DNA of 64,000 nucleotides. Origin: an uncultured Methanobrevibacter sp. Its GTDB lineage: Archaea; Methanobacteriota; Methanobacteria; Methanobacteriales; Methanobacteriaceae. The notes under the pieces are model-generated. The model was given only the letters and a program-made list of their open reading frames with translations, was not told where the DNA came from and made no database searches. The stretch spans positions 1 to 64,000 of the forward strand of contig CACYJH010000002.1 of NCBI GenBank assembly GCA_902774685.1, in the 5' to 3' direction. The translations under genes and the position numbers were made by a program. Positions 1 through 64,000 of the stretch are shown here, one piece after another (position 1 is the stretch's first letter; the number at the start of each line of letters is the position of its first letter).

Positions 1-3000
1 ATCAACGAATTTGAAAGTTAAATCGAGTAAATCAAGACCTTCAGGTAAGGTATCTGTTACAGTAACATTTTCAGCATCAATTGGTCCAATGTTTCCGGTT
101 GTGACATTCCAATCTACAATATCATCAACATCACAAGTAGCATCACTTACTGTTTTATTGATCTCTAAATCAGTAGGACCGACTCTAAGGACAGTGAAAT
201 TATTAATAATTTTATAATATGTATCCTCTGGGTGAGCAGCCGCTACATAATATCTTCCAGGTTTTAAACCTGCTACAGGTATTGTAATAGTACCATAAAT
301 ATCAGATTTTAAACCATTGAACACTAAAGGATTACCGTTTATATCTTCGGCTGTATTATTATTTTTATCTTTAACTAGAACATTAATGATCTGATTATTT
401 TCCAAATCATCTTGGTATAATAAATTACCATTATCACTGTTTTCTACCCCTATTACAGGGTGAATAACTTCAGTTGGGCTATAACCGTCATTTGTGTTTC
501 TTATTATTTCTCGTCCATCGACGGTTAAGAATGGATAAGTAACATTTGTGAATCCAATATCATCGCTGCCACCAGTATTATAGATAGCGTTCATGATATT
601 GTCTCCTCCTATATGAGTAACACTTATGTTGAATGATTGATTTTCATTGAGTACAGTGTTATTCTCAGGAGCTATGCTTAATAAATAGGAGAAAGCTTGG
701 TTTTCCACGAAATCAGAGTCATGGATATATACTCCAGTTGATCTTTCTGAGTAAATAGCAGAACCATTACGAGCGGTATTGTTGTAAAAAGTTGCTTGAA
801 TATCCGCATTTGTTACATCATAAAGATGGAATGCACCACCTAAACCTCTGTAAGGGCTAACTGTTGCAGTATTACCCACAAAAGTGGAATTCTTAACAGT
901 TAAATTTTCACAACTATACACAGCTGAAGAACCACCGTTCAATGCGGTGTTATATTCAGAAGTAAGATTTTCGATATATAAATCATCACCATTTACCTGA
1001 AATGCACCACCAGTGATACCTCCATCGTTATATGAAATTTCATTATCAGTGAAATTAACATGTTGTGCATTAACATATACACCTCCACCACCAATCATTG
1101 CATTATTATACAATATAGTGTTGTTATAGAATGTAATGTTTTCAGTACCTTCAAGATCACCTTCGTCAACAGCAATACCACCACCATAACTAGCATAATT
1201 ATATGTGAGAGTGTTGTTTACAAATGTACAATCGCTTCCAAGAGATGCGATTCCCCCACCATAATTATCTGCCATATTGTTGTCTAAGGTTGAGTTTTCA
1301 AAGCGACTATTTGATCCGTTAACCCAAATACCTCCACCTTCACCATCGTGGTATTTACCTGCTTCAGCATAGTTGCCTGTGAGTGTAAGGTTTGTAAAGT
1401 TACAATTATCCCCTACAACAGCAACTCCACCACCAATGGTAGCAAGGTTATCTGAAATATTTGAGTTAGAAATAGTAGTATAATTCATTACATAGAGGTC
1501 GATTGCACCTCCTCTGTATGCAGAATTGTCAGTACAAGTAATATTGTCAATTACCATACCTTCAACTCTGTAAATGTGAATTGCACCACCTTGAGCTTTT
1601 CCACCTTTAGCATCCTCAGTAGGCATGTATTCTCCTTTTGCGGAATTACCTGTGAAATTACTATCACGTATTTGCACACTGGTCATAAAGGATTCGTTAT
1701 TAAAGAGACCTTCTTCAATAGTCAAGTCAATACCACCACCATTACCATTGAAAGCAGTATTGTTTTCTATAACACAATCTCTTGCATTAACTGCACCTCT
1801 GATAGCACCACCAAAGGTTGCATTGTTGCCAATGAAGTCAGTATTTACTAAAGTAGTAATACCATCACAACACCAAAGTGCTCCTCCACCATTTTGAATA
1901 TCATCACTTGTATATGATGGGTTATTATCCGGATTTGCAGAGTTATTGATGAAAGCACAGTCAGTAAATGTCCAGTTTGCATGGTGTTTTACAGCACCTC
2001 CTGAAACATCTGCTGTGTTGTTGATGAAAGTTACATCAACAATATCCGGGTTATGTTCTTGATGGTTTTCAGCATTGATTGCACCACCGTGACCACCAAT
2101 AGGACCCCATTCAGCTTGATAAACATACGCATGGTTATTTTCAAAGGTAACATGTTCAAGATCGAAATCATCACTATCTCCACCTAACTGAATAGCACCA
2201 CCATTAGGAGCGCTATTTCCAGTAAAGTTGGAATAAGTGACTTTATTTCCTTCTGAGTCAGCGTAAATAGCTCCACCCTGACTACCTGCATCATTATCAG
2301 TGAAATCACAATTGGTGATTGTTTGGCGATTACAATCCCAACCAATGTAAATAGCTCCACCTTGACCGTTTGCACTATTATTGGTGAAATTACAATCACT
2401 AATAACTGCATCATCATAAGAAAGATCAATTGCACCTCCACCAGCATTCGCGGTGTTATTTTCAAATGCACAATTGCTTACAGTTAATCCGATTGCGGAG
2501 TCATGTATTGCACCACCATTAGTAGCATGGTTATTGGTGAAAGTACTGTCCTTTATCTGGGAGTTAATACCATGGACACCAACTGCACCACCGTAACCTT
2601 GAGCATTATTATCAATGAAATTACAGTTTTCAATTAAACTGTTATCACCAACTATATTTAAAGCTCCTCCATCCCATCCAGTAACATTGTTATTGGTGAA
2701 ATTAGAGTTGGTTACTTTTGCAGTACCATGAATGTCAACTATAATTTGATCACCAGTATGGTCTTCAAATATACAGTCGGTTATTTCTGTAACTCCTTCG
2801 GAGAAAATTGCTCCACCTTTATTTGCATTAAAAATACTGCCAGTAATTGTTAAATCAGACCCCTCATAATAAACAGTTCCTTTTCCACCCCAAATAGCTT
2901 CATTGTTTGTAAAATTACAATTTTCAATTTTTGCATTTGATGAGGAAGATGAACCATAAATTGCGGCACCATTTTGATTATTACAATGGTCAAAAACACA

Positions 3001-3699
3001 ATTGGTTATGGTAGAATCTGATGACTGAATGTTTACAGCACAACATGGTCCTTGTGCAGTATTTGTAAATGCAATATTCTTCAAAGTAATGCCCGGTGCA
3101 TTTAATTGGAAGATCTTACTTCCTGCACTTATAGTAGCAAAGTCATTAGGACTTCCACTTGTTCCACCACTAATAATCAAATTAGGAATATTTATCTTAA
3201 CAACCTGATTGTCATCATAAGGCTGCCAAGTACCAGAATTCCAAGTTTGATTACCTAAGTAAATGGTGTCTCCTGCTACTACACTTCCAGAATCCAAATA
3301 AGCTTGAATTTCTGCAAGTGTTGAGCCAGATAAATCGTGGCTAGCAGAAAGTTTGTTTGCACCAAGTACTTCTTTTGAAAAACTACCGGTGATTACATCA
3401 TCAGATGTATCATCAGCAGTATCATCGGCGTTCGAAATCTCATTTGATATATCATTTGAATCTGAAGCAGAACTCAGATCAGAAATTTCTTGCAGATTAG
3501 AATTTTCTGTTGATATATCAATTGTATCGTCATACGATATTATTTCATTATCAGAAATATCTTCCGCCGAAGCGGTCCCAACTAAAGATATTAAACAGAA
3601 TAATATCAAAATAATTAAGATCGAATTAATTATTTTAGTATTGATAAAATGTCCTCCTTTTTTTAATAAATAATCGATATGGTAAACTAGGTTTATCAT
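1..3699 (-). CDS. Giant adhesin-like beta-helix protein, N-terminal part (C-terminus beyond left edge)
   Basis: The frame is open from 3699 to base 1 (about 1,230 codons) with no stop, so the gene continues past the left edge. It opens with a hydrophobic signal peptide ending in GTASA-ED. A Ser/Asp/Glu-rich linker follows, then many right-handed parallel beta-helix repeats of the type N-x-F-x-x-N-x-A-x-x-G-G-A-I. Near the left edge there is a carboxypeptidase-like segment and then a DUF11-type repeat (start TDLEINKTVSD, end VTDTLPEGL). This architecture is that of the Methanobrevibacter adhesin-like proteins, exported surface proteins thought to mediate contact with other cells. The start is unclear: ATG at 3699 is in frame, but a strong GGAGG lies at 3653-3657, seven bases before an ATC codon (3645-3643). 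From that ATC the signal peptide begins INTKIINSILI, which looks more natural. Function as an adhesin is inferred from the family. Confidence 0.9.
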   Translation of the reverse strand, partial: MINLVYHIDYLLKKGGHFINTKIINSILIILILFCLISLVGTASAEDISDNEIISYDDTIDISTENSNLQEISDLSSASDSNDISNEISNADDTADDTSDDVITGSFSKEVLGANKLSASHDLSGSTLAEIQAYLDSGSVVAGDTIYLGNQTWNSGTWQPYDDNQVVKINIPNLIISGGTSGSPNDFATISAGSKIFQLNAPGITLKNIAFTNTAQGPCCAVNIQSSDSTITNCVFDHCNNQNGAAIYGSSSSSNAKIENCNFTNNEAIWGGKGTVYYEGSDLTITGSIFNANKGGAIFSEGVTEITDCIFEDHTGDQIIVDIHGTAKVTNSNFTNNNVTGWDGGALNIVGDNSLIENCNFIDNNAQGYGGAVGVHGINSQIKDSTFTNNHATNGGAIHDSAIGLTVSNCAFENNTANAGGGAIDLSYDDAVISDCNFTNNSANGQGGAIYIGWDCNRQTITNCDFTDNDAGSQGGAIYADSEGNKVTYSNFTGNSAPNGGAIQLGGDSDDFDLEHVTFENNHAYVYQAEWGPIGGHGGAINAENHQEHNPDIVDVTFINNTADVSGGAVKHHANWTFTDCAFINNSANPDNNPSYTSDDIQNGGGALWCCDGITTLVNTDFIGNNATFGGAIRGAVNARDCVIENNTAFNGNGGGIDLTIEEGLFNNESFMTSVQIRDSNFTGNSAKGEYMPTEDAKGGKAQGGAIHIYRVEGMVIDNITCTDNSAYRGGAIDLYVMNYTTISNSNISDNLATIGGGVAVVGDNCNFTNLTLTGNYAEAGKYHDGEGGGIWVNGSNSRFENSTLDNNMADNYGGGIASLGSDCTFVNNTLTYNYASYGGGIAVDEGDLEGTENITFYNNTILYNNAMIGGGGVYVNAQHVNFTDNEISYNDGGITGGAFQVNGDDLYIENLTSEYNTALNGGSSAVYSCENLTVKNSTFVGNTATVSPYRGLGGAFHLYDVTNADIQATFYNNTARNGSAIYSERSTGVYIHDSDFVENQAFSYLLSIAPENNTVLNENQSFNISVTHIGGDNIMNAIYNTGGSDDIGFTNVTYPFLTVDGREIIRNTNDGYSPTEVIHPVIGVENSDNGNLLYQDDLENNQIINVLVKDKNNNTAEDINGNPLVFNGLKSDIYGTITIPVAGLKPGRYYVAAAHPEDTYYKIINNFTVLRVGPTDLEINKTVSDATCDVDDIVDWNVTTGNIGPIDAENVTVTDTLPEGLDLLDLTFKFVD

Positions 3700-3716
3700 A
3701 CCGTGTATCTAGTTAA

Positions 3717-3798
3717 AAACTAGATATAGATGGGATGAAAATAAAAAAAAGCTTTAGGTTGATGTTTTGTTTAAATTCATCCCATTTATATCTAGTTT
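3717..3798. repeat. 23-bp inverted repeat upstream of the adhesin gene
   Basis: The arms at 3717-3739 and 3776-3798 pair at 22 of 23 positions around a 36-base loop. An ATCTAGTTTAA element recurs directly on the right (around 3790-3808) and inverted on the left (around 3706-3724). The repeat lies just upstream of the likely adhesin leader, so it could be an operator or an mRNA hairpin. I know of no named element with this sequence. Confidence 0.6.
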
Positions 3799-4460
3799 AA
3801 ATCTAGTTTAAATGTTAATAATGGATTAAGTATTAACCACGTTAAATGATTAAGGGGTCGAGTAAAAATAGCGAAATAACAAATCTTTTGAGATTCATTC
3901 CATATATGTTCAAAAATGCTCAAAAATTGAGCGAGGGGCCTACATCCTCTAAAGTTGGCCATCTTTTAAAAAACATGAATATTAACTTTTCAATTAATAT
4001 TAGAAAATTTCGAATATAATTTCATAGAAATATCTAATCACACTATCAAAAAGATAATTTTTTTGATAATATTTTTACATCAACCTAAATCTATTAACAA
4101 TATCAAGTATTATAATATTGATTATACCCCATATATAAATATTATCATATCATATATTGTTTCAATATATAGAAATGTATATATTTTATTAAATTAATTA
4201 TTAATTTAATTAGTAAAGTTTATGTGAATTATGTTATTGTATAATATTTTAAAAAAATAATGAATAAAATTAATGATATGCAAAAAATTGATGTATAACG
4301 AAGTAAACCGAAAATCAGGACTAAAACCCGAGAAAATCAAAAAAATTCAAAAATTCAAAATCAAATTTTTGACATGATTGTTCAATGATTTTTCTAAAAT
4401 TATATTCATATGAAAATATATAGTCATATTAAATATAATAATTAATTAAGGAGTCAAAAT
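3799..4460. other. AT-rich intergenic region between adhesin and flavoprotein genes
   Basis: No convincing gene is present in about 660 bases. A small perfect hairpin sits at 3918-3932 (GCTCAA/TTGAGC), next to a locally G-rich segment at 3933-3960 that stands out from the surrounding A/T and could belong to a small RNA. The remainder is A/T-rich and probably holds promoters for the divergent neighbours. Confidence 0.5.
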
Positions 4461-5060
4461 ATGAAAATTCTTGGAATTTGTGGAAGTCCACGAGAAGGTG
4501 CAAGTGAATTCTTATTGAAAAGGGCATTGGAAGAGCTTGAAAATGAAGATTCATTTGAAACAATCTTTATAAGCGTAAGGGATAAGGACATTTCACCATG
4601 CACTCACTGCAACGATTGTGTGGAAACAAAGGGAAAATGTTCAATTCGTGATGATATGGATGAAATCTATGATGCCCTTAGGGAAGCTGACGGCATAATC
4701 CTCGCAAGCCCTGTTCATTTTGGAAGCATATCCGCTCAATTGAAGGCCGTCATTGACAGATGCCAGGCTATGATTATGGAAGACCTGGACATCTTTAAAA
4801 ACAAGGTAGGTATTTCAATAGTTGTTGGAGGCGACAGGTCTGGAGGTCAGGAATTGGCTATCCAGCAGATTAACACATTCTACCTTTTGAATAAGATCAT
4901 TCCATTAAGCGGAGGATCTTTCGGTGCAAATTTGGGAGCGTGCCTGTGGTCACAGGATGATGGTGCCGAAGGTGTTAAGAAAGATGAGTATGGGCTCAAG
5001 ACATTGGATATGACAATAAGCAATTTTAAAGAGTTTTTATTGGAGTTTAAAAAACAATAG
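4461..5060 (+). CDS. Iron-sulfur flavoprotein (Isf-like, NADPH-dependent FMN reductase fold)
   Basis: This 199-residue flavodoxin-like protein starts with the FMN phosphate loop GSPREGAS (residues 8-15). A compact cluster C-x2-C-x2-C-x6-C follows at about residues 47-60 (CTHCNDCVETKGKC), the signature of the archaeal iron-sulfur flavoprotein family that binds one 4Fe-4S cluster next to FMN. ASPVHFGS at about 81-88 fits the second flavin contact. Isf proteins pass electrons from ferredoxin to acceptors such as oxygen or peroxide in methanogens; the acceptor here is unknown. The start is fixed by GGAG ten bases upstream. The gene stands alone, followed by the flippase gene after about 150 bases. 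Confidence 0.88.
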   Translation: MKILGICGSPREGASEFLLKRALEELENEDSFETIFISVRDKDISPCTHCNDCVETKGKCSIRDDMDEIYDALREADGIILASPVHFGSISAQLKAVIDRCQAMIMEDLDIFKNKVGISIVVGGDRSGGQELAIQQINTFYLLNKIIPLSGGSFGANLGACLWSQDDGAEGVKKDEYGLKTLDMTISNFKEFLLEFKKQ

Positions 5061-5210
5061 CTATCCATCTTTTATCAAAACATATATAAGTAAAAATTAA
5101 TATAATAAAAGTAATTTATAGTAAATGGACATTTAATCACAATTTAATTGTTGATTTACTGTTTTAAAAAATAAACAATTGAAAACTTATTTTTATATTT
5201 AGGTGTAAAT

Positions 5211-6782
5211 ATGGGCGAGGCAACTGGAAGTTCTAAGGTAGCTAAAGGAAGTGCAATAATATTTATTGGAAATATTATCTTCCGTGTAGGAGGATACATC
5301 TATCGTTTCCTCATGGCATCACTTTTAGGACCGGCAGCATATGGAATACTTGGACTTACAACTCCATTTCAAGGAATATTCCAAGTTCTCTCTGCAGCAG
5401 GGCTTCCACCGGCAATAGCTAAATACGTATCTGAATACAATGCTCTTGATGAAGAGGATTTGGCTCGCCAAACTGTCTTTACAGCGTTGAAGATAATGGT
5501 CTTTTTAGGATTTTTCTTTGGGCTCATTATGGTATTCGTTGCAGCACCTATCATTACAGCATATTTCCAAAAGCCAGAGGCATTATTGCCGCTTCAGGCT
5601 GTTGGTCTGATCACACCATTCAGTGTAATAGTTGGAGCTTTCAGAGGTGCGTTCCAAGGGGTATATAAAATGGAATATATCCTTTATACACGTGCAATTG
5701 AACAGATATTCATGATTCTATTTGCTACTGCACTTGTAATACTCGGTTTATCTACCTTTGGTGCAGTATTAGGTTCCGTGCTTGGTTTTGCAGCATCTGC
5801 AGCATCTGCAGTTTACATATTCAAAAGGTATATGGGAAAATACATCCCTCCTGCAAACCCTGACTTCAAGTTCACATTGAGACAGGAATTAGGCCTTGCA
5901 AAGAAGCTCCTTTTCTTCTCAATTCCAGTTACAATTACTGCACTTGCTGAAATGGGTATCTACAGTATCTGCACATTGCTTATGGGAGGATTCTTAGCGG
6001 CATCTGCAATCGGTTACTTTACAGCTGCAGACCCTATATCAAGGCTTCCTTTGATTGTATCAAGTTCCCTTGCTACAACAATTCTTCCTGCAGCATCTGA
6101 AGCATTTGCCCTAAAGGATCAGGCCTTGCTTGAAAAATATGTGAATGCATCCTATAAGTACGGTATGTTCTTTGTAATTCCAATGTGTGTAGGAATAGCA
6201 ATATTCGCTAAAGAGATTATGGGTCTTGTATACTTTACCAATTCTGCATACATGAATGGTGCAATGTCCCTTGCAATTCTTGTTATCGGTATGACATTCT
6301 ACTCCATTTATACAATTTCCGGAAGTATCGTTCAAGGTATCGGTAACCCAAGAATACCAATGTATCTTTTGATATTCGGCTGTATCATCACATTAGGACT
6401 TGGATTGTACCTTATTCCAAATTTTGGTATTGAAGGTGGAGCATTGGCAACTACAATAGCTTCATTTATAATGATGATTCCTATGTTCCTATTGCAGTTC
6501 AGACTGACCAAAACCCATGCCCCATACGTGTTTTTAACTAAGGTTACAATAGCTTCAATTATCATGGCATTGCCTGTGCTTGTACTTCCAAGCAATAGCT
6601 ATGGACTCATTGCAGGATTGATCATCTGTCCAATAATCTATATGATTGCAATTGTAGCACTCAGAACATTGTCACATGAGGATGTGGCAGGATTCAGAAA
6701 ATTCACCAGAAAGTTAGGTCCATTAAAAGATAAGGCAAACAAGTTCATTGACTTCTTGGATAAATACAGTTCAGATGACTGA
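5211..6782 (+). CDS. Polysaccharide flippase of the MATE/MurJ/Wzx superfamily
   Basis: This 523-residue protein has about 14 hydrophobic segments. Its N-terminus (KGSAIIFIGNIIFRVGGY, then LLGPAAYGILGL) matches the oligosaccharide flippase / SpoVB-like family, which moves lipid-linked glycans across the cytoplasmic membrane. In a pseudomurein-walled archaeon the cargo could be a wall precursor or a surface glycan lipid; the sequence does not say which. The start follows GGTG at 5201-5204. A short charged cytoplasmic tail ends the protein. No glycosyltransferase gene is adjacent, so it may serve the envelope genes elsewhere in the window. Confidence 0.88.
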   Translation: MGEATGSSKVAKGSAIIFIGNIIFRVGGYIYRFLMASLLGPAAYGILGLTTPFQGIFQVLSAAGLPPAIAKYVSEYNALDEEDLARQTVFTALKIMVFLGFFFGLIMVFVAAPIITAYFQKPEALLPLQAVGLITPFSVIVGAFRGAFQGVYKMEYILYTRAIEQIFMILFATALVILGLSTFGAVLGSVLGFAASAASAVYIFKRYMGKYIPPANPDFKFTLRQELGLAKKLLFFSIPVTITALAEMGIYSICTLLMGGFLAASAIGYFTAADPISRLPLIVSSSLATTILPAASEAFALKDQALLEKYVNASYKYGMFFVIPMCVGIAIFAKEIMGLVYFTNSAYMNGAMSLAILVIGMTFYSIYTISGSIVQGIGNPRIPMYLLIFGCIITLGLGLYLIPNFGIEGGALATTIASFIMMIPMFLLQFRLTKTHAPYVFLTKVTIASIIMALPVLVLPSNSYGLIAGLIICPIIYMIAIVALRTLSHEDVAGFRKFTRKLGPLKDKANKFIDFLDKYSSDD

Positions 6783-7100
6783 ATCTTCAAATCATTACTT
6801 TTTACTCTTTTTCTTAACTCTTTTTCTTAACCTTTTTTTAACTCTATATCTAACTCTTTATCTCACCCTTCATCATGAACTTCATTAGAGATTTTTAGAT
6901 TACATAACCTTGTTAATTCATATCGAATCGGATTCTCCCATATTTTTTTGATATATTATCGATTACGAAAAATCATCATATCGAAGCAAAACTCTTTAAA
7001 ATAATTTATTTTCCATTATAATCAGTTTTAAACAATAATAAAAAAATAAAAATTCAAAAAAATCATACGAAATTCAAATAAAAAATCTTAATTATTAAAA
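6783..7100 (+). terminator. Oligo-T termination region after the flippase gene
   Basis: Directly after the stop, T-rich units resembling ACTCTTTTTCTTA recur at about 6804, 6817, 6830, 6841 and 6853. Archaeal RNA polymerase terminates at oligo-U tracts, so this is probably the terminator. The rest, up to the TATA box at 7101, is AT-rich with no gene. Confidence 0.55.
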
Positions 7101-7112
7101 AGTATAAAAATA
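7101..7112 (+). promoter_or_regulatory. TATA box for the ModE-like gene
   Basis: The element AGTATAAAAATA predicts transcription starting near 7128-7135. That makes a TTG at 7130 unusable as a start codon and supports ATG 7169. Confidence 0.5.
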
Positions 7113-7168
7113 TATATCAGTATAAACTTTTGTACGATATAAATATTAAGGTAAAAGGGACGATTCAA

Positions 7169-7894
7169 ATGACTGAAGTAAAAGCTGGTGTGGAATATAA
7201 AATTAATGTAGATGGAAATTCTTTTCTGTTGGATGAGAAGAAGTACAATCTATTGACATATATTAATGAAAATGAATCCATTACAGAAGCTGCAAAGCTT
7301 TGTAAAATTTCATATAGAACTGCATTAAACTATATTGACAAGATAGAATCAAGTTTGGATATTGCTATTGTAAACACCAAAAAAGGAGGCAGCGGTGGTG
7401 GAGGCAGTACCACCCTTACTGAAGAGGGCCAACTAATTCTCAAGGAATGCAAAAAGATCAATGCAATCATAGAACTCCACAAGGAAACAAATGAACTTGA
7501 AGCTGAAATTGTCAATATAAACAAGGAAAAAAAGGACATGACTCTAAAAATCAAAGATTTAGAGTTAACCATTCCGTTAAATAAAAATTATTCTATTGGA
7601 GATAAAATCTTAGCATTGATAAGCTATGATAATATTTCAATAACTTTAAAGCCGCATAAATCAAGTGTTTATAAAGCATTGAACCCTCAAAACTCAAGTA
7701 TACGAAATGTTTTGGAAGGAACAGTTACTGAATTGAAGCTAAACGACGAAACAGTTCGTGTCAGGATAACTGTAAGTGGAGTAGATATATACGCAGACAT
7801 ATCCCTATCCGCATTGAAGGATTTGAATCTTGAACTTGGAAAAGAGGTATTCATTTCATTTAAGGCATTGTCAGTAGCTACCTTAAAATTATAA
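7169..7894 (+). CDS. ModE-like molybdate/tungstate-responsive regulator with TOBE domain
   Basis: This 241-residue protein has a winged helix-turn-helix at its N-terminus (SITEAAKLCKISYRTALNYI), followed by the glycine-rich wing GGSGGGGS typical of ModE. A C-terminal TOBE-type segment (NVLEGTVTEL to the end) is the oxyanion-binding module. The middle, about residues 105-170, begins with a charged helix and may hold a diverged first TOBE half. ModE proteins bind molybdate or tungstate and control their uptake and use, which fits a methanogen dependent on formylmethanofuran dehydrogenase. No modABC/tupABC transporter lies nearby, so the targets are not visible. ATG 7169 is chosen over TTG 7130 because the TATA box places the transcript start at about 7130. 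Confidence 0.82.
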   Translation: MTEVKAGVEYKINVDGNSFLLDEKKYNLLTYINENESITEAAKLCKISYRTALNYIDKIESSLDIAIVNTKKGGSGGGGSTTLTEEGQLILKECKKINAIIELHKETNELEAEIVNINKEKKDMTLKIKDLELTIPLNKNYSIGDKILALISYDNISITLKPHKSSVYKALNPQNSSIRNVLEGTVTELKLNDETVRVRITVSGVDIYADISLSALKDLNLELGKEVFISFKALSVATLKL

Positions 7895-7996
7895 AATCAT
7901 AGGAAACAACTTAAAGTAATGTATTTTGTAAATAATTTTATATATAAAAATAAATTAACTAATAAATAGGATTATTACAAATTTATTCAATAGGTG

Positions 7997-8203
7997 ATGC
8001 AAATTTTAAAAATTATAGTTGACGAGGACAAATGTATTGCATGTGGTAACTGTAAGGAAATTTGTCCAAAAGGTGGGTATATTTGGACAATTGGAGAGGT
8101 TGCTAGTGTATCAAATCTAGATTATTGCCATGTCTGTACACTATGTGCAATGAAATGTGGTCCAGATGCAATTAAAATAGAGAGAAATGCACCTGATGAA
8201 TGA
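7997..8203 (+). CDS. Small 2[4Fe-4S] ferredoxin
   Basis: This 68-residue protein has two cysteine clusters, CIACGNCKEICP and CHVCTLCAMKCGP, each C-x2-C-x2-C-x3-C with the last residues adapted for two 4Fe-4S centres. The spacer between them (KGGYIWTIGEVASVSNLDY) is longer than in clostridial ferredoxins. It is presumably a soluble electron carrier; the partner is unknown. GTG 7994 directly precedes ATG 7997, and GGTG overlaps both, so the exact start is uncertain by a codon. It lies about 100 bases after the ModE-like gene and 77 bases before hisB. Confidence 0.85.
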   Translation: MQILKIIVDEDKCIACGNCKEICPKGGYIWTIGEVASVSNLDYCHVCTLCAMKCGPDAIKIERNAPDE

Positions 8204-8280
8204 ATAATTAATCGTTGCTTTAATTAAATTATAGTTTAAAATTTTGCTGAAAATGGTTACAATTTTAAGTGAGTGATTCG

Positions 8281-8859
8281 ATGACAAGAATAGCTAAGGC
8301 TTCAAGAAAAACATCTGAAACAGATATCGAAATAGAATTGAATATTGATGGAACTGGAAAATATGAAATTGACACTGGAGTCAACTTCTTCAATCATATG
8401 TTAGAGTCCCTTTCCAGACACAGTTTCATTGATTTGAAAATCAAGGCAATCGGTGATATTGAAATAGACGATCACCACACTGTAGAGGATGTAGGCATAT
8501 TGTTAGGTGAAGTTTTCGCTGAAGCGATTGGCGACAAGAAAGGAATCAGAAGAATGGGTCATGCTATTGTCCCTATGGATGACTCAGTTGCAACTGTTGC
8601 CATAGACATAAGCGGCAGAAGCTACTGCAATATGAAACTTGATTTCAAATGCGATAAGATTGGTGATTTAAGCAGTGATGTCGTTGTTCACTTCTTTGAA
8701 TCATTTGCATCCAGTGCAAAGATAAATGTATATGGAAGCTGTGAAGGAGCAAATGACCACCACAAATGTGAAGCAGTCTTCAAGGCATTTGCAAAATCAA
8801 TGTATGATGCATGCAAGATTGAGCATGATGAGATATTAAGTACAAAAGGTGTTTTATAA
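8281..8859 (+). CDS. hisB: Imidazoleglycerol-phosphate dehydratase
   Basis: This 192-residue, full-length archaeal HisB catalyses the dehydration of imidazole glycerol phosphate to imidazole acetol phosphate, the sixth step of histidine synthesis. Both metal-binding motifs are present: DDHHTVED near residue 67 and [11 protein letters not shown] near 160. FFNHML near residue 37 is also typical. ATG 8281 is preferred over GTG 8269 because the family begins directly with [15 protein letters not shown]. There is no phosphatase domain, as expected for archaea. No other his genes are adjacent. Confidence 0.95.
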
Positions 8860-8975
8860 CTTTAAAGTTTTAATGCCTTTCTTTTTTCTTTTTTAATATT
8901 TATTTATCATAACTTTTTTTTATTGACTGCTTTTTTAGTAAACTACTTTATTTGATAGACTTTTTAAAAAATAAA

Positions 8976-9476
8976 TTATAATTTATCCAAACACATTCCA
9001 TCCACTACTTTTATTATGCCTCCACATTTAGGGCATGCATTTCTTGATAGAATATGCTTAGGTATCTCACTATTGCAGTTAGGACATGAATATCCTTTGG
9101 AACTGTGGAAGTTTCTAGACAAATCCACTAAAAAACCATCATCCTTCAAGTCTGATTTTCTAATGTATGGCTTGAGGTGTTCATTTGAAATCTTATTTTC
9201 ACTTGCCAAGCTTTCAATAAGACCAATAGCTGCATCTTCATTCAATGGCTTTTTGATGAATGATATGACATAGATCTTTATCTTCCTATCACAGTTTACG
9301 CAATATGTCTCTACGATGTCTCCTGAAATTGGGGAATCCTTATCCAAATCCATTATATTTCTAAGCAAAATGTATTCCTCAATCTCCTCATTCCCATTTA
9401 GGAAGAAGAATAAGGGACCTTGATCTTTCCATTTGAAACCGCAGTCTTCACATTCAAAGTAGTCTATAGAAGCCAT
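8976..9476 (-). CDS. Hypothetical protein with two zinc ribbons
   Basis: This 166-residue soluble protein of unknown role has paired CxxC knuckles at both ends: CEDCGFKW with YCVNCDRK in the first 60 residues, and CPNCNSEI with CPKCGG near the C-terminus. These are two zinc-ribbon-type sites, seen in many archaeal nucleic-acid or protein-interaction factors. The start is placed at ATG 9476, where GGTG lies seven bases upstream; an in-frame ATG at 9551 would add a hydrophobic Ile/Asn-rich stretch that looks like translated non-coding DNA. It is convergent with hisB and transcribed alone. Confidence 0.72.
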   Translation of the reverse strand: MASIDYFECEDCGFKWKDQGPLFFFLNGNEEIEEYILLRNIMDLDKDSPISGDIVETYCVNCDRKIKIYVISFIKKPLNEDAAIGLIESLASENKISNEHLKPYIRKSDLKDDGFLVDLSRNFHSSKGYSCPNCNSEIPKHILSRNACPKCGGIIKVVDGMCLDKL

Positions 9477-9714
9477 CTTAACACCATATGTAATTATTTG
9501 AATAATTGAATTAAATTGAATTAAATTGAATAAATACAATCCATACTTCAAAGTTTATGAAATTATTTAAGTTAAACAATAATGTTTGTATTTTTACGAA
9601 TTAAACTTTACAGGAAGTAGAATAAACATTGGGTAAATAAAAAATAGAAAAAAAGTAAATTTTGATTTTGATTTGAGATTTGATTTATTATTTGATTTGA
9701 TTTGAATTTGTTTT

Positions 9715-9752
9715 AAAAAAGAAAAAAGAAAATAAGTAGCTAAAAGCTACTT
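9715..9752 (-). terminator. Hairpin plus T-tract terminator of mtd
   Basis: The perfect 8-bp stem AAGTAGCT/AGCTACTT (9734-9741 and 9745-9752) with a 3-base loop starts 14 bases after the mtd stop. On the minus strand it is followed by a T-rich run at 9715-9733. This resembles a bacterial intrinsic terminator, for a gene expected to be highly expressed. Confidence 0.75.
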
Positions 9753-9765
9753 AAATCCTCGACAC

Positions 9766-10596
9766 TTATTCTGGTTTGCTGATTAAATCAAGTTTGCAAC
9801 CAACGTTACCTTCTTTCATGTGAGGGGTTCTTAATACAGTGTCGTTGGATTTTTCAATTTCTCTTGCTTCATCTGCTAATGCAGCAGCACATGCAGCCAT
9901 TTCGTGAGCAGCAGCTACTAAAGGAATGAAGTTTTCGTAACCTTTGGTCATGAAACAACCTTTCATGTCTAAACCTGCAACAGCGCCAGCCATTTCATAT
10001 GCAGCAATAGCTTTTGCTTTTGCGTATGGGTTTTGGAATTTAGCAGCTTCTACAGCTTTTTCAGCAGTAATAATGAGTTTAGGTAATTCGATTTCGTTAC
10101 CTGCTTCAACAGCTTCGATTACACCGTCAATGGTTTTTTGTACTAATCTTAAAGCACCAGTTTCTGCTAATACTTTAATGATGTCAGCGTTGAAAATAGC
10201 CATTTCAGTTGGGTCTAACCATTCTCTTTTTGCACCGATCATTGGGTCTGCCATAACAATAATGTAACCTAAACCTTGTTCGTCCATTTCATCTTTCTTA
10301 CCTTTACCAGGAGCGTCACCAATGATAATAGCAGGAATATCTTCTGCAGATAATAATTCTCTTGCTTTAGCAGGACCAGGTGCTGCTGGGTTTGGGCTTA
10401 CAAAAATACAGAAATCTGGGTCGAATTGTTTGAACTTAGGTACAACTTCTTCGACTTGTTCAGGGTTCATTTTTGCTCCAGATCCAAATACTCTTACATC
10501 GATGTTTGGTCTGTCTGCTCTTTCGTCTAATAATAAATCTAATATTGGTGAAGTACCAATATTACCACTTCTTAATATAGCAATTTTAACTACCAT
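9766..10596 (-). CDS. mtd: F420-dependent methylenetetrahydromethanopterin dehydrogenase
   Basis: This 276-residue cytoplasmic enzyme has the length and sequence of the Mtd family throughout (start VVKIAILRSGNIGTSP, then FVSPNPAAPGPAKARELL and IIGDAPG). It reversibly reduces methenyl-H4MPT to methylene-H4MPT with reduced F420, a core step of CO2-to-methane reduction. Ala/Glu/Lys-rich composition and an even codon pattern fit an abundant protein. ATG 10596 is the family start; an upstream in-frame ATG at 10653 would add a non-homologous tail. A TATA box and a strong hairpin terminator bracket it as a single-gene unit. Confidence 0.97.
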   Translation of the reverse strand: MVVKIAILRSGNIGTSPILDLLLDERADRPNIDVRVFGSGAKMNPEQVEEVVPKFKQFDPDFCIFVSPNPAAPGPAKARELLSAEDIPAIIIGDAPGKGKKDEMDEQGLGYIIVMADPMIGAKREWLDPTEMAIFNADIIKVLAETGALRLVQKTIDGVIEAVEAGNEIELPKLIITAEKAVEAAKFQNPYAKAKAIAAYEMAGAVAGLDMKGCFMTKGYENFIPLVAAAHEMAACAAALADEAREIEKSNDTVLRTPHMKEGNVGCKLDLISKPE

Positions 10597-10663
10597 AATA
10601 TCACAATTATATTTATAGTATTTGCTTTTTATAAAGTTAATGTAAAAAAACAAATAAAAAACT

Positions 10664-10673
10664 TTATATATTA
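10664..10673 (-). promoter_or_regulatory. TATA box of mtd
   Basis: On the minus strand the sequence reads TAATATATAA, about 70 bases before the start codon. It predicts transcription from around 10640 and a 5' leader of about 40 bases carrying a GTGAT-type ribosome site. Confidence 0.5.
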
Positions 10674-10831
10674 GAAAAAAATTTTTGTAAATCTATAAAA
10701 AAATAGATGAAGAATAAAGACCAAATAAAGATTATTTTGAAGAAAAAGGCCAGTTAAGAAGTTTTATGAAATTCATAAATTTAAGAAAAAAATTAATAAC
10801 TTTAAAATGAAAAATTGAATGAAATAAACTA

Positions 10832-11360
10832 TTATCTTTCCAAATAATCATCAATTTTTTCACCGAATAGCTTAACGTAAAATTGAATCATGAATCCAAC
10901 TGAAACAGCTGCAAATATTGTTCCTTCACGAACTCCCTCTAGATGGCCCAGTAATGTTAATGCCAAAATAACTCCAATAGCTACAATGGTAATGTCAAAA
11001 AATGGCTTCACCTTACCGAAGTCTGTGTGCAGAACTTCTGCAATAGCCACTACAGCACCGTCTCCAGGAAGCATTGTGATGTCTGATTTCACTTCAATCA
11101 TAAGCCCGAATGCCATTACAAGACAGCCTAATATAATCAGGATCCATTGACTAATATAATTGGTTGGATGAATGAAGTCAATCAGCAAAAGATTGAAATC
11201 GATCATGTATCCGAATAGTACACAGACCAACATTTGAGCCAATTGAGACAATGTGATTTTCAGTGCCTAATGTAGACTTAAGTGATAATGCAATCCCTAA
11301 GGACATTATGCTAACACCAAGAATGAGCAAAATGTATCTGACAATCAATTTCCTATCCAT
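10832..11360 (-). pseudogene. Broken YczE/YitT-type membrane protein gene
   Basis: Two frames together resemble one YczE-family membrane protein. The first encodes MDRKLIVRYILLILGVSI through SLKSTLGT. The second, entered near 11255-11265, encodes LSQLAQMLVCVLFGYMIDF to the natural C-terminus EKIDDYLER. In the family, LGTSPISS and two further membrane helices normally lie between these parts; here about 40 residues are missing and the frame shifts, so an internal deletion is likely. The C-terminal part could only be made from an internal TTG (11251). It is probably inactive, unless a sequencing error is involved. The molecular function of the family is uncertain. Confidence 0.75.
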
Positions 11361-11550
11361 TTCAAAACCTATCCTATAATCTAAAAAAAATGTCATTTTA
11401 AGATAATTGCAAAAAAATTAGTTCCATTTTAATATAATTGGATTTTGATATTTAAAATTTTTTGATGATGAAATTAAGTTTAATGTGAAATTAAAATATT
11501 TAAATGATATGAGAAAGAAAATAATAAAAAAGAGAACTTAGGTGAATCAA

Positions 11551-11859
11551 ATGAAAAAAGTTAAGATTACTGTCATGAGAAAAGTCAGACATGATGACCT
11601 GATAGAAAAGTACGAAAATCCATTGGAGCATGAATGTGATGTTGAATGTGGAGATGTCTTCATAGCAAATGGATGGAAAAAACCTGAAGATTTCTGTGAC
11701 AGCGCATGGGAAAGTCTTTCACCATTCGTATTGGGATTGGCAAATGGTGCAGAGGACTTTTATGATGGATGGATGAAGAATAAGAAATCAGCTATGATCT
11801 CATGCAACGATGGATTCCGTCCAGTAAGCTTTTATCTTGAAACCAAATTTTCTTGGTAG
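11551..11859 (+). CDS. TIGR04076 family small protein
   Basis: This 102-residue protein begins KKVKITVMRK and carries the pattern ECGDVFIANG, PEDFCDSAWESL, SAMISCNDGFRPVSFYLE. These match the TIGR04076 family of small cysteine-containing proteins with no known activity. The start is ATG 11551, with GGTG seven bases upstream; GTG 11542 overlaps that site. Its last 68 bases overlap the 3' end of the convergent gene on the minus strand, so the two messages are antisense to each other there. Confidence 0.75.
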   Translation: MKKVKITVMRKVRHDDLIEKYENPLEHECDVECGDVFIANGWKKPEDFCDSAWESLSPFVLGLANGAEDFYDGWMKNKKSAMISCNDGFRPVSFYLETKFSW

Positions 11860-12952
11860 ATTTGAAACCGCTTCTACTCAAGTCTTTAGCATCAAATTCA
11901 TTTATTAAATCCACCACTTTTTCTATTGCCACTTCACTATTTTTTACAAGATCTGACTCTTTTTGATGTGGTAGATTTTCAAATGCCTTTGGAATATCTT
12001 CTATTTTTACAATTGGAATGTTTAATGATTTAGCCAAATCAACACTTCCATGGGTCTTATGGAATCCTTCTATCTTCAATGATGGAATATTAAATACTCC
12101 TGCCTCAATTGTCATGCCCATACCTGCAGCATAGATGAGATGGGAAGCGGCATTCATGAAGCTTAAAAGGTCTACATATTGTGGCAAAACCTTAATGTTC
12201 GGTGATAGGACCAAATCCTGAACCATGTTTCTGTCGAATCTGTAAGGTGCAATCAAGGCCTTTAGGTTAAGCTCCTCTATGGCTCTTATCATAGGTTCAA
12301 TGTCCTCATCCTTAAGGTCTCCTCCAAAGACAACAAGGACGAATTCCTTCATTCCATATTCTCCGTAGATTTCATCCTTATCTATCAGATTGCCACCTTT
12401 GATATGATTGTCAACATACTTTGCCATAGGATATCCTTCTATATTGACTACATTGTTCAGGCCATAATTCTTCTCAAGATATTCCTTATATCCTTCGCTA
12501 GGAACTGTTACAAGGTTTGCTTGAGAAATGGATTCTATAGGGTTGTAGATATCCTGCTCTATATGCAGAACTGGAATCCTCAACATGTTAGCAGCAACGA
12601 TTGCTTTTCTCACATCCCCTGCATTTCCTGCAGTGATCAATAGATCAATTCCCTTTCCCTTAAGTGCATTCAATGACTTTAGGATATCTTTTGAAATGAG
12701 ATATGCCAATTTGCCTTTGGAATTTTTCTTGCCTCTTCTACCTTCTCCAATAGAATATACACTATCGCAGTAAGGTTCAAGAAATGACTTTGATGATTCT
12801 CCATGATAAAGGCCTATTATTTTATTGATCTTAAAGTTCAATTTGGAGTCCTTTTCATACTCCCTCAACTTTTCAATGATTGGAATGATGGTTTTTGATG
12901 GAGTGATCTCTCCTGCAATAGCTATGTTTTTAGATTCCAATTCAGACCCCAT
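11792..12952 (-). CDS. Glycosyltransferase / UDP-GlcNAc 2-epimerase-like protein (GT-B fold)
   Basis: This 386-residue protein has a GT-B-like two-domain pattern: an N-terminal Rossmann part (KNIAIAGEITPSKTIIPII; LITAGNAGDVRKAI; IPVLHIEQD) and a C-terminal part with VVFGGDLKDED, VLPQYVDLLSFMNAASHLIY and AGMGMTIEAGVFNIPSL. These correspond to the nucleotide-sugar region of MurG and UDP-GlcNAc 2-epimerases. It is probably involved in surface glycan synthesis. The start is ATG 12952, with AGGAGG seven bases upstream inside the end of the preceding gene, so the two genes overlap and are translationally coupled. The 3' end overlaps the convergent TIGR04076 gene by 68 bases. Confidence 0.68.
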   Translation of the reverse strand: MGSELESKNIAIAGEITPSKTIIPIIEKLREYEKDSKLNFKINKIIGLYHGESSKSFLEPYCDSVYSIGEGRRGKKNSKGKLAYLISKDILKSLNALKGKGIDLLITAGNAGDVRKAIVAANMLRIPVLHIEQDIYNPIESISQANLVTVPSEGYKEYLEKNYGLNNVVNIEGYPMAKYVDNHIKGGNLIDKDEIYGEYGMKEFVLVVFGGDLKDEDIEPMIRAIEELNLKALIAPYRFDRNMVQDLVLSPNIKVLPQYVDLLSFMNAASHLIYAAGMGMTIEAGVFNIPSLKIEGFHKTHGSVDLAKSLNIPIVKIEDIPKAFENLPHQKESDLVKNSEVAIEKVVDLINEFDAKDLSRSGFKSTKKIWFQDKSLLDGIHRCMRS

Positions 12953-14093
12953 TTCCAATCCTCCTCAATCCATGGATGATTATGAAAATTCCCATCAAAT
13001 AGAATAGCCAAACCACCACATCAGTTGGGCCTGTCTCAATCCATATTATTGTTTGTGCAAGAAGTATGCCGTAAAATGCAGTGAATATGCTCTTCTTATG
13101 AGCTTGCATATAATGTAAAGTCTTCAATATGACACCTAAGAAAATCATCTGGACAATCATTCCAACTATACCAAAGTCAAGCAATGCAGGACCAAAGATG
13201 GTTGAAGTGATGGAATGATTTCTGCCGATAGTGGCAATGCCCACCAATACTCTTGGGTCAGTATGTGTGAAGAATCCTGTAAGTGTGCTGTAGAACAGAT
13301 TTCCCATTGTGGCAAATTGATTTGCTATTGCCTGAGACAGGATGTTCAATGTAAATGCAGCTCTATAGGATACTAGTTCTATCGGATTCAATGACCAATG
13401 TTGCCAGCTGATTGCTTGAACTGCAATGAATCCTACAGCCAAAAGCATAAGGGCAATTGCGACAATTGCAAGAAGGATGTATTTCAAGTCAACATCTCTT
13501 GTATAATACAATGTTATCAGAGCAGATAGCATGATTGCAATAGATGTTGTTCTGTAGCCAGTTAAAGCAAATAGCAATAAACCTAAAATCAACAGAACAT
13601 AATGAGAATTTCTATTGTATTTGGCAAGCAGAATGTTTATTGAAGGAAGGAATATTATGTATGATATTAGCCAAATCTTTGTTGCTGCCTTTGCCTTCAA
13701 TGTTGCAGAGAAAAGAGGTATTCCTCCAAGCAATGCAATGTTTATTATTTGAAGGATGATTCCTGCTGAAACAATTCCCACTAAAATAAGTTCATTTTTT
13801 GAATAGCTTTCAAATAAGCTTAATTTCTGAGGATTTTTCAAACTTGAATCTGAATTGGAAAGATTGAATCTGTTCTCTAAAAGATGCTTGCTAATGCAGA
13901 TGCCTGCAATAAAAAACAAAAGTCCAATTCCTATATAAAGATACAAGTCAATTTTAGGAGCTGGCAATTTTCCATAGAAATACCACATAGGCATGGCAAT
14001 AATCAAGAATAGGATCACCATGAAAACCAGAATCAGTGGATGAAAAAGATCAAAATTTTTATTTTCCAAATCAAAATTCATAAAAATCCCCAT
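12942..14093 (-). CDS. Oligosaccharide repeat-unit polymerase-like (Wzy-type) membrane protein
   Basis: This 383-residue protein has about 11 hydrophobic segments and a large loop at about residues 225-275 containing SWQHWSLNPIELVSYRAAFT and TDPRVLVGIATIGRN. Topology and loop placement resemble O-antigen / oligosaccharide repeat unit polymerases, which join lipid-linked repeats on the outer face of the membrane. It overlaps the downstream glycosyltransferase-like gene, forming an envelope-glycan pair. ATG 14081 is an alternative start, four codons in, better placed after GGGGAT. The substrate cannot be read from sequence. Confidence 0.65.
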   Translation of the reverse strand: MGIFMNFDLENKNFDLFHPLILVFMVILFLIIAMPMWYFYGKLPAPKIDLYLYIGIGLLFFIAGICISKHLLENRFNLSNSDSSLKNPQKLSLFESYSKNELILVGIVSAGIILQIINIALLGGIPLFSATLKAKAATKIWLISYIIFLPSINILLAKYNRNSHYVLLILGLLLFALTGYRTTSIAIMLSALITLYYTRDVDLKYILLAIVAIALMLLAVGFIAVQAISWQHWSLNPIELVSYRAAFTLNILSQAIANQFATMGNLFYSTLTGFFTHTDPRVLVGIATIGRNHSITSTIFGPALLDFGIVGMIVQMIFLGVILKTLHYMQAHKKSIFTAFYGILLAQTIIWIETGPTDVVVWLFYLMGIFIIIHGLRRIGNGV

Positions 14094-14859
14094 AGTAAGT
14101 TTTTTAGAATATAATTAGAGTTTGTAAAAACTATATAATATTTTTATCTAAATGGATTTATTGAATGATTATGAATTTGTTTTCCTCATCGATTAAGAGA
14201 AAAAAATATGAATTTTAAAAAAAAATGACAATTGCAGGAAAAAATATTATACTCGAACAAAAAATTATTTGTTGAAAAATATACATGAGAAAAAATTGGA
14301 CTTTAAAAAAATTTTAAAAAAACATAATTTTTTGTAAATTATGAAAAAAATGCTACAATAGATAAAAAATTGGATAAGTAATACAAAATCATGAAAAATC
14401 TCATAAAAAAAATCATGAAAAAATTTGAAAATTTTCTAAGATCTTGGAAAAATTGATGATATTATCATTTTTGGATAAGAAAATCTGAAAAAAGAAATGA
14501 TATTACGCTTTCTTTGAAATGATGATGAAAATAAATTAACAGGATTATGCTCTGATAATGACATTGAAAAAATTCTAAAAAAATCTCAAAAAAAGTTACA
14601 CTTGAAACTGATGTCATCAAATTTATGGCTTTCAAATGGCGAAAAAATGATAATAACAGGATAACTCATTATACAGTTGAAATATATGTCTAAGAGTTAC
14701 AAAAATAAAATAAGAAAAAATGCAACTCAATGATATGAAAATGCATATGACTTGAAGATACCATGATGATGAAAAGTAGATACATGAAAAATAGGTATTG
14801 TAATGTGTAAAAAATAAAAAATTATAAAAGAAAAGATGGAAAAAATAATATAAAAAATA
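14094..14859. other. A-rich non-coding region with phased A-tracts
   Basis: No gene is visible in 766 bases. A-runs of four to nine bases recur through it on the plus strand, for example starting at 14344, 14364, 14385, 14394, 14405, 14418 and 14428, close to multiples of 10-11 bp. This may mean intrinsic curvature, serial oligo-U terminators for the minus-strand gene ending at 14860, or both. Confidence 0.5.
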
Positions 14860-15552
14860 TTATTCTTCTTTTTCAGCCTCTAAAACATAGGTTTCTTTTG
14901 GCTTGCTATCAATTTGAAGATCACTCTCATCAGGCAGTCTGTTTAATAGACGGTCAATGAAACTTCTGTTTTTATATCTGTCAATCAATAACCTGTCTGC
15001 AGTCAATAGCTGATCCTTATATGCAATTTGCTTTAGGCTGTCTTGAAGTTGCTGGTTGACATTGCTTAATTCCTTGTCCTTTTCAAGAACCAATTCATCA
15101 TGTCTTTTTCTCTCTTCAAGGAGATTCTCTTCAGCCTTTTGCATAGCTAAATCAGCCTTTGCCCTTTCAAGCCTAATCTCTTCATTAGCCTGTTTGATTA
15201 ACTGATCTTTCTCATCAATAATTTCATAGCATTTAGCAACTGCAGCTTTGTTTTCTTCAACCAGGTCCATGATTTCCTTATTCTTATCAGAAATTTCCTG
15301 ATTCCTTTGTTCCATAATTTCATTTATGGAAGAATCCGCTTCACTGCGAGATTGCTTCAAATCAGAAATGGTATTTTTATTATCGTCAATTTTAGCTTTG
15401 AGATCATCAATCTCATTAAGATAAGATTCGTATTCACTTAATCTGAGAATCATTACTTTCTCTCCACCTTCAAAATTATCCTTTTTTGAAAGGTCGATAC
15501 GATAAGTGAAACTGTTTCCTCTTTTGTATTGTTTGACTTCTTTCTCTAACAT
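14860..15552 (-). CDS. Coiled-coil protein with AbrB-like N-terminal motif
   Basis: This 230-residue protein is almost entirely a heptad-rich charged coiled coil from about residue 38 to 200. The first 37 residues contain KRGNSFTYRIDLSKKD and EGGEKVMIL, which resemble the AbrB/MazE swapped-hairpin DNA-binding fold (RGNS-x-x-x-x-I, then G-[DE]-x-V). The C-terminus is acidic (ETYVLEAEKEE). A DNA-binding head on a long coiled coil would suit a chromosome-organising or scaffolding role, but that is inference from motif likeness only. The gene is isolated within A-rich DNA on both sides. Confidence 0.65.
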   Translation of the reverse strand: MLEKEVKQYKRGNSFTYRIDLSKKDNFEGGEKVMILRLSEYESYLNEIDDLKAKIDDNKNTISDLKQSRSEADSSINEIMEQRNQEISDKNKEIMDLVEENKAAVAKCYEIIDEKDQLIKQANEEIRLERAKADLAMQKAEENLLEERKRHDELVLEKDKELSNVNQQLQDSLKQIAYKDQLLTADRLLIDRYKNRSFIDRLLNRLPDESDLQIDSKPKETYVLEAEKEE

Positions 15553-16500
15553 AAAAATACCTTCGTAATTAAAAAAAAAATTGATATTGAAATTGACATT
15601 ATCAATGCAATTATTTTTATAACAATATTATATATGTTAACTCATTGCATATAAACTTAATTTAAAAAATTGAAAAAATTGGGGATTTGTAACTCAAAAA
15701 TATTAAAAAAATTATAAAAATTTCATCTTGAGTGAAGATGATATTACACTAAGGATTCCTGTGATGGAAAGTGAGTTATCAGTTTTTTGAAATCCAGAAA
15801 AAAATTCAAAAAATTAGAAAAAATCAGGAGCAAAAATTTCAAGTGTAAAAATTGAGTTACAAAAATCCTGAATGCATATGCAAAAAATCACCGAAAAAAC
15901 AGATGATAATAACATGAATTTTTCAAAAATTTTTAAAAGATCACTCCAAAATTTCAGCTGAAGAGGAATTGTGAAAAAAATAGGAAAAATATATACATCA
16001 ATGTATAAAAATATAGCATGTAATATCATTGAGTTAATTTGTATATGCAAAAAGTCTCAAAATCGACTTAAAAAATTGAAAAAAATAAGTGTTTAAAATA
16101 AGTATTTTAGACTGATTAAAATTATTAATCATTATTAAGAAAAAATAATAAAAAAACTCAAGTTTGGAAGTAAAATAAGAGATTTATAAGGTTTAAAAAA
16201 TTTCAAAATTTTGTGATGGAAAATGGTAAAAATTGATGCAGAATCGTGAAGTAATACTTTTTTTGATTAAATTTCAGAAAAAATAATGATCCATATACAT
16301 GAAATTTAGTATATTAGATAAAAAATGGCAAAAATTTTGTATACATGGAAATAAAAATTTCTATAAAAAAATTTTCATGAGAATTAAAAAAAGTGTATGG
16401 AAAATAAAAAAGATGAAAATTATAAAAATAGAAAAGAAAAAATATTTCAAAATGAATAATTATGAAATTTCAATAAAAAAAATTTAATTTGAAATAAAAT
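15553..16500. other. A-rich non-coding region between coiled-coil gene and cfbB
   Basis: This region of 948 bases has the same strand bias as 14094-14859: A-runs on the plus strand, few C or T clusters and no credible gene. Short reading frames here translate to Lys/Ile/Asn-rich sequence without motifs. Short words such as GAGTTACAAAAAT and ATGCATATG recur in both regions (14694-14750 and 15853-15885), hinting at degraded shared ancestry. Confidence 0.5.
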
Positions 16501-17940
16501 CTAATCCAACTCAGAAATATTTCTAGTGAAATTGTATCCAAAGTTAGGATGTGAACATGCATGAATATGAATATAGTTTGCTAAAGTGTTCTTAACACTT
16601 ACACCATCCATATTATCCAACACCCCTCTACCTCTCAATACATCAAAGACAAGATCTTTTGTACTGTCGATATTGAGTTTGGTGTAATGGAACTCATGAG
16701 CTCTGAATACATCACCCTTATCTGAAATAAGATTATCCTGATTGGATTGGGCAACAACATAATTCAATCCTTGAACTTTAGGAGTCATCTCAGAGCTGTA
16801 AGGGATTGCATTCACCATATCCAAACCGTCTATGGATTTGGACAGATAGATCAATCCACCGCATTCACCATAAATAGGTCTATCCTCATTGTGAAATTTA
16901 TTGATTGATTTCAACATGGATTCATTTTCAGATAAATCCTTCTTAAACACTTCAGGATATCCTCCACCAATATAAAGTGCATCAACATCTGGAATTTCCT
17001 CATCCTTGTATGGGCTGAATGGAACAATCTTGGCACCATTTTCTTCAAGGGATTCCAAAGTCTCCTTATAGTAAAATGTGAATATCTCATCTATTGCAAC
17101 ACCAATCTTCAAAGGAGTCTTATTGCCTGTTTTCCATAATTCTCCAGGTTTGGCACCGTTAGTGACTTCAAGTTCAATAGCTTCATTATGGTGTTTGTTA
17201 AACTCATCTTCATGTGCTTCGATGGCCTTATTCATATTGTCCTTTACAGTAGATTTGCTGCTTGTTTTCATTATATCTTTTAGAGCATCCAAGTCTATAT
17301 ATTCCTCTGCAATCTTTCCCCAAAGTTCAATGTTTCTATTGATCTTCTCCTTTTCAAGAGCAGGAACCAAACCTAAATGTCTCTCTTCTACAGCAATTTC
17401 ATCATTACGTGGAATGCCACCGATAACTGGAACATTTGCTAATTTTTCAACAGACTCTTTAGCCTTTAAATAATGTCTTTTACCCTTAACCTTATTTAAA
17501 ATGACTCCTTCTATACGAATTTCAGGGTCAAGAGCTTTAAAGCCCAAAACAACCGCAGCTGCACTTTTAACCAAACTGCGAGAATCCATAAGCAATACAA
17601 CAGGCGCATCTAAAGCTTTTGCAATAGAGGCCGTATTTCCTATGTCGCTTATAGGGCTGATTCCTTCATATAAACCTCTCACTCCCTCTATGATTCCCAT
17701 CTTTGAATTGGACTTTTTCAATCCCCTTTCAAAAGAGTTGATGATCTGGGATTCAGTCATGAAAAAGGAATCCAAATTCCTTGACACATTACCGGTAGCG
17801 ATAGTGTGATAGGAAGGATCTATAAAATCAGGGCCAACCTTAAATGGTTGAACATTTTCATCTTGAAGTGCTTTCATGATTCCAGTAGAAATGGTTGTTT
17901 TTCCTACTGCACTTCCAGTTCCAGCTAGTACGACTTTCAT
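16501..17940 (-). CDS. cfbB: Ni-sirohydrochlorin a,c-diamide synthase (CobB/CbiA family)
   Basis: This 479-residue protein has an N-terminal ATP-binding domain with P-loop [10 protein letters not shown] (residues 7-16) and a C-terminal class I glutamine amidotransferase domain with the nucleophile motif YGECGG near residue 359. This is the CobB/CbiA architecture. In methanogens the enzyme amidates Ni-sirohydrochlorin acetate side chains in coenzyme F430 synthesis (CfbB); it may also serve cobyrinate. A charged linker at about 225-265 (many Lys, Glu, His) is longer than usual. The start ATG has no upstream ribosome site and lies about 25 bases from a TATA box, suggesting a leaderless message. 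Confidence 0.9.
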
Positions 17941-17960
17941 AATATTACATTAGCATATAT

Positions 17961-17970
17961 TTTATATAAA
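17961..17970 (-). promoter_or_regulatory. TATA box of cfbB
   Basis: On the minus strand it reads TTTATATAAA. Its distance to the ATG at 17940 is about the TATA-to-start-site distance of archaeal promoters, so the transcript probably begins at or next to the start codon. Confidence 0.5.
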
Positions 17971-18211
17971 ATTTTCTTAAAATACGAATGAATTAACTTA
18001 AATTTAAAATGATTTTTTCGAAAAATAATAAAAATAAGGGATTTATTTAAAAAAAAGTAATAATTAAATAATTTATTAAAAATTTATTAAATAATTTAGA
18101 TAAGTTTTTATTATTGTGGATTTTTATTAGGTATTGTCAATATTTATAAATAACTATAAAGATATTATTATTAATTAAAGCATAATAATTAGAAATGAAA
18201 AGAGGGAAAGA

Positions 18212-19327
18212 ATGTCTACAATGGAAAAAATGCAAGTTTTGGCGGATAGTGCCCAATATGATCTATGTGATTATGTTAGCCATAGCAAGAGCTCTCAAGT
18301 AAATCTGCCAGGAATATATCATGCTACAGGACATAACGGATGCAAGATACCTCTTTTTAAAACATTGATGACAAATAAATGTAAAAACGACTGCAAATAT
18401 TGCATTAACCAAAGCAGACGTAATTTTACAAGACTTGAATTGAGTCCTGAAGAGTTGTCAAGAGCATTCCTGCACTACTATAACAACGGCTATGTGAATG
18501 GCCTTTTCTTAAGTTCAGGAATAGGGGATACAATAGACAACACAATGGAAAAGACAATAGAGACTGCAAGAATCCTAAGAAAAGACTATGGATATGATGA
18601 TTACATACATCTTAAAATCATACCAGGAGCATCTAAGGATTCAATAAAAAGAGCGATGAGCTTAGCAAATAGAGTCAGTTTGAATATTGAGGCAGCTACA
18701 AAGGATGGCCTAAGCGAAATCACCTCCACAAAGGATTACAATAAGGATATCCTGAAAAGATTGGACTGGATGAATGACATTGCAAAGAAGAATCCAGGAT
18801 TTGCAAAATCCGGCCATACCACCCAACTCATTGTTGGAGCCAATGATGAGACAGACCTTGAAATTCTCAAGAGAATGGAAAGCCTTTATAAGAAAGTGGA
18901 CCTTAGACGAAGCTACTTCAGTGCATTTTCACCTGTGGAAGGTACTGAATTTGAGAAAAAGGAATCCTGCAATACAAACAGGACTGCAAAGCTTTACCAT
19001 GCAGATGCATTGTTGAGCGATTATAAATTTGATGTTAAGGAACTTGTCTTTGATGATAATGACAAGCTCTACCTAAATGAGGATCCTAAGATTTTAGCTG
19101 CAAGGGAAATGGACATATTCCCTGTAGAAATAAACTATGCAACATATAAAAACTTGATTCGTGTCCCAGGAATAGGTCCAAAATCTGCAAGAAAAATCAT
19201 GGCCATACGTAAAAACAAGCCATTTAAAAAACTTGAGGAACTCCAAAGAATAGGGGTTGTTGTGAAAAGGGCAGAGCCTTACATTAAGTTGGACGGAAAT
19301 TATCAAAGTGCGTTGGATAATTATTGA
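18212..19327 (+). CDS. Radical SAM protein with C-terminal helix-hairpin-helix, putative DNA modification/repair
   Basis: This 371-residue protein has the radical SAM cluster C-x3-C-x2-C (CKNDCKYC, about residue 57), followed by a TIM-barrel core with FLSSGIGDT and LKIIPGAS. It ends with a DNA-binding helix-hairpin-helix at about 312-335 (RVPGIGPKSARKIM). The order matches the family annotated as putative DNA modification/repair radical SAM protein (TIGR03916), which in bacteria often neighbours a uracil-DNA-glycosylase-like gene. No such partner is adjacent here; leuA follows after 120 bases. The ribosome site GAGGGAA supports the start. The substrate is unknown. Confidence 0.82.
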   Translation: MSTMEKMQVLADSAQYDLCDYVSHSKSSQVNLPGIYHATGHNGCKIPLFKTLMTNKCKNDCKYCINQSRRNFTRLELSPEELSRAFLHYYNNGYVNGLFLSSGIGDTIDNTMEKTIETARILRKDYGYDDYIHLKIIPGASKDSIKRAMSLANRVSLNIEAATKDGLSEITSTKDYNKDILKRLDWMNDIAKKNPGFAKSGHTTQLIVGANDETDLEILKRMESLYKKVDLRRSYFSAFSPVEGTEFEKKESCNTNRTAKLYHADALLSDYKFDVKELVFDDNDKLYLNEDPKILAAREMDIFPVEINYATYKNLIRVPGIGPKSARKIMAIRKNKPFKKLEELQRIGVVVKRAEPYIKLDGNYQSALDNY

Positions 19328-19447
19328 TAATACAATAACTTGTATACTGAAAAATTTTAAATAAATTATTAAATAAAGATAATCATACTTAATAAACTTA
19401 ATAACTAATGAACATTATATTGATGAAATCAAAAAAGGAAGGGAAAA

Positions 19448-20983
19448 ATGTTTGCTGTAAATATGGAAGAAGCGAAGAAGGAACTCAAAATCCCTGATAA
19501 AATCATGATATTTGACACTACCTTAAGAGATGGTGAACAGGCTCCAGGTGTTGCTTTAACAGTAGACGAAAAAATCAGAGTGGCTCAAAAATTGGATGAA
19601 CTTGGAGTGGACACCATTGAAGTAGGTTATCCTGCAGTATCCCAAGGAGAAATGGAATCTGCAAAAACTATTGGGGATTTAGGATTAGATGCAAGAATAA
19701 GCAGTCTTGCAAGGGTATTGGAAAGAGACATTGATGCCATTATAGACTGTGATTTGGATTATGTACATTTATTCATAGGAACTTCACCTCTTCACAGAGA
19801 TTATAAGCTTAAGAAGTCCAAGACAGAGATTATCAATCAAGCTGTTGCTGCAGTGGAATATGCAAAGGACCATGGCCTTACAGTTGAGTTTTCAGCAGAG
19901 GATTCTACAAGAACCGAAATGAATTATCTGATAGAATTCTACAAGGCTATTGAAGATGCAGGAACAGATATAATCAATGTTCCAGATACTGTAGGAATAT
20001 TGACCCCAGTTACAACAAGACATTTGATAAGAACACTTAGAAAGAAGATCAACATGCCTATAAGCCTGCACTTCCACAACGACTTTGGACTTGCTGTGGC
20101 AAATTCAATAATCGGAGTTGAAGAAGGTGCAAATCAAGTGCACTGTACCGTAAATGGTATTGGTGAGAGAGCAGGAAATACATGTCTTGAAGAGCTTGTT
20201 GTAGGTTTGAAAATAGCCTATGGTGCAAATATCAATGTTGACACAACCAAATTGTTCAACACTTCAAATTTCATTGGATCAATTACAAACATAAAATTGC
20301 CTCCTCAAAAGCCGATTGTAGGAGAAAATGTGTTTACACATGAATCTGGAATACATGTTGATGGAATACTAAAGCATTCAGCAACATATGAACCTATACC
20401 TCCAGAAATAGTAGGCCACCACAGAAAAATAGCTCTTGGCAAACATACTGGTCGTGCCAGCATCAAAGCCAAATTGGACTCATTCAACTTGGATGTTTCA
20501 GACAAACAGTTTGAAAACATCTATAATCAAGTCAAGACAATTGGCGATAAGGGAATAAGCGTTACAGATGAAGACTTGAAATCAATCGTGATTACAGAAC
20601 TTACTACAACAGGTAAGGAATACATCAAATTGCTTGGACTTAATGTGATGACTGGAGAATCCGTATCTGCAACAGCAACCCTAAAATTATCAATTGAGGG
20701 CGAAATATTAGAAACTTCCGAAATTGGTGTCGGTCCAATTGATGCAGCGATTGGAGCTATAAAATCACTTGTAAGGGAAACTGTTGACATAACACTTGAT
20801 GAGTACAGACTTGAAGCTATCACTGGCGGTACCGATGCTTTGGCAGAAACCTTCGTATTGGTTTCAGATAAAGAGGGGCACAGAGCAACAGGAAGAGCTA
20901 CAAGAGAAGATGTTATTCTTTCAAGTGTGGTTGCAGTTATCAACTCAATCAATAAACTTTTAAACATTAAGGAAAATAGTTAA
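19448..20983 (+). CDS. leuA: 2-isopropylmalate synthase (possibly citramalate synthase)
   Basis: This 511-residue protein has the HMGL-like TIM barrel with DTTLRDGEQAPG (residues 23-34) and the metal-binding HFHNDFGLA (about 207-215). A C-terminal LeuA dimerisation/regulatory domain spans about 385-505. It condenses acetyl-CoA with a 2-oxoacid: 2-oxoisovalerate for leucine, or pyruvate if it is CimA. Methanogens carry several paralogues (LeuA, CimA, AksA); the regulatory domain excludes AksA-type homocitrate synthases, but LeuA and CimA cannot be separated by eye. The start is supported by AGGAAGGG. T-tract terminators follow. Confidence 0.85.
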   Translation: MFAVNMEEAKKELKIPDKIMIFDTTLRDGEQAPGVALTVDEKIRVAQKLDELGVDTIEVGYPAVSQGEMESAKTIGDLGLDARISSLARVLERDIDAIIDCDLDYVHLFIGTSPLHRDYKLKKSKTEIINQAVAAVEYAKDHGLTVEFSAEDSTRTEMNYLIEFYKAIEDAGTDIINVPDTVGILTPVTTRHLIRTLRKKINMPISLHFHNDFGLAVANSIIGVEEGANQVHCTVNGIGERAGNTCLEELVVGLKIAYGANINVDTTKLFNTSNFIGSITNIKLPPQKPIVGENVFTHESGIHVDGILKHSATYEPIPPEIVGHHRKIALGKHTGRASIKAKLDSFNLDVSDKQFENIYNQVKTIGDKGISVTDEDLKSIVITELTTTGKEYIKLLGLNVMTGESVSATATLKLSIEGEILETSEIGVGPIDAAIGAIKSLVRETVDITLDEYRLEAITGGTDALAETFVLVSDKEGHRATGRATREDVILSSVVAVINSINKLLNIKENS

Positions 20984-21280
20984 GATTTTTAATTTTTGTA
21001 AAATTTAAAAAATTAATTTTTTTAATTATTTTTTTATACTTTTTTTAACTTTTTTTAATTTTTTTCTATAAATTATATTGATTATTTTTAAAACTTTTTT
21101 TAATTTTTTTCATACCCGGATTTTAAATTTTCAAATTTTTAAAATTTATTTTTTAGATTTTATAATTTTATAAATTTTACAAATACTAATTTTTTACAAT
21201 AAAAATTTTGATGATCAATATTGTAAAAAATTTTCACAACATCATAAAAAAAAAAGTTGATTAATAAAAAAATTCTATTC
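20984..21280 (+). terminator. Array of T-tracts after leuA
   Basis: Five runs of seven T start at 21017, 21029, 21040, 21050 and 21059, with more at 21085, 21095 and 21104. Such oligo-T runs terminate archaeal transcription. The spacing averages 10.5 bp in the first group, one DNA turn. No gene lies in this 297-base gap. Confidence 0.6.
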
Positions 21281-22111
21281 TCAAGTACCTAATGCCATGG
21301 TCAAAATATTCCTTAGACCAGGGGCTAATCCTAATACAAATACTGTTAATTTTAATAGATTTTTTATAGTTTGGTCCTCGAAATATTGATCGATTATGTA
21401 TAATACTGCAACGATGACTATAATTTTCATAGGAAATAGAGTAAGATATGTATCAAATAGTTGATTTAGAGCATTTGGTAAAACATGCTGTTCTGAGTAA
21501 TTGAAGTATTCTACAGCAACATATGTTGTTGATGCATCGAACAAATGTGCAAGTACAATAGAAAAGTTGATCTTATGCTTGAGAATTTTTTCAATAGCTT
21601 TGTGACTATTTTTGTTCTTAATATATAAAACTAAAAATGCTATTGCCATAAAAATCAATGATGCGATTATCCATGTGATCAATACATAAATTATTGATAT
21701 GAAATTTAGCTTGGAAAATAAAATTATATTAGGTACTGAAAAAATGATTCCCAAGAAAAATAATGTATACCTATAATCAATTTCCATTTTATTGAATAGA
21801 TATATGCTCAACAAAAATGATGCAATTGTTATCAATCCAACAAGGATATAAAGTCCAGGTGTAATGAGAAAAACAGTCTTTGGATAAAATCCATTATCAA
21901 CCAACGCACGTGTAGATGAACCAAGAAAAATGAATGGGATTATTGCATAGAATATTGAAATGGGATCAATATCCAATTTCTTGAACATCTTGATTATAGC
22001 AACTACAAAAATTGCTAAAATCAAAGTGTACACTACTGTATTGAAAACTGTGTATCCAGAGAAAAAAGTAGTTTGTATGATATCTGGAAGAAAAGTGTCT
22101 ACAGTAGCCAT
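21281..22111 (-). CDS. DUF63 family archaeal membrane protein
   Basis: This 276-residue integral membrane protein has about seven or eight hydrophobic segments. It carries the DUF63 landmarks: GSSTRALVDNGFYPKT near residue 64, HLFDASTTYVAVEYF near 190, and the C-terminal APGLRNILTMALG. The family is widespread in euryarchaea and has no established function. It is transcribed alone on the minus strand and convergent with leuA. Confidence 0.85.
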   Translation of the reverse strand: MATVDTFLPDIIQTTFFSGYTVFNTVVYTLILAIFVVAIIKMFKKLDIDPISIFYAIIPFIFLGSSTRALVDNGFYPKTVFLITPGLYILVGLITIASFLLSIYLFNKMEIDYRYTLFFLGIIFSVPNIILFSKLNFISIIYVLITWIIASLIFMAIAFLVLYIKNKNSHKAIEKILKHKINFSIVLAHLFDASTTYVAVEYFNYSEQHVLPNALNQLFDTYLTLFPMKIIVIVAVLYIIDQYFEDQTIKNLLKLTVFVLGLAPGLRNILTMALGT

Positions 22112-22206
22112 TTTATCATCTGTATATTTTTTTATTCAAAACAAGGATAGGTTTGTATGAAGAATAATTTTATTCAATTTATTGGATATCTTTAGGGGGA
22201 AATGAT

Positions 22207-22872
22207 TTATTCATCCCTTTTAGGATATCTTCTAAGAACTTTTTTTACAAAGAACTCTTTTCCTATTAGGAAATTGCTTGTTCTATGACCCATTGCCTTG
22301 CAGCGCCTATGCTTGATTGCCTTCAATATGCCATCCACTGAATCGTCTCCCTTGGTGTTGACTTCAGTGTATGCATCACCTATTGATTTGAGGAAATGGG
22401 AATCACTTGCACCTAAAGTTGCAAGTCTCTTTTCATAGGCTAAAGTTTCAGCCTGCTTGTTGGAGTATCCAAGAATATATCGGGCATTCTTTGTTTCAAC
22501 TCCATCAACAACCAGATTCTTGTCAACTTTGCTGAAAAGTCCATGTCTATAAAATGAGAATGGGTGTGGCACAATTGCAAGTCCACCTGCATCATGTATT
22601 CTGTCAACAGTTTCTACAGCGGACAATCCTTTCGGTATGATTTCATCTACACCTAATCCTAAAATATGGCCTTTGTCTGATGAAATCTCTATTGATGGAA
22701 CTACAATGATATCTCCACCATAAGACCTTGCAATTCTTGAACCTTTGATTTCATTATGATCACTGATTGCTATAGCATCTAAACCTTTCTTTTGAGCTTC
22801 AATCAGAATGTCAATAGGTTCTGAACGTGCATCTCCTGAATAAACACTATGGATATGTGGATCAAATTTCAT
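22207..22872 (-). CDS. PHP-domain metal-dependent phosphoesterase
   Basis: This 221-residue PHP-domain protein has the ordered metal-binding motifs DPHIHSVYSGD (residues 4-14), ISDHNEIKG (about 36-44), VPSIEIS (about 57-63), VPHPFSFYRHG (about 100-110) and ASDSHF near 155. Such proteins hydrolyse phosphoesters, from nucleotides to histidinol phosphate; a YciV/RNase-AM-like role is possible but unproven. ATG 22872 is chosen because GAGG lies six bases before it; ATG 22884 overlaps that site. Confidence 0.85.
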   Translation of the reverse strand: MKFDPHIHSVYSGDARSEPIDILIEAQKKGLDAIAISDHNEIKGSRIARSYGGDIIVVPSIEISSDKGHILGLGVDEIIPKGLSAVETVDRIHDAGGLAIVPHPFSFYRHGLFSKVDKNLVVDGVETKNARYILGYSNKQAETLAYEKRLATLGASDSHFLKSIGDAYTEVNTKGDDSVDGILKAIKHRRCKAMGHRTSNFLIGKEFFVKKVLRRYPKRDE

Positions 22873-23249
22873 GTTATGCCTCATTTATTGTAAATTTAAA
22901 AGTATCTGAATCTTGAAAAAATTTTTTCAAGTAAACGTCTTTTGTCCTTTTGGTATTAATAATATTTAGTATTAATAATATAAAAGTTTTTAATAAATTT
23001 ATTAGATTTTTAAAAAAATTGCTCTAAAAAAGATAAAAAAATTTCCAATATACTGTAAAAAAGTTACAGGAAAATGATAAAAAATCATAAAAAAGTTATA
23101 GAGAATAAGAAAAAAGTGACTGGAAATGGGAAAAAATGATGAAAAAGTTGTGGAGAAGGGCAAAAAAGTAACTTGAAAAGGGAGTGATTGATATGTATAA
23201 TAAAAAAATAGAAAATATTAGAATATTATTATAATATATTACAATAATA
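22873..23249. other. Intergenic region with helically phased A-tracts
   Basis: No gene is present. A-runs of five or six bases start at 23057, 23079, 23089, 23110, 23131, 23142 and 23162, offsets of 0, 22, 32, 53, 74, 85 and 105, which track multiples of 10.5 bp. Degenerate units such as AAAAAAGTTACAGG and AAAAAAGTGACTGG build this array. On the minus strand these are T-tracts following the DUF1786 gene. Confidence 0.65.
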
Positions 23250-24305
23250 TTATTTTCTTAAATATTCCATAGACTTTACTAGTCCTACAGTACCTGTCAT
23301 CATCACATCTCCACCTGGAGCTGCATGATAATAATCAAGATTTGTACCTTCTATCAAGGATCTTTTAGGGCCTGCAACGATTACTTTTTCTATCTTAGAT
23401 ATAGGATTCAATGCAAATGCACCGTGTCCTCCTTCATCATGGACATCTTCGTGCTTAATTGTGCCGTCAGCAAGGGCTATTACAAGTTCTTCGAGCCTTT
23501 CTGGAGTCAAATCTCTTGTATGATGCTCGAATACCCCTTGTATTTTACCATCTTCTATGGATGCTACAGTAGTATGTCCATTGCCTATATCCATAACAAT
23601 AAAGCTATTAAGCTTTACGACCTCTTTATCATAGCATACACCAACAATTGATGCGAATTTAGTATCCATAATCACCGGTTTGAATTCAGGATTCTCTTTA
23701 GCTAATGATTTGATTACAGACTGCATTCTGGTGAAGTATTCCGGCACTTCTTCAGCTTCCATAGCAAATACTTCTGGAGGAAGAGGTTCTGGCAATTTCT
23801 CTTTGATCTTTTCAAATCTGAAGTCCCTATCACCCATATCCTCACTATATCCATGATCTTGAACCGCTACAATAAGCTCATCGACATTCAAGTCCAAGTC
23901 AAATGAGGAAAATATGTCAATTAGATGATTCACATCTACATCACTTAGGGATATTTTAGTATAATTTGAATATTTTGAGTCCTTTTCATAGGCATTCTCT
24001 TCAACAACTTCAAATCCATATGACTTTACTTGGTCTATATTGTCACGTATTGTTCTTGCTGCCAAATCTTCAAAGGCAACATTGTAACCTTTTTCCATAT
24101 GTTCTAGACATCTATCCTTAATCTTTCCTCCACCCATAATTACTCCATCGAAGTAAATGTCGTTTTCACATTCGCTTATCATTTGACCAATGGTTAAATG
24201 AGGGGAAGGAATGACCAATTTCATTGAATTTTCAATCTCCTTTTCACTGTCATACAGCAAGATATCTTCTGTACCGGTTCCTACATCAATAGCTAAAATT
24301 TTCAT
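23250..24305 (-). CDS. DUF1786 family protein (ASKHA-like)
   Basis: This 351-residue archaeal protein of the DUF1786 family is often labelled as related to pyruvate formate-lyase activating enzyme, although no radical SAM cysteines are present. Two glycine-rich phosphate-loop-like segments, DVGTGTEDILLYD (residues 7-19) and VMDIGNGHTTVA (about 225-236), recall the actin/hexokinase/Hsp70 (ASKHA) fold. APGGDVMMTGTVGL occurs near the C-terminus. A nucleotide-binding or sensor role is plausible; the substrate is unknown. It is divergent from trpB2 and has a short leader after a TATA-like element near 24340-24350. Confidence 0.72.
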   Translation of the reverse strand: MKILAIDVGTGTEDILLYDSEKEIENSMKLVIPSPHLTIGQMISECENDIYFDGVIMGGGKIKDRCLEHMEKGYNVAFEDLAARTIRDNIDQVKSYGFEVVEENAYEKDSKYSNYTKISLSDVDVNHLIDIFSSFDLDLNVDELIVAVQDHGYSEDMGDRDFRFEKIKEKLPEPLPPEVFAMEAEEVPEYFTRMQSVIKSLAKENPEFKPVIMDTKFASIVGVCYDKEVVKLNSFIVMDIGNGHTTVASIEDGKIQGVFEHHTRDLTPERLEELVIALADGTIKHEDVHDEGGHGAFALNPISKIEKVIVAGPKRSLIEGTNLDYYHAAPGGDVMMTGTVGLVKSMEYLRK

Positions 24306-24395
24306 AGTTTTCTATTTGTTTTGAAAATATTTAAATTTATTATATTATATAAAAAGGGCCAAAATTAAAATTTTATATAAATTTTAAAATTATAA

Positions 24396-24451
24396 TGTAC
24401 AAAAATGTACTCCAAAGCTTTATATAGTACATTGAACATACTATTAGTACA
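24396..24451 (+). promoter_or_regulatory. Four TRP-box-like TGTAC elements around the trpB2 TATA box
   Basis: TGTACA at 24396, TGTACT at 24406, and AGTACA at 24426 and 24446 lie 10, 20 and 20 bp apart, all on one face of the helix, around the TATA element TTTATATA (24419-24426). In Methanothermobacter, TrpY binds TGTACA TRP boxes at the trp operon and trpB2 promoters. The same type of control is likely here. Confidence 0.75.
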
Positions 24452-24526
24452 AAATAAATATATAATGTTTATTTATTATGTTTATTTAATTTACAAAAAA
24501 ATTCTAAAAATCAAAAAAGTGATAAA

Positions 24527-25828
24527 ATGCAATACAGAATTGATTTAACTAATGATGAAGTACCAACCAAATGGTATAATATTAACGCTGATTTACCTGT
24601 AGAACTTCCTGCTCCTAAAAACAGTGAAGGAAAAGATCAAATAGGCACATTACCTCAAATATTCGTAAACGAATGTCTTAATCAAGAGTTCGCTACTGAA
24701 AGATACATATCCATTCCAAAGGAAGTAAGAGAACTCTACCAAAGATTAGGAAGACCTACTCCTTTATGTAGAGCAAGAGGATTGGAAGAAAAGCTAAACA
24801 CTCCTGCAAAGATTTATTATAAGCGGGAGGACACTTCTCCTACAGGATCTCACAAGTTGAACAGTGCAATAGCTCAAGCATACTATGCTAAAAAAGAAGG
24901 TATTGAAAGAATTACCACCGAAACCGGTGCAGGACAATGGGGTACCGCTTTATCCCTTGCAGCATCCATGATGGGAATTGACTGTACAGTCTATATGGTA
25001 AGGGTTTCATACGATCAAAAGCCATTCAGAAAAACAATCATGCAATTGTATGATGGTGATGTCTATGCTTCCCCAAGTGAAAACACCGAAGTCGGTAGAA
25101 AAGTTCTTGAAGAACATCCAGACACTCCTGGTTCCCTTGGAATTGCTATTTCTGAAGCTGTAGAAGATGCTTTAACTGATGATAAAGTAAAATACACCTT
25201 AGGAAGTGTATTGAACCACGTTATCTTGCATCAAACAACAATCGGTCAGGAAATTAAATTACAACTTGAAAAAGTTGAAGAAGAGCCAGACACAATGATT
25301 GCTTGTGTAGGTGGAGGAAGTAACTTTGGTGGATCATTGTTCCCATTCATTAAGGATAAAATCCAAGGAAACTCCGATACTGAATTCATTGCTGTAGAAC
25401 CTTCTGCATGTCCTACATTAACCCAAGGGGAATACAGATACGACTTTGGAGACGAAGTAGGATTCACACCACTTTTAAAGATGTTTACATTAGGACACAA
25501 CTTCGTTGCTCCTTCTGTACATGCAGGTGGACTTAGATACCACGGTATGAACACACAAGTATCCTTGCTTAGAGAATTAGGATACATCAATCCGGTAGCC
25601 GTTCACCAAAGAGATGTATTCGCAGCAGGTAAAATGTTTGCAATGTGCGAAGGAGTTATCCCAGCACCTGAAACAAACCATGCAATCAAAGCAGCTATTG
25701 ATGAAGCTAAAAAATGTAAGGAAACCGGCGAAGAAAAAACCATTGTCGTCAACTTCTCAGGACATGGACTTATGGACTTCAAAGGTTATGGAAGCTTTAT
25801 GGATGGAACTATGGAAAACTCCAAATAA
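24527..25828 (+). CDS. trpB2: Tryptophan synthase beta chain 2 (TrpB2)
   Basis: This 433-residue PLP enzyme is of the long TrpB2 type. The PLP lysine is in SPTGSHKLNSA (about residue 110), and the phosphate-binding loop CVGGGSNFGG is near 260. It has the TrpB2-type N-terminal extension (YNINADLPVELPAP) and the C-terminal motif NFSGHGLMD. It condenses indole or serine to tryptophan; TrpB2 proteins act without the usual TrpA partner or salvage indole. No other trp genes flank it. The promoter carries TRP-box-like repeats, and a hairpin terminator follows. Confidence 0.93.
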   Translation: MQYRIDLTNDEVPTKWYNINADLPVELPAPKNSEGKDQIGTLPQIFVNECLNQEFATERYISIPKEVRELYQRLGRPTPLCRARGLEEKLNTPAKIYYKREDTSPTGSHKLNSAIAQAYYAKKEGIERITTETGAGQWGTALSLAASMMGIDCTVYMVRVSYDQKPFRKTIMQLYDGDVYASPSENTEVGRKVLEEHPDTPGSLGIAISEAVEDALTDDKVKYTLGSVLNHVILHQTTIGQEIKLQLEKVEEEPDTMIACVGGGSNFGGSLFPFIKDKIQGNSDTEFIAVEPSACPTLTQGEYRYDFGDEVGFTPLLKMFTLGHNFVAPSVHAGGLRYHGMNTQVSLLRELGYINPVAVHQRDVFAAGKMFAMCEGVIPAPETNHAIKAAIDEAKKCKETGEEKTIVVNFSGHGLMDFKGYGSFMDGTMENSK

Positions 25829-25881
25829 TTCCATTCCTTATTTTTTATTTTTATCTAAACGATTTTATACAAACAAACTCA

Positions 25882-25918
25882 GTTATCACTTAAAAGTGAT
25901 AACCTCTTTCCTCTTTTT
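25882..25918 (+). terminator. Hairpin terminator after trpB2
   Basis: The perfect 10-bp stem GTTATCACTT/AAGTGATAAC (25882-25891 and 25894-25903) is followed by a pyrimidine-rich tract ending in five T. It lies 54 bases after the stop. Confidence 0.75.
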
Positions 25919-26097
25919 AATTCTTATTAATTATTAAAATTTTATCGTATTTTTTCATTTTTCTATTTAGATCCAATAGCTAATTTTTTCTATTTTTTAC
26001 TTATTTTTAGCAGATATTTTACCTAATTTTGCCTAAATTTTACCTATATTTTCTCTATAATATAGATATTTTTTGAATATTTTTTGGATATTTTTTA

Positions 26098-26350
26098 TAA
26101 AAAATACTAGTTATAACTTATAATTTTTAAGAAAATTTAGTATAATTTTTAGTTATAAGTGATAAGTTATAACTTATAAGTTATAAAATTATAAGAAATA
26201 ACTTAAAACTAAAAACTTATAAATGATAAATTATAAAGTAAAAGTAATAAGATATAACTTAAAACTTATATAGTATAACTTATAAATTATAAAGTATAAG
26301 ATATAAGTAATAAATTATTAGAATTAACTTATAAAATTTAACTTATACTA
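26098..26350. repeat. AT-only repeat array upstream of the ParA gene, candidate partition or origin site
   Basis: ATAACTTATAA occurs at 26113-26123, 26169-26179 and 26275-26285, with near copies at about 26253-26270, 26325 and 26340. The palindrome ATAAGTTATAACTTAT lies at 26163-26178. The array fills the intergenic space before the ParA gene, where plasmid and chromosomal systems often keep centromere sites. The rest of the gap (25919-26097 and 26351-26389) is AT-rich with no gene. Low complexity could explain part of it. Confidence 0.55.
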
Positions 26351-26389
26351 TCACTTTATTTTAGAAAAATACTAAGGAGAATTAATATA

Positions 26390-27163
26390 ATGGGAGAAAC
26401 AATCGCAGTAATGAATCAAAAAGGCGGATGTGGAAAAACAACAACTGTAGTAAATTTAGCAACATCCCTTGCTGCTATGGGTAAGGCAGTGCTTGTTGTG
26501 GATATGGATCCACAGGCAAATGCAACAACAAGCTTCGGAATCAACAAGACAGAAATCAAAAAGACCGTATACACCGCATTGGTAAATGAATGCAGTGTTC
26601 AAAAGGCAACAATTCCTACAAAAATTGAAAACCTTTTCATATTGCCAAGCAATATTGAATTAAGTGGAATCGAAGTTGAGTTAAGCAAGGAAGCGAATTA
26701 TCATATCGTGCTTAAAAACTTGCTTGAACCTATAAAAGGCATCTTTGATTATATCATAATTGACTTGCCTCCATCACTTGGAGTTATCACAATAAATTCA
26801 TTGATTGCTGCTGACAGCGTATTGATACCTATTCAAGCGGAGTATTTTGCACTTGAAGGATTGGCAGATTTGATGAACACAATCAAGCTTGTTGAAACCA
26901 GATTAAGAAGCCCAACTCCTATCAAAGGAATACTCTTAACATTATATGATGCAAGGACAAGATTAGGAAGGGAAGTTTATTCCGAATTGAAGAAATACTT
27001 CAAGGACACTGAACACATATTCAAGACAGTCATTCCAAGAAATGTGCGTTTGGCAGAAGCTCCAAGTTACGGAAAGCCATGTATAGTATATGACCCTGAA
27101 AGCAAGGGATCAATAGCTTACTTGAAATTGGCAAAGGAAATCCTGGAAATGGATAAGAAATGA
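26390..27163 (+). CDS. ParA/Soj-type partition ATPase
   Basis: This 257-residue protein has the deviant Walker A of ParA/MinD proteins, KGGCGKTTT (residues 11-19, with the signature lysine at 11). Walker A' is VVDMDPQANAT near 37-47 and Walker B is YIIIDLPPS near 121-129. The length fits a Soj-type ATPase without an N-terminal DNA-binding extension. It dimerises on ATP and binds DNA non-specifically to position cargo such as a replicated origin. The start follows GGAG. The next gene, 77 bases downstream, has a ParB-like N-terminus, so the two probably form a partition pair. Confidence 0.92.
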   Translation: MGETIAVMNQKGGCGKTTTVVNLATSLAAMGKAVLVVDMDPQANATTSFGINKTEIKKTVYTALVNECSVQKATIPTKIENLFILPSNIELSGIEVELSKEANYHIVLKNLLEPIKGIFDYIIIDLPPSLGVITINSLIAADSVLIPIQAEYFALEGLADLMNTIKLVETRLRSPTPIKGILLTLYDARTRLGREVYSELKKYFKDTEHIFKTVIPRNVRLAEAPSYGKPCIVYDPESKGSIAYLKLAKEILEMDKK

Positions 27164-27240
27164 AGATAATGATTATTTATTAAACAAATTTATAGAATTC
27201 TTGATTTTAAAAAAAATAAAATAAAACAAGGTTTGGTATT

Positions 27241-28029
27241 ATGGCTAAAAAAGAAAGAAGATCAGGTTTAGGAAAAGGATTGGATTCCTTAATTCCTAAA
27301 ATCGAAGAGACAGAAGTGGAAGAAGGCATCAGCTTAGAGGACATATTGAAAAAATCTGAAGAGAAGTCAGAAGATTCAGCAAAAGATGATGAGGTAGATG
27401 ATACCCTTGATGAAATTGCTGATGATACTGAAGATGAAACTGATGATGATGCTGATGATGACGATGAAATAATATTTGATGAAGAGCCTGATGAAGATGA
27501 TAAGGAATTGATCTTCCCTGAAGATGAGGATGAATCTGAAGAAAAGATATTGGTTGAAGAATCAGATGTTGAAAAGTATGTGGAAGAAATAGCTGAAGAG
27601 GAAGTGAGCGAAGATGATTACCTTGAAGACACCTCAATATACACTACAGTTTTCCACAATGATGATGAAAAAATTGCAGATGAAAATGATGGAGAAACAG
27701 CTGTCGATTTAGGTGTAAAAAATATTGATTCTGCAATTAATTTAAATGAAGAGGAAGAAGAAACTACTAAAATAATTGATGATTCCGTTAATTTAAAAGA
27801 AGGTACTAGTTTCTTAACTGAAAAAGAAGAAAAACTGATAGATGAAGTAATCGAAACTGTAGAAAATAATCCAAGAATCACCTTATGGTCAGCAAGATCC
27901 GCTGCAGTTTTAAGATATTTGAGAAAAACCGAACCTGAATTCAGCATAAGCAGTGAAGCATCAAATCTCATAGATGCTGCAATAGCTGAAAAGTATCCGG
28001 AAATCTGGACCTTGTTCAATCATTTATGA
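27241..28029 (+). CDS. ParB-like partner: ParA-interaction motif, acidic linker, novel C-terminal domain
   Basis: This 262-residue protein begins KKERRSGLGKGLDSLIPK, close to the N-terminal GLGRGLDALI motif with which ParB stimulates ParA. Residues about 20-190 are very acidic (Asp/Glu runs) and look disordered. The C-terminus (about 195-262) is a compact helical domain including RITLWSARSAAVLRYLRKT and EASNLIDAAIAEKYPEIW. The ParB/Srx CTPase core and the helix-turn-helix are absent. Position directly after ParA supports a partition-adaptor role. The C-terminal domain may bind DNA or dimerise; I do not recognise it. Confidence 0.7.
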   Translation: MAKKERRSGLGKGLDSLIPKIEETEVEEGISLEDILKKSEEKSEDSAKDDEVDDTLDEIADDTEDETDDDADDDDEIIFDEEPDEDDKELIFPEDEDESEEKILVEESDVEKYVEEIAEEEVSEDDYLEDTSIYTTVFHNDDEKIADENDGETAVDLGVKNIDSAINLNEEEEETTKIIDDSVNLKEGTSFLTEKEEKLIDEVIETVENNPRITLWSARSAAVLRYLRKTEPEFSISSEASNLIDAAIAEKYPEIWTLFNHL

Positions 28030-28060
28030 TTATCCACTTAACATCAATAAATCAAAGGAA

Positions 28061-28104
28061 TTGGTAGAATGAGAGTCTATTTCATATAGATTCTTATCTA
28101 CCAA
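28061..28104 (+). other. Imperfect hairpin downstream of the ParA/ParB-like pair
   Basis: TTGGTAGA (28061-28068) pairs with TCTACCAA (28097-28104), and an inner TCTAT pairs with ATAGA, with mismatches between. It lies 32 bases after the stop without a following T-tract. It could be a processing or termination signal, or a binding site. Confidence 0.4.
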
Positions 28105-28220
28105 TATCTAAAATAAAATAACTTAGCCAAATACCTATTTATGATAATAATTTAACCATGATAAATTAAAAATTATAAAAAATTATATTTCAAAAACAAA
28201 AACACGAAATGGGGATTAAT

Positions 28221-28982
28221 ATGAAATTGGGATTTTCTTTACTTTCACTTTTTATGAAAGATGTGGATGAGATGCTTTCAATAGCTGAAGATAATGGATT
28301 CGATAGTGTTGAACTATTGGCGGAAGGCCCATATAGGCCAGATGAAATGCTTGGCAACAAGGAAATCACTGAACCATTCCACAGTTATGACTTGGACATC
28401 TATATGCATGCAGTGAATGTGGACATAAATCTTGCAAGCCTCAACCAGGGAATCCGTAAGGAATCAGTAAAGCAGACAAAGGACTGTCTTGATCTTGCAG
28501 ATGAGATAGGTGCAATAGGCATCACCGCACACCCTGGAAAAATAGGAAGACCTGAAAAGTACCTAAGGGACATGGCACTTGAATTCCTGACAGAATCCAC
28601 TCATGAGCTTGTTGCATATGCAGAGGATAAGGAAGCTAAAATCTCAATTGAAAACATGCCTGAACGTTTCTCATATCTTGGAAACCGTGCATATGAACTT
28701 GAAAACCTCACCAACGAAACAGGCTGTTCAATCACAATAGATTTAGGCCATGTAAACACCTGTGAAGACCAGGAAAGCTTCTTTAAAATCCCTAACATTC
28801 TTTATAATCACATAAACGACAATGATGGGAAAAAGGACAAGCACCAAGCAATCGGTGACGGCACCCTTGACTTGAATCTCTTGAAGCATGTGAAACATGG
28901 AATTATCGAACTGAACAATTTCGATAATGTGATGAAAAGCAAAAAGGTAATAGAAGATTTTTTAAAGGAAAATAAATTATAA
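28221..28982 (+). CDS. Sugar phosphate isomerase/epimerase-like TIM-barrel protein (AP endonuclease family 2)
   Basis: This 253-residue protein matches the xylose-isomerase-like TIM barrel superfamily. Visible metal-site segments are ITAHPGKIG near 99, ISIENMPERF near 140, ITIDLGHVN near 178 and NHINDNDGKKDKHQAIGDG near 198. The residues fit binding of one or more divalent metals. Activity could be sugar isomerase/epimerase or endonuclease IV-like; sequence alone does not decide. ATG 28221 is preferred over ATG 28209 because GGGGAT lies just before it and the barrel starts with MKLGFSLL. Confidence 0.78.
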   Translation: MKLGFSLLSLFMKDVDEMLSIAEDNGFDSVELLAEGPYRPDEMLGNKEITEPFHSYDLDIYMHAVNVDINLASLNQGIRKESVKQTKDCLDLADEIGAIGITAHPGKIGRPEKYLRDMALEFLTESTHELVAYAEDKEAKISIENMPERFSYLGNRAYELENLTNETGCSITIDLGHVNTCEDQESFFKIPNILYNHINDNDGKKDKHQAIGDGTLDLNLLKHVKHGIIELNNFDNVMKSKKVIEDFLKENKL

Positions 28983-29005
28983 AAATAGCAAAATAAAAAC
29001 AAATT

Positions 29006-29803
29006 TTAGAAGTCAATCTGAAGAACTTCGGAAATCTCTTCTATTACAAAATCAGCATATCCTTTTAGTTTGTCTGGAAAATCCCCGTCCTTCTGTTCTG
29101 TAGTGAGGACAGCCCTATCAGCTTGCTCAAATGCAAGTATATCATTAGGCCCATCACCAACCATCATGACCTTATAGCCTTCATCCTGAAGATTTCCAAC
29201 AATTTCCGCTTTTCTATGGGTGCTTGCAGTTGCAAATGCATGATCTTCAGGAACACCAGTAATGTTAGCAAGCTTTTTGATGGCACCGGACCTGTCACCA
29301 GATGCTATGAAAACATCTATATCATTTTCCTGAAGCTTTGCTATTGTATCCTTAACACCACTGAACAATTGGCCGGCAGATGTTATTGTATATGAAATCC
29401 TCTCTTCTGCAATGTCTATGATAACCGCTGAACCATTGCACAATTGCATATTTGGAACTCTTTCCTTCAATAAAGGGAATGTGTCTGTAATGTCTTTTAT
29501 TGTTGCGGTGTCCTTTTCTAAAATAGCTGTAATTTCCTCTTTGGTAACGTCAGTTGAATAATAGCTGATGTCAAAATCGATGTTGTTTTCCAAGACAAAA
29601 TCACTTATCAATGTATTTGGATCTATGTCCCTTAAGCGATTGGTATTGAACTGAAGGACAACCAAAGCTGCATTCAAGCAGGTGTCTATCAAATCCAAGG
29701 AGTTTACATTTGTTATGAATTCGCCGGTAGATACATCCTTAATGACTCTAAACCTTTCAAGCAATGTTCCGGAGTTATCAAATACAATAGCTTTTTTAGT
29801 CAT
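29006..29803 (-). CDS. HAD-family phosphatase of the soluble P-type-ATPase-like group
   Basis: This 265-residue HAD protein has motif I FDNSGTLLE (nucleophile Asp9), where the usual second Asp of DxD is Ser, as in P-type ATPase DKTGT. Motif II is FIASGDRSG near 165, then a lysine (RKAEIV) and motif III VMMVGDGPNDILAF near 215. This matches archaeal soluble proteins related to the P-type ATPase catalytic domain, such as MJ0968, which are phosphatases of unknown physiological substrate. ATG 29803 is chosen because it directly precedes motif I; the upstream in-frame extension is Phe/Ile-rich and unlike the family. Confidence 0.8.
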   Translation of the reverse strand: MTKKAIVFDNSGTLLERFRVIKDVSTGEFITNVNSLDLIDTCLNAALVVLQFNTNRLRDIDPNTLISDFVLENNIDFDISYYSTDVTKEEITAILEKDTATIKDITDTFPLLKERVPNMQLCNGSAVIIDIAEERISYTITSAGQLFSGVKDTIAKLQENDIDVFIASGDRSGAIKKLANITGVPEDHAFATASTHRKAEIVGNLQDEGYKVMMVGDGPNDILAFEQADRAVLTTEQKDGDFPDKLKGYADFVIEEISEVLQIDF

Positions 29804-29907
29804 TCTTATCGCCCAAATTAAAATAAAATTATATCGCTGAAATTTAAAAACTTCAATATCTGACAATTTATCAAATAAACTTTTATTAAATATAATTTAA
29901 AACTATT

Positions 29908-29917
29908 AATATATAAA
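29908..29917 (+). promoter_or_regulatory. TATA box for the old-yellow-enzyme-family gene
   Basis: AATATATAAA predicts transcription from about 29938, leaving a leader of about 32 bases to ATG 29970. The upstream ATG at 29943 would be nearly leaderless. Confidence 0.4.
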
Positions 29918-29969
29918 TTTTGTAATTGAATGAATTTTAAAAATGAAAAATTATGAATCAAGTGAAAAC

Positions 29970-30911
29970 ATGATTATAGATACTCCTTTAAAAATCAAGA
30001 GCATTACACTTTCCAATCGTATAGTCTTGCCCCCTATGGCAAGAGAGCTTAGTGAAGAAGGGAAGGTTTCTGATGAATTGATTGACTATTACCGAAAGAG
30101 AGCAGATGGAACCGGACTTATAATAGTGGAGCATTCATATGTCTCTCCTGAAGGGATTGCAAGCAAAAGGCAGCTGTCCATTGCAGATGATGATGTGATT
30201 GATGGATTTAAGAAACTCACTGACGCCATACATGCTCAAGGCAGCTTTGCAATTGCACAGATAAGCCATGCAGGATTTGAATCAATTAGTGAAGAGAAAC
30301 TTGATTTGAATGAAATGAGTTCTGAAGACATAGAACATGTGAGGGATGCATTTATAGAAGCTGCAGTGAGAACTCAAAAGGCAGGTTTCGATGGTGTGGA
30401 AATCCACTCTGCACATGGATATTTCCTGAACCAATTCTATTCCCCTTACACAAACAAAAGAACTGATGACTATGGTGGAGACATTGAAAATAGAATCAGA
30501 TTGCATAATGAAATAATCAGCGAAATCCGTAATCGTGTAGGTGAAGAATATATAATAGCCATTCGCTTAGGTGCCTATGACTATCTGGAAGGGGGATCAA
30601 AGCTTGAAGACATTCCAATAGCTATAAATTCTTTTATAGAAAATGGAGTTGACCTGATAGATATCAGCGGTGGCCTCTGCAGATACAGAAGTCCAGTCAG
30701 CAAAGAGCCAGGATACTTTAAGGAGCTTAGCAAAATAGCTAAGGACTCATGTGATGTACCTGTGATTCTTACTGGTGGAGTGAAAAAGCCAAAAGATGCT
30801 GAAAGATTGCTTGAAGAGGAGTACTGCGACTTGATTGGAATTGGCAGAGCCTTTTTAATGGATGCAGAATGGTCTAAAAGGGCAATATATAAATTAAAAA
30901 AAATGCAATAA
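29970..30911 (+). CDS. NADH:flavin oxidoreductase, old yellow enzyme family
   Basis: This 313-residue FMN-binding TIM barrel begins TPLKIKSITLSNRIVLPPMA, the canonical family N-terminus. The substrate-anion motif HSAHGYFLNQF is near 147, followed by SPYTNKRTDDYGG and a C-terminal phosphate-binding ILTGGVK and LIGIGRAFL. The enzyme reduces activated C=C bonds with NAD(P)H; the natural substrate is unknown. The protein stops after the barrel, so the FeS and FAD domains of larger 2,4-dienoyl-CoA reductase-type members are absent. ATG 29970, after AGTGA, aligns with the family start. Confidence 0.88.
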   Translation: MIIDTPLKIKSITLSNRIVLPPMARELSEEGKVSDELIDYYRKRADGTGLIIVEHSYVSPEGIASKRQLSIADDDVIDGFKKLTDAIHAQGSFAIAQISHAGFESISEEKLDLNEMSSEDIEHVRDAFIEAAVRTQKAGFDGVEIHSAHGYFLNQFYSPYTNKRTDDYGGDIENRIRLHNEIISEIRNRVGEEYIIAIRLGAYDYLEGGSKLEDIPIAINSFIENGVDLIDISGGLCRYRSPVSKEPGYFKELSKIAKDSCDVPVILTGGVKKPKDAERLLEEEYCDLIGIGRAFLMDAEWSKRAIYKLKKMQ

Positions 30912-31065
30912 CTCCCCCCATCACTAATGAAATGAAGAAGAATTTCGCCTATATGAACTTAAGAAAAAATGTTGAAATACCAAATATTATTTAAACTTTA
31001 AAATATAAAGTTAATATATTATATAAAAAATACAATGTTAAAACTATTTTTTATAATTCAATAAT

Positions 31066-31084
31066 ACAGCCAAAGATTGGCTGT
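31066..31084 (+). promoter_or_regulatory. Perfect 7-bp hairpin in the gatA leader
   Basis: ACAGCCA (31066-31072) pairs with TGGCTGT (31078-31084) across a five-base loop, 46 bases before the gatA start. It could be an mRNA structure or an operator. It is not followed by a T-tract. Confidence 0.35.
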
Positions 31085-31130
31085 TGAAATCATAATTACA
31101 AATGTTCACGAAACAAAAAAAGGTGTTTTA

Positions 31131-32516
31131 ATGAATATCCTTGAAAAATTAAATGCAATTAAGAATCAGGAAATTACTGCAAAGGAAAATGTAGAATCTT
31201 ATTTAAAAGTAATTGAAGAAAAAAATGAAGACATTAACGCTTTTCTTGAATTAAATACCGAACAGGCTATTGCTAAAGCTGAAGAAATCGATGCTAAAAT
31301 CAAAGCTGGAGAAGAGGTCGGAGCTCTTGCAGGTTTAGTGTTTGGTATTAAAGCTAACATTAATGTAGAAGACTTAATCATTTCTGCTGCATCAAAAACC
31401 TTGGAAGACTATATTGGAAGCTATGATGCAACTGTCGTCAAGAAAATAAAGGCAGAGGACGGAATCATCATCGGAATCAACAACATGGATGAGTTTGCAG
31501 CAGGAAGTTCAACTGAAACCTCATACTATGGAGCTGTAAATAACCCAGCTGCACCTGGAAGAATCCCTGGAGGTTCAAGTGGAGGAAGCGCAGCGGCAGT
31601 GGCAGCAGATATGTGTGACATTGCAATCGGTTCTGACACCGGCGGATCTATCAGAAACCCATCTTCCCACTGTGGTGTGCTTGGTATGAAACCTACATAC
31701 GGTGCAGTTTCAAGACAAGGATTGCTTGACTTGTCAATGAGTTTAGACCAAATCGGACCTATGGCTCGTGACATCACTGGAATCACACTTGCACTTGACA
31801 CCATCATCGGATATGACCCAACCGAATGTACAACCTTAAAATGGGATGCTCCTAACTTTACAGAAATAGCTGAATCAGTTAAAGGGGAAGAAAAGCCATT
31901 GGCTGGAATGAAAATAGCTACATGTAAGGAATTCAAGGAAGTTACCAACGATGAGATCAATGCTATCATTGATGAATCTGTAGCAAAACTCGAAGAATTA
32001 GGTGCTGAAGTAGTTGAATTAAGTTTCGACCACATCGATATCTGTTTGCCTACCTACTACCTCATCAACTATGTGGAATTCTTCTCTGCAACCAGAAAAT
32101 ACGATGGAAGAAAATACGGTTCAAGAATCGAAGAGGTATGTGGTGCAGAAGTACTTAGAAGAATCCAAATGGGTTCATACATTTCACAAAAAGAATTCAG
32201 CGGCAAATACTATCAAAAAGCACTTCAAGCAAGATCTCTCATTAGAAATGAAATCAACAAAATGTTGGAAGGCGTGGACTTGATTGTAGGCCCTACCGTT
32301 CCTAAATTACCACACAAATTAGGTGAAGAATTGGAACCTATGGAAATGTATGCATACGACGTGCTTACCGTAATTGCTAACTTGGCAGGTATTCCAGCAG
32401 CTAGCGTAAAAGCAGGTGAAGTGGAAGGCATTCCTGTAGGATTGCAATTGCAGGCAAAACCTCAAGATGATGCAAAGATTGTGAAAGCAATGGCTGCATT
32501 CGAGTATGCAAAATAA
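31131..32516 (+). CDS. gatA: Aspartyl/glutamyl-tRNA(Asn/Gln) amidotransferase subunit A
   Basis: This 461-residue amidase-family protein is full length for GatA. It has the catalytic triad region: Lys in FGIKANIN (about 74), the serine-rich motif PGGSSGGSAAA (about 144-154) and the nucleophile region GSDTGGSIRNP (about 167-177). With GatB and GatC it converts misacylated Asp-tRNA(Asn), or Glu-tRNA in bacteria, to the amide; archaea use it for Asn-tRNA alongside GatDE. GatB and GatC are not nearby. ATG 31131 follows GGTG by five bases; an upstream TTG frame has no support. A hairpin terminator follows. Confidence 0.94.
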   Translation: MNILEKLNAIKNQEITAKENVESYLKVIEEKNEDINAFLELNTEQAIAKAEEIDAKIKAGEEVGALAGLVFGIKANINVEDLIISAASKTLEDYIGSYDATVVKKIKAEDGIIIGINNMDEFAAGSSTETSYYGAVNNPAAPGRIPGGSSGGSAAAVAADMCDIAIGSDTGGSIRNPSSHCGVLGMKPTYGAVSRQGLLDLSMSLDQIGPMARDITGITLALDTIIGYDPTECTTLKWDAPNFTEIAESVKGEEKPLAGMKIATCKEFKEVTNDEINAIIDESVAKLEELGAEVVELSFDHIDICLPTYYLINYVEFFSATRKYDGRKYGSRIEEVCGAEVLRRIQMGSYISQKEFSGKYYQKALQARSLIRNEINKMLEGVDLIVGPTVPKLPHKLGEELEPMEMYAYDVLTVIANLAGIPAASVKAGEVEGIPVGLQLQAKPQDDAKIVKAMAAFEYAK

Positions 32517-32526
32517 ATTAATTCAT

Positions 32527-32589
32527 AATAGCTTTCAGCTATTTTTTTACTTTTTTTACTTTTTTTAGCTATTTTTTATTACTATTTTT
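32527..32589 (+). terminator. Hairpin and T-tract terminator of gatA
   Basis: The stem AATAGCT/AGCTATT (32527-32533 and 32537-32543) runs directly into T7, and further T-tracts begin at 32551, 32560 and 32572. It starts 11 bases after the gatA stop. Confidence 0.8.
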
Positions 32590-32612
32590 ATTTTAATTTA
32601 AGAGGATTTAAA

Positions 32613-33302
32613 ATGACAGACAATTCATCAAATAGACAGAATTCCAATAGAAGAAACAAAAGCAATTCCAAAAATTCCAACAACAAAAAGCTAATTCAAG
32701 AAATAAGCAAACTGAAAGAAGAGCTTGAAATAAAAAATGAGGAGATTCAGGAATTGGAATATGAATTGTCCCTAAAGGATGAAAAGATAGAGGACATAAG
32801 GAATGACTTGGAATTGAAAGCTGTTGAAATTGATGAGTACAGTCAAAAATTGGATGAATCAAAAGAAAAAATCAGCAAGCTCAACAATGCTCTTGTCAAA
32901 TACAAGTTTGAAAAGGAAAAGCTTGACTTGAAATTGAAAAACGAGATAAACTATGAAAAGTCAAGAATGAAAGAGATGGATGATTTGGAAAAGAAGATCA
33001 ATGAGAAGGTAGATATCATTGATGACAAGCAGGATCAAATCAACTACCTAAGAAGCTTGATAAATGACTATAAGGAGCAGGTGAAAAGCAATACCGATAA
33101 TCTTGAGCTTCAATTAAAAAAGATTACAAGAACATATGACAGTCTCCTAAGCCAAAAGGATTCAATAATAGAAAAGCAGGATAAGACAATTGAAGAGATG
33201 ATTGAATCTGCAAAGCAAATGGCTAAAGACAATAAGGCTACTATAACAAGCCTTGAATTGCAGATAGGCAATTATAGGGAATTGTTGAAAAAGTACGAAT
33301 AA
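32613..33302 (+). CDS. Coiled-coil protein of unknown function
   Basis: This 229-residue protein has a first 30 residues rich in Asn, Ser, Arg and Lys (possibly nucleic-acid or surface binding). The rest is an unbroken charged heptad coiled coil with Glu/Lys/Leu repeats up to the end (YRELLKKYE). It has no signal peptide or membrane segment, so it is probably cytoplasmic. The start follows GAGGAT. It resembles the protein at 14860-15552 in general build, but lacks the AbrB-like head. I do not recognise a family. Confidence 0.7.
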   Translation: MTDNSSNRQNSNRRNKSNSKNSNNKKLIQEISKLKEELEIKNEEIQELEYELSLKDEKIEDIRNDLELKAVEIDEYSQKLDESKEKISKLNNALVKYKFEKEKLDLKLKNEINYEKSRMKEMDDLEKKINEKVDIIDDKQDQINYLRSLINDYKEQVKSNTDNLELQLKKITRTYDSLLSQKDSIIEKQDKTIEEMIESAKQMAKDNKATITSLELQIGNYRELLKKYE

Positions 33303-33379
33303 AAATAGGTCTATTTTTGTAAATTAAGAGTAGAGGAAGGAGATGAAAAACAATTAAAAAAAATAAATTATTCTATAAA

Positions 33380-34051
33380 TCAAACAAGATTCATAGAATA
33401 ATAGAACGAAGGCAATGTTAACTCATAATATCCTTCTTCATAATTCAAGTTCAAATCATCCGGATTGTAGATGGTTCTTCCACACTCACCACATCTGTAT
33501 ACTCCACCAGATTCATATACTGCTTCACTTCCACAGAATGGACAGGTTTCAGCTCCATCTCCAGAACTGTCGCTTCTCAATGGAAATGGATTGTAATTTG
33601 ATGAAGATGAAGAAGATGAAGAGCTTTTAGCCCTTTCTTGAGCTTCCCTTTGAGCCTTTTTCTCCTTATTTTCCAAATCATTGATGAAGCTTTCTACTTT
33701 TATGACATAATGGTCATATTCTGCACCTTTCAGCAGACCATTATCGTTTTTATCACAATCGACAAACATTTGATAGAGATTATTCTGACTGATGCTGTAT
33801 TTTGAATTGTGGTCATAGGATTTCACTTCATCAAAGCTTAGTCCACCATCACCATTAATATCCAATTGAGCAAAATCCTTATACCTTGTAGAGGTATCTT
33901 CGGTAAAGGAATCCGTTGGAATTCCGAGAACCGCATGGCCTACAAAACTAAGTATCATTAGAACTATAAAAACTGCACAGCATCCAACTACAATTCTGCC
34001 GACAATGTTCATTTCATTGAACCCATTAATCATATCCTCTAAACCTGACAT
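33380..34051 (-). CDS. Membrane-anchored EF-hand and zinc-ribbon protein
   Basis: This 223-residue protein has one transmembrane helix at about residues 18-40. Two EF-hand-like calcium loops follow: DINGDGGLSFDE near 64 and DCDKNDNGLLKG near 97, with Asp at positions 1, 3 and 5, Gly at 6 and Glu or a polar residue at 12. A Lys/Arg/Glu-rich helix, a run of nine Ser, and a C-terminal zinc ribbon CPFCGSEA ... CGECGR complete it. EF-hands are unusual in archaea. The start follows a G-rich ribosome site. Calcium sensing at the membrane is an inference. Confidence 0.75.
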   Translation of the reverse strand: MSGLEDMINGFNEMNIVGRIVVGCCAVFIVLMILSFVGHAVLGIPTDSFTEDTSTRYKDFAQLDINGDGGLSFDEVKSYDHNSKYSISQNNLYQMFVDCDKNDNGLLKGAEYDHYVIKVESFINDLENKEKKAQREAQERAKSSSSSSSSSNYNPFPLRSDSSGDGAETCPFCGSEAVYESGGVYRCGECGRTIYNPDDLNLNYEEGYYELTLPSFYYSMNLV

Positions 34052-34150
34052 GAAAAAACCCCCTTTTCTAAAATGTATTTATTATCTAAACCGATTAATT
34101 AATAGACATTTATAAAAATAAAAATAAAAATATTAAAAAAAAATGCTAAT

Positions 34151-34531
34151 TTAAATGTCAATAGTTATAAGAACCTCGTCTCCATCTTTAAAATTGTATT
34201 TGTCTCTCAATTTATCCTTTGCTATAAACTCAAGATAGTTTTCATCATGGGTTGTCTTGTCTGGAAATACGATTGCTCCAACAATATCCTCATTGAGATG
34301 AGCCTTGATGTATCTTACAGCACCGAATCCTTGATCTGGCTTTATGACATTCTTGCAGCTGTTTTTCATTAGCCTGATGTCATCCAGCTTATCCTCTTCT
34401 ACAATTAGATTTAAAGTTCCGGCAAATGGGGTGAACCCGCATTTTTCCTTGAATTGGTCCTTATAAAAATCCTGACCTAAAAAATATGCGGCCTTTCCCA
34501 AACCTGTTGTAACAATTCCTGTAATTTCCAT
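34151..34531 (-). CDS. ribK: CTP-dependent riboflavin kinase
   Basis: This 126-residue archaeal RibK (DUF120) makes FMN from riboflavin using CTP. Family landmarks are GIVTTGLGKAAYFLGQDFYK (residues 5-24), GFTPFAGTLNL (about 32-42) and the C-terminal GDEVLITI. The protein is the stand-alone domain without the N-terminal helix-turn-helix some archaea add. ATG 34531, after GGGAT, matches the family start; a longer in-frame start at 34594 would add unrelated sequence. It lies 86 bases downstream of the large GT2 gene on the same strand. Confidence 0.9.
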   Translation of the reverse strand: MEITGIVTTGLGKAAYFLGQDFYKDQFKEKCGFTPFAGTLNLIVEEDKLDDIRLMKNSCKNVIKPDQGFGAVRYIKAHLNEDIVGAIVFPDKTTHDENYLEFIAKDKLRDKYNFKDGDEVLITIDI

Positions 34532-34617
34532 TCTAATCCCTAAATAAATGTAATGATTATAAATAAATAATTTAAAAATATTGTGTGAAATCAATAATTA
34601 TAGCATGAACTGATTCA

Positions 34618-36336
34618 TTAAAGTGAAGTTAACTGAACGAATGCATCCTTGTCACTTGAAACATAGTTTCTGATTGATGTGCTGTTTCTATCCTCAAACA
34701 CTATCTTTCCATCCTTTCCTCCATAAGTGAAATCAATGCTTCCTCTCTCTACATCATCATAATCGAATGAGCACATCACTTTTCCATCATATAAAATTGA
34801 ATATGTGGAGTTGTATTTGAAGTTTCCAACTGAAGACAAGATTGATTCGTTGTCTAAAGTCAAGTTGAAGAAAGTTGCATTCTTGGATCTAGGGCTGATG
34901 CTGAATTCCACGAATCCTTCCATTTCATCACTTAGATTATTGAATTGAATATTGTGCTTTACAATTGATCTTTGGAATATTTCAGCGATACGGCTGTTAG
35001 GTATGACCTCACGCTCATCCAAACCTAAACTTTGCCTTGCTTTTGATGGCAACCTGAAGGTATCGGCAGAATCTCCCTCTCTTGTGGAATTTACATAATA
35101 CTGCCTTCCATCAATTATCATCGTATCATTCTCAGACATTTCCAATGTGCTTAAGGCATCCTGAGGAATCCTTAATATGCCTGTTTCATTTTCAATAGCA
35201 CTGTCGATGGTATATGGGCCTCTAACTGAAATGGTTTGCTGATTAACGTCAGATGGTGCATAGACAAAGTTTCTTGAAGTGAGCTCAACTGAAATTTTAC
35301 CATCATTGAATGTAGCAGCAGACAAGAATGTTGAAAGCATCAAAACCAGAATCAATCCTGAAACAATCACTGGAAAATGCATCTTTACAAAGGATTGCAA
35401 AGAGGTACGTGTATTGCTTTTCCTTAGGATAGGTATTGATCTCTTAATGATTTTGACAATGTAAAGAACTGTCAGCACAACACCGACAAAGGCTACAAAT
35501 ACAGATATCAACAATGGTATGAAAGGTACAAAGAATATCATGAAAAGACCTAAAATAATGAGGGACAAACCCATAATGGCCATTCTGATATAGTTTCCTA
35601 AAGTGTCCATCATTGTAACACGGCCGTAATCCACTGCCCTGTCGATGATGGTTCTAACCACTTCATTCGCCATTTTGTTTAAATCGGCAAGAGGAGACAT
35701 GTCGTGAGAAATGTCACCGATGTCAACTTCCAAAATACTGATACCATGAACATCAGCATCAAGTACGATACCAACATCCACACCGTAATCCTTTTCAAAT
35801 TTAATCTTATTCAATGCAGAACGTTTACCTGCAAATTGACCGCTCAGAGGCTGTTCATAATTAAGTTCCGGGAAGAAGAAACTTAAGAGAGGTTTCGCGG
35901 TAAGCTCTGTTACACGACCGCTTTCCCTTGCAAATTTGGTTTTTGTTATATCTGTCTTACCCTCTAGAATCGGCCTGATGATCTTATCTATTTTGCCGGA
36001 TGTGAAATTTGAAATGTCTGCATCAATAAACGCTACAATATCTCCATGGGAATTCTTGAATCCTGTCTTGATAGCTGAACCCTTACCTTCATTGGTAATA
36101 TGGCTGATTACAGTAGCTCCTGCTCCTTCTGCCTCTTCCACAGTCCTATCACTGGACCCATCATCCACTACTATCACCTCATCTACATAGTCAAGCTTGC
36201 GTGCTACGCTTACAACTTGAGCAACAGTAGCTTCCTCATTATATGCAGGAATAACAATAGATACTGATTTTTTAGGATTTTTAGTTGATTTGATTGATGC
36301 AAGTAAAAATACTAAAATCACCATTAGCCAAGACAA
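34618..36336 (-). CDS. Family 2 glycosyltransferase with membrane helices and glycosylated outer domain
   Basis: This 572-residue protein has three parts. A dolichyl-phosphate-mannose-synthase-like GT2 domain (residues about 24-230) shows IVIPAYNEE, VDDGSSDRT and IDADIS (metal-binding). Two hydrophobic segments (about 255-305) and one at about 325-345 follow. A C-terminal region (about 350-572) predicted to face outward is rich in N-x-S/T sequons. It probably transfers sugar to a lipid phosphate or wall precursor. The start is TTG 36336, five bases after GAGGTG; ATG 36324 is the alternative. The outer domain is unusual for DPM-type enzymes. Confidence 0.8.
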   Translation of the reverse strand: MSWLMVILVFLLASIKSTKNPKKSVSIVIPAYNEEATVAQVVSVARKLDYVDEVIVVDDGSSDRTVEEAEGAGATVISHITNEGKGSAIKTGFKNSHGDIVAFIDADISNFTSGKIDKIIRPILEGKTDITKTKFARESGRVTELTAKPLLSFFFPELNYEQPLSGQFAGKRSALNKIKFEKDYGVDVGIVLDADVHGISILEVDIGDISHDMSPLADLNKMANEVVRTIIDRAVDYGRVTMMDTLGNYIRMAIMGLSLIILGLFMIFFVPFIPLLISVFVAFVGVVLTVLYIVKIIKRSIPILRKSNTRTSLQSFVKMHFPVIVSGLILVLMLSTFLSAATFNDGKISVELTSRNFVYAPSDVNQQTISVRGPYTIDSAIENETGILRIPQDALSTLEMSENDTMIIDGRQYYVNSTREGDSADTFRLPSKARQSLGLDEREVIPNSRIAEIFQRSIVKHNIQFNNLSDEMEGFVEFSISPRSKNATFFNLTLDNESILSSVGNFKYNSTYSILYDGKVMCSFDYDDVERGSIDFTYGGKDGKIVFEDRNSTSIRNYVSSDKDAFVQLTSL

Positions 36337-36568
36337 ATTTTCACCTCATTAAAGTTCTCATGGAAATAATAAAATTAATCATATTTCTTCAATATTGAAT
36401 ATGTTAACAATTTACAATATAACTATTATGTTTTAAGAATGTATAAATTTTGTTATATTATTGCGATATAAACATGAAAAATAGAATGTATTTACAAATG
36501 AATGAAATGCATTGGGGAGAAAGATAGAACAAAAATCAAGAAAAAATAAGAAAATAAAAAAAGGAATA

Positions 36569-36589
36569 GTTATCACATGATGTGATAAC
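36569..36589 (-). terminator. Hairpin terminator of the AzgA-like permease
   Basis: GTTATCACA (36569-36577) and TGTGATAAC (36581-36589) form a perfect 9-bp stem 50 bases past the stop, followed on the minus strand by T-rich sequence. It reuses the GTTATCAC stem seen after trpB2. Otherwise the 303-base gap 36337-36639 has no gene. Confidence 0.65.
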
Positions 36590-36639
36590 ATTTTGATTTT
36601 AACTAAAGTCTTTGACTTGGGTTAAACTTTGAGTTCCAA

Positions 36640-37977
36640 TTAGAGTCCGAAGAACAGGTATAAGAAGAACACAATAGCCAATACCCAAATTCCCCAACTA
36701 ATTTCTTTGTATTTACCGGTAGCAATGGTTGCAACAGTGTAAGTTACGAATCCCCATGCGATACCAAGGGAAATGGAATATGTTAAAACCATCATGATAA
36801 TGGTCATGAATACAGATGCAGCTACAACCAAGCTGTCCCATTGCACATCTTTCAATTGCATGATCATCAATACACCGACCATAACAAGAGCAGCTGCGGT
36901 TACGGTTGATGTGAACAATGCAAGAACGGTAGGTGCAAAGAATACGGATAATAAGAATAAGATACCAGTTACGATTGCAGCAAGTCCAGTTCTACCACCA
37001 GAACCTACACCAGTAGCACTTTCTACATATGCAGTTAAGGTACTTGTACCGCAAATGGAACCGATTACTCCACTTAATGCATCTACTAAAAATGCTTTTT
37101 CAATACCTTCAATTTCACCTTTTTCGTCAATGTATCCTGCTTGGTTTGCAATACCGAGTAAGGTACCGGTAGTATCAAAGAATGTAACGAATACAAGTGA
37201 GAAGAGTATCATGATCAAGTTTGGAATATTGGTGAACAGCTCTCCAAATCCAGATATGAATCCTCCAACCAAGCTGGTGTCAAAGCTGAATGAAATGAAT
37301 TCAGCAGGTACGCTTGGCATAAGTGGGTCTCCAGCACCGAATCCGAATACTGTAAAGATCAAACCTAAAATAGCAGTTATGATCAATCCGAAGAATACAG
37401 CACCAGGAACTTTTTGTACATAGAAGATTAAGGTAATCAAGATACCGATCAATGCAAGAAGTGCAGGAGCGGAAGTCATAGCACCTAAAGTTACGAAAGT
37501 GGAAGGATCAGCAACGATGATTCCAGCACCTTTTAAACCAAGGAATGCCAAGAAGAAACCGATAGCCGCACCAATACCCAGTTTCAAGTCAATAGGAATG
37601 ATGTTAAGAATTGCTTCCCTTAATCCGGAAATGGTAATTAATAAAAAGATTATACTTGACAATACAACAGCTGCCAAAGCAGCGTTCCAACTGCAACCCA
37701 TACCTAAAATGATAGTATAGGTGAACAATGCGTTTAACCCCATACCTGGAGCAAGTCCAACAGGCCAGTTAGCAACTAGACCCATTATGATACAAGCAAT
37801 AGCTGATGCAACAGCGGTAGCAAAGAAAACACCAGTTGCTGGCATTCCACCTTCAGCAAGCATAGCAGGGTTTACCCCTAAAATGTATGCCATAGCGAGG
37901 AAGGTTGTTAAACCTGCAATAACCTCTGTTTTGACATCAGTATTTTTTTCATCCAATTTAAAAAGTTTATTTAACAT
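36640..37977 (-). CDS. NCS2-family purine permease (AzgA type)
   Basis: This 445-residue protein has about 13 hydrophobic helices. It opens with LNKLFKLDEKNTDVKTEVIAGLTTFLAMAYILGVNP, typical (here in full-length form) of the AzgA branch of the NCS2 family, bacterial members of which import adenine, guanine or hypoxanthine. GMGLNA near 80 and TSTLTAYVESATGVGSGGRTG near 310 are the substrate-site motifs of this branch. Uptake of purine bases is the likely role. ATG 37977 follows GAGGTG by four bases. No purine riboswitch-like fold was recognised upstream. Confidence 0.9.
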   Translation of the reverse strand: MLNKLFKLDEKNTDVKTEVIAGLTTFLAMAYILGVNPAMLAEGGMPATGVFFATAVASAIACIIMGLVANWPVGLAPGMGLNALFTYTIILGMGCSWNAALAAVVLSSIIFLLITISGLREAILNIIPIDLKLGIGAAIGFFLAFLGLKGAGIIVADPSTFVTLGAMTSAPALLALIGILITLIFYVQKVPGAVFFGLIITAILGLIFTVFGFGAGDPLMPSVPAEFISFSFDTSLVGGFISGFGELFTNIPNLIMILFSLVFVTFFDTTGTLLGIANQAGYIDEKGEIEGIEKAFLVDALSGVIGSICGTSTLTAYVESATGVGSGGRTGLAAIVTGILFLLSVFFAPTVLALFTSTVTAAALVMVGVLMIMQLKDVQWDSLVVAASVFMTIIMMVLTYSISLGIAWGFVTYTVATIATGKYKEISWGIWVLAIVFFLYLFFGL

Positions 37978-38257
37978 AAAACACCTCAAATATGAAAACT
38001 AAACTAAAATAAGTTTTCTTAATTTATATATATATTGTAAATTATTTATTAAGTTTTTGATATTATTGTAATACTTTATTTTACTTTATTTTGAAAAAAA
38101 AAGAAATGCCCTAAGATATTATATTGGTAATCAGATGGAGAAATTGGAAAGAAATTCATTAAAAATTAAATTTAAATATCTTGAAAATAAAAATAATTTA
38201 GAGAATTATAATTGAAAACAAGAAAATAAAAAGAAAAAGATTATTATAGGTAAAAAA

Positions 38258-40450
38258 ATGATGATAGCAGACACATTATCACAGGAACTCAATATAAAAA
38301 CATCCCAAGCTGAAAGCGTTATAAAACTAATTGACGATGGAAATACAATTCCATTCATTGCAAGATACAGAAAAGAGGCAACTGGCTCACTTGATGATGA
38401 AATCCTTAGAAGATTTGATGCAAGATTGAAATATCTCAGAAACCTTGAAGAGAAAAAGGAATCTGTCTTGAATTCCATTGAAGAACAGGGTAAGATGACT
38501 GAAGAGCTGAAGAAAGCCATTCTTGAAGCCAAGACCCTTGTTGAACTTGAAGATTTGTACAGGCCGTATAAGCAGAAAAGGCGAACCCGCGCTACAATAG
38601 CTAAGGAAAAGGGATTGGAAGAACTTGCAAACATTATCCTTGCCCAAGATATAGATGTTCCAGTTGAAGAAATAGCTAAAGACTATGTTACCTCAGACAA
38701 TGAAGAGATAGATGAGGAATTGAGAGTCAACGATACTGAAGAGGCTATTCAAGGTGCACAGGACATAATAGCTGAGATAATATCTGACAATGCAAGCTTC
38801 AGATCTCTTATTCGTGAGTTAAGCTATGAAGATGGTGAACTTATCTCTGAAGCAAAGGACAAGGATGAGGAATCAGTCTATGACATGTACTATGACTATA
38901 GTGAGGAAGTGTCTAAAATAGCAAGCCACAGAATACTTGCAATCAATCGTGGAGAGAAGGAAAAGTTCCTAAAGATAAAAATTAGCGCTCCTGAAGAGGA
39001 CATCATAGCATACTTAAGACGTCATGTTCTTATCAACAAAGGCGGAAAGCCAACACAACCTATCTACAACAAATACACTGAAGAGACCTTGACTGAAGCG
39101 ATAGAGGATTCCTACAAAAGGCTTATTGCACCTGCCATCGAAAGGGAACTTAGAAACCAGCTATTTGAAAAGGCAGAGGACAAATCAATAAAGGTCTTCT
39201 CTAAAAACCTTGAACAGCTATTGATGCAGGCACCAATCATAAACAAGGTTGTCTTAGGCTGGGACCCTGCATTCAGAACAGGATGCAAGCTTGCTGTAGT
39301 TGACGAATATGGTAAGGTTTTGGAAACTGCACTTGTATTCCCTACAGAACCTCAAAACAAGATAGCTGAAACCCGTTCAACCGTCAGGGACTTGATCTTC
39401 AAATATGACATCAACATCATTGCAATCGGAAACGGCACCGCTTCAAGGGAATCTGAAGCAATCGTTGCAGACATCATAAAGGACCTTGATGTCCAATATG
39501 TGATTGTCAATGAAGCTGGAGCAAGCGTATACTCTGCAAGTGAACTTGCAAGCGAGGAATTCCCAGATTACAATGTAGGTGAGAGAAGTGCAATCTCAAT
39601 TGCAAGACGTCTTCAAGACCCTCTTGCCGAACTTGTGAAGATTGACCCTAAATCAATTGGAGTGGGACAGTACCAACATGACATGAACCAAAAGAAGCTT
39701 GGGGAGTCCCTTGACAATGTTGTAGAAAAATCAGTGAATGAAGTGGGAGTGGATGTGAACACAGCATCAGTTTCCCTTATGGAACATGTTTCAGGAATCA
39801 GCAAAACCGTTGCAAAGAACATCGTAAAGTACAGAGAGGAAAACGGAAAGTTCTATACAAGGGATGAACTCTTGAAAGTGAATAAATTAGGGCCAAAGGC
39901 ATATGAGCAATGTGCAGGGTTCATGAAGGTGAAGGATTCAAACAATCCATTGGACAATACAACAGTCCATCCAGAATCATATGGAGCTACAATTGCATTC
40001 TTAAGCTCTCTTGGATATTCTCTTGAAGATCTGGAAAACAGAAAGATCAAGGAATCCGACCTTGACTTGACTGATGAGCAGTTTGAAATCTTGTCAGAGG
40101 AATTGGGCATAGGTTCCATTACCCTAAAGGACATTGCAAAGGAACTTAAAAAGCCAGGAAGAGACCCAAGGGAAGAGATGCCACAGCCAATACTCAGAAA
40201 GGATGTTCTCACAATGGAAGATCTTGAAGAGGGAATGGTCTTAAGCGGCACAGTAAGAAATGTGGTTGATTTCGGCATATTTGTGGATATTGGAGTCCAT
40301 CAGGACGGATTGGTTCACAAATCCCAAATAACTGACACACAATTTGTAAAGCATCCCCTTGATTTTGTAAGCGTTGGGGATATCATAGATGTAAAGGTTC
40401 TTGATGTTGATGTTGCACGTCATAGAATTCAATTATCTATGATCATTTAA
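38258..40450 (+). CDS. tex: Tex family RNA-binding transcription accessory protein
   Basis: This 730-residue protein has the full Tex layout. The N-terminal helical domain (QAESVIKLIDDGNTIPFIARYRKEATG) is split by the Tex motif, followed by a YqgF/RNase H-like domain (VLGWDPAFRTGCKLAVVD near 327). The tandem helix-hairpin-helix region (GVDVNTASVSLMEHVSGI, then NKLGPKAYEQCAGF) and a C-terminal S1 RNA-binding domain from about 650 (GMVLSGTVRNVVDFGIF) complete it. Tex binds nucleic acids and affects transcription in bacteria; its role in archaea is little studied. The start codon pair ATGATG follows AGGT. Confidence 0.93.
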   Translation: MMIADTLSQELNIKTSQAESVIKLIDDGNTIPFIARYRKEATGSLDDEILRRFDARLKYLRNLEEKKESVLNSIEEQGKMTEELKKAILEAKTLVELEDLYRPYKQKRRTRATIAKEKGLEELANIILAQDIDVPVEEIAKDYVTSDNEEIDEELRVNDTEEAIQGAQDIIAEIISDNASFRSLIRELSYEDGELISEAKDKDEESVYDMYYDYSEEVSKIASHRILAINRGEKEKFLKIKISAPEEDIIAYLRRHVLINKGGKPTQPIYNKYTEETLTEAIEDSYKRLIAPAIERELRNQLFEKAEDKSIKVFSKNLEQLLMQAPIINKVVLGWDPAFRTGCKLAVVDEYGKVLETALVFPTEPQNKIAETRSTVRDLIFKYDINIIAIGNGTASRESEAIVADIIKDLDVQYVIVNEAGASVYSASELASEEFPDYNVGERSAISIARRLQDPLAELVKIDPKSIGVGQYQHDMNQKKLGESLDNVVEKSVNEVGVDVNTASVSLMEHVSGISKTVAKNIVKYREENGKFYTRDELLKVNKLGPKAYEQCAGFMKVKDSNNPLDNTTVHPESYGATIAFLSSLGYSLEDLENRKIKESDLDLTDEQFEILSEELGIGSITLKDIAKELKKPGRDPREEMPQPILRKDVLTMEDLEEGMVLSGTVRNVVDFGIFVDIGVHQDGLVHKSQITDTQFVKHPLDFVSVGDIIDVKVLDVDVARHRIQLSMII

Positions 40451-40525
40451 AAAAATAAATCAAAAATAGAATAGATAAAAATAGATAGAAATAGGTGGAA
40501 GGAATTGTGGATATGAATGCTATAA

Positions 40526-40800
40526 TTACTTCCAAAGTCTATTGTAAATACGTTGGGAAGCATTTCCATCTTCGATACTGCAGAATCTATCATAGAATTC
40601 ATCATATCTTTCATTATACTCTTTTTCAATGCGGTCTATATTGGAAATGGCTTCAACAACCTCATCATTGTTTTTCAATAAAGGACCTGGGACTTCTGTA
40701 TCTTCCATCTTTTGCTCAGATAAACTATCCAAACAATCTTTCAGATATCTTAGAGGCCTATCAAAGGGTACTATGATGCTTAAAAAGGTCCTGGCAACAA
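40526..40800 (-). pseudogene. Remnant joining a GT2 N-terminus to a TagF-type C-terminus
   Basis: On the minus strand the frame encodes FLSIIVPFDRPLRYLKDCLD-SLSEQ, a family-2 glycosyltransferase start, and passes after about ten residues into VPGPLLKNNDE and EYNERYDEFYDRFCSI. The latter matches the C-terminal tails of the CDP-glycerol glycerophosphotransferase-like proteins in this window (DMPGPLIKDND in the gene at 44050). No start codon precedes the GT2 segment and the catalytic cores are missing. It is best read as what is left of a large GT2-TagF fusion gene after an internal deletion. The remaining intergenic DNA from 40451 to 41028 has no other gene. Confidence 0.75.
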
Positions 40801-41028
40801 CTCAATAATTTTAGAAATTTAAAAAATAATGAAAACTTAACTTAATTTACTTATGTATTTTAGGTTTTTTGTCAATATAAGACTAATTTATCAGTATCAT
40901 ATTAAAATAAGTAAAATACCATAGTTATATTTGATTTAAATACTATATAATCTTTTTTACATTCAACATATGAATATAAGTAAAAAAATATGTTTTTATA
41001 GAGTCTTAAGAAAAAGATTTTGCAAAGG

Positions 41029-41038
41029 TTATATATAC
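41029..41038 (+). promoter_or_regulatory. TATA box upstream of the DegT-type gene
   Basis: TTATATATAC predicts a transcript start near 41055-41060. The leader then runs about 65 bases to ATG 41123. Confidence 0.45.
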
Positions 41039-41122
41039 AACAATTAACATAAGTATTTCTGTATAAATAATAATATGTTTAAAACTAAATCTACTGATTT
41101 ATGTTTATTATATGGTGATTGT

Positions 41123-42250
41123 ATGGGTAATTTAATTTTTAAAGAAAAAATTTTTGTAACAAGGCCACTCTTGCCTCCTTTAAAAGAGTATCAGAAAAAA
41201 TTGGAGGAGATTTGGGATAACCAATGGCTAACCAATTATGGGCCTTTGGAACATGAATTTCAAACCAATTTGAAAAATCTTTTTAATGCTAAAAATGTAG
41301 AATTGTTTTCAAATGGACATACTTCCCTAGATTTAGCTTTAAAGGCATTAGACCTTGAAGGAGAAGTGATCACTACCCCATTCACATTTGCATCAACCAC
41401 CCAAGCAATCATAGAGAATAACTTAAAGCCAGTATATGCAGATGTTGATGAGGAATATTACAACATCAATCCTGGAAACATCGAATCCCTAATTACCGAA
41501 GATACTTGCGCAATAATGCCTGTTCATGTCTTTGGAAATCCTTGTGAAGTGGAAAAGATAGAGAGAATTGCAAAGAAACATGACCTAAAGGTCATTTATG
41601 ATGCAGCTCATGCATTTGGTGTCAAGATAGAAAATAAGCCAATTGTAAAATATGGTGATATGAGCATGCTCAGTTTCCATGCCACCAAAGTGTTCAACAC
41701 CATCGAAGGGGGAGCCTTGATTTTTGATAACGATGAACTAAGCTATAAATTAAAGGCCTTGAAGAATTTCGGAATTACCCCTGACAAGGAAGAAGTCAGA
41801 TTCTTAGGTAAAAACGGCAAGATGAATGAGTTTGAAGCTGCAATGGGATTATGCAATCTAAACAATCTTGATGATGTCATCCATGAAAGGTCCCTAATTT
41901 ACAATCACTACCTGGAATGCCTTGAAGATTTGGAGGATGCAGGAGAATTGAAAGTAATCAGACCTAAAGCTAATGTTGATTACAATTACGCTTACTTTAC
42001 AATAAAATTAAATGGTGTAGAGGAAAGGGATTATCTAATGGATAAGTTGGCTGAATACAACGTATTTACCAAAAAATACTTCTATCCTCCATGCAATGAG
42101 TTTCCGGCCTATGACTTTGAAAGAAATACCCCAATAGCTAAGGATGTAAGCGATTCAATCCTTTCATTGCCAATGTACTATGGATTAAGCTTAGATGATG
42201 TAGGCCAAATTTGTGAAATAATTAAATTGGAACTAAAAAACTATAAATAA
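41123..42250 (+). CDS. DegT/DnrJ/EryC1/StrS-family sugar aminotransferase
   Basis: This 375-residue PLP enzyme has the family's N-terminus IFVTRPLLPPL and WLTNYGPLEHEFQ, the internal-aldimine lysine in SFHATKVFNTIEGG (about 189-192) and the PLP-contact segment YDAAHAFG near 160. Such enzymes transaminate nucleotide-linked keto-sugars to amino sugars for surface glycans. It opens the wall-polymer region and is followed by the ATP-grasp/HAD gene. ATG 41123 is chosen because GGTGAT precedes it and the family begins there; ATG 41075 would add an unrelated Cys/Leu-rich stretch. Confidence 0.88.
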   Translation: MGNLIFKEKIFVTRPLLPPLKEYQKKLEEIWDNQWLTNYGPLEHEFQTNLKNLFNAKNVELFSNGHTSLDLALKALDLEGEVITTPFTFASTTQAIIENNLKPVYADVDEEYYNINPGNIESLITEDTCAIMPVHVFGNPCEVEKIERIAKKHDLKVIYDAAHAFGVKIENKPIVKYGDMSMLSFHATKVFNTIEGGALIFDNDELSYKLKALKNFGITPDKEEVRFLGKNGKMNEFEAAMGLCNLNNLDDVIHERSLIYNHYLECLEDLEDAGELKVIRPKANVDYNYAYFTIKLNGVEERDYLMDKLAEYNVFTKKYFYPPCNEFPAYDFERNTPIAKDVSDSILSLPMYYGLSLDDVGQICEIIKLELKNYK

Positions 42251-42359
42251 TACTGTGAATAATAACTATTTTATATTTTATGACTATTTATTTTAAAATT
42301 GACTAAGATATGATTTTTTTCACAACAATCCATAAATCCCATTAGAAGAGAATGATAAA

Positions 42360-43685
42360 ATGAAAAACGTATTAGTATTCCCATGCGGTGCAGAAATAGG
42401 ACTGGAAATCCATAATGCATTAAAATACAGCAAAGACTTTAATCTGTTTGGTGGATCCAGTGTAGATGACCATGGAAAATACGTTTATAAAAATTATATT
42501 GACAATATTCCTTTTATAGATGATGAGAACCTATTGGATTGTTTAAATGATATCATAGAAAAATACGATATCGACTTGATTTATCCTTCCCATGATGATG
42601 TGGTTTTGAAGCTATCTGAACTGAAGGAGGACTTGAATGCACAAATCATAGTCTCTGATGAGAAAACCTGTGATATCTGCAGGTCAAAAAGGAAAACCTA
42701 TGAATTCTTTAAGGATGAAAAATTCACTCCTAAAGTCTATGACATTAAAAAAGAAAGTTTTTATGACGATAATGAATCCAAGCTAGAGGAAATCTCCAAA
42801 GGCTTGGAGTTTCCTATTTTTTTAAAGCCGGATATCGGCCAAGGGGCAAAAGGGGTGGCTATTGCAAATAGCTTAGATGACTTGAAGCACCATTTCAATG
42901 AAAACCCAGATTTGGTTCCAGTTGAATATTTGCCTTATGAAGAGTATACCATCGACTGTTTTTCATCAAAAGGAGAATTGCTCTACTGTGAAAAAAGAGA
43001 AAGAATAAGAATCAAGGACGGCATCAGCGTTAATGCCACAACAATCGAAACAGAAGATGAAGTGAGAGAAATCGCTGAAATCATAAACTCAAAATTGTCC
43101 TTTGATGGAGCATGGTTTTTCCAATTGAAAAAAGACAGGAATCATGAATACAAATTGTTGGAAATCGCTCCAAGAATTGCAGGAACAATGTCACTGCATA
43201 GGAATACTGGAATAAATTTCCCACTCTTAACCTTATACACCCATTTGGGAATTGATGTAAGCATCATCTCAAACAGGAATAAGTTGACAATCGACAGGGC
43301 ACTAACAAACAGATTCAATTACGAAATAGATTACCAACGTGTATATTTGGATTTCGATGACACCGTCTTTTTCAAGGGAAAGATCAATACATTCCTAATG
43401 ATGTTCCTCTATCAGTGTGTCAATGAGAATAAGGAGATAATTCTTATAACTAAGCATGCAAAGGACATAGAAGAAACCTTAAGGGACTTGAAAATTGACA
43501 TCCACCTCTTTGATGAAATAATAATGCTCTCCAAGGAAGATAATAAGATTGATTTTATGGATAATGAGCTTCCATCCATATTCATTGATGACTCATTCAG
43601 CGAAAGATTGTCAGTAGCTGATAATTTGAACATTCCTGTTTTTGATTTGGACGCTGTTGAATCATTGATAGATTGGAAATTATAA
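42360..43685 (+). CDS. ATP-grasp protein fused to a HAD-like domain
   Basis: This 441-residue protein has an N-terminal CarB-like ATP-grasp part: a Rossmann-like start (VLVFPCGAEIGLEI), DLIYPSHDDV, the ATP-binding loop FLKPDIGQGAKGV (about 153-165), and EYTIDCF and LLEIAPRIAGTMS metal-site segments. A HAD-like domain follows from about 325, with YLDFDDTVFFKG (DxDxT motif I), ITKHAKD and FIDDSFSERL. ATP-grasp enzymes join a carboxylate to an amine or thiol; HAD domains usually remove phosphate. The fusion next to a DegT aminotransferase suggests it adds an amide-linked group to a sugar or alditol precursor. This function is inferred. Confidence 0.82.
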   Translation: MKNVLVFPCGAEIGLEIHNALKYSKDFNLFGGSSVDDHGKYVYKNYIDNIPFIDDENLLDCLNDIIEKYDIDLIYPSHDDVVLKLSELKEDLNAQIIVSDEKTCDICRSKRKTYEFFKDEKFTPKVYDIKKESFYDDNESKLEEISKGLEFPIFLKPDIGQGAKGVAIANSLDDLKHHFNENPDLVPVEYLPYEEYTIDCFSSKGELLYCEKRERIRIKDGISVNATTIETEDEVREIAEIINSKLSFDGAWFFQLKKDRNHEYKLLEIAPRIAGTMSLHRNTGINFPLLTLYTHLGIDVSIISNRNKLTIDRALTNRFNYEIDYQRVYLDFDDTVFFKGKINTFLMMFLYQCVNENKEIILITKHAKDIEETLRDLKIDIHLFDEIIMLSKEDNKIDFMDNELPSIFIDDSFSERLSVADNLNIPVFDLDAVESLIDWKL

Positions 43686-43844
43686 TTGCCTTGGATTTGA
43701 ATAAAATTCAAATTTAAGACTTTAATTTTAACTTAAACTGCTTTTTTTCAAAAAATAATTATTTATTGCTATCTATACTAAACTAATTGCATAAAAATGG
43801 CTTTTCAACAAATGTTTATATTATATAATATACATATCTAATAA

Positions 43845-43867
43845 CATATAAATACTTTATATAATAT
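43845..43867 (+). promoter_or_regulatory. TATA-like region upstream of the first TagF-type gene
   Basis: ACATATAAATACTTTATATA contains two TATA-like elements. Initiation is expected about 25 bases downstream, which would place the 49-bp repeats in the transcribed leader. Confidence 0.4.
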
Positions 43868-43885
43868 TAAGAGTACTTTTTGGCA

Positions 43886-44007
43886 GATTTAATCAATAGC
43901 TAAAGAACTTTAAAATTAAGTGTAATCTTTTGCTGATTTAATCAATAGCTAAAGAACTTTAAAATTAAGTGTAATCTTTTGCTGATTTAAGCAATAGCTA
44001 AAGAGTT
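43886..44007. repeat. 49-bp tandem repeat, about 2.5 copies, before the first TagF-type gene
   Basis: Units begin at 43886, 43935 and 43984 (GATTTAATCAATAGCTAAAG...). The first two are identical over 49 bases; the third diverges after about 20. It lies in the gap before the gene starting at 44050. The remainder of the gap 43686-44049 is AT-rich and holds the promoter. Confidence 0.9.
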
Positions 44008-44049
44008 TATTTTACTTTAAATTAAACAAATTCAAATTTGGGGCATAAT

Positions 44050-46830
44050 ATGACTAATTCAAGAAAAATGAGATATTATCTCAACAGGGCCGTTTCAAGA
44101 AAGTTCAAAGAGATGAACGGCATATTCTGTAATCTATCAGAAAAAGGAGATAATATCATAGTTAACCTTCTAACAAGGCAATCTCTAAAAGATTCCTCAT
44201 TGGAACTCAAGCACAGACTCAGTGAGACCATTTTAGAATATCCAATCGAAGGCAAAAGTGCTATTATCCCATTGAAAGATTTGTTTGAGTTTGATAGAAG
44301 TGTTTTTGATGTTTATGTGAAATTTGACAGCGAAAATAAAATAAGAGTCAAATTCCGTGAGAAAAATAAATTTTTCAGTGCAGTTTTTGAAAATAAAAGG
44401 AAAGCAATTACAAGCTATTCCACAATTAAAAACAATTTATCCTTAAGATTTAAAAGAATATTTTCCTATGATTCAATTATAGATTCCATTGAATTGAAAG
44501 ATGGAAAACTAACCATGAATGGATTATTGAATCTTGATATGCACGTCAATAACCCAAATGTGAATCTTGAATTTTATTTGAAGATCATAAACAGAACCAA
44601 TAAGAAGGAATATTGCAAGAAGATAGAATCTGAAAACATTGAAATAGAAATGGATGAATTTTTGGAAGCTGTGGATTATGGAAAATATGACCTGTTTTTA
44701 ATATACAAATTCAATGGTGAAGTCACTGAAAGGAGATTGAAGTTTCCTTTCAAATCCGATGAAAACATATCCTTGAATGATGGAAGATATCCTTTATTGT
44801 TTTTCTCCACATTATACAAAAACCTATCATTCAGATTCGATTATGATTATATAATTACTGATTTTAAGGTTGAGGATGGCAATTTGATCATAAATGGAGA
44901 ATTCCTCAACGATTTGGAAGTCTATGGTGATGAAGATTCACATTTCCCTCATTTCCTTGTTGAAATAAAAAATAGGCGCAGTGGACAAAGACTTGAAAAG
45001 GAAATATCAGAAGATAAAGTGATTGTTCCACTAAATGAATTGCTGGAAATAGCTGATACAGGCCTCTTTGATTTCTATTTTAAAGCGGCAAACGATTCAA
45101 CCAGTGCCAAAAAAAGAATCAGATTCAATCCTGAACTTAAAACCCTAAAATTTACATTAAAGGAAAATAAAAGGGTATTGACAATATACCCAACACTTTA
45201 TGGAAGATTGTCATTAAGATTGAAAGAAAAGAACTTGGATATGGACATTTCAAGATTGGAAGAGATTGAAGGCAAGGCATTCATAAAAGGAAGCTACACC
45301 ACTTTGAATGACGATATTGATGAAGTAAGCAAAGCCACAATCGTTGGTAAAAACAGGTTCGGCAATGAAGAGAATGAATTCCTCCTAGACCTTAAAGGAA
45401 ACGAGTTTGAAGGATTCATAGATGACTTCGATTTTGGAGACGTGGATCTTTTGAATTTGAGAATTGACTTCTATCTAAGACTATATGATGGAGATGTGTT
45501 CTACGAGGACTTGATTGATTTGACCAATCTGAAAAATTTCTTTAATGATGAGGAAAGATTCCTGATTAAAATCAATCAAGGACAGGATATCTATTCCTAT
45601 TATGCTACAGAAAATATCAAATCTCTTGCTTTGTGGATTACAACAGAAGTATTTTATGACAGATCCTATTTAACATCACAAGGCAAAACCGTTTATAACG
45701 ATGTTTGCAACAATGTACCTTTAAATAAAAATCTGGTATTTATGGAAAGTTTCGCAGGAGAATACTACGGTGGAAACCCTAAATACTTGTATGAATATAT
45801 GTTGAAAAAAGGTTTGGATGAGAAATATTCATTCGTTTGGTCTTATAGTGGGGATGAAGAGATTCCAGGAAATCCTATAATCGTCAATAAAAAATCCTTA
45901 GACTATTATAAGTATCTTGCAGAAGCAAAATATTGGATAAACAACAATGTTTTCCCAATGAAGAGAAAAAGAAAGGGCAATGTCTATTTGCAGACTTGGC
46001 ATGGTACCCCATTGAAGAAGTTAGGTTGGGATGTTGAAATTCCAGGTCCTGAAATGAAAGGAAGGGAAGATTTCTATAAGGAATCTCGTAACTGGGATTA
46101 CTTGATTTCATCAAACGAATATTCAACCGAAAGATTTGCTTCCGCATTTAAATTTGAAGAGGAAACATTGGAATTAGGCTATCCTATAAATGATATTTAC
46201 TTCAATAACAATAATAAGGAAATTGAAGAGTTGAAAAATAAATTCAATATTCCTCATGATAAGAAAGTGATCTTATATGCTCCAACTTGGAAAGATGATG
46301 AGAGAAGCAAAGACAATGTCAGATATTTCAATTTGGATATTGATCTGGAAAAGCTTTATGACAAACTTAAAGATGATTATGTAATCATTTTAAAAACTCA
46401 TTATTTCGTTTCCAAAAGCTTGAAGATTGATGAAAGATTGAATGATTTTGTCATAGACTTGTCTTTCTATGATGATGTCTGCCAACTATGTTTAATATCA
46501 GACATTTTAATAACAGACTATTCATCAGTGTTCTTTGATTATGCTCACTCCAGAAGGCCTATACTCTTCTTTGTACCTGATTTGGAACATTATGTAAGTG
46601 AGGTAAGAGGACTCTATCTGAATATGGAAACAGATATGCCAGGACCTCTAATCAAGGATAACGATTACCTGATTGAATGCATTGAAAATATAGCTGCTGT
46701 TGAAAAGGAATATAAGGAAAGATATGATAAGTTCTATGAAAAATTCTGTTCAATCTGTAAAGGACATTCAAGTGAAGAAATCATCAAAAGGGTTTTTGAA
46801 CTTGAAGATGGATTAGAAGAGCAGGATTGA
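44050..46830 (+). CDS. Large CDP-glycerol glycerophosphotransferase-like protein with repeated N-terminal modules
   Basis: This 926-residue protein has a C-terminal TagB/TagF domain (PF04464 type) from about 555 to the end: ESFAGEYYGGNPKYLYEYML, WHGTPLKKLGWD near 650, LGYPINDIYF, VILYAPTWKDD and ITDYSSVFFDYAHSRRPI near 820. In bacteria these enzymes polymerise polyol-phosphate chains of teichoic acids from CDP-glycerol or CDP-ribitol. The first 500 residues contain about four repeats of a beta-rich module with ends resembling YPTLYGRLSLRLK. No signal peptide is seen; basic patches could attach it to the inner membrane. The substrate is unproven. ATG 44050 follows a GGGG site. Confidence 0.85.
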   Translation: MTNSRKMRYYLNRAVSRKFKEMNGIFCNLSEKGDNIIVNLLTRQSLKDSSLELKHRLSETILEYPIEGKSAIIPLKDLFEFDRSVFDVYVKFDSENKIRVKFREKNKFFSAVFENKRKAITSYSTIKNNLSLRFKRIFSYDSIIDSIELKDGKLTMNGLLNLDMHVNNPNVNLEFYLKIINRTNKKEYCKKIESENIEIEMDEFLEAVDYGKYDLFLIYKFNGEVTERRLKFPFKSDENISLNDGRYPLLFFSTLYKNLSFRFDYDYIITDFKVEDGNLIINGEFLNDLEVYGDEDSHFPHFLVEIKNRRSGQRLEKEISEDKVIVPLNELLEIADTGLFDFYFKAANDSTSAKKRIRFNPELKTLKFTLKENKRVLTIYPTLYGRLSLRLKEKNLDMDISRLEEIEGKAFIKGSYTTLNDDIDEVSKATIVGKNRFGNEENEFLLDLKGNEFEGFIDDFDFGDVDLLNLRIDFYLRLYDGDVFYEDLIDLTNLKNFFNDEERFLIKINQGQDIYSYYATENIKSLALWITTEVFYDRSYLTSQGKTVYNDVCNNVPLNKNLVFMESFAGEYYGGNPKYLYEYMLKKGLDEKYSFVWSYSGDEEIPGNPIIVNKKSLDYYKYLAEAKYWINNNVFPMKRKRKGNVYLQTWHGTPLKKLGWDVEIPGPEMKGREDFYKESRNWDYLISSNEYSTERFASAFKFEEETLELGYPINDIYFNNNNKEIEELKNKFNIPHDKKVILYAPTWKDDERSKDNVRYFNLDIDLEKLYDKLKDDYVIILKTHYFVSKSLKIDERLNDFVIDLSFYDDVCQLCLISDILITDYSSVFFDYAHSRRPILFFVPDLEHYVSEVRGLYLNMETDMPGPLIKDNDYLIECIENIAAVEKEYKERYDKFYEKFCSICKGHSSEEIIKRVFELEDGLEEQD

Positions 46831-46905
46831 TTTATTGTTTAATGTTTATTGTTTAATTATTAGTTTAATTGTTAATGTTGATTGTAATTTGAAAGGAGAA
46901 AAAAT

Positions 46906-48741
46906 ATGTCATCTGAATATGAATACAAATTATCTGTCGTTGTATTGGTCTACAATACAGAAGATTTGCTGGAAGAGTGCTTAGACTCTCTCGTAAATCA
47001 GACACTTGACGATATGGAGATAATTTGTGTAAATGACGAAAGTAAGGACAACAGCCTAAATATCCTGAAACGTTATGCCAAAAAATATGATAACATCAAA
47101 ATCATAGACCAAAAAAATACTGGAGGAGCTACTGCAGGGAATAATGGTCTTAAAATGGCTAAAGGAGAATATATTACCATAATAGATTCAGATGACGTTG
47201 TAGTTGAAGACGCTTACGAAAAATTGTATAACAAGGCTAAAGAAACCGATTCAGATATTGTAAGTGGAAAGCCGTTCAAATATGTTGCACCCTATCAGAC
47301 ACAGCTTGGTACCAGACAGGATATGTGGGATAAGGAAAGAACAGTTGACATTCACAAGGATATAGAGATATTCTATGATGTATTCTATTGGGATAAAATC
47401 TATAGAAGAGAGTTTGTAGAGGAAAATGACATTTACATGATTCCAGGCAAACTTTATGCTGATGCTCCAATGGTATTCAAGGCATTTCTAAATGCAGAAA
47501 AAATCACTTATATTGAAGATTTCGTTTACTATTGGAGACATAGGTCTGTCAATGAATCAATCACAAAAAGTTTGACTAACCTGAAGAATACTGAAGACAG
47601 GCTGGATAACTACTATGTCTTGAAGGAATACTTCAAGGATGAGCCAGAACTGTACAATCAAGTCATTAAATTGTATCTTGAAAGGTTCATATACCCAATA
47701 AAGGGAATCTTAGATAATCCAATTTTTAAGGAGGCATATCTGGAAGACTTGAAAAAAATACTCCTTGATATCGATGATGTGGTGGACAATAAATACATCA
47801 GCATAAAATATGTCCTATACACTTATTTGATTATAAATGATAAGATAAGCATTTTAGAGGATGTGTTGAAGAATTATGAAGGCGTCAAGGACTTTTTCGT
47901 ATACAATGGCAAAAGCTATTGGAATTTGAAATATTTCAGGAACCCTGTAATAGGCATACCTGATGAGGTCTTTGAGATAAGGAACCTTCATCAAAACTTT
48001 ATAAACATCCATGATATCGGCTTGAAAAACGATGCATTTTACATTAAAATGTCCATACCTCCGACATTGAAAATAGATAAGGCCAGAATCAGATTCAATG
48101 GATTGACCAGAAAATACGGTTCAAAGGATGACAATAGCCACATATTTGATTTGAACATGCATGAAGGAAACAGATATGACATTGAACTTCCGCTGGAAAA
48201 ATTAGTCAATATAAACTATTACGACATTTACCTTGAAGTGGTCTACGATGGAAAACGTGAAATATTCAGATTAGGATCTAGGAATTTTGTTGGTGATATT
48301 GACGAGAATCTGTTCTTTGAAAAGGATAAGGCAAGAATCATCTTGACATCAAATGAAAACCTATCCATTGTCAATGCCAATGTAGACTCTCTCTTAAATA
48401 TTGATTTGAATGAAGAGAGATTCAAGGTCATTCCAAATATAGAAGAAATAAACTACAAGTTAGGTTTCGGATATGGAAAAGAGTCATATGATGTTTATTT
48501 CAAAAGATTGGCAATAGAAAATACTGACAAATTTACCAATGAGCTTGAAATGAAATGGAAATATTCCTTGGAAAAGAATACAACATACAGAATGTTTGTC
48601 AGGATAAATAAAGAGAAATACCTATTGAAATCCAAGACATTTGTAAATTATGAAGACCAGGAAGTCGATTATGAAGGTGGAAAGATCAGACTCTTTAAGG
48701 ATGAGAATGATTATTTGTATATAAGATGGGAATGTGAATGA
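46906..48741 (+). CDS. Family 2 glycosyltransferase with C-terminal beta-rich region
   Basis: This 611-residue protein has a GT-A domain in its first 220 residues: LSVVVLVYNTEDLLEECLDS, CVNDESKDNSL and the metal-binding IDSDD near 93. A helical middle (about 220-345) and a beta-rich C-terminal region from about 350 (IPDEVFEIRNLHQNFINI onward) follow. The latter is shared in outline with the GT2 proteins at 55534 and 61006. The start follows AGGAG. It lies 75 bases after the first TagF-type gene on the same strand, probably in one transcript. It presumably adds sugar to the polymer or its linkage unit. Confidence 0.85.
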   Translation: MSSEYEYKLSVVVLVYNTEDLLEECLDSLVNQTLDDMEIICVNDESKDNSLNILKRYAKKYDNIKIIDQKNTGGATAGNNGLKMAKGEYITIIDSDDVVVEDAYEKLYNKAKETDSDIVSGKPFKYVAPYQTQLGTRQDMWDKERTVDIHKDIEIFYDVFYWDKIYRREFVEENDIYMIPGKLYADAPMVFKAFLNAEKITYIEDFVYYWRHRSVNESITKSLTNLKNTEDRLDNYYVLKEYFKDEPELYNQVIKLYLERFIYPIKGILDNPIFKEAYLEDLKKILLDIDDVVDNKYISIKYVLYTYLIINDKISILEDVLKNYEGVKDFFVYNGKSYWNLKYFRNPVIGIPDEVFEIRNLHQNFINIHDIGLKNDAFYIKMSIPPTLKIDKARIRFNGLTRKYGSKDDNSHIFDLNMHEGNRYDIELPLEKLVNINYYDIYLEVVYDGKREIFRLGSRNFVGDIDENLFFEKDKARIILTSNENLSIVNANVDSLLNIDLNEERFKVIPNIEEINYKLGFGYGKESYDVYFKRLAIENTDKFTNELEMKWKYSLEKNTTYRMFVRINKEKYLLKSKTFVNYEDQEVDYEGGKIRLFKDENDYLYIRWECE

Positions 48742-48847
48742 ATAAAAAATGATATAGGATGGATTGAAGGAATTCAAAAAGAGAAAATTAAAAAAAATGA
48801 TTAATGATTATTTCAATGATTAAAAATTAAAGGTTAGGAGATCTAAA

Positions 48848-49852
48848 ATGGTTCCAAAAGTTATGATTATATTAGGAAGTGCTTCCGATAAGGAAATAGC
48901 ACTTAAATCAATAAAAATATTGGAAAAGCTTCAAATTCCATACACCTTGAAAGTGGCCTCTGCACATAGGACCCATGACAAGGTAAAGAGACTTGTTATT
49001 GATGCCACTAAATTAGGTGTTGAAGTCTTCATAGGAATTGCAGGACTTGCAGCACATTTGCCTGGTGCAATAGCTGCATACACCCACAGACCTGTAATTG
49101 GAGTTCCTGTTGACGGTGCAGTTGGAGGCCTTGATGCATTGTATGCATGTGTACAGATGCCATTCCCTACAGCAGTGACAACAGTGGGAATCAACAGAGG
49201 TGACAACGCCGCAATCCTTGCAGGTGAAATAATCGCAAGCTATGACAATGATGTTGCACAAAGGATATCCGATTTGCGTGTTGAATATCAGGAAAAGGTG
49301 GAAGCTGGAGAGAAGGAACTTATCGAAAGCCTTGATGGCGAATGCTTCCAAAAAGACTTTTTGGCTGATGAGGAATATGAAAAGATAGAGTTTGAGGAAT
49401 TGGATGACACTCCAGATGTTATGATACTTGCAGGAAGCTACTCCGATGTGGAAATAGCTAAAAACGTAGCCATTTTACTTGAAAGAATGCAAATCGGATA
49501 TAAATTAGATTACATTTCTCCAATAAGACATGCAAAGGACTTTGAAAGCTATATGAGCAAAAGGAACAATGCAAAATTGTTCATTGCAATCAGCGGTCTC
49601 TCTGCACTTGTTGCGGGATCCGTTGTTGCACTTACTGAAAAGCCTGTCATTGGAGTTCCATGCTCTAAAAAATTGGATGGGCAAGATGCATTGCTCACAA
49701 TGGCAAATATGCCTCCAGGAGTCCCTGTTGGAACCGTTGGAATAGACAATGGTAGAAATGCTGCTATTGTTGCAGGTGAAATCCTTGCAATCTCTGATGA
49801 GAAGATTGAAAAGAACCTTAAGTGGATCAAATACAAGAATGCAGACTTATAG
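48848..49852 (+). CDS. purE: Tandem PurE protein (N5-carboxyaminoimidazole ribonucleotide mutase-like)
   Basis: This 334-residue protein consists of two PurE domains. The first (1-160) has intact motifs: GSASDKE, VASAHRTHDK and GIAGLAAHLPGAIAAYT, then PVIGVPVDGAVGGLDAL. The second (about 185-330) keeps the fold but has GSYSDVE and SPIRHAKD in place of SASD and SAHRT, so it may be non-catalytic and structural. PurE acts in de novo purine synthesis on carboxyaminoimidazole ribonucleotide. Duplicated forms occur in Methanobacteriales. It interrupts the wall-polymer genes and is probably an old neighbour. The start follows GGAG. Confidence 0.88.
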   Translation: MVPKVMIILGSASDKEIALKSIKILEKLQIPYTLKVASAHRTHDKVKRLVIDATKLGVEVFIGIAGLAAHLPGAIAAYTHRPVIGVPVDGAVGGLDALYACVQMPFPTAVTTVGINRGDNAAILAGEIIASYDNDVAQRISDLRVEYQEKVEAGEKELIESLDGECFQKDFLADEEYEKIEFEELDDTPDVMILAGSYSDVEIAKNVAILLERMQIGYKLDYISPIRHAKDFESYMSKRNNAKLFIAISGLSALVAGSVVALTEKPVIGVPCSKKLDGQDALLTMANMPPGVPVGTVGIDNGRNAAIVAGEILAISDEKIEKNLKWIKYKNADL

Positions 49853-49939
49853 AATGCTTAAAAAACAAATTATAGAAACAATAAAATCCGACTTTGATTG
49901 AATTAATGGAAAAACGATAATAAACTAAAAAGGGATAAA

Positions 49940-52153
49940 ATGAATAGACCTAAAATATCTGTCATACTGCCTATCTACAATGTGGAACCTTATATTGAAG
50001 AGTGTTTGGATTCCATATTGAACCAGACAATGATAGATGACATAGAAGTCATTATGGTTGATGACGGCAGCAGTGACGATTCCAGATATGCCATAGAGCG
50101 GTATGCAATGGATTATGACAACTTCCATGCCTATCATAAGGAAAATGAAGGAAGTGGAATAGCAAGAAATTATGGATTGGAAAAGGCTAATGGAGAGTAT
50201 ATTCATTTCTGTGACCCTGATGACTATATCAAGCCTGATTTTTATGAAATGATGTATGAATTTGCAAAATCCTCACCAAATGCAGATTTTGTAGTTGGAA
50301 ACAGTTCAAGATTTGGAAATTGGCACATTTGGGAAAGTATCCTTTATAAAACCACTTTCGAAAACCTTGATGAAGTGATAGAATCCACTAACATCAGGGA
50401 AAACACAAATTTCGTTTGGGATACTGGAGTATGGAATAAGCTGATTAAAAAAGAATTCCTGATGGAGAGAAACATCAGATTCCCAAATGAGAACATAGTA
50501 AGTCAGGACCTGGTGTTTACAATCAAACTCCATTGCTTGGCCAATGAAATAGCTGTCAACCCTGACATTTATTACTATTGGAGATTGAGACAGAGCAAAG
50601 ATTCAGTTACACAGCAAAAAGGAAGAATAAAAAGCTTTACAGATAGGCTTAGAGCGATTGGACTGATAAGGGAATTCTTTAGGGAAAACAATATAGAGGA
50701 GGAAATCCTCAATGCGGAATATGACAAATGGCTAAACCATGACTTGAAGGAATATATGAAAAGAATCAATGAATACCCTAAAGAATATCATGAAGAGAAA
50801 CTGTCTGAAGTGAAAAATATCTTAAAGGATATTCCAGAATCAATTAAGGAAAACCTCAATTCCTATAAGCGAATAATCTATAGGATGGTTGAAAATGACG
50901 ATTACGATGGGCTTTTATCTTTCTCATATTTGGAAAATGACTTGAAGAAAAATCCTAATCTCTTTGAATTGGCTGGAGAGGACTACCAACAATATGTCAA
51001 TTTAGAAAGGGACGGCCAAATGGAAGAGCTTCAAGCGCAAAGGGAAGACATTGATTCAAATGATGAAGAGATTTTGATAGACTTTTCCTCATACCTGCCA
51101 TTCGTTGATGGAGATGATTTCACAATCACTGCAGCAGTTGTTGACGATGAAGGCAACGAGTATCAAATAATCAATGAGGATATTGTAGAGGATGAAGTGA
51201 ATGGAGAACTCGCTGAAGATGAAACAGTTGAACCTGATTACTCGATAGAAAGGTATCAAAGAGTGGCTGTACCTTTGAAGATAATCAAAAATCTCAAACA
51301 CTCCCGAATAAAGATCAAATATGAAAGCGAATCCATATCCAAAGAAACATTTTTGAATAACAATAGAAGAGCAACTTATGTCTTTGAGGATTATGATGTG
51401 GATATAGGAATTGGAACTCAAAAGGAATTGTATATTGATGTCAGATACAAAAACAAAAACAATGTCAGAATTCATGACATCATTGAAGATGATGCAAAAT
51501 TCATGCTTATAGGCAGCTCTCAAGAAAAAGTGGAGAACTTGAAAATTCAAAATCTGGTGTGTTTCAATGAAAGGCATTTCCCAATCCAATACCTAAGTCT
51601 TGATGAGATAATCAATGAATTCTATAATGATTCTATTGAAGATGGATCAAATGAAGGTGAGGAATCTGATGAAATCCGAATCAATGGAGATGTTGTGGAA
51701 TATGAACACACATTTATAGCTGCCATACCATTTAAGGAATTGTTTGATGCAGTAATCAAGAAATGGGAAATTGGAACCGCTGAATTCATTGACCATATCA
51801 GCTTATCCAAAAACTATTATTTCTACACTTCAACACATAAGACCCAAATAAGAAACTTGAGAAAGAAAATTGTGCTTGAAATGTTCCTCATTGATTATAT
51901 TGCAGAAATGCATGAAATGAAGGAAGAAAATCTTAAAATAATCAGAACTGACAGAGAACTCAAGAAAAAGAACAGAAAACTTAAAAAAGAAAACAAAACA
52001 TTGAAAACGGTGAAAAAGAATCTTACAGAAGAAAATAAACAGTTGAATAAGGCAAATAAAAAGCTGAATGAACAAAGCGAAAAGCAAAAAGAACTGATAA
52101 ATGATTATAAGAATAGAAAAGTGATCAAAATCGTGGACCACCTAAAAAAATAG
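49940..52153 (+). CDS. Family 2 glycosyltransferase with long C-terminal coiled coil
   Basis: This 737-residue protein has an N-terminal GT-A domain: ISVILPIYNVEPYIEECLDS, MVDDGSSDDS and CDPDDYIKPDF near 92, the metal-binding DxD type. An acidic middle (about 350-435) and a beta-rich region (about 440-620) follow. The last 90 residues are a Lys/Asn/Glu coiled coil (KKKNRKLKKENKTLK and similar repeats) suited to oligomerisation or binding the polymer or membrane. There is no membrane segment. The start has GGGAT just upstream. It sits between purE and the ubiD-family gene on the same strand. Confidence 0.82.
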   Translation: MNRPKISVILPIYNVEPYIEECLDSILNQTMIDDIEVIMVDDGSSDDSRYAIERYAMDYDNFHAYHKENEGSGIARNYGLEKANGEYIHFCDPDDYIKPDFYEMMYEFAKSSPNADFVVGNSSRFGNWHIWESILYKTTFENLDEVIESTNIRENTNFVWDTGVWNKLIKKEFLMERNIRFPNENIVSQDLVFTIKLHCLANEIAVNPDIYYYWRLRQSKDSVTQQKGRIKSFTDRLRAIGLIREFFRENNIEEEILNAEYDKWLNHDLKEYMKRINEYPKEYHEEKLSEVKNILKDIPESIKENLNSYKRIIYRMVENDDYDGLLSFSYLENDLKKNPNLFELAGEDYQQYVNLERDGQMEELQAQREDIDSNDEEILIDFSSYLPFVDGDDFTITAAVVDDEGNEYQIINEDIVEDEVNGELAEDETVEPDYSIERYQRVAVPLKIIKNLKHSRIKIKYESESISKETFLNNNRRATYVFEDYDVDIGIGTQKELYIDVRYKNKNNVRIHDIIEDDAKFMLIGSSQEKVENLKIQNLVCFNERHFPIQYLSLDEIINEFYNDSIEDGSNEGEESDEIRINGDVVEYEHTFIAAIPFKELFDAVIKKWEIGTAEFIDHISLSKNYYFYTSTHKTQIRNLRKKIVLEMFLIDYIAEMHEMKEENLKIIRTDRELKKKNRKLKKENKTLKTVKKNLTEENKQLNKANKKLNEQSEKQKELINDYKNRKVIKIVDHLKK

Positions 52154-52236
52154 GTTATGGGCACTAAACAATTAAAAAATCATACTAAATGAAATTATAT
52201 TGATAAGCAATAAAAAAAAAGGAAATCGTGATTATT

Positions 52237-53493
52237 ATGGTAAAGAACATTATTCAAATTGAAGATGAATTGGACCCAATGTACGAGGTTGCTAAGGTTT
52301 TAAGAAAATACCCTAAGGATACAGTAATCCTAAAGAACGTCAAGGGCCATGACATTCCAGTTGTATCTGGAATATGCAATACAAGAGAAAAGATAGCTGA
52401 TTCTCTTGGATGTCAAGTTGATGAAATGCTCTATAAGATTATAGATGGAATGAACAACCCAACTCCTGTCACAAAATTCATTGATTTGAAGGAGGAATAC
52501 AACAGCAAAAGAGTGGACTTAGGCAAAATCCCTATCCTAACTCACTACAAACGTGATGGTGGAGCATATATCACTGCAGGAGTGGTGTTTGCAAAGGACC
52601 CTGTCACTGGAGTTCAGAATGCTTCAATTCACAGAATGCTGGTTCTTGAAAAGAACAAATTGGCTATCCGTATAGTACCAAGAAACCTATACACCTACTT
52701 CCAAAAGGCAAAGGAAATGGGCAAGGACTTGGACATATCAATAGCTATTGGAATGGAACCATCCATCCTTCTTGCATGTACCACTTCAATACCGATTGAT
52801 GCTGATGAAATGGAAGTTGCAAACAGATTCAAGAATGGTGAATTAGAGCTTGTGACCTGTAAGAATGGAATAAAGGTTCCTGAAGCGGACATTATCTTTG
52901 AAGGTAAGATATTGATAGATGAAACCGCTCCTGAAGGTCCATTTGTTGACTTGACAGACACTTATGATTACGTAAGGGAAGAACCTGTAATAAAGTTAAG
53001 CAAAATGTACATCAAAAAGGAAAATCCTATGTACCATGCAATTTTGCCTGCTGGATTTGAACACAAATTGCTTCAAGGCATGCCACAGGAACCAAGAATC
53101 TTCAATGCTGTAAAGAACACCGTCCCAACAGTACAGAATGTTGTGCTTACTGAAGGTGGCTGCTGCTGGTTGCATGCTGCAGTTTCAATCAAAAAGCAAA
53201 CTGAAGGAGATGGAAAGAACATCATTATGGCTGCACTTGCCGCACACCCATCCCTAAAGCATGTTGTTGTGGTGGATGAGGATGTGGACATATTCGATCC
53301 ACAGGACATCGAATATGCAATAGCTACAAGAGTGAAAGGTGATGACGACATAATCATCGTCCCTAAGGCAAGAGGCTCTTCCTTGGATCCTAAAGCTTCT
53401 GAAATTGATGGAACAACTACTAAAGTAGGTGTAGACGCTACAAAATCCATTTTAACCCCAGAAAAATTCGAAAGAGTTAGCTTAAGTGAATAA
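52237..53493 (+). CDS. UbiD-family decarboxylase, probable anhydromevalonate phosphate decarboxylase
   Basis: This 418-residue UbiD-family protein uses prenylated FMN. Visible segments are [20 protein letters not shown] near 132, [19 protein letters not shown] near 203, and [12 protein letters not shown], the Glu-rich active-site region, near 234. In archaea a UbiD homologue decarboxylates trans-anhydromevalonate 5-phosphate in the modified mevalonate pathway to isoprenoid lipids. This stand-alone, conserved copy without a UbiX gene nearby fits that role, but aromatic-acid decarboxylation is not excluded by sequence alone. ATG 52237, after GTGAT, is preferred over GTG 52228. Confidence 0.82.
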
Positions 53494-53530
53494 AATCTGA
53501 CACTTTATAATCTGACTAGTTGGTGATATT

Positions 53531-55537
53531 TTGAAAGATAAAATATTGTTCCAAATCAAAAGACTGACCCATAAAATGTATTTCAATATAGAAGAGGATG
53601 GAGATAAGTTTGTTTTCCATTTGAAAAAGGGAGTCCCGTTTTCAACAAGCTACTTGATTTTCAAGCATAAGAAAACTGGAAAAAGAATTTCAAAGGAAAT
53701 AAAATCTTCAAAAGCTGTGATTAGTCTTGATGAATTGAATGAACTTGATGAATATGGGAGATTCAATGTCTTTGTAAAGGTATTGGTGATGAACAAGATA
53801 TTCATTCAAAGGATTAAATTCGTATTTCAAAACAGCAACAAAATGATATTTGATAAAAAGAATCATTGTTTATTGGAATCTCTTCAAAGCAAATACTTTA
53901 ATCTTTCTTTCATATATAAGCCTGCTGAATTTATAGCAAAGGCAACTGAATTTAAAAAGGAAAACAATCAAATATTGGTCAAGGGTGAAATTGAAGCATA
54001 TGATGATATTGATTTCAATTCCGTTGAAATATTGATTGCATTGACTAGTCAGTGGAGATATATGCCCTGCAATTGGGAAAAGGATGGAGAAACAATCAAA
54101 TTTGATGTAGCCATCGACTTCGAAATTGATGAAGAGGATATTGGAAACAGACATTATCCTCGCATTCGATTGAAAAAGGATGACATCGTCATAGACAATG
54201 CCAGAATAAAGGCTAAAAACATAAAGATCAATGAAATCGATGATAAATATTTAGATTACATAGAAAACTTCAAGGCATCAGAAGAAACCATTCTTGAAGA
54301 GGAAGCAAAGGGTCTTGATGAGAATGAATATTGCTCCATGCTTTGCATAGCTTCAGACTCCAATCTAATCTTTGAAATCCTAAACAAAAGAGACATCAAT
54401 AGAATGATGAAAAACGAGAAAAGACTCTTGGAACATTTCTCCACCTTGGAAAATAAAAAGCTGGTTTTCTTTGAAAGCTTCGATGGAAAATTCTATGCTG
54501 GCCAATCCAGATACATATATGAAAAGCTATTGGAATTGGGCTATGACAAATATTTTGATTTCGTTTGGTCTTATAGTGGCGACTTGGACATTCCTGGAAA
54601 TCCAATCATCACAGATAGAGACTCTAAAAACTTTAAAAAACTATTGAAGGACTGTGAATACTGGATAACAAACATCAATTTCCCACACTTGAAGGATGAG
54701 GAAGACATAGTTCATCTTCAATCCACATACGGAACACCTTACAAATGCATGGGAACTGATGTAAAAACCAACAGCAAAAAAATCAGAAAGGATATAATAA
54801 ACTTAGGCCCTGGGAAATTGAATTACCTGTTGACAGCCAATGATTTCTCAAAGGAAGTCTTTAAAAGTGCATTCGGCTATGACGGGAAAATAATCAACAA
54901 AGGCTATCCTGCAAACGATATATTCTATCAGAACAATGCCAAAAAGATAGAACAAATCAAAAAGGACCTTAATATTCCAAAAGATAAAAAAATCATCCTT
55001 TATGCTCCAAGCTTTAGGGATGTTGAACTAAGCGATGAAAAGGAAAGAAATTACAAATTGCTGTTGGATTTGAAGGCATTGCATGAAAAGCTATCCGATG
55101 ATCATATTCTTATTGCAAGATTGCATCCTCTTCTTTTGAAGGATTTGGAGATTGAAGATGGTATGAGAGAATTTGTGATGGATCTGTCTGATTATGATGA
55201 AATCACAGATTTATATCTAATCAGCGATGCTCTCATTACTGATTATTCCAGTGCATTCTTCGATTATGCACATAGCAAAAAGCCTATACTCTTCTTTGTT
55301 CCGGATAAGGAGGAATATTCAGGATTTAGAGGATTATACTCCCAAGTTGAGGAAAATCTTCCAGGCCCTGAAATATATGACAGCCAGGAATTGATTGATG
55401 CAATAAGGAACATTGACGATGTAAGTGAAGAATATAAAGGCAAATATGAAGCATTTTATGATAAATATTGTAATTTAGGCCATGGAAACAGCGCTAAAGA
55501 TGTAATAGACATTATCTTTAAGGATGTGGGAAAATGA
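53531..55537 (+). CDS. CDP-glycerol glycerophosphotransferase-like protein lacking the HGTP histidine
   Basis: This 668-residue protein has an N-terminal module at about 15-115 (FHLKKGVPFSTSYLIFKHKK) and a C-terminal TagB/TagF-type domain from about 310: ESFDGKFYAGQSRYIYEKLL, IILYAPSFRDVE, ARLHPLL near 535 and ITDYSSAFFDYAHSKKP near 570. The usual WHGTPLK motif reads STYGTPYKCMG (about 396), so the conserved His is Tyr. The enzyme may be inactive, regulatory, or specific for another substrate. It starts with TTG 53531 behind GGTGAT. Its last codons overlap the start of the next GT2 gene by four bases, so the two are co-translated. Confidence 0.8.
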   Translation: MKDKILFQIKRLTHKMYFNIEEDGDKFVFHLKKGVPFSTSYLIFKHKKTGKRISKEIKSSKAVISLDELNELDEYGRFNVFVKVLVMNKIFIQRIKFVFQNSNKMIFDKKNHCLLESLQSKYFNLSFIYKPAEFIAKATEFKKENNQILVKGEIEAYDDIDFNSVEILIALTSQWRYMPCNWEKDGETIKFDVAIDFEIDEEDIGNRHYPRIRLKKDDIVIDNARIKAKNIKINEIDDKYLDYIENFKASEETILEEEAKGLDENEYCSMLCIASDSNLIFEILNKRDINRMMKNEKRLLEHFSTLENKKLVFFESFDGKFYAGQSRYIYEKLLELGYDKYFDFVWSYSGDLDIPGNPIITDRDSKNFKKLLKDCEYWITNINFPHLKDEEDIVHLQSTYGTPYKCMGTDVKTNSKKIRKDIINLGPGKLNYLLTANDFSKEVFKSAFGYDGKIINKGYPANDIFYQNNAKKIEQIKKDLNIPKDKKIILYAPSFRDVELSDEKERNYKLLLDLKALHEKLSDDHILIARLHPLLLKDLEIEDGMREFVMDLSDYDEITDLYLISDALITDYSSAFFDYAHSKKPILFFVPDKEEYSGFRGLYSQVEENLPGPEIYDSQELIDAIRNIDDVSEEYKGKYEAFYDKYCNLGHGNSAKDVIDIIFKDVGK

Positions 55538-57375
55538 GTGAAGAGAATTTTGAATATAAACTTACTGCAGTTGTACTTGTTTATAATGGTCTGCCATACT
55601 TAAGAAAATGTTTAGAGTCTTTAGTGAATCAGACATTGGATGGTTTGGAGATTTTGCTGATCAATGATGTAAGTACCGATGACAGCTTAAGTGTTTGCAG
55701 GGAATTTGAAAGGGATTACGACAATGTAAGGGTAATCGATAAGGAAATCAATGAAGGATTGGCTACAAATGCCAATCTAGGTATTGAACTTGCAAAGGGA
55801 GAGTATGTCATTCTTGTAGACAATGATGACATAATTCCTTTAGATGCATATGAAAAGCTCTACACCAAGGCTAAGGAAAATGATGCAGACATTTCAGTCG
55901 GCAAGGCTAATTTCATAGTTGGAAACGTTCAGCAGGAAATGAACTACAATGACAAGACTGGATGGGAAGAGGAAAGAGTCATAAACGACATAAACGAATT
56001 CCCTCTTTTGTTCCACGATGCATTTTACTGGAATAAGATCATGAGAAGGGAAATGCTCTTGGAACACAACATCAGATTGCCTATTGGAATGATTTATGCT
56101 GACAGGCTATTCTCTCACACCGCATACATACATGCAAAGAAAATTTCAATAATTCCAGATTGCGTTTACCTATGGAGAAGACATCAAACTTCCTTAAGCA
56201 TGAAAAGGGAAAAGATAGAGAATTACATCAACAGATTGGATTCCTATGATATGAATCTGGAGGAGATTATAGACCATTACCCTGACTACATCAAAATCAT
56301 ATTAAGAAGGATACTTCTGCCGATATACGGAATGCTGAATGATGAAGAGTTTGAAGACATTATCTTCAATAGGGTAAACGATTTCTTTGAAAGGGCAAGC
56401 AAAAATGTGGAGAACATATACGAAAACAATTCAGAGGACATTGACAGCATTTACCTTTATTTGATAAAGAACCAGAAGAGAGCTGAACTGAAAAGGCTCT
56501 TGGAACTGAAGCTAAGTGAAGAGGATGAGGTTGTAAATGAAAATGGTAAGACATATTGGAAGCTTCCATTGTTCAGGGATGAAAGCGTGAATATCCCTGA
56601 TGAACTCTTCGAATTGCATTTCCTCAAAAGCCAATTCGTCAATATTGGAGAGATCGTATCCACTGATGAAAAGATAATATTCAACAATATTCAAATTCCA
56701 AAATATTTCCCATTGGAAGAAGGATATATCGTTTTAAAAGGTAAAACCAACCCTTACGAGGTCTTTGAAGACAATATCCTTTACTATGGATTTGAAAAGA
56801 TTGAAGACGGGGAAAATCTATACAAGGCAGAGGTTCCTATAGATGATTTGGCCATGTTTGAACTCTATGATGTATTCATCAAGTCAAAGCATGAAGATAG
56901 GGTTGCAAATGACTTTAGAGTTAAAAAAGGCACAATTGACAGAATTGACAATGGAAATAAAAATCTTAAGCTCGTCTACACCACAAAGGACAATCTTGTA
57001 GTCACTGCTGAAAAGCTAAACAATGAATTTGAAATTGATTGTGATGAAGAAATGCTTAGATTATTGGTTCCAAAAGGAAAAGAGCTATTGAGAATTCCAA
57101 AAATATACTTGGTGAATGAATTCACAAGTGAAAGGACATACATGAAATTGAATGAAGAAAAGACTGCCTTTGAACTCAAATGGAAATTCTTCCTGGATAA
57201 AGGCTCAACTTACAGTTTCTATATGGTAAGCTTTAACGATAAGGGAATGTTGAGGGATAGGAAAAAATTGAATCCTGCCTTTGTCAAGAAATTCAAAAAG
57301 ATTTCATTGAAGGGTGACGGAAAGGATATTGAAGTATATAAAACCAAAAAAGACGTTAGAATCAAAACCAAATAA
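55534..57375 (+). CDS. Family 2 glycosyltransferase, close relative of the 61006 gene
   Basis: This 613-residue protein has a GT-A domain with AVVLVYNGLPYLRKCLES, INDVSTDDSL and the metal-binding VDNDDIIPLDAY near 94. Residues 90-140 match the gene at 61006 almost throughout (ADISVGKANFIVGN), so the two arose by duplication. A helical middle and a C-terminal beta-rich part (about 345-600) follow. It overlaps the upstream TagF-type gene by ATGA. The coding 3' end (KTKKDVRIKTK, stop at 57375) is itself the first copy of a 49-bp tandem repeat. Confidence 0.85.
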   Translation: MSEENFEYKLTAVVLVYNGLPYLRKCLESLVNQTLDGLEILLINDVSTDDSLSVCREFERDYDNVRVIDKEINEGLATNANLGIELAKGEYVILVDNDDIIPLDAYEKLYTKAKENDADISVGKANFIVGNVQQEMNYNDKTGWEEERVINDINEFPLLFHDAFYWNKIMRREMLLEHNIRLPIGMIYADRLFSHTAYIHAKKISIIPDCVYLWRRHQTSLSMKREKIENYINRLDSYDMNLEEIIDHYPDYIKIILRRILLPIYGMLNDEEFEDIIFNRVNDFFERASKNVENIYENNSEDIDSIYLYLIKNQKRAELKRLLELKLSEEDEVVNENGKTYWKLPLFRDESVNIPDELFELHFLKSQFVNIGEIVSTDEKIIFNNIQIPKYFPLEEGYIVLKGKTNPYEVFEDNILYYGFEKIEDGENLYKAEVPIDDLAMFELYDVFIKSKHEDRVANDFRVKKGTIDRIDNGNKNLKLVYTTKDNLVVTAEKLNNEFEIDCDEEMLRLLVPKGKELLRIPKIYLVNEFTSERTYMKLNEEKTAFELKWKFFLDKGSTYSFYMVSFNDKGMLRDRKKLNPAFVKKFKKISLKGDGKDIEVYKTKKDVRIKTK

Positions 57376-57499
57376 ACAAGAAACAACATAAAACCAAAAA
57401 AACGTTAGAATCAAAACCAAATAAACAAGAAACAACATAAAACCAAAAAAACGTTAGAATCAAAACCAAATAAACAAGAAACAACATAAAACCAAAAAA
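57338..57499. repeat. 49-bp tandem repeat covering the 3' end of a GT2 gene
   Basis: Copies begin at 57338 (50 bp), 57388, 57437 and 57486 (partial). Copies two and three are identical; copy one, the coding one, has one extra base (AAGACG versus AAACG). The repeated unit includes the last codons and stop of the GT2 gene at 55534, so extra copies are non-coding duplicates of the gene tail. Confidence 0.92.
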
Positions 57500-57551
57500 T
57501 CCAAATATTATTTTTAATTATTCATTAATTTTTTTTATTGAGAGGTGTAGG

Positions 57552-59594
57552 ATGTTAGAAAAGATTTTTAAATCATACATTAGTGCTGAAGAGCTTGACA
57601 AGATGTATGACATGGGACTTGAAGAAAGTGAAAACTCACTGATTTTCAATTTGATGAAAAATGAAAATTCCAAAAGCATTCCCTTTTTGAAAAAATATGT
57701 TGTCTTGAAGCATAGGTCAAGCAAAAAGGAAATAAGCAAGGAAATATCCAAATCAGTCAAATTCAGTGGAGACGATGTAAGCAAATTGAAATCAGGAGTC
57801 ATCGATCCTTTCCTAAAGTTCAAGCTTGGGAAAAAGACCATTCAGATTAGGCCTAAATTCATAAAGCAACACGAAGATAAATCTCTTTTGGACAATAAGA
57901 ACAGATACATATTGGAATCTTACCCAACAGTCAATAAGAAAATTTCATTTGTAAAAAGGGATGGAGTGTTGAAAACCTATCTCGAATCTGTTGAAGAAAC
58001 AGCCCACCGCTTAAGATTAAGCGGAAAGGTGAAAGTCTTGGATGATGGCGAATTTGACGAAATCGAAATGTTTGCAGAATCAAATAAGGGTGGTGAACTC
58101 CATATTCCATGCGAATGGAAAGAAAATGGAGAATACTATGACTTCGCCTTTGATTTCGATTCAGATGAAATGGCTGAAAAATTAAAGGGAATTGAAATAA
58201 ACAGTGCATGGACCTTGAGTGCGATATTGAAAAAGGACGGTGAAGAAATTGACCGCGACAATCTGCGCACCAACAAAATATCAAGCTTTGAAAAAGAAGC
58301 TGACTATAATCTCCAATCAATGAAAATCAATGATTTCCTTGCTGGGGATAAGGATATATGCCTCCTATTGTATTCCACAAAAAGCCGCAACTTGAAATTC
58401 CAGATACTCTCTGAAGAAAGATATGAAAAACAGATTATGAAAGCCAAGAATCTTGATAGATACCAATACTTTAAAGAGACTCTTGACATTGATGACGATT
58501 TGGTCTTCTTTGAAAGCTTCCATGGAAAGTACAACAACAATCCAAAATACCTGTATGAAAAAATGCTTGAATTGGGATATGACAGCAAATTTAAATTCGT
58601 TTGGTCATTCAAAGATGAAGATGTGGATTCAACTGGGGCACAGGATATAATACCAGGAAATCCAATCATCGTAAATGATGAAGAGGAGGACTATTACAAA
58701 TATCTGGCCTCTGCCAAATACAAGATAAACAATGCAACTTTCCTGAACATAATTGACAAAAGAAAAAAGGTGGTCCATCTGCAGACATGGCATGGAACCC
58801 CGCTTAAAAGATTGGGATCAGATATTGATGTTGAAAATCCGGGAGTGAGCTGGAACCATTTCAACAATGAAGTGAAAACCTGGAACTATCTGATATCAGC
58901 AAACCGTTTCTCTACAGAAACCTTTAAAAGGGCCTTTAACTATAAAAACAAGGTCTTGGAAATGGGATATCCTGCAAACGACATATTCTATCAGGACAAT
59001 GAAATGAAGATAAATGAACTAAAGAATAAGTTTGATATAGATACTGATAAAAAAATTATACTTTATGCACCTACCTTTAGAGATAATAAGTTTGACGAAG
59101 AAGGAAATCGTATCTTTGACTTAGAGTTGGATTTAAATAAACTCTACAATCAATTAAATGATAAGTATTTTTTAATCATAAAAACCCATTATGTGGTTTC
59201 AAAGGAATTGAAGATTGATGAGGAGATGAAGGATTTCGTGATTGACCTTTCCAATCATGATGACATTCATGAACTGTTCATACTTGCAGACATATTGATA
59301 ACAGATTATTCATCTGTATTCTTCGATTATGCACACAGCAAAAGGCCGATTTTATTCTTTATGCCAGACCTTGAAGAGTATATCAGCTCCAGAGGGGTTT
59401 ATGAAGATATTCTTGAAAACCTGCCAGGGCCTAAAGTGATTGACAATGATGAATTGATTGATTGCCTGAATGATATAGATAAGGTTGAAGAGGAATATTC
59501 TAAGTCATATGAAGAGTTCTACAATACATATTGTGATGAAGGACATGGTGATGCATCAGAAAGAATTGTTGAGGAAGTCTTTGGAAAATTATAA
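57552..59594 (+). CDS. CDP-glycerol glycerophosphotransferase-like protein
   Basis: This 680-residue protein has an N-terminal beta-rich module at about 25-125 (NLMKNENSKSIPFLKKYVVL; KFSGDDVSKL; RYILESYPTVNKK) and a TagB/TagF-type catalytic domain from about 318: ESFHGKYNNNPKYLYEKML, WHGTPLKRLGSD near 413, LGYPANDIFY-like MGYPANDIFY, IILYAPTFRDN, IIKTHYVVSKEL and ITDYSSVFFDYAHSKRPI near 586. All expected conserved residues are present. Known relatives transfer glycerol- or ribitol-phosphate units to build teichoic-acid chains. The start follows GAGGTG. It is followed by a shorter member of the family after 35 bases. Confidence 0.86.
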   Translation: MLEKIFKSYISAEELDKMYDMGLEESENSLIFNLMKNENSKSIPFLKKYVVLKHRSSKKEISKEISKSVKFSGDDVSKLKSGVIDPFLKFKLGKKTIQIRPKFIKQHEDKSLLDNKNRYILESYPTVNKKISFVKRDGVLKTYLESVEETAHRLRLSGKVKVLDDGEFDEIEMFAESNKGGELHIPCEWKENGEYYDFAFDFDSDEMAEKLKGIEINSAWTLSAILKKDGEEIDRDNLRTNKISSFEKEADYNLQSMKINDFLAGDKDICLLLYSTKSRNLKFQILSEERYEKQIMKAKNLDRYQYFKETLDIDDDLVFFESFHGKYNNNPKYLYEKMLELGYDSKFKFVWSFKDEDVDSTGAQDIIPGNPIIVNDEEEDYYKYLASAKYKINNATFLNIIDKRKKVVHLQTWHGTPLKRLGSDIDVENPGVSWNHFNNEVKTWNYLISANRFSTETFKRAFNYKNKVLEMGYPANDIFYQDNEMKINELKNKFDIDTDKKIILYAPTFRDNKFDEEGNRIFDLELDLNKLYNQLNDKYFLIIKTHYVVSKELKIDEEMKDFVIDLSNHDDIHELFILADILITDYSSVFFDYAHSKRPILFFMPDLEEYISSRGVYEDILENLPGPKVIDNDELIDCLNDIDKVEEEYSKSYEEFYNTYCDEGHGDASERIVEEVFGKL

Positions 59595-59629
59595 GATATT
59601 AATTAAGGGAATTGAACTGAGGAGTAAAA

Positions 59630-60844
59630 ATGAGTTTCAAAAAGAAGATAAAGCAAATGATTCCAAATGAACAGAACAATTGGAGAAATAAGTTAAGATT
59701 ATATCGTAAAATAGCCAAACATGTGTCAACTGATGATAAGACCATTCTTTTCCAGTCAAGTGTTGGCCGTAATTACAGCGGAAACACCCGTTACATCTAT
59801 GAAGAAATGATTGAAAAGGGTCTTGACAAGAAATACAAATGCTATTGGGTATTTGAAAAATCCATATATGATAAGATAGACCTTCCAGGAAATGCTAAAA
59901 AGTTAGATAAAAGCAGCTTTAAATTCCTATATACCAGCCTTAAAAGCAAATATTGGATCTTTGATACAAGACAGCCTAATTATCTTAAAAAACCAAAGGA
60001 TACCGTATTTATAGAAACATGGCATGGAACTCCTCTCAAAAAACTGGCTTTGGATATGGAAAAGGTGGATATGAGTGGAAACACCAATATCAAGCAATAC
60101 AGAAAAAGATTCAAAAAGCATACCTCCCAGTGGGATTATCTCGTATCCCAAAACAGCTATTCAACTGAAATCTTTAGAAGGGCATTTGCTTTCAATGGAG
60201 AAATGCTTGAAATAGGCTATCCAAGAAACGATATCCTTTTCAGCAAAAACAATGATGAGGATATCAAAAAGATCAAGGAAAAAATGAATATTCCTAAAGA
60301 CAAGAAGGTCATGCTTTATGCTCCAACATGGAGAGACAATGAATTCTATAAAAATGGAATATATAAGTTTGCCACCCAAATGGACTTTGACGCAATGAAG
60401 GAAAGCTTAGGTGACGAATATGTCCTCATTGTAAAATACCATTATTCAGTAAAGGACAATATCGATTGGGAAAAATATGCTCCATTCATCATAGAATGCA
60501 ATGAGCTTTGGGACATTCAGGAACTTTATCTGATATCAGATATTCTAATAACAGACTACTCCTCAGTCATGTTCGATTATGCAATACTCAAAAGACCGAT
60601 GTTCTTCTTTACCTATGACCTTGAATTCTATAAGAACAACTTAAGGGATTTCTACTTCGATATGGTTGAAGAGGTTCCGGGTCCTATAGTGATGACTACA
60701 GAAGAGCTGATAAGTGAAATAGCAGAATTCAGCGAAGAGAGCTATATGGAAAAATACGGTGAAAAATACAATAGGTTCAACGAAAAGTATAATGAATTTG
60801 ATGATGGAACCGCAAGTGATGAAATCATCAAGCTATTGAAATAG
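59630..60844 (+). CDS. Short TagB-like glycerophosphotransferase
   Basis: This 404-residue protein consists almost only of the TagB/TagF-type domain: SSVGRNYSGNTRYIYEEMI (about 43-61), WHGTPLKKLALD near 131, IGYPRNDILF, VMLYAPTWRDNEFY, IVKYHYSV near 262 and ITDYSSVMFDYAILKRP near 306. Its short length and lack of the N-terminal module are like TagB-type primases, which add the first polyol phosphate, whereas TagF-type enzymes extend. That assignment is an analogy. The start follows GAGGAG, and it is probably co-transcribed with the gene at 57552. Confidence 0.86.
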   Translation: MSFKKKIKQMIPNEQNNWRNKLRLYRKIAKHVSTDDKTILFQSSVGRNYSGNTRYIYEEMIEKGLDKKYKCYWVFEKSIYDKIDLPGNAKKLDKSSFKFLYTSLKSKYWIFDTRQPNYLKKPKDTVFIETWHGTPLKKLALDMEKVDMSGNTNIKQYRKRFKKHTSQWDYLVSQNSYSTEIFRRAFAFNGEMLEIGYPRNDILFSKNNDEDIKKIKEKMNIPKDKKVMLYAPTWRDNEFYKNGIYKFATQMDFDAMKESLGDEYVLIVKYHYSVKDNIDWEKYAPFIIECNELWDIQELYLISDILITDYSSVMFDYAILKRPMFFFTYDLEFYKNNLRDFYFDMVEEVPGPIVMTTEELISEIAEFSEESYMEKYGEKYNRFNEKYNEFDDGTASDEIIKLLK

Positions 60845-61005
60845 GCCCAACTAAAAGGCCATCAATATTTTAAAATATTAAAATTGAATCAAATACAATC
60901 AAATTACCAATTAAAAAAAAATTCTAAATAGAATCAAAACTTAATCAAATAATCAATTAAAAAAAATATCTAGTTTGAATAAAATTTTAAATCAAGTGAC
61001 CAAAT

Positions 61006-63393
61006 ATGAAAAATGCTGTTAAAAGTCTTATAAAAAATTCTTTCGGAAAACCTTATTTTGAGATAAAGGAATTGGATGATGGATGGAAATTCCATCTTAA
61101 AAAGTCTGTTCCATTCTCAAAGAATTTCCTAGTAGTGAAATCCAAGAAGAATGGAAAGGCTATTGTAAAGGAAATAGTCGAATCAGAAGCCAACTTAAGA
61201 ATTGAAGAGTTGGAAAGCTTTGGGCAACTGGGAAAATCAGACGTGTTCATCAAAATAAGAACTGCTGGAAAGGAATTTAAAATTGTATCTCCATTTGTTG
61301 AGCAAAACGAAGGAAAATACTTGATAGACAAGGAAAACAGCATTTTTGCTAAAACTTTTGAGAAAAATGATTCAACATTAGGCATTGAGTTGACTGATAA
61401 GCTTGACGAACTTTTGACCAAATTCAGAAGAGATGAGATTGAAAACAAAGAGCATAAGGCCTTTTTAAACGAAAAAATAAATGAAATAGACGAAACCTCA
61501 ATAAATTTAACAAAGGTTTATGGAACAGACATCTCCGAAATATACTATAGAAAGCCGGAAGGTGATGAGTATCCATACAAATTAAGTTCCATAGTTTTGG
61601 TATATAATGGTGAGGAATACTTGAGGCCATGCCTTGACTCACTGGTTAACCAGACATTGGATGGTCTTGAAATAATATTGATCAATGACAAAAGCACAGA
61701 CTGCAGTTTGGACATCTGCAAGGAATATGCATCAAAGCATGATAACATAAGAATCATAGACAAGCAGGACAATCATGGATTGGCTACAAGCGCCAATATG
61801 GGTATTCAAATAGCTAAAGGAGAATATGTGATTCTTGTAGACAATGATGACATAATACCTAAGGATGCATATGAAAAACTGTACAATAAGGCAAAGGAAC
61901 ATGATGCAGACATTTCAGTTGGAAAGGCTAATTTCATTGTTGGAAATTGGCAGCAGGAAATGAGGGATTTCGAAAGGACAGTATGGAATGAGGAAAAGGT
62001 GTTCAAGACCGAAGACTATACAAAAATATTTTGTGAAGCATTCTACTGGAACAAGATAATGAGAAAGGAATTCCTTATGGACAATGACATCTATCTTCCT
62101 GTAGAGACCAAAGTCTATGCTGACAGGAAATTTGTCCACGAAGCATTTTGCCGTGCAAATAAGATAGCCATGATTCCAGATTGCGTTTACCTATGGAGAA
62201 GGGTCACTGAGACAGATCAGGAATCCTTAAGCATGAGAAGGAAGGAAGCATGGAATTATATCGATAGAATAGATTCATATGAGAAGAATCTTGATTTCTA
62301 CACCGGCTTTTATAAGAATTACTTCAAGAGACTTATGAGAAGGGTCATCTACCCGATTGAAGGAATCATAGACAATGAAGAGTTTGAAAAGGTCTATTTT
62401 GAAAGGGGAGCTTCACTTTTGAAAAGGGAATGCCCTAAGGTGGATGATTTGTATGAAAATGACATGACCACACTTGAAAATATTTACCTATACCTAAGCC
62501 TCAATGACTGCAGGGATGAGATAAAGGAACTCATAATCAATAACGAGGATTATAGGGATTTGGTTGACATAGATGAAAAGACATATTGGAACATTCCCCT
62601 CTTTAGAAATGAGGAATTAGGCATTCCAGATGAGATATTCGAGGTCAAGTCCTTGATGTCAAACTTCATTGACATTGAGGAGTTGAGCACTGACAGGGAT
62701 TATATTAGATTCAAAAATGTCAGATTGCCTAAATATCTTGATGTTGAAAGTGCAGAAATCTTCTTAATGGAAAGGATAGGTGTTGATGAGGTCTTGGAAG
62801 AGAACTTCAAATCCTATGAATTGGTGGAATCCGACGAAAGGAATGTGTTCAACCTAAATATACCAATAGCTGATTTGAACCTTTTCCAAATACATGATGT
62901 GTACCTTCAGGCAAACTATAAATCCAAAAGCCCGAATAAGGTCAGGATTAGGGAAAAGTGCATAGGTGCAATAGAAAACAACAATGACAAAATAGAGATT
63001 TATGCAACCAAAAAGAGAAGCAACATTGCCATTTCAACCAATTATTATGACAAATTCAAATTTGAATTGATTTCAGATGATATGGGAATGACCTTGATAA
63101 ACAAATCTGAAGGAAAGATCAAAAGGGAAATGCCTATATTCATAAAAGATTTGAAAACTGGAGGATTCATAAAATTCATTTTCTATAAAGACTTGTTTGA
63201 AGATAACATCAAATGGACAGAATTGGATGAAAAAGGAAATTATGGATTTTATCTAAGTGCCTTAAGAAATGGAATAATAAAAATGGGAGCTCCTATGAAA
63301 AAATCCGATCTGATAGATTTCAAGGATATGAAAATGGACAATATAAGACTCTATGAAGATAAAGAAGGAAACATTAAATTAGATATCCTATAA
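61006..63393 (+). CDS. Family 2 glycosyltransferase carrying the TagF-type N-terminal module
   Basis: This 795-residue protein begins with a beta-rich module at residues 20-125 (FHLKKSVPFSKNFLVVKSKK) that closely resembles the front of the TagF-type protein at 53531 (FHLKKGVPFSTSYLIFKHKK). After a linker, a GT-A domain begins at about 185: SSIVLVYNGEEYLRPCLDS, INDKSTDCSL and the metal-binding VDNDDIIPKDAY near 277. The rest follows the GT2 gene at 55534, including a C-terminal beta-rich region. The shared front suggests the module targets different enzymes to the same polymer or membrane site. The ribosome site is weak (GTGA). Confidence 0.84.
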   Translation: MKNAVKSLIKNSFGKPYFEIKELDDGWKFHLKKSVPFSKNFLVVKSKKNGKAIVKEIVESEANLRIEELESFGQLGKSDVFIKIRTAGKEFKIVSPFVEQNEGKYLIDKENSIFAKTFEKNDSTLGIELTDKLDELLTKFRRDEIENKEHKAFLNEKINEIDETSINLTKVYGTDISEIYYRKPEGDEYPYKLSSIVLVYNGEEYLRPCLDSLVNQTLDGLEIILINDKSTDCSLDICKEYASKHDNIRIIDKQDNHGLATSANMGIQIAKGEYVILVDNDDIIPKDAYEKLYNKAKEHDADISVGKANFIVGNWQQEMRDFERTVWNEEKVFKTEDYTKIFCEAFYWNKIMRKEFLMDNDIYLPVETKVYADRKFVHEAFCRANKIAMIPDCVYLWRRVTETDQESLSMRRKEAWNYIDRIDSYEKNLDFYTGFYKNYFKRLMRRVIYPIEGIIDNEEFEKVYFERGASLLKRECPKVDDLYENDMTTLENIYLYLSLNDCRDEIKELIINNEDYRDLVDIDEKTYWNIPLFRNEELGIPDEIFEVKSLMSNFIDIEELSTDRDYIRFKNVRLPKYLDVESAEIFLMERIGVDEVLEENFKSYELVESDERNVFNLNIPIADLNLFQIHDVYLQANYKSKSPNKVRIREKCIGAIENNNDKIEIYATKKRSNIAISTNYYDKFKFELISDDMGMTLINKSEGKIKREMPIFIKDLKTGGFIKFIFYKDLFEDNIKWTELDEKGNYGFYLSALRNGIIKMGAPMKKSDLIDFKDMKMDNIRLYEDKEGNIKLDIL

Positions 63394-63510
63394 AAAAAGA
63401 TTGATGTCTTAGTGAAAAATAGATTGATGAAAAAATAAGTATCCTTGAATTGAAAAGAATTGATCTTGTTAAATAAAAAAATAAAAAAAGAAAGGGAAAT
63501 AAATTATTGC

Positions 63511-64000
63511 TTATTTTTTAGCAACATTAGGCTTTTTGCCACCTTTATTTCCTTTAAACTTATTTTTAGATTGTTTGAATTTACCGCCAGCGATGAATGC
63601 TGCACCACCGGATTTGCTTGCTACATTAGTAGTGAAGGTACATTTTGTTACAGTTAATGTTTTGGAACCTTGGAAGATTCCAGCACCAAAGACAGCCTTG
63701 TTTGAAAGGAATGTTGTAACCTTTATGACATTTGTACCACCTTGAATAGCAATAGCTCCACCGGAACGTCCTGCGGTATTTTTAGTAAATTTACAGCTGT
63801 TTACAGTGATTCCTTTTGCCTTATTGAGGATTGCTCCACCAAAGTACGCTTTGTTTGAAGTGAAGGTACATTTGGTCAAGGAGATTTTACCACCACTGTT
63901 AGCACTTATAGCACCACCATTTTGGCTAGCAACATTTGATTTGAAGTTACATCCGGAAAAGCTTGCGGAAGCCCCTTCGAAGAATACAGCTCCACCATAT
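63511..64000 (-). CDS. Beta-helix adhesin-like protein, C-terminal part (N-terminus beyond right edge)
   Basis: The frame is open from base 64000 to the stop at 63511 (162 codons in view). It consists of parallel beta-helix repeats with CTFTSNKAYFGGAILNKA-like periodicity (about 22-26 residues, with C or S, F and GGA positions). It ends in a basic tail, KNKFKGNKGGKKPNVAKK. This matches adhesin-like / right-handed beta-helix proteins of Methanobrevibacter. The Lys-rich end could bind the negatively charged wall polymer made by the neighbouring genes, which is speculation. It is convergent with the GT2 gene at 61006 and is not the same gene as the one at the left edge. Confidence 0.86.
   Translation of the reverse strand, partial: YGGAVFFEGASASFSGCNFKSNVASQNGGAISANSGGKISLTKCTFTSNKAYFGGAILNKAKGITVNSCKFTKNTAGRSGGAIAIQGGTNVIKVTTFLSNKAVFGAGIFQGSKTLTVTKCTFTTNVASKSGGAAFIAGGKFKQSKNKFKGNKGGKKPNVAKK

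Follow-up and report, generated by a model that had tools for sequence, protein, structure and literature searches.

The 64-kb stretch of DNA analyzed here (the window) belongs to a contig, G000:C2, from the chromosome of a Methanobacteriaceae member. The locus of interest, which lies entirely on the + strand, runs from an upstream gene through an AT-rich intergenic stretch to a ParA gene, a partner gene and a downstream gene.

24527-25828, + strand: PLP-dependent tryptophan-synthase-beta-like gene, upstream of the array
26110..26348, no strand: heptad array, a run of 34 adjoining 7-bp units with the consensus STTATAA; putative centromere and operator to which SegB would bind
26390..27163, + strand: segA (parA), Soj-type deviant Walker ATPase, 257 aa
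27241..28029, + strand: segB, the partner protein, 262 aa
27265..27294, + strand: peptide GLGKGLDSLI near the N-terminus (residues 9-18), putatively ParA-activating like its counterpart in bacterial ParB (motif residues from PMC12462528)
27301..27810, + strand: acidic linker, probably disordered (from composition and pLDDT), about residues 21-190
27814..28026, + strand: SegB-type ribbon-helix-helix DNA-binding and dimerization domain, by homology (PDB 7DUV, 7DV2), residues 192-262
28209-28982, + strand: TIM-barrel gene, downstream of the partner gene

As a preliminary description of this DNA had it, a ParA, here recognized as Soj-like, is encoded beside a partner in which a ParB-like peptide is followed by an extended acidic linker and then by a C-terminal domain. 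The two genes are 77 bp apart in the window; in many relatives the gap is about 0 or the genes overlap. A plasmid or prophage origin of the locus was considered and rejected: the Pfam-matched window neighbors of segAB belong to metabolic or housekeeping families, a phage collection gave zero matches, and the single plasmid match was remote. A 52-bp tandem repeat (2.4 copies) lies between genes at 23057-23183 and is unrelated to the heptads.

What is the partner protein? It had been described as a ParB-like protein in which the ParB core is replaced. Searches of Pfam and NCBIfam returned no family name for the window partner and no ParB family. Over its last 70 residues the protein shows homology to SegB of Sulfolobus, which binds centromeres and has a ribbon-helix-helix fold. 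We therefore reject a ParB that lost its core in favor of a homologue of SegB, and the locus is thus segAB. Family profiles compared with the PDB recovered Sulfolobus SegB (7DUV, 7DV2) at E-values of 4e-12 and 1e-13, and a phmmer search of the PDB with a single short thermophile relative recovered it at 1e-9; the profile matches span the SegB ribbon-helix-helix region (NPRITLWS, two helices, KYPEIW). The C-terminal domain is the only part modeled with confidence by AlphaFold (pLDDT 71-91 from residue 191), while the linker is mostly below 60. The domain is folded, but it is not the anonymous helical domain that had been described, since it is homologous to a ribbon-helix-helix protein. In an AF2 monomer of the C-terminal domain the strand is absent, the best Foldseek match of this model, SegB 7DV2 (E 2.7, rmsd 12), is not significant, and Foldseek found no significant match for either the full-length or the C-terminal model. 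Because the monomer model does not settle the fold, our assignment of the domain to the ribbon-helix-helix fold rests on its homology to SegB.

How widely is the pair distributed? The SegB C-terminal domain is present in 136 of the 152 genomes of the phylum sample and in 20/20 genera. The preliminary description had made its reading depend on the partner accompanying parA elsewhere in the Methanobacteriales, and it does so: ParA lies directly upstream of segB on the same strand in 136/142 loci, and the six others are contig ends, split hits or a plasmid case. segAB is a core gene pair of the class. In one near-complete genome that apparently lacks SegB (G098), an assembly gap spans the end of parA and the position of segB. 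Four other genomes without SegB also lack a close ParA, which points to a gap or to joint loss. Outside the class the SegB domain is sparse (11/295 genomes of the Archaeoglobales phylum), and it also occurs in one Micrarchaeota assembly and two viral contigs.

We note several unusual loci. On the Methanohalobium plasmid pMETEV01 (L092:1694-3219), a SegB-like protein is encoded 5 bp downstream of a non-ParA ATPase, AAA+/ORC- or ExeA-like by eye, so that the SegB domain is paired with a different motor; TATAAAG repeats lie about 190 bp upstream. In genome G139 (C1; L045:7680-8751) an additional, diverged ParA-SegB pair (51% and 41% identity), which lacks a heptad array, sits directly upstream of a NurA-HerA-Mre11-Rad50-like DNA-repair operon. 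The Micrarchaeota assembly carries three similar ParA-SegB copies on separate contigs (L087-L089), which are very similar to viral contig L091. Their N-terminal peptide and heptad differ from the methanogen ones, the Micrarchaeota heptads reading C-C-T-W-A-A/G, and these copies perhaps represent a plasmid or virus family.

How might SegB act on its ATPase? The window ParA matches AAA_31 in Pfam (E 2e-65), the solved structures nearest to it are bacterial (8RAY at E 1e-74, and Soj proteins), and no SegA is among its PDB matches at E-values up to 1e-20. The window partner carries GLGKGLDSLIPK at residues 9-20, in which L10, K12, L14, L17 and I18 are spaced as L11, R13, L15, L18 and I19 of M. xanthus ParB, residues shown to bind and activate ParA (PMC12462528). 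This residue-for-residue match bears out the earlier identification of the N-terminus as a ParB-type ParA-activating motif. The peptide, LG[K/R]GLxxLI, is nearly invariant in methanogen SegBs and is found in Archaeoglobi-type SegBs as well. Likewise, the ParA pocket residues Y81, E117, L150, L187 and L192 (M. xanthus numbering) are invariant (122/122), the catalytic residues D58, D60 and N64 are kept in the same 122/122, and V116, L152 and L155 are hydrophobic with a single exception; most of these ParAs have lost the acidic E82 and D110. The S. solfataricus SegA/SegB interface is described as different (PMC12462528). Judged by these correspondences, methanogen SegBs bear the ParA-activating peptide of bacterial ParB, and their ParAs retain the matching pocket, a combination that looks new. 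In the Methanothermobacter-type loci L033-L035 the SegB peptide is LGMGLDALI, with Met in place of the central Lys/Arg. That position is important for ATPase stimulation in M. xanthus ParB, where Met would be expected to weaken stimulation.

The linker that follows the peptide comprises about 170 acidic residues in the window partner (clade median 39% D/E). It is 24-37 residues long in thermophilic relatives, 38-59 residues and basic in Methanosphaera-type genomes, and 79-175 and 135-249 residues, 39% acidic, in two Methanobrevibacter-type genera (the genus names are inferred). Judging from these proteins, the long acidic linker is a lineage-specific expansion, that is, a spacer whose length depends on the lineage. 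We speculate that it could influence condensation or nonspecific binding.

An AT repeat array directly before parA had been reported with an 11-bp unit. The array is present and more regular than described, and its unit is 7 bp: autocorrelation peaks at lags of 7, 14, 21 and 28 only (z 7.1, 7.2, 5.6 and 5.0), and 32 of the 33 steps between its 34 heptads are exactly 7 bp, with one 1-bp slip. The heptad chain score is 40.8, compared with a maximum of 6 in 300 first-order resamples, and the array is by far the strongest heptad-periodic stretch of the window (0.334; the next reaches 0.126). Four exact copies of the double unit TTATAA-S-TTATAA exist in the 2.07-Mb genome, and three of these belong to the array. 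The array, with its double unit laid out like the SegB site of Sulfolobus (see below), is the second feature of the locus that looks new. The consensus STTATAA is common to the class, and heptad periodicity upstream of parA exceeds all 100 resamples in 109/134 loci. About nine heptads end just before parA in Methanothermobacter-type genomes, and only about four precede it in Methanosphaera-type genomes. Could the array be a functionless low-complexity repeat of an AT-rich genome? The intergenic stretch is indeed 84% AT, yet we find this hardly credible: the periodicity is confined to multiples of 7 bp, the array before parA ranks first among heptad sites, both in the window and in 16/20 long loci (L041 among them, weakly), and it is kept in that place in the Methanothermobacter-type genomes, which are about 50% GC. 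Furthermore, when genomes were scanned with a 27-bp pattern of four heptads, up to 3 mismatches being allowed, the reversed-pattern control gave 0 matches in G148 and G150. The array before segA is probably the DNA site gripped by the segregation system.

Where else do such arrays occur? In Methanothermobacter-type genomes the scan found four or five strong arrays, all within 90 kb of orc1/cdc6-1 and none elsewhere. For example, G148 has five arrays, 8.7-84 kb from orc1/cdc6-1, and no others. G144, G143 and G150 present the same picture, with a range across these genomes of 9-88 kb; the sites are homologous, so the four genomes count as one lineage rather than four independent ones. A cluster of nine TTACASTTGAAA repeats, which we take to be an origin-type motif, lies just upstream of cdc6 in G144, separate from the heptads. 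The distance from segAB itself to orc1/cdc6-1 is no more than 10% of half a genome in 12/14 complete genomes; it is 64 kb in the window genome, and 203 and 309 kb in two genomes. The exceptions to origin proximity are G002, G151 and the scattered arrays of G118, and in one Methanosphaera-type genome the arrays are far from orc1/cdc6-1. In G042 a second array lies at a distance of 11 kb from parA. GC skew is noisy: in sampled 20-kb stretches of G144, too noisy to rely on, a local minimum falls near 1295 kb, among the arrays and 35 kb from cdc6, and in G042 one falls at about +10 kb. In G118 the extra heptad arrays far from orc1/cdc6-1 are at C1 1310250, 1340818, 2303817, 2313796 and 2334073; two of them lie at 20-50 kb from another cdc6 gene (1290455), which perhaps marks a second origin.

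These distributions bear on whether the array is only an operator through which SegB represses segAB, the pair acting at other, degenerate sites or in gene regulation. The largest arrays do sit between parA and the gene preceding it, the 120-kb contig of the window genome yielded no second strong array, and the Sulfolobus SegB sites upstream of segA have likewise been discussed as possibly regulatory (PMC5120986). We nevertheless consider an operator-only role unlikely. Thirty-four heptads far exceed what an operator needs, and in the Methanothermobacter-type genomes 3-4 additional arrays, all close to the origin, are present, those examined being intergenic. G151 has six perfect TTATAA heptad arrays (C1 1073605-1136481; L226, L227, L228) that are 30-95 kb away from segAB, and its own parA is not preceded by any heptad signal. 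Five of these six arrays lie inside a conserved repeated flank of about 80 bp and so may have spread as a repeat, possibly a dispersed element carrying the site. A second alternative, which we regard as very improbable, is that the pair positions some other cargo, in the manner of McdAB or PomXYZ, and that the array is the site of a different DNA-binding protein, for instance Orc1/Cdc6. A long disordered linker in a ParA partner would be reminiscent of protein-cargo adaptors, and segAB is near orc1/cdc6-1; against this, the homologue of the C-terminal domain binds DNA site-specifically, the TTACASTTGAAA repeats that adjoin cdc6 are separate from the heptads, and the heptad layout is that of the SegB motif, as discussed below.

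Our preferred reading, which we hold to be probable, is that the locus encodes a chromosomal SegAB partition system whose centromere consists of SegB-coated heptad arrays near the origin. We infer that SegB binds the heptads, stimulates the SegA ATPase and takes part in chromosome movement. First, SegB dimers would bind the contiguous STTATAA heptads through the C-terminal ribbon-helix-helix domain, probably with about one dimer per heptad by analogy with the omega protein of pSM19035. Second, SegB would coat the 34-heptad array before segA, and further origin-near arrays in relatives, to form a partition complex from which the flexible acidic linkers would display many GLGKGLDSLI peptides. 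SegB probably also autoregulates the operon through the array in front of segA. Several observations speak against this reading: the C-terminal model lacks the strand, the window contig has no second strong array, Methanosphaera-type genomes have few heptads before parA and in one case far-off arrays, segAB is distant from orc1/cdc6-1 in two genomes, and Methanothermobacter-type SegB has Met in its peptide. The preliminary description had envisaged a distinct archaeal partition system with its own centromere; a partition-type pair and a centromere-like array are indeed present, but with SegB as its partner protein, the system falls within the archaeal SegAB type already known and is not wholly distinct. 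For the Methanobacteria as a whole we propose, less firmly but as the likely arrangement, an origin-proximal chromosomal heptad centromere that is bound by SegB, with SegA driven by a bacterial ParB-type peptide-pocket switch.

If true, this would be the first defined euryarchaeal chromosome centromere, as far as we found, and would unite archaeal and bacterial partition designs in a natural hybrid. In the literature searched, which was largely open-access and leaves priority uncertain, we found no report of heptad arrays or of a ParB-type peptide on SegB, and none of binding or segregation by a euryarchaeal SegB. A review of the field (PMC5120986) counts the appearance of archaeal centromeres, and the spread and diversity of SegAB among Euryarchaeota, among its open questions. 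The present analysis offers a concrete sequence, a probable binder and an array conserved throughout an order to which the main methanogens of gut and rumen belong.

Finally, how does this system compare with known ones? As in Saccharolobus/Sulfolobus SegAB (PDB 7DUV, 7DV2; PMC5120986, PMC12284271), a ParA-type ATPase gene is followed by segB on the same strand, and SegB has a C-terminal domain homologous to the Sulfolobus ribbon-helix-helix domain and a disordered N-terminus. The ChIP motif of S. solfataricus SegB is TCTAGA-S-TCTAGA (PMC12284271), two palindromic hexamers one base apart, and therefore equivalent to two heptads of the same layout as TTATAA-S-TTATAA; the bases differ. Sulfolobus has single dispersed 13-bp sites, whereas the methanogens have contiguous arrays of up to 34 heptads, a Soj-like ParA, and a SegB with the bacterial peptide and a long acidic linker. 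An RHH centromere binder, as proposed here for SegB, and contiguous 7-bp repeats overlapping the ParA-gene promoter also characterize the delta/omega ParABS of plasmid pSM19035, in which the RHH ParB requires at least four such repeats for ATPase activation (PMC9499535). The window array exceeds this number, a likeness of architecture and not of family membership: the delta/omega system is from a bacterial plasmid, with WATCACW heptads and a different N-terminal peptide on omega, and we saw no sequence kinship between omega and SegB. With bacterial chromosomal ParABS (Soj/Spo0J), the methanogen system shares a ParA with the conserved ParB pocket, an identical activating peptide and origin-near sites, but its partner has a predicted RHH domain in place of the ParB/CTPase fold and HTH, and its candidate sites are heptad arrays rather than parS. 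A survey of ParB folds found chromosomal ParABS to be generally absent in archaea (PMC12704722), which is consistent with SegB filling the role of ParB in methanogens. The bacterial ParA-activating peptide would here be carried by an unrelated DNA-binding domain, and the ParA switch thus appears to be separable from the CTPase clamp.
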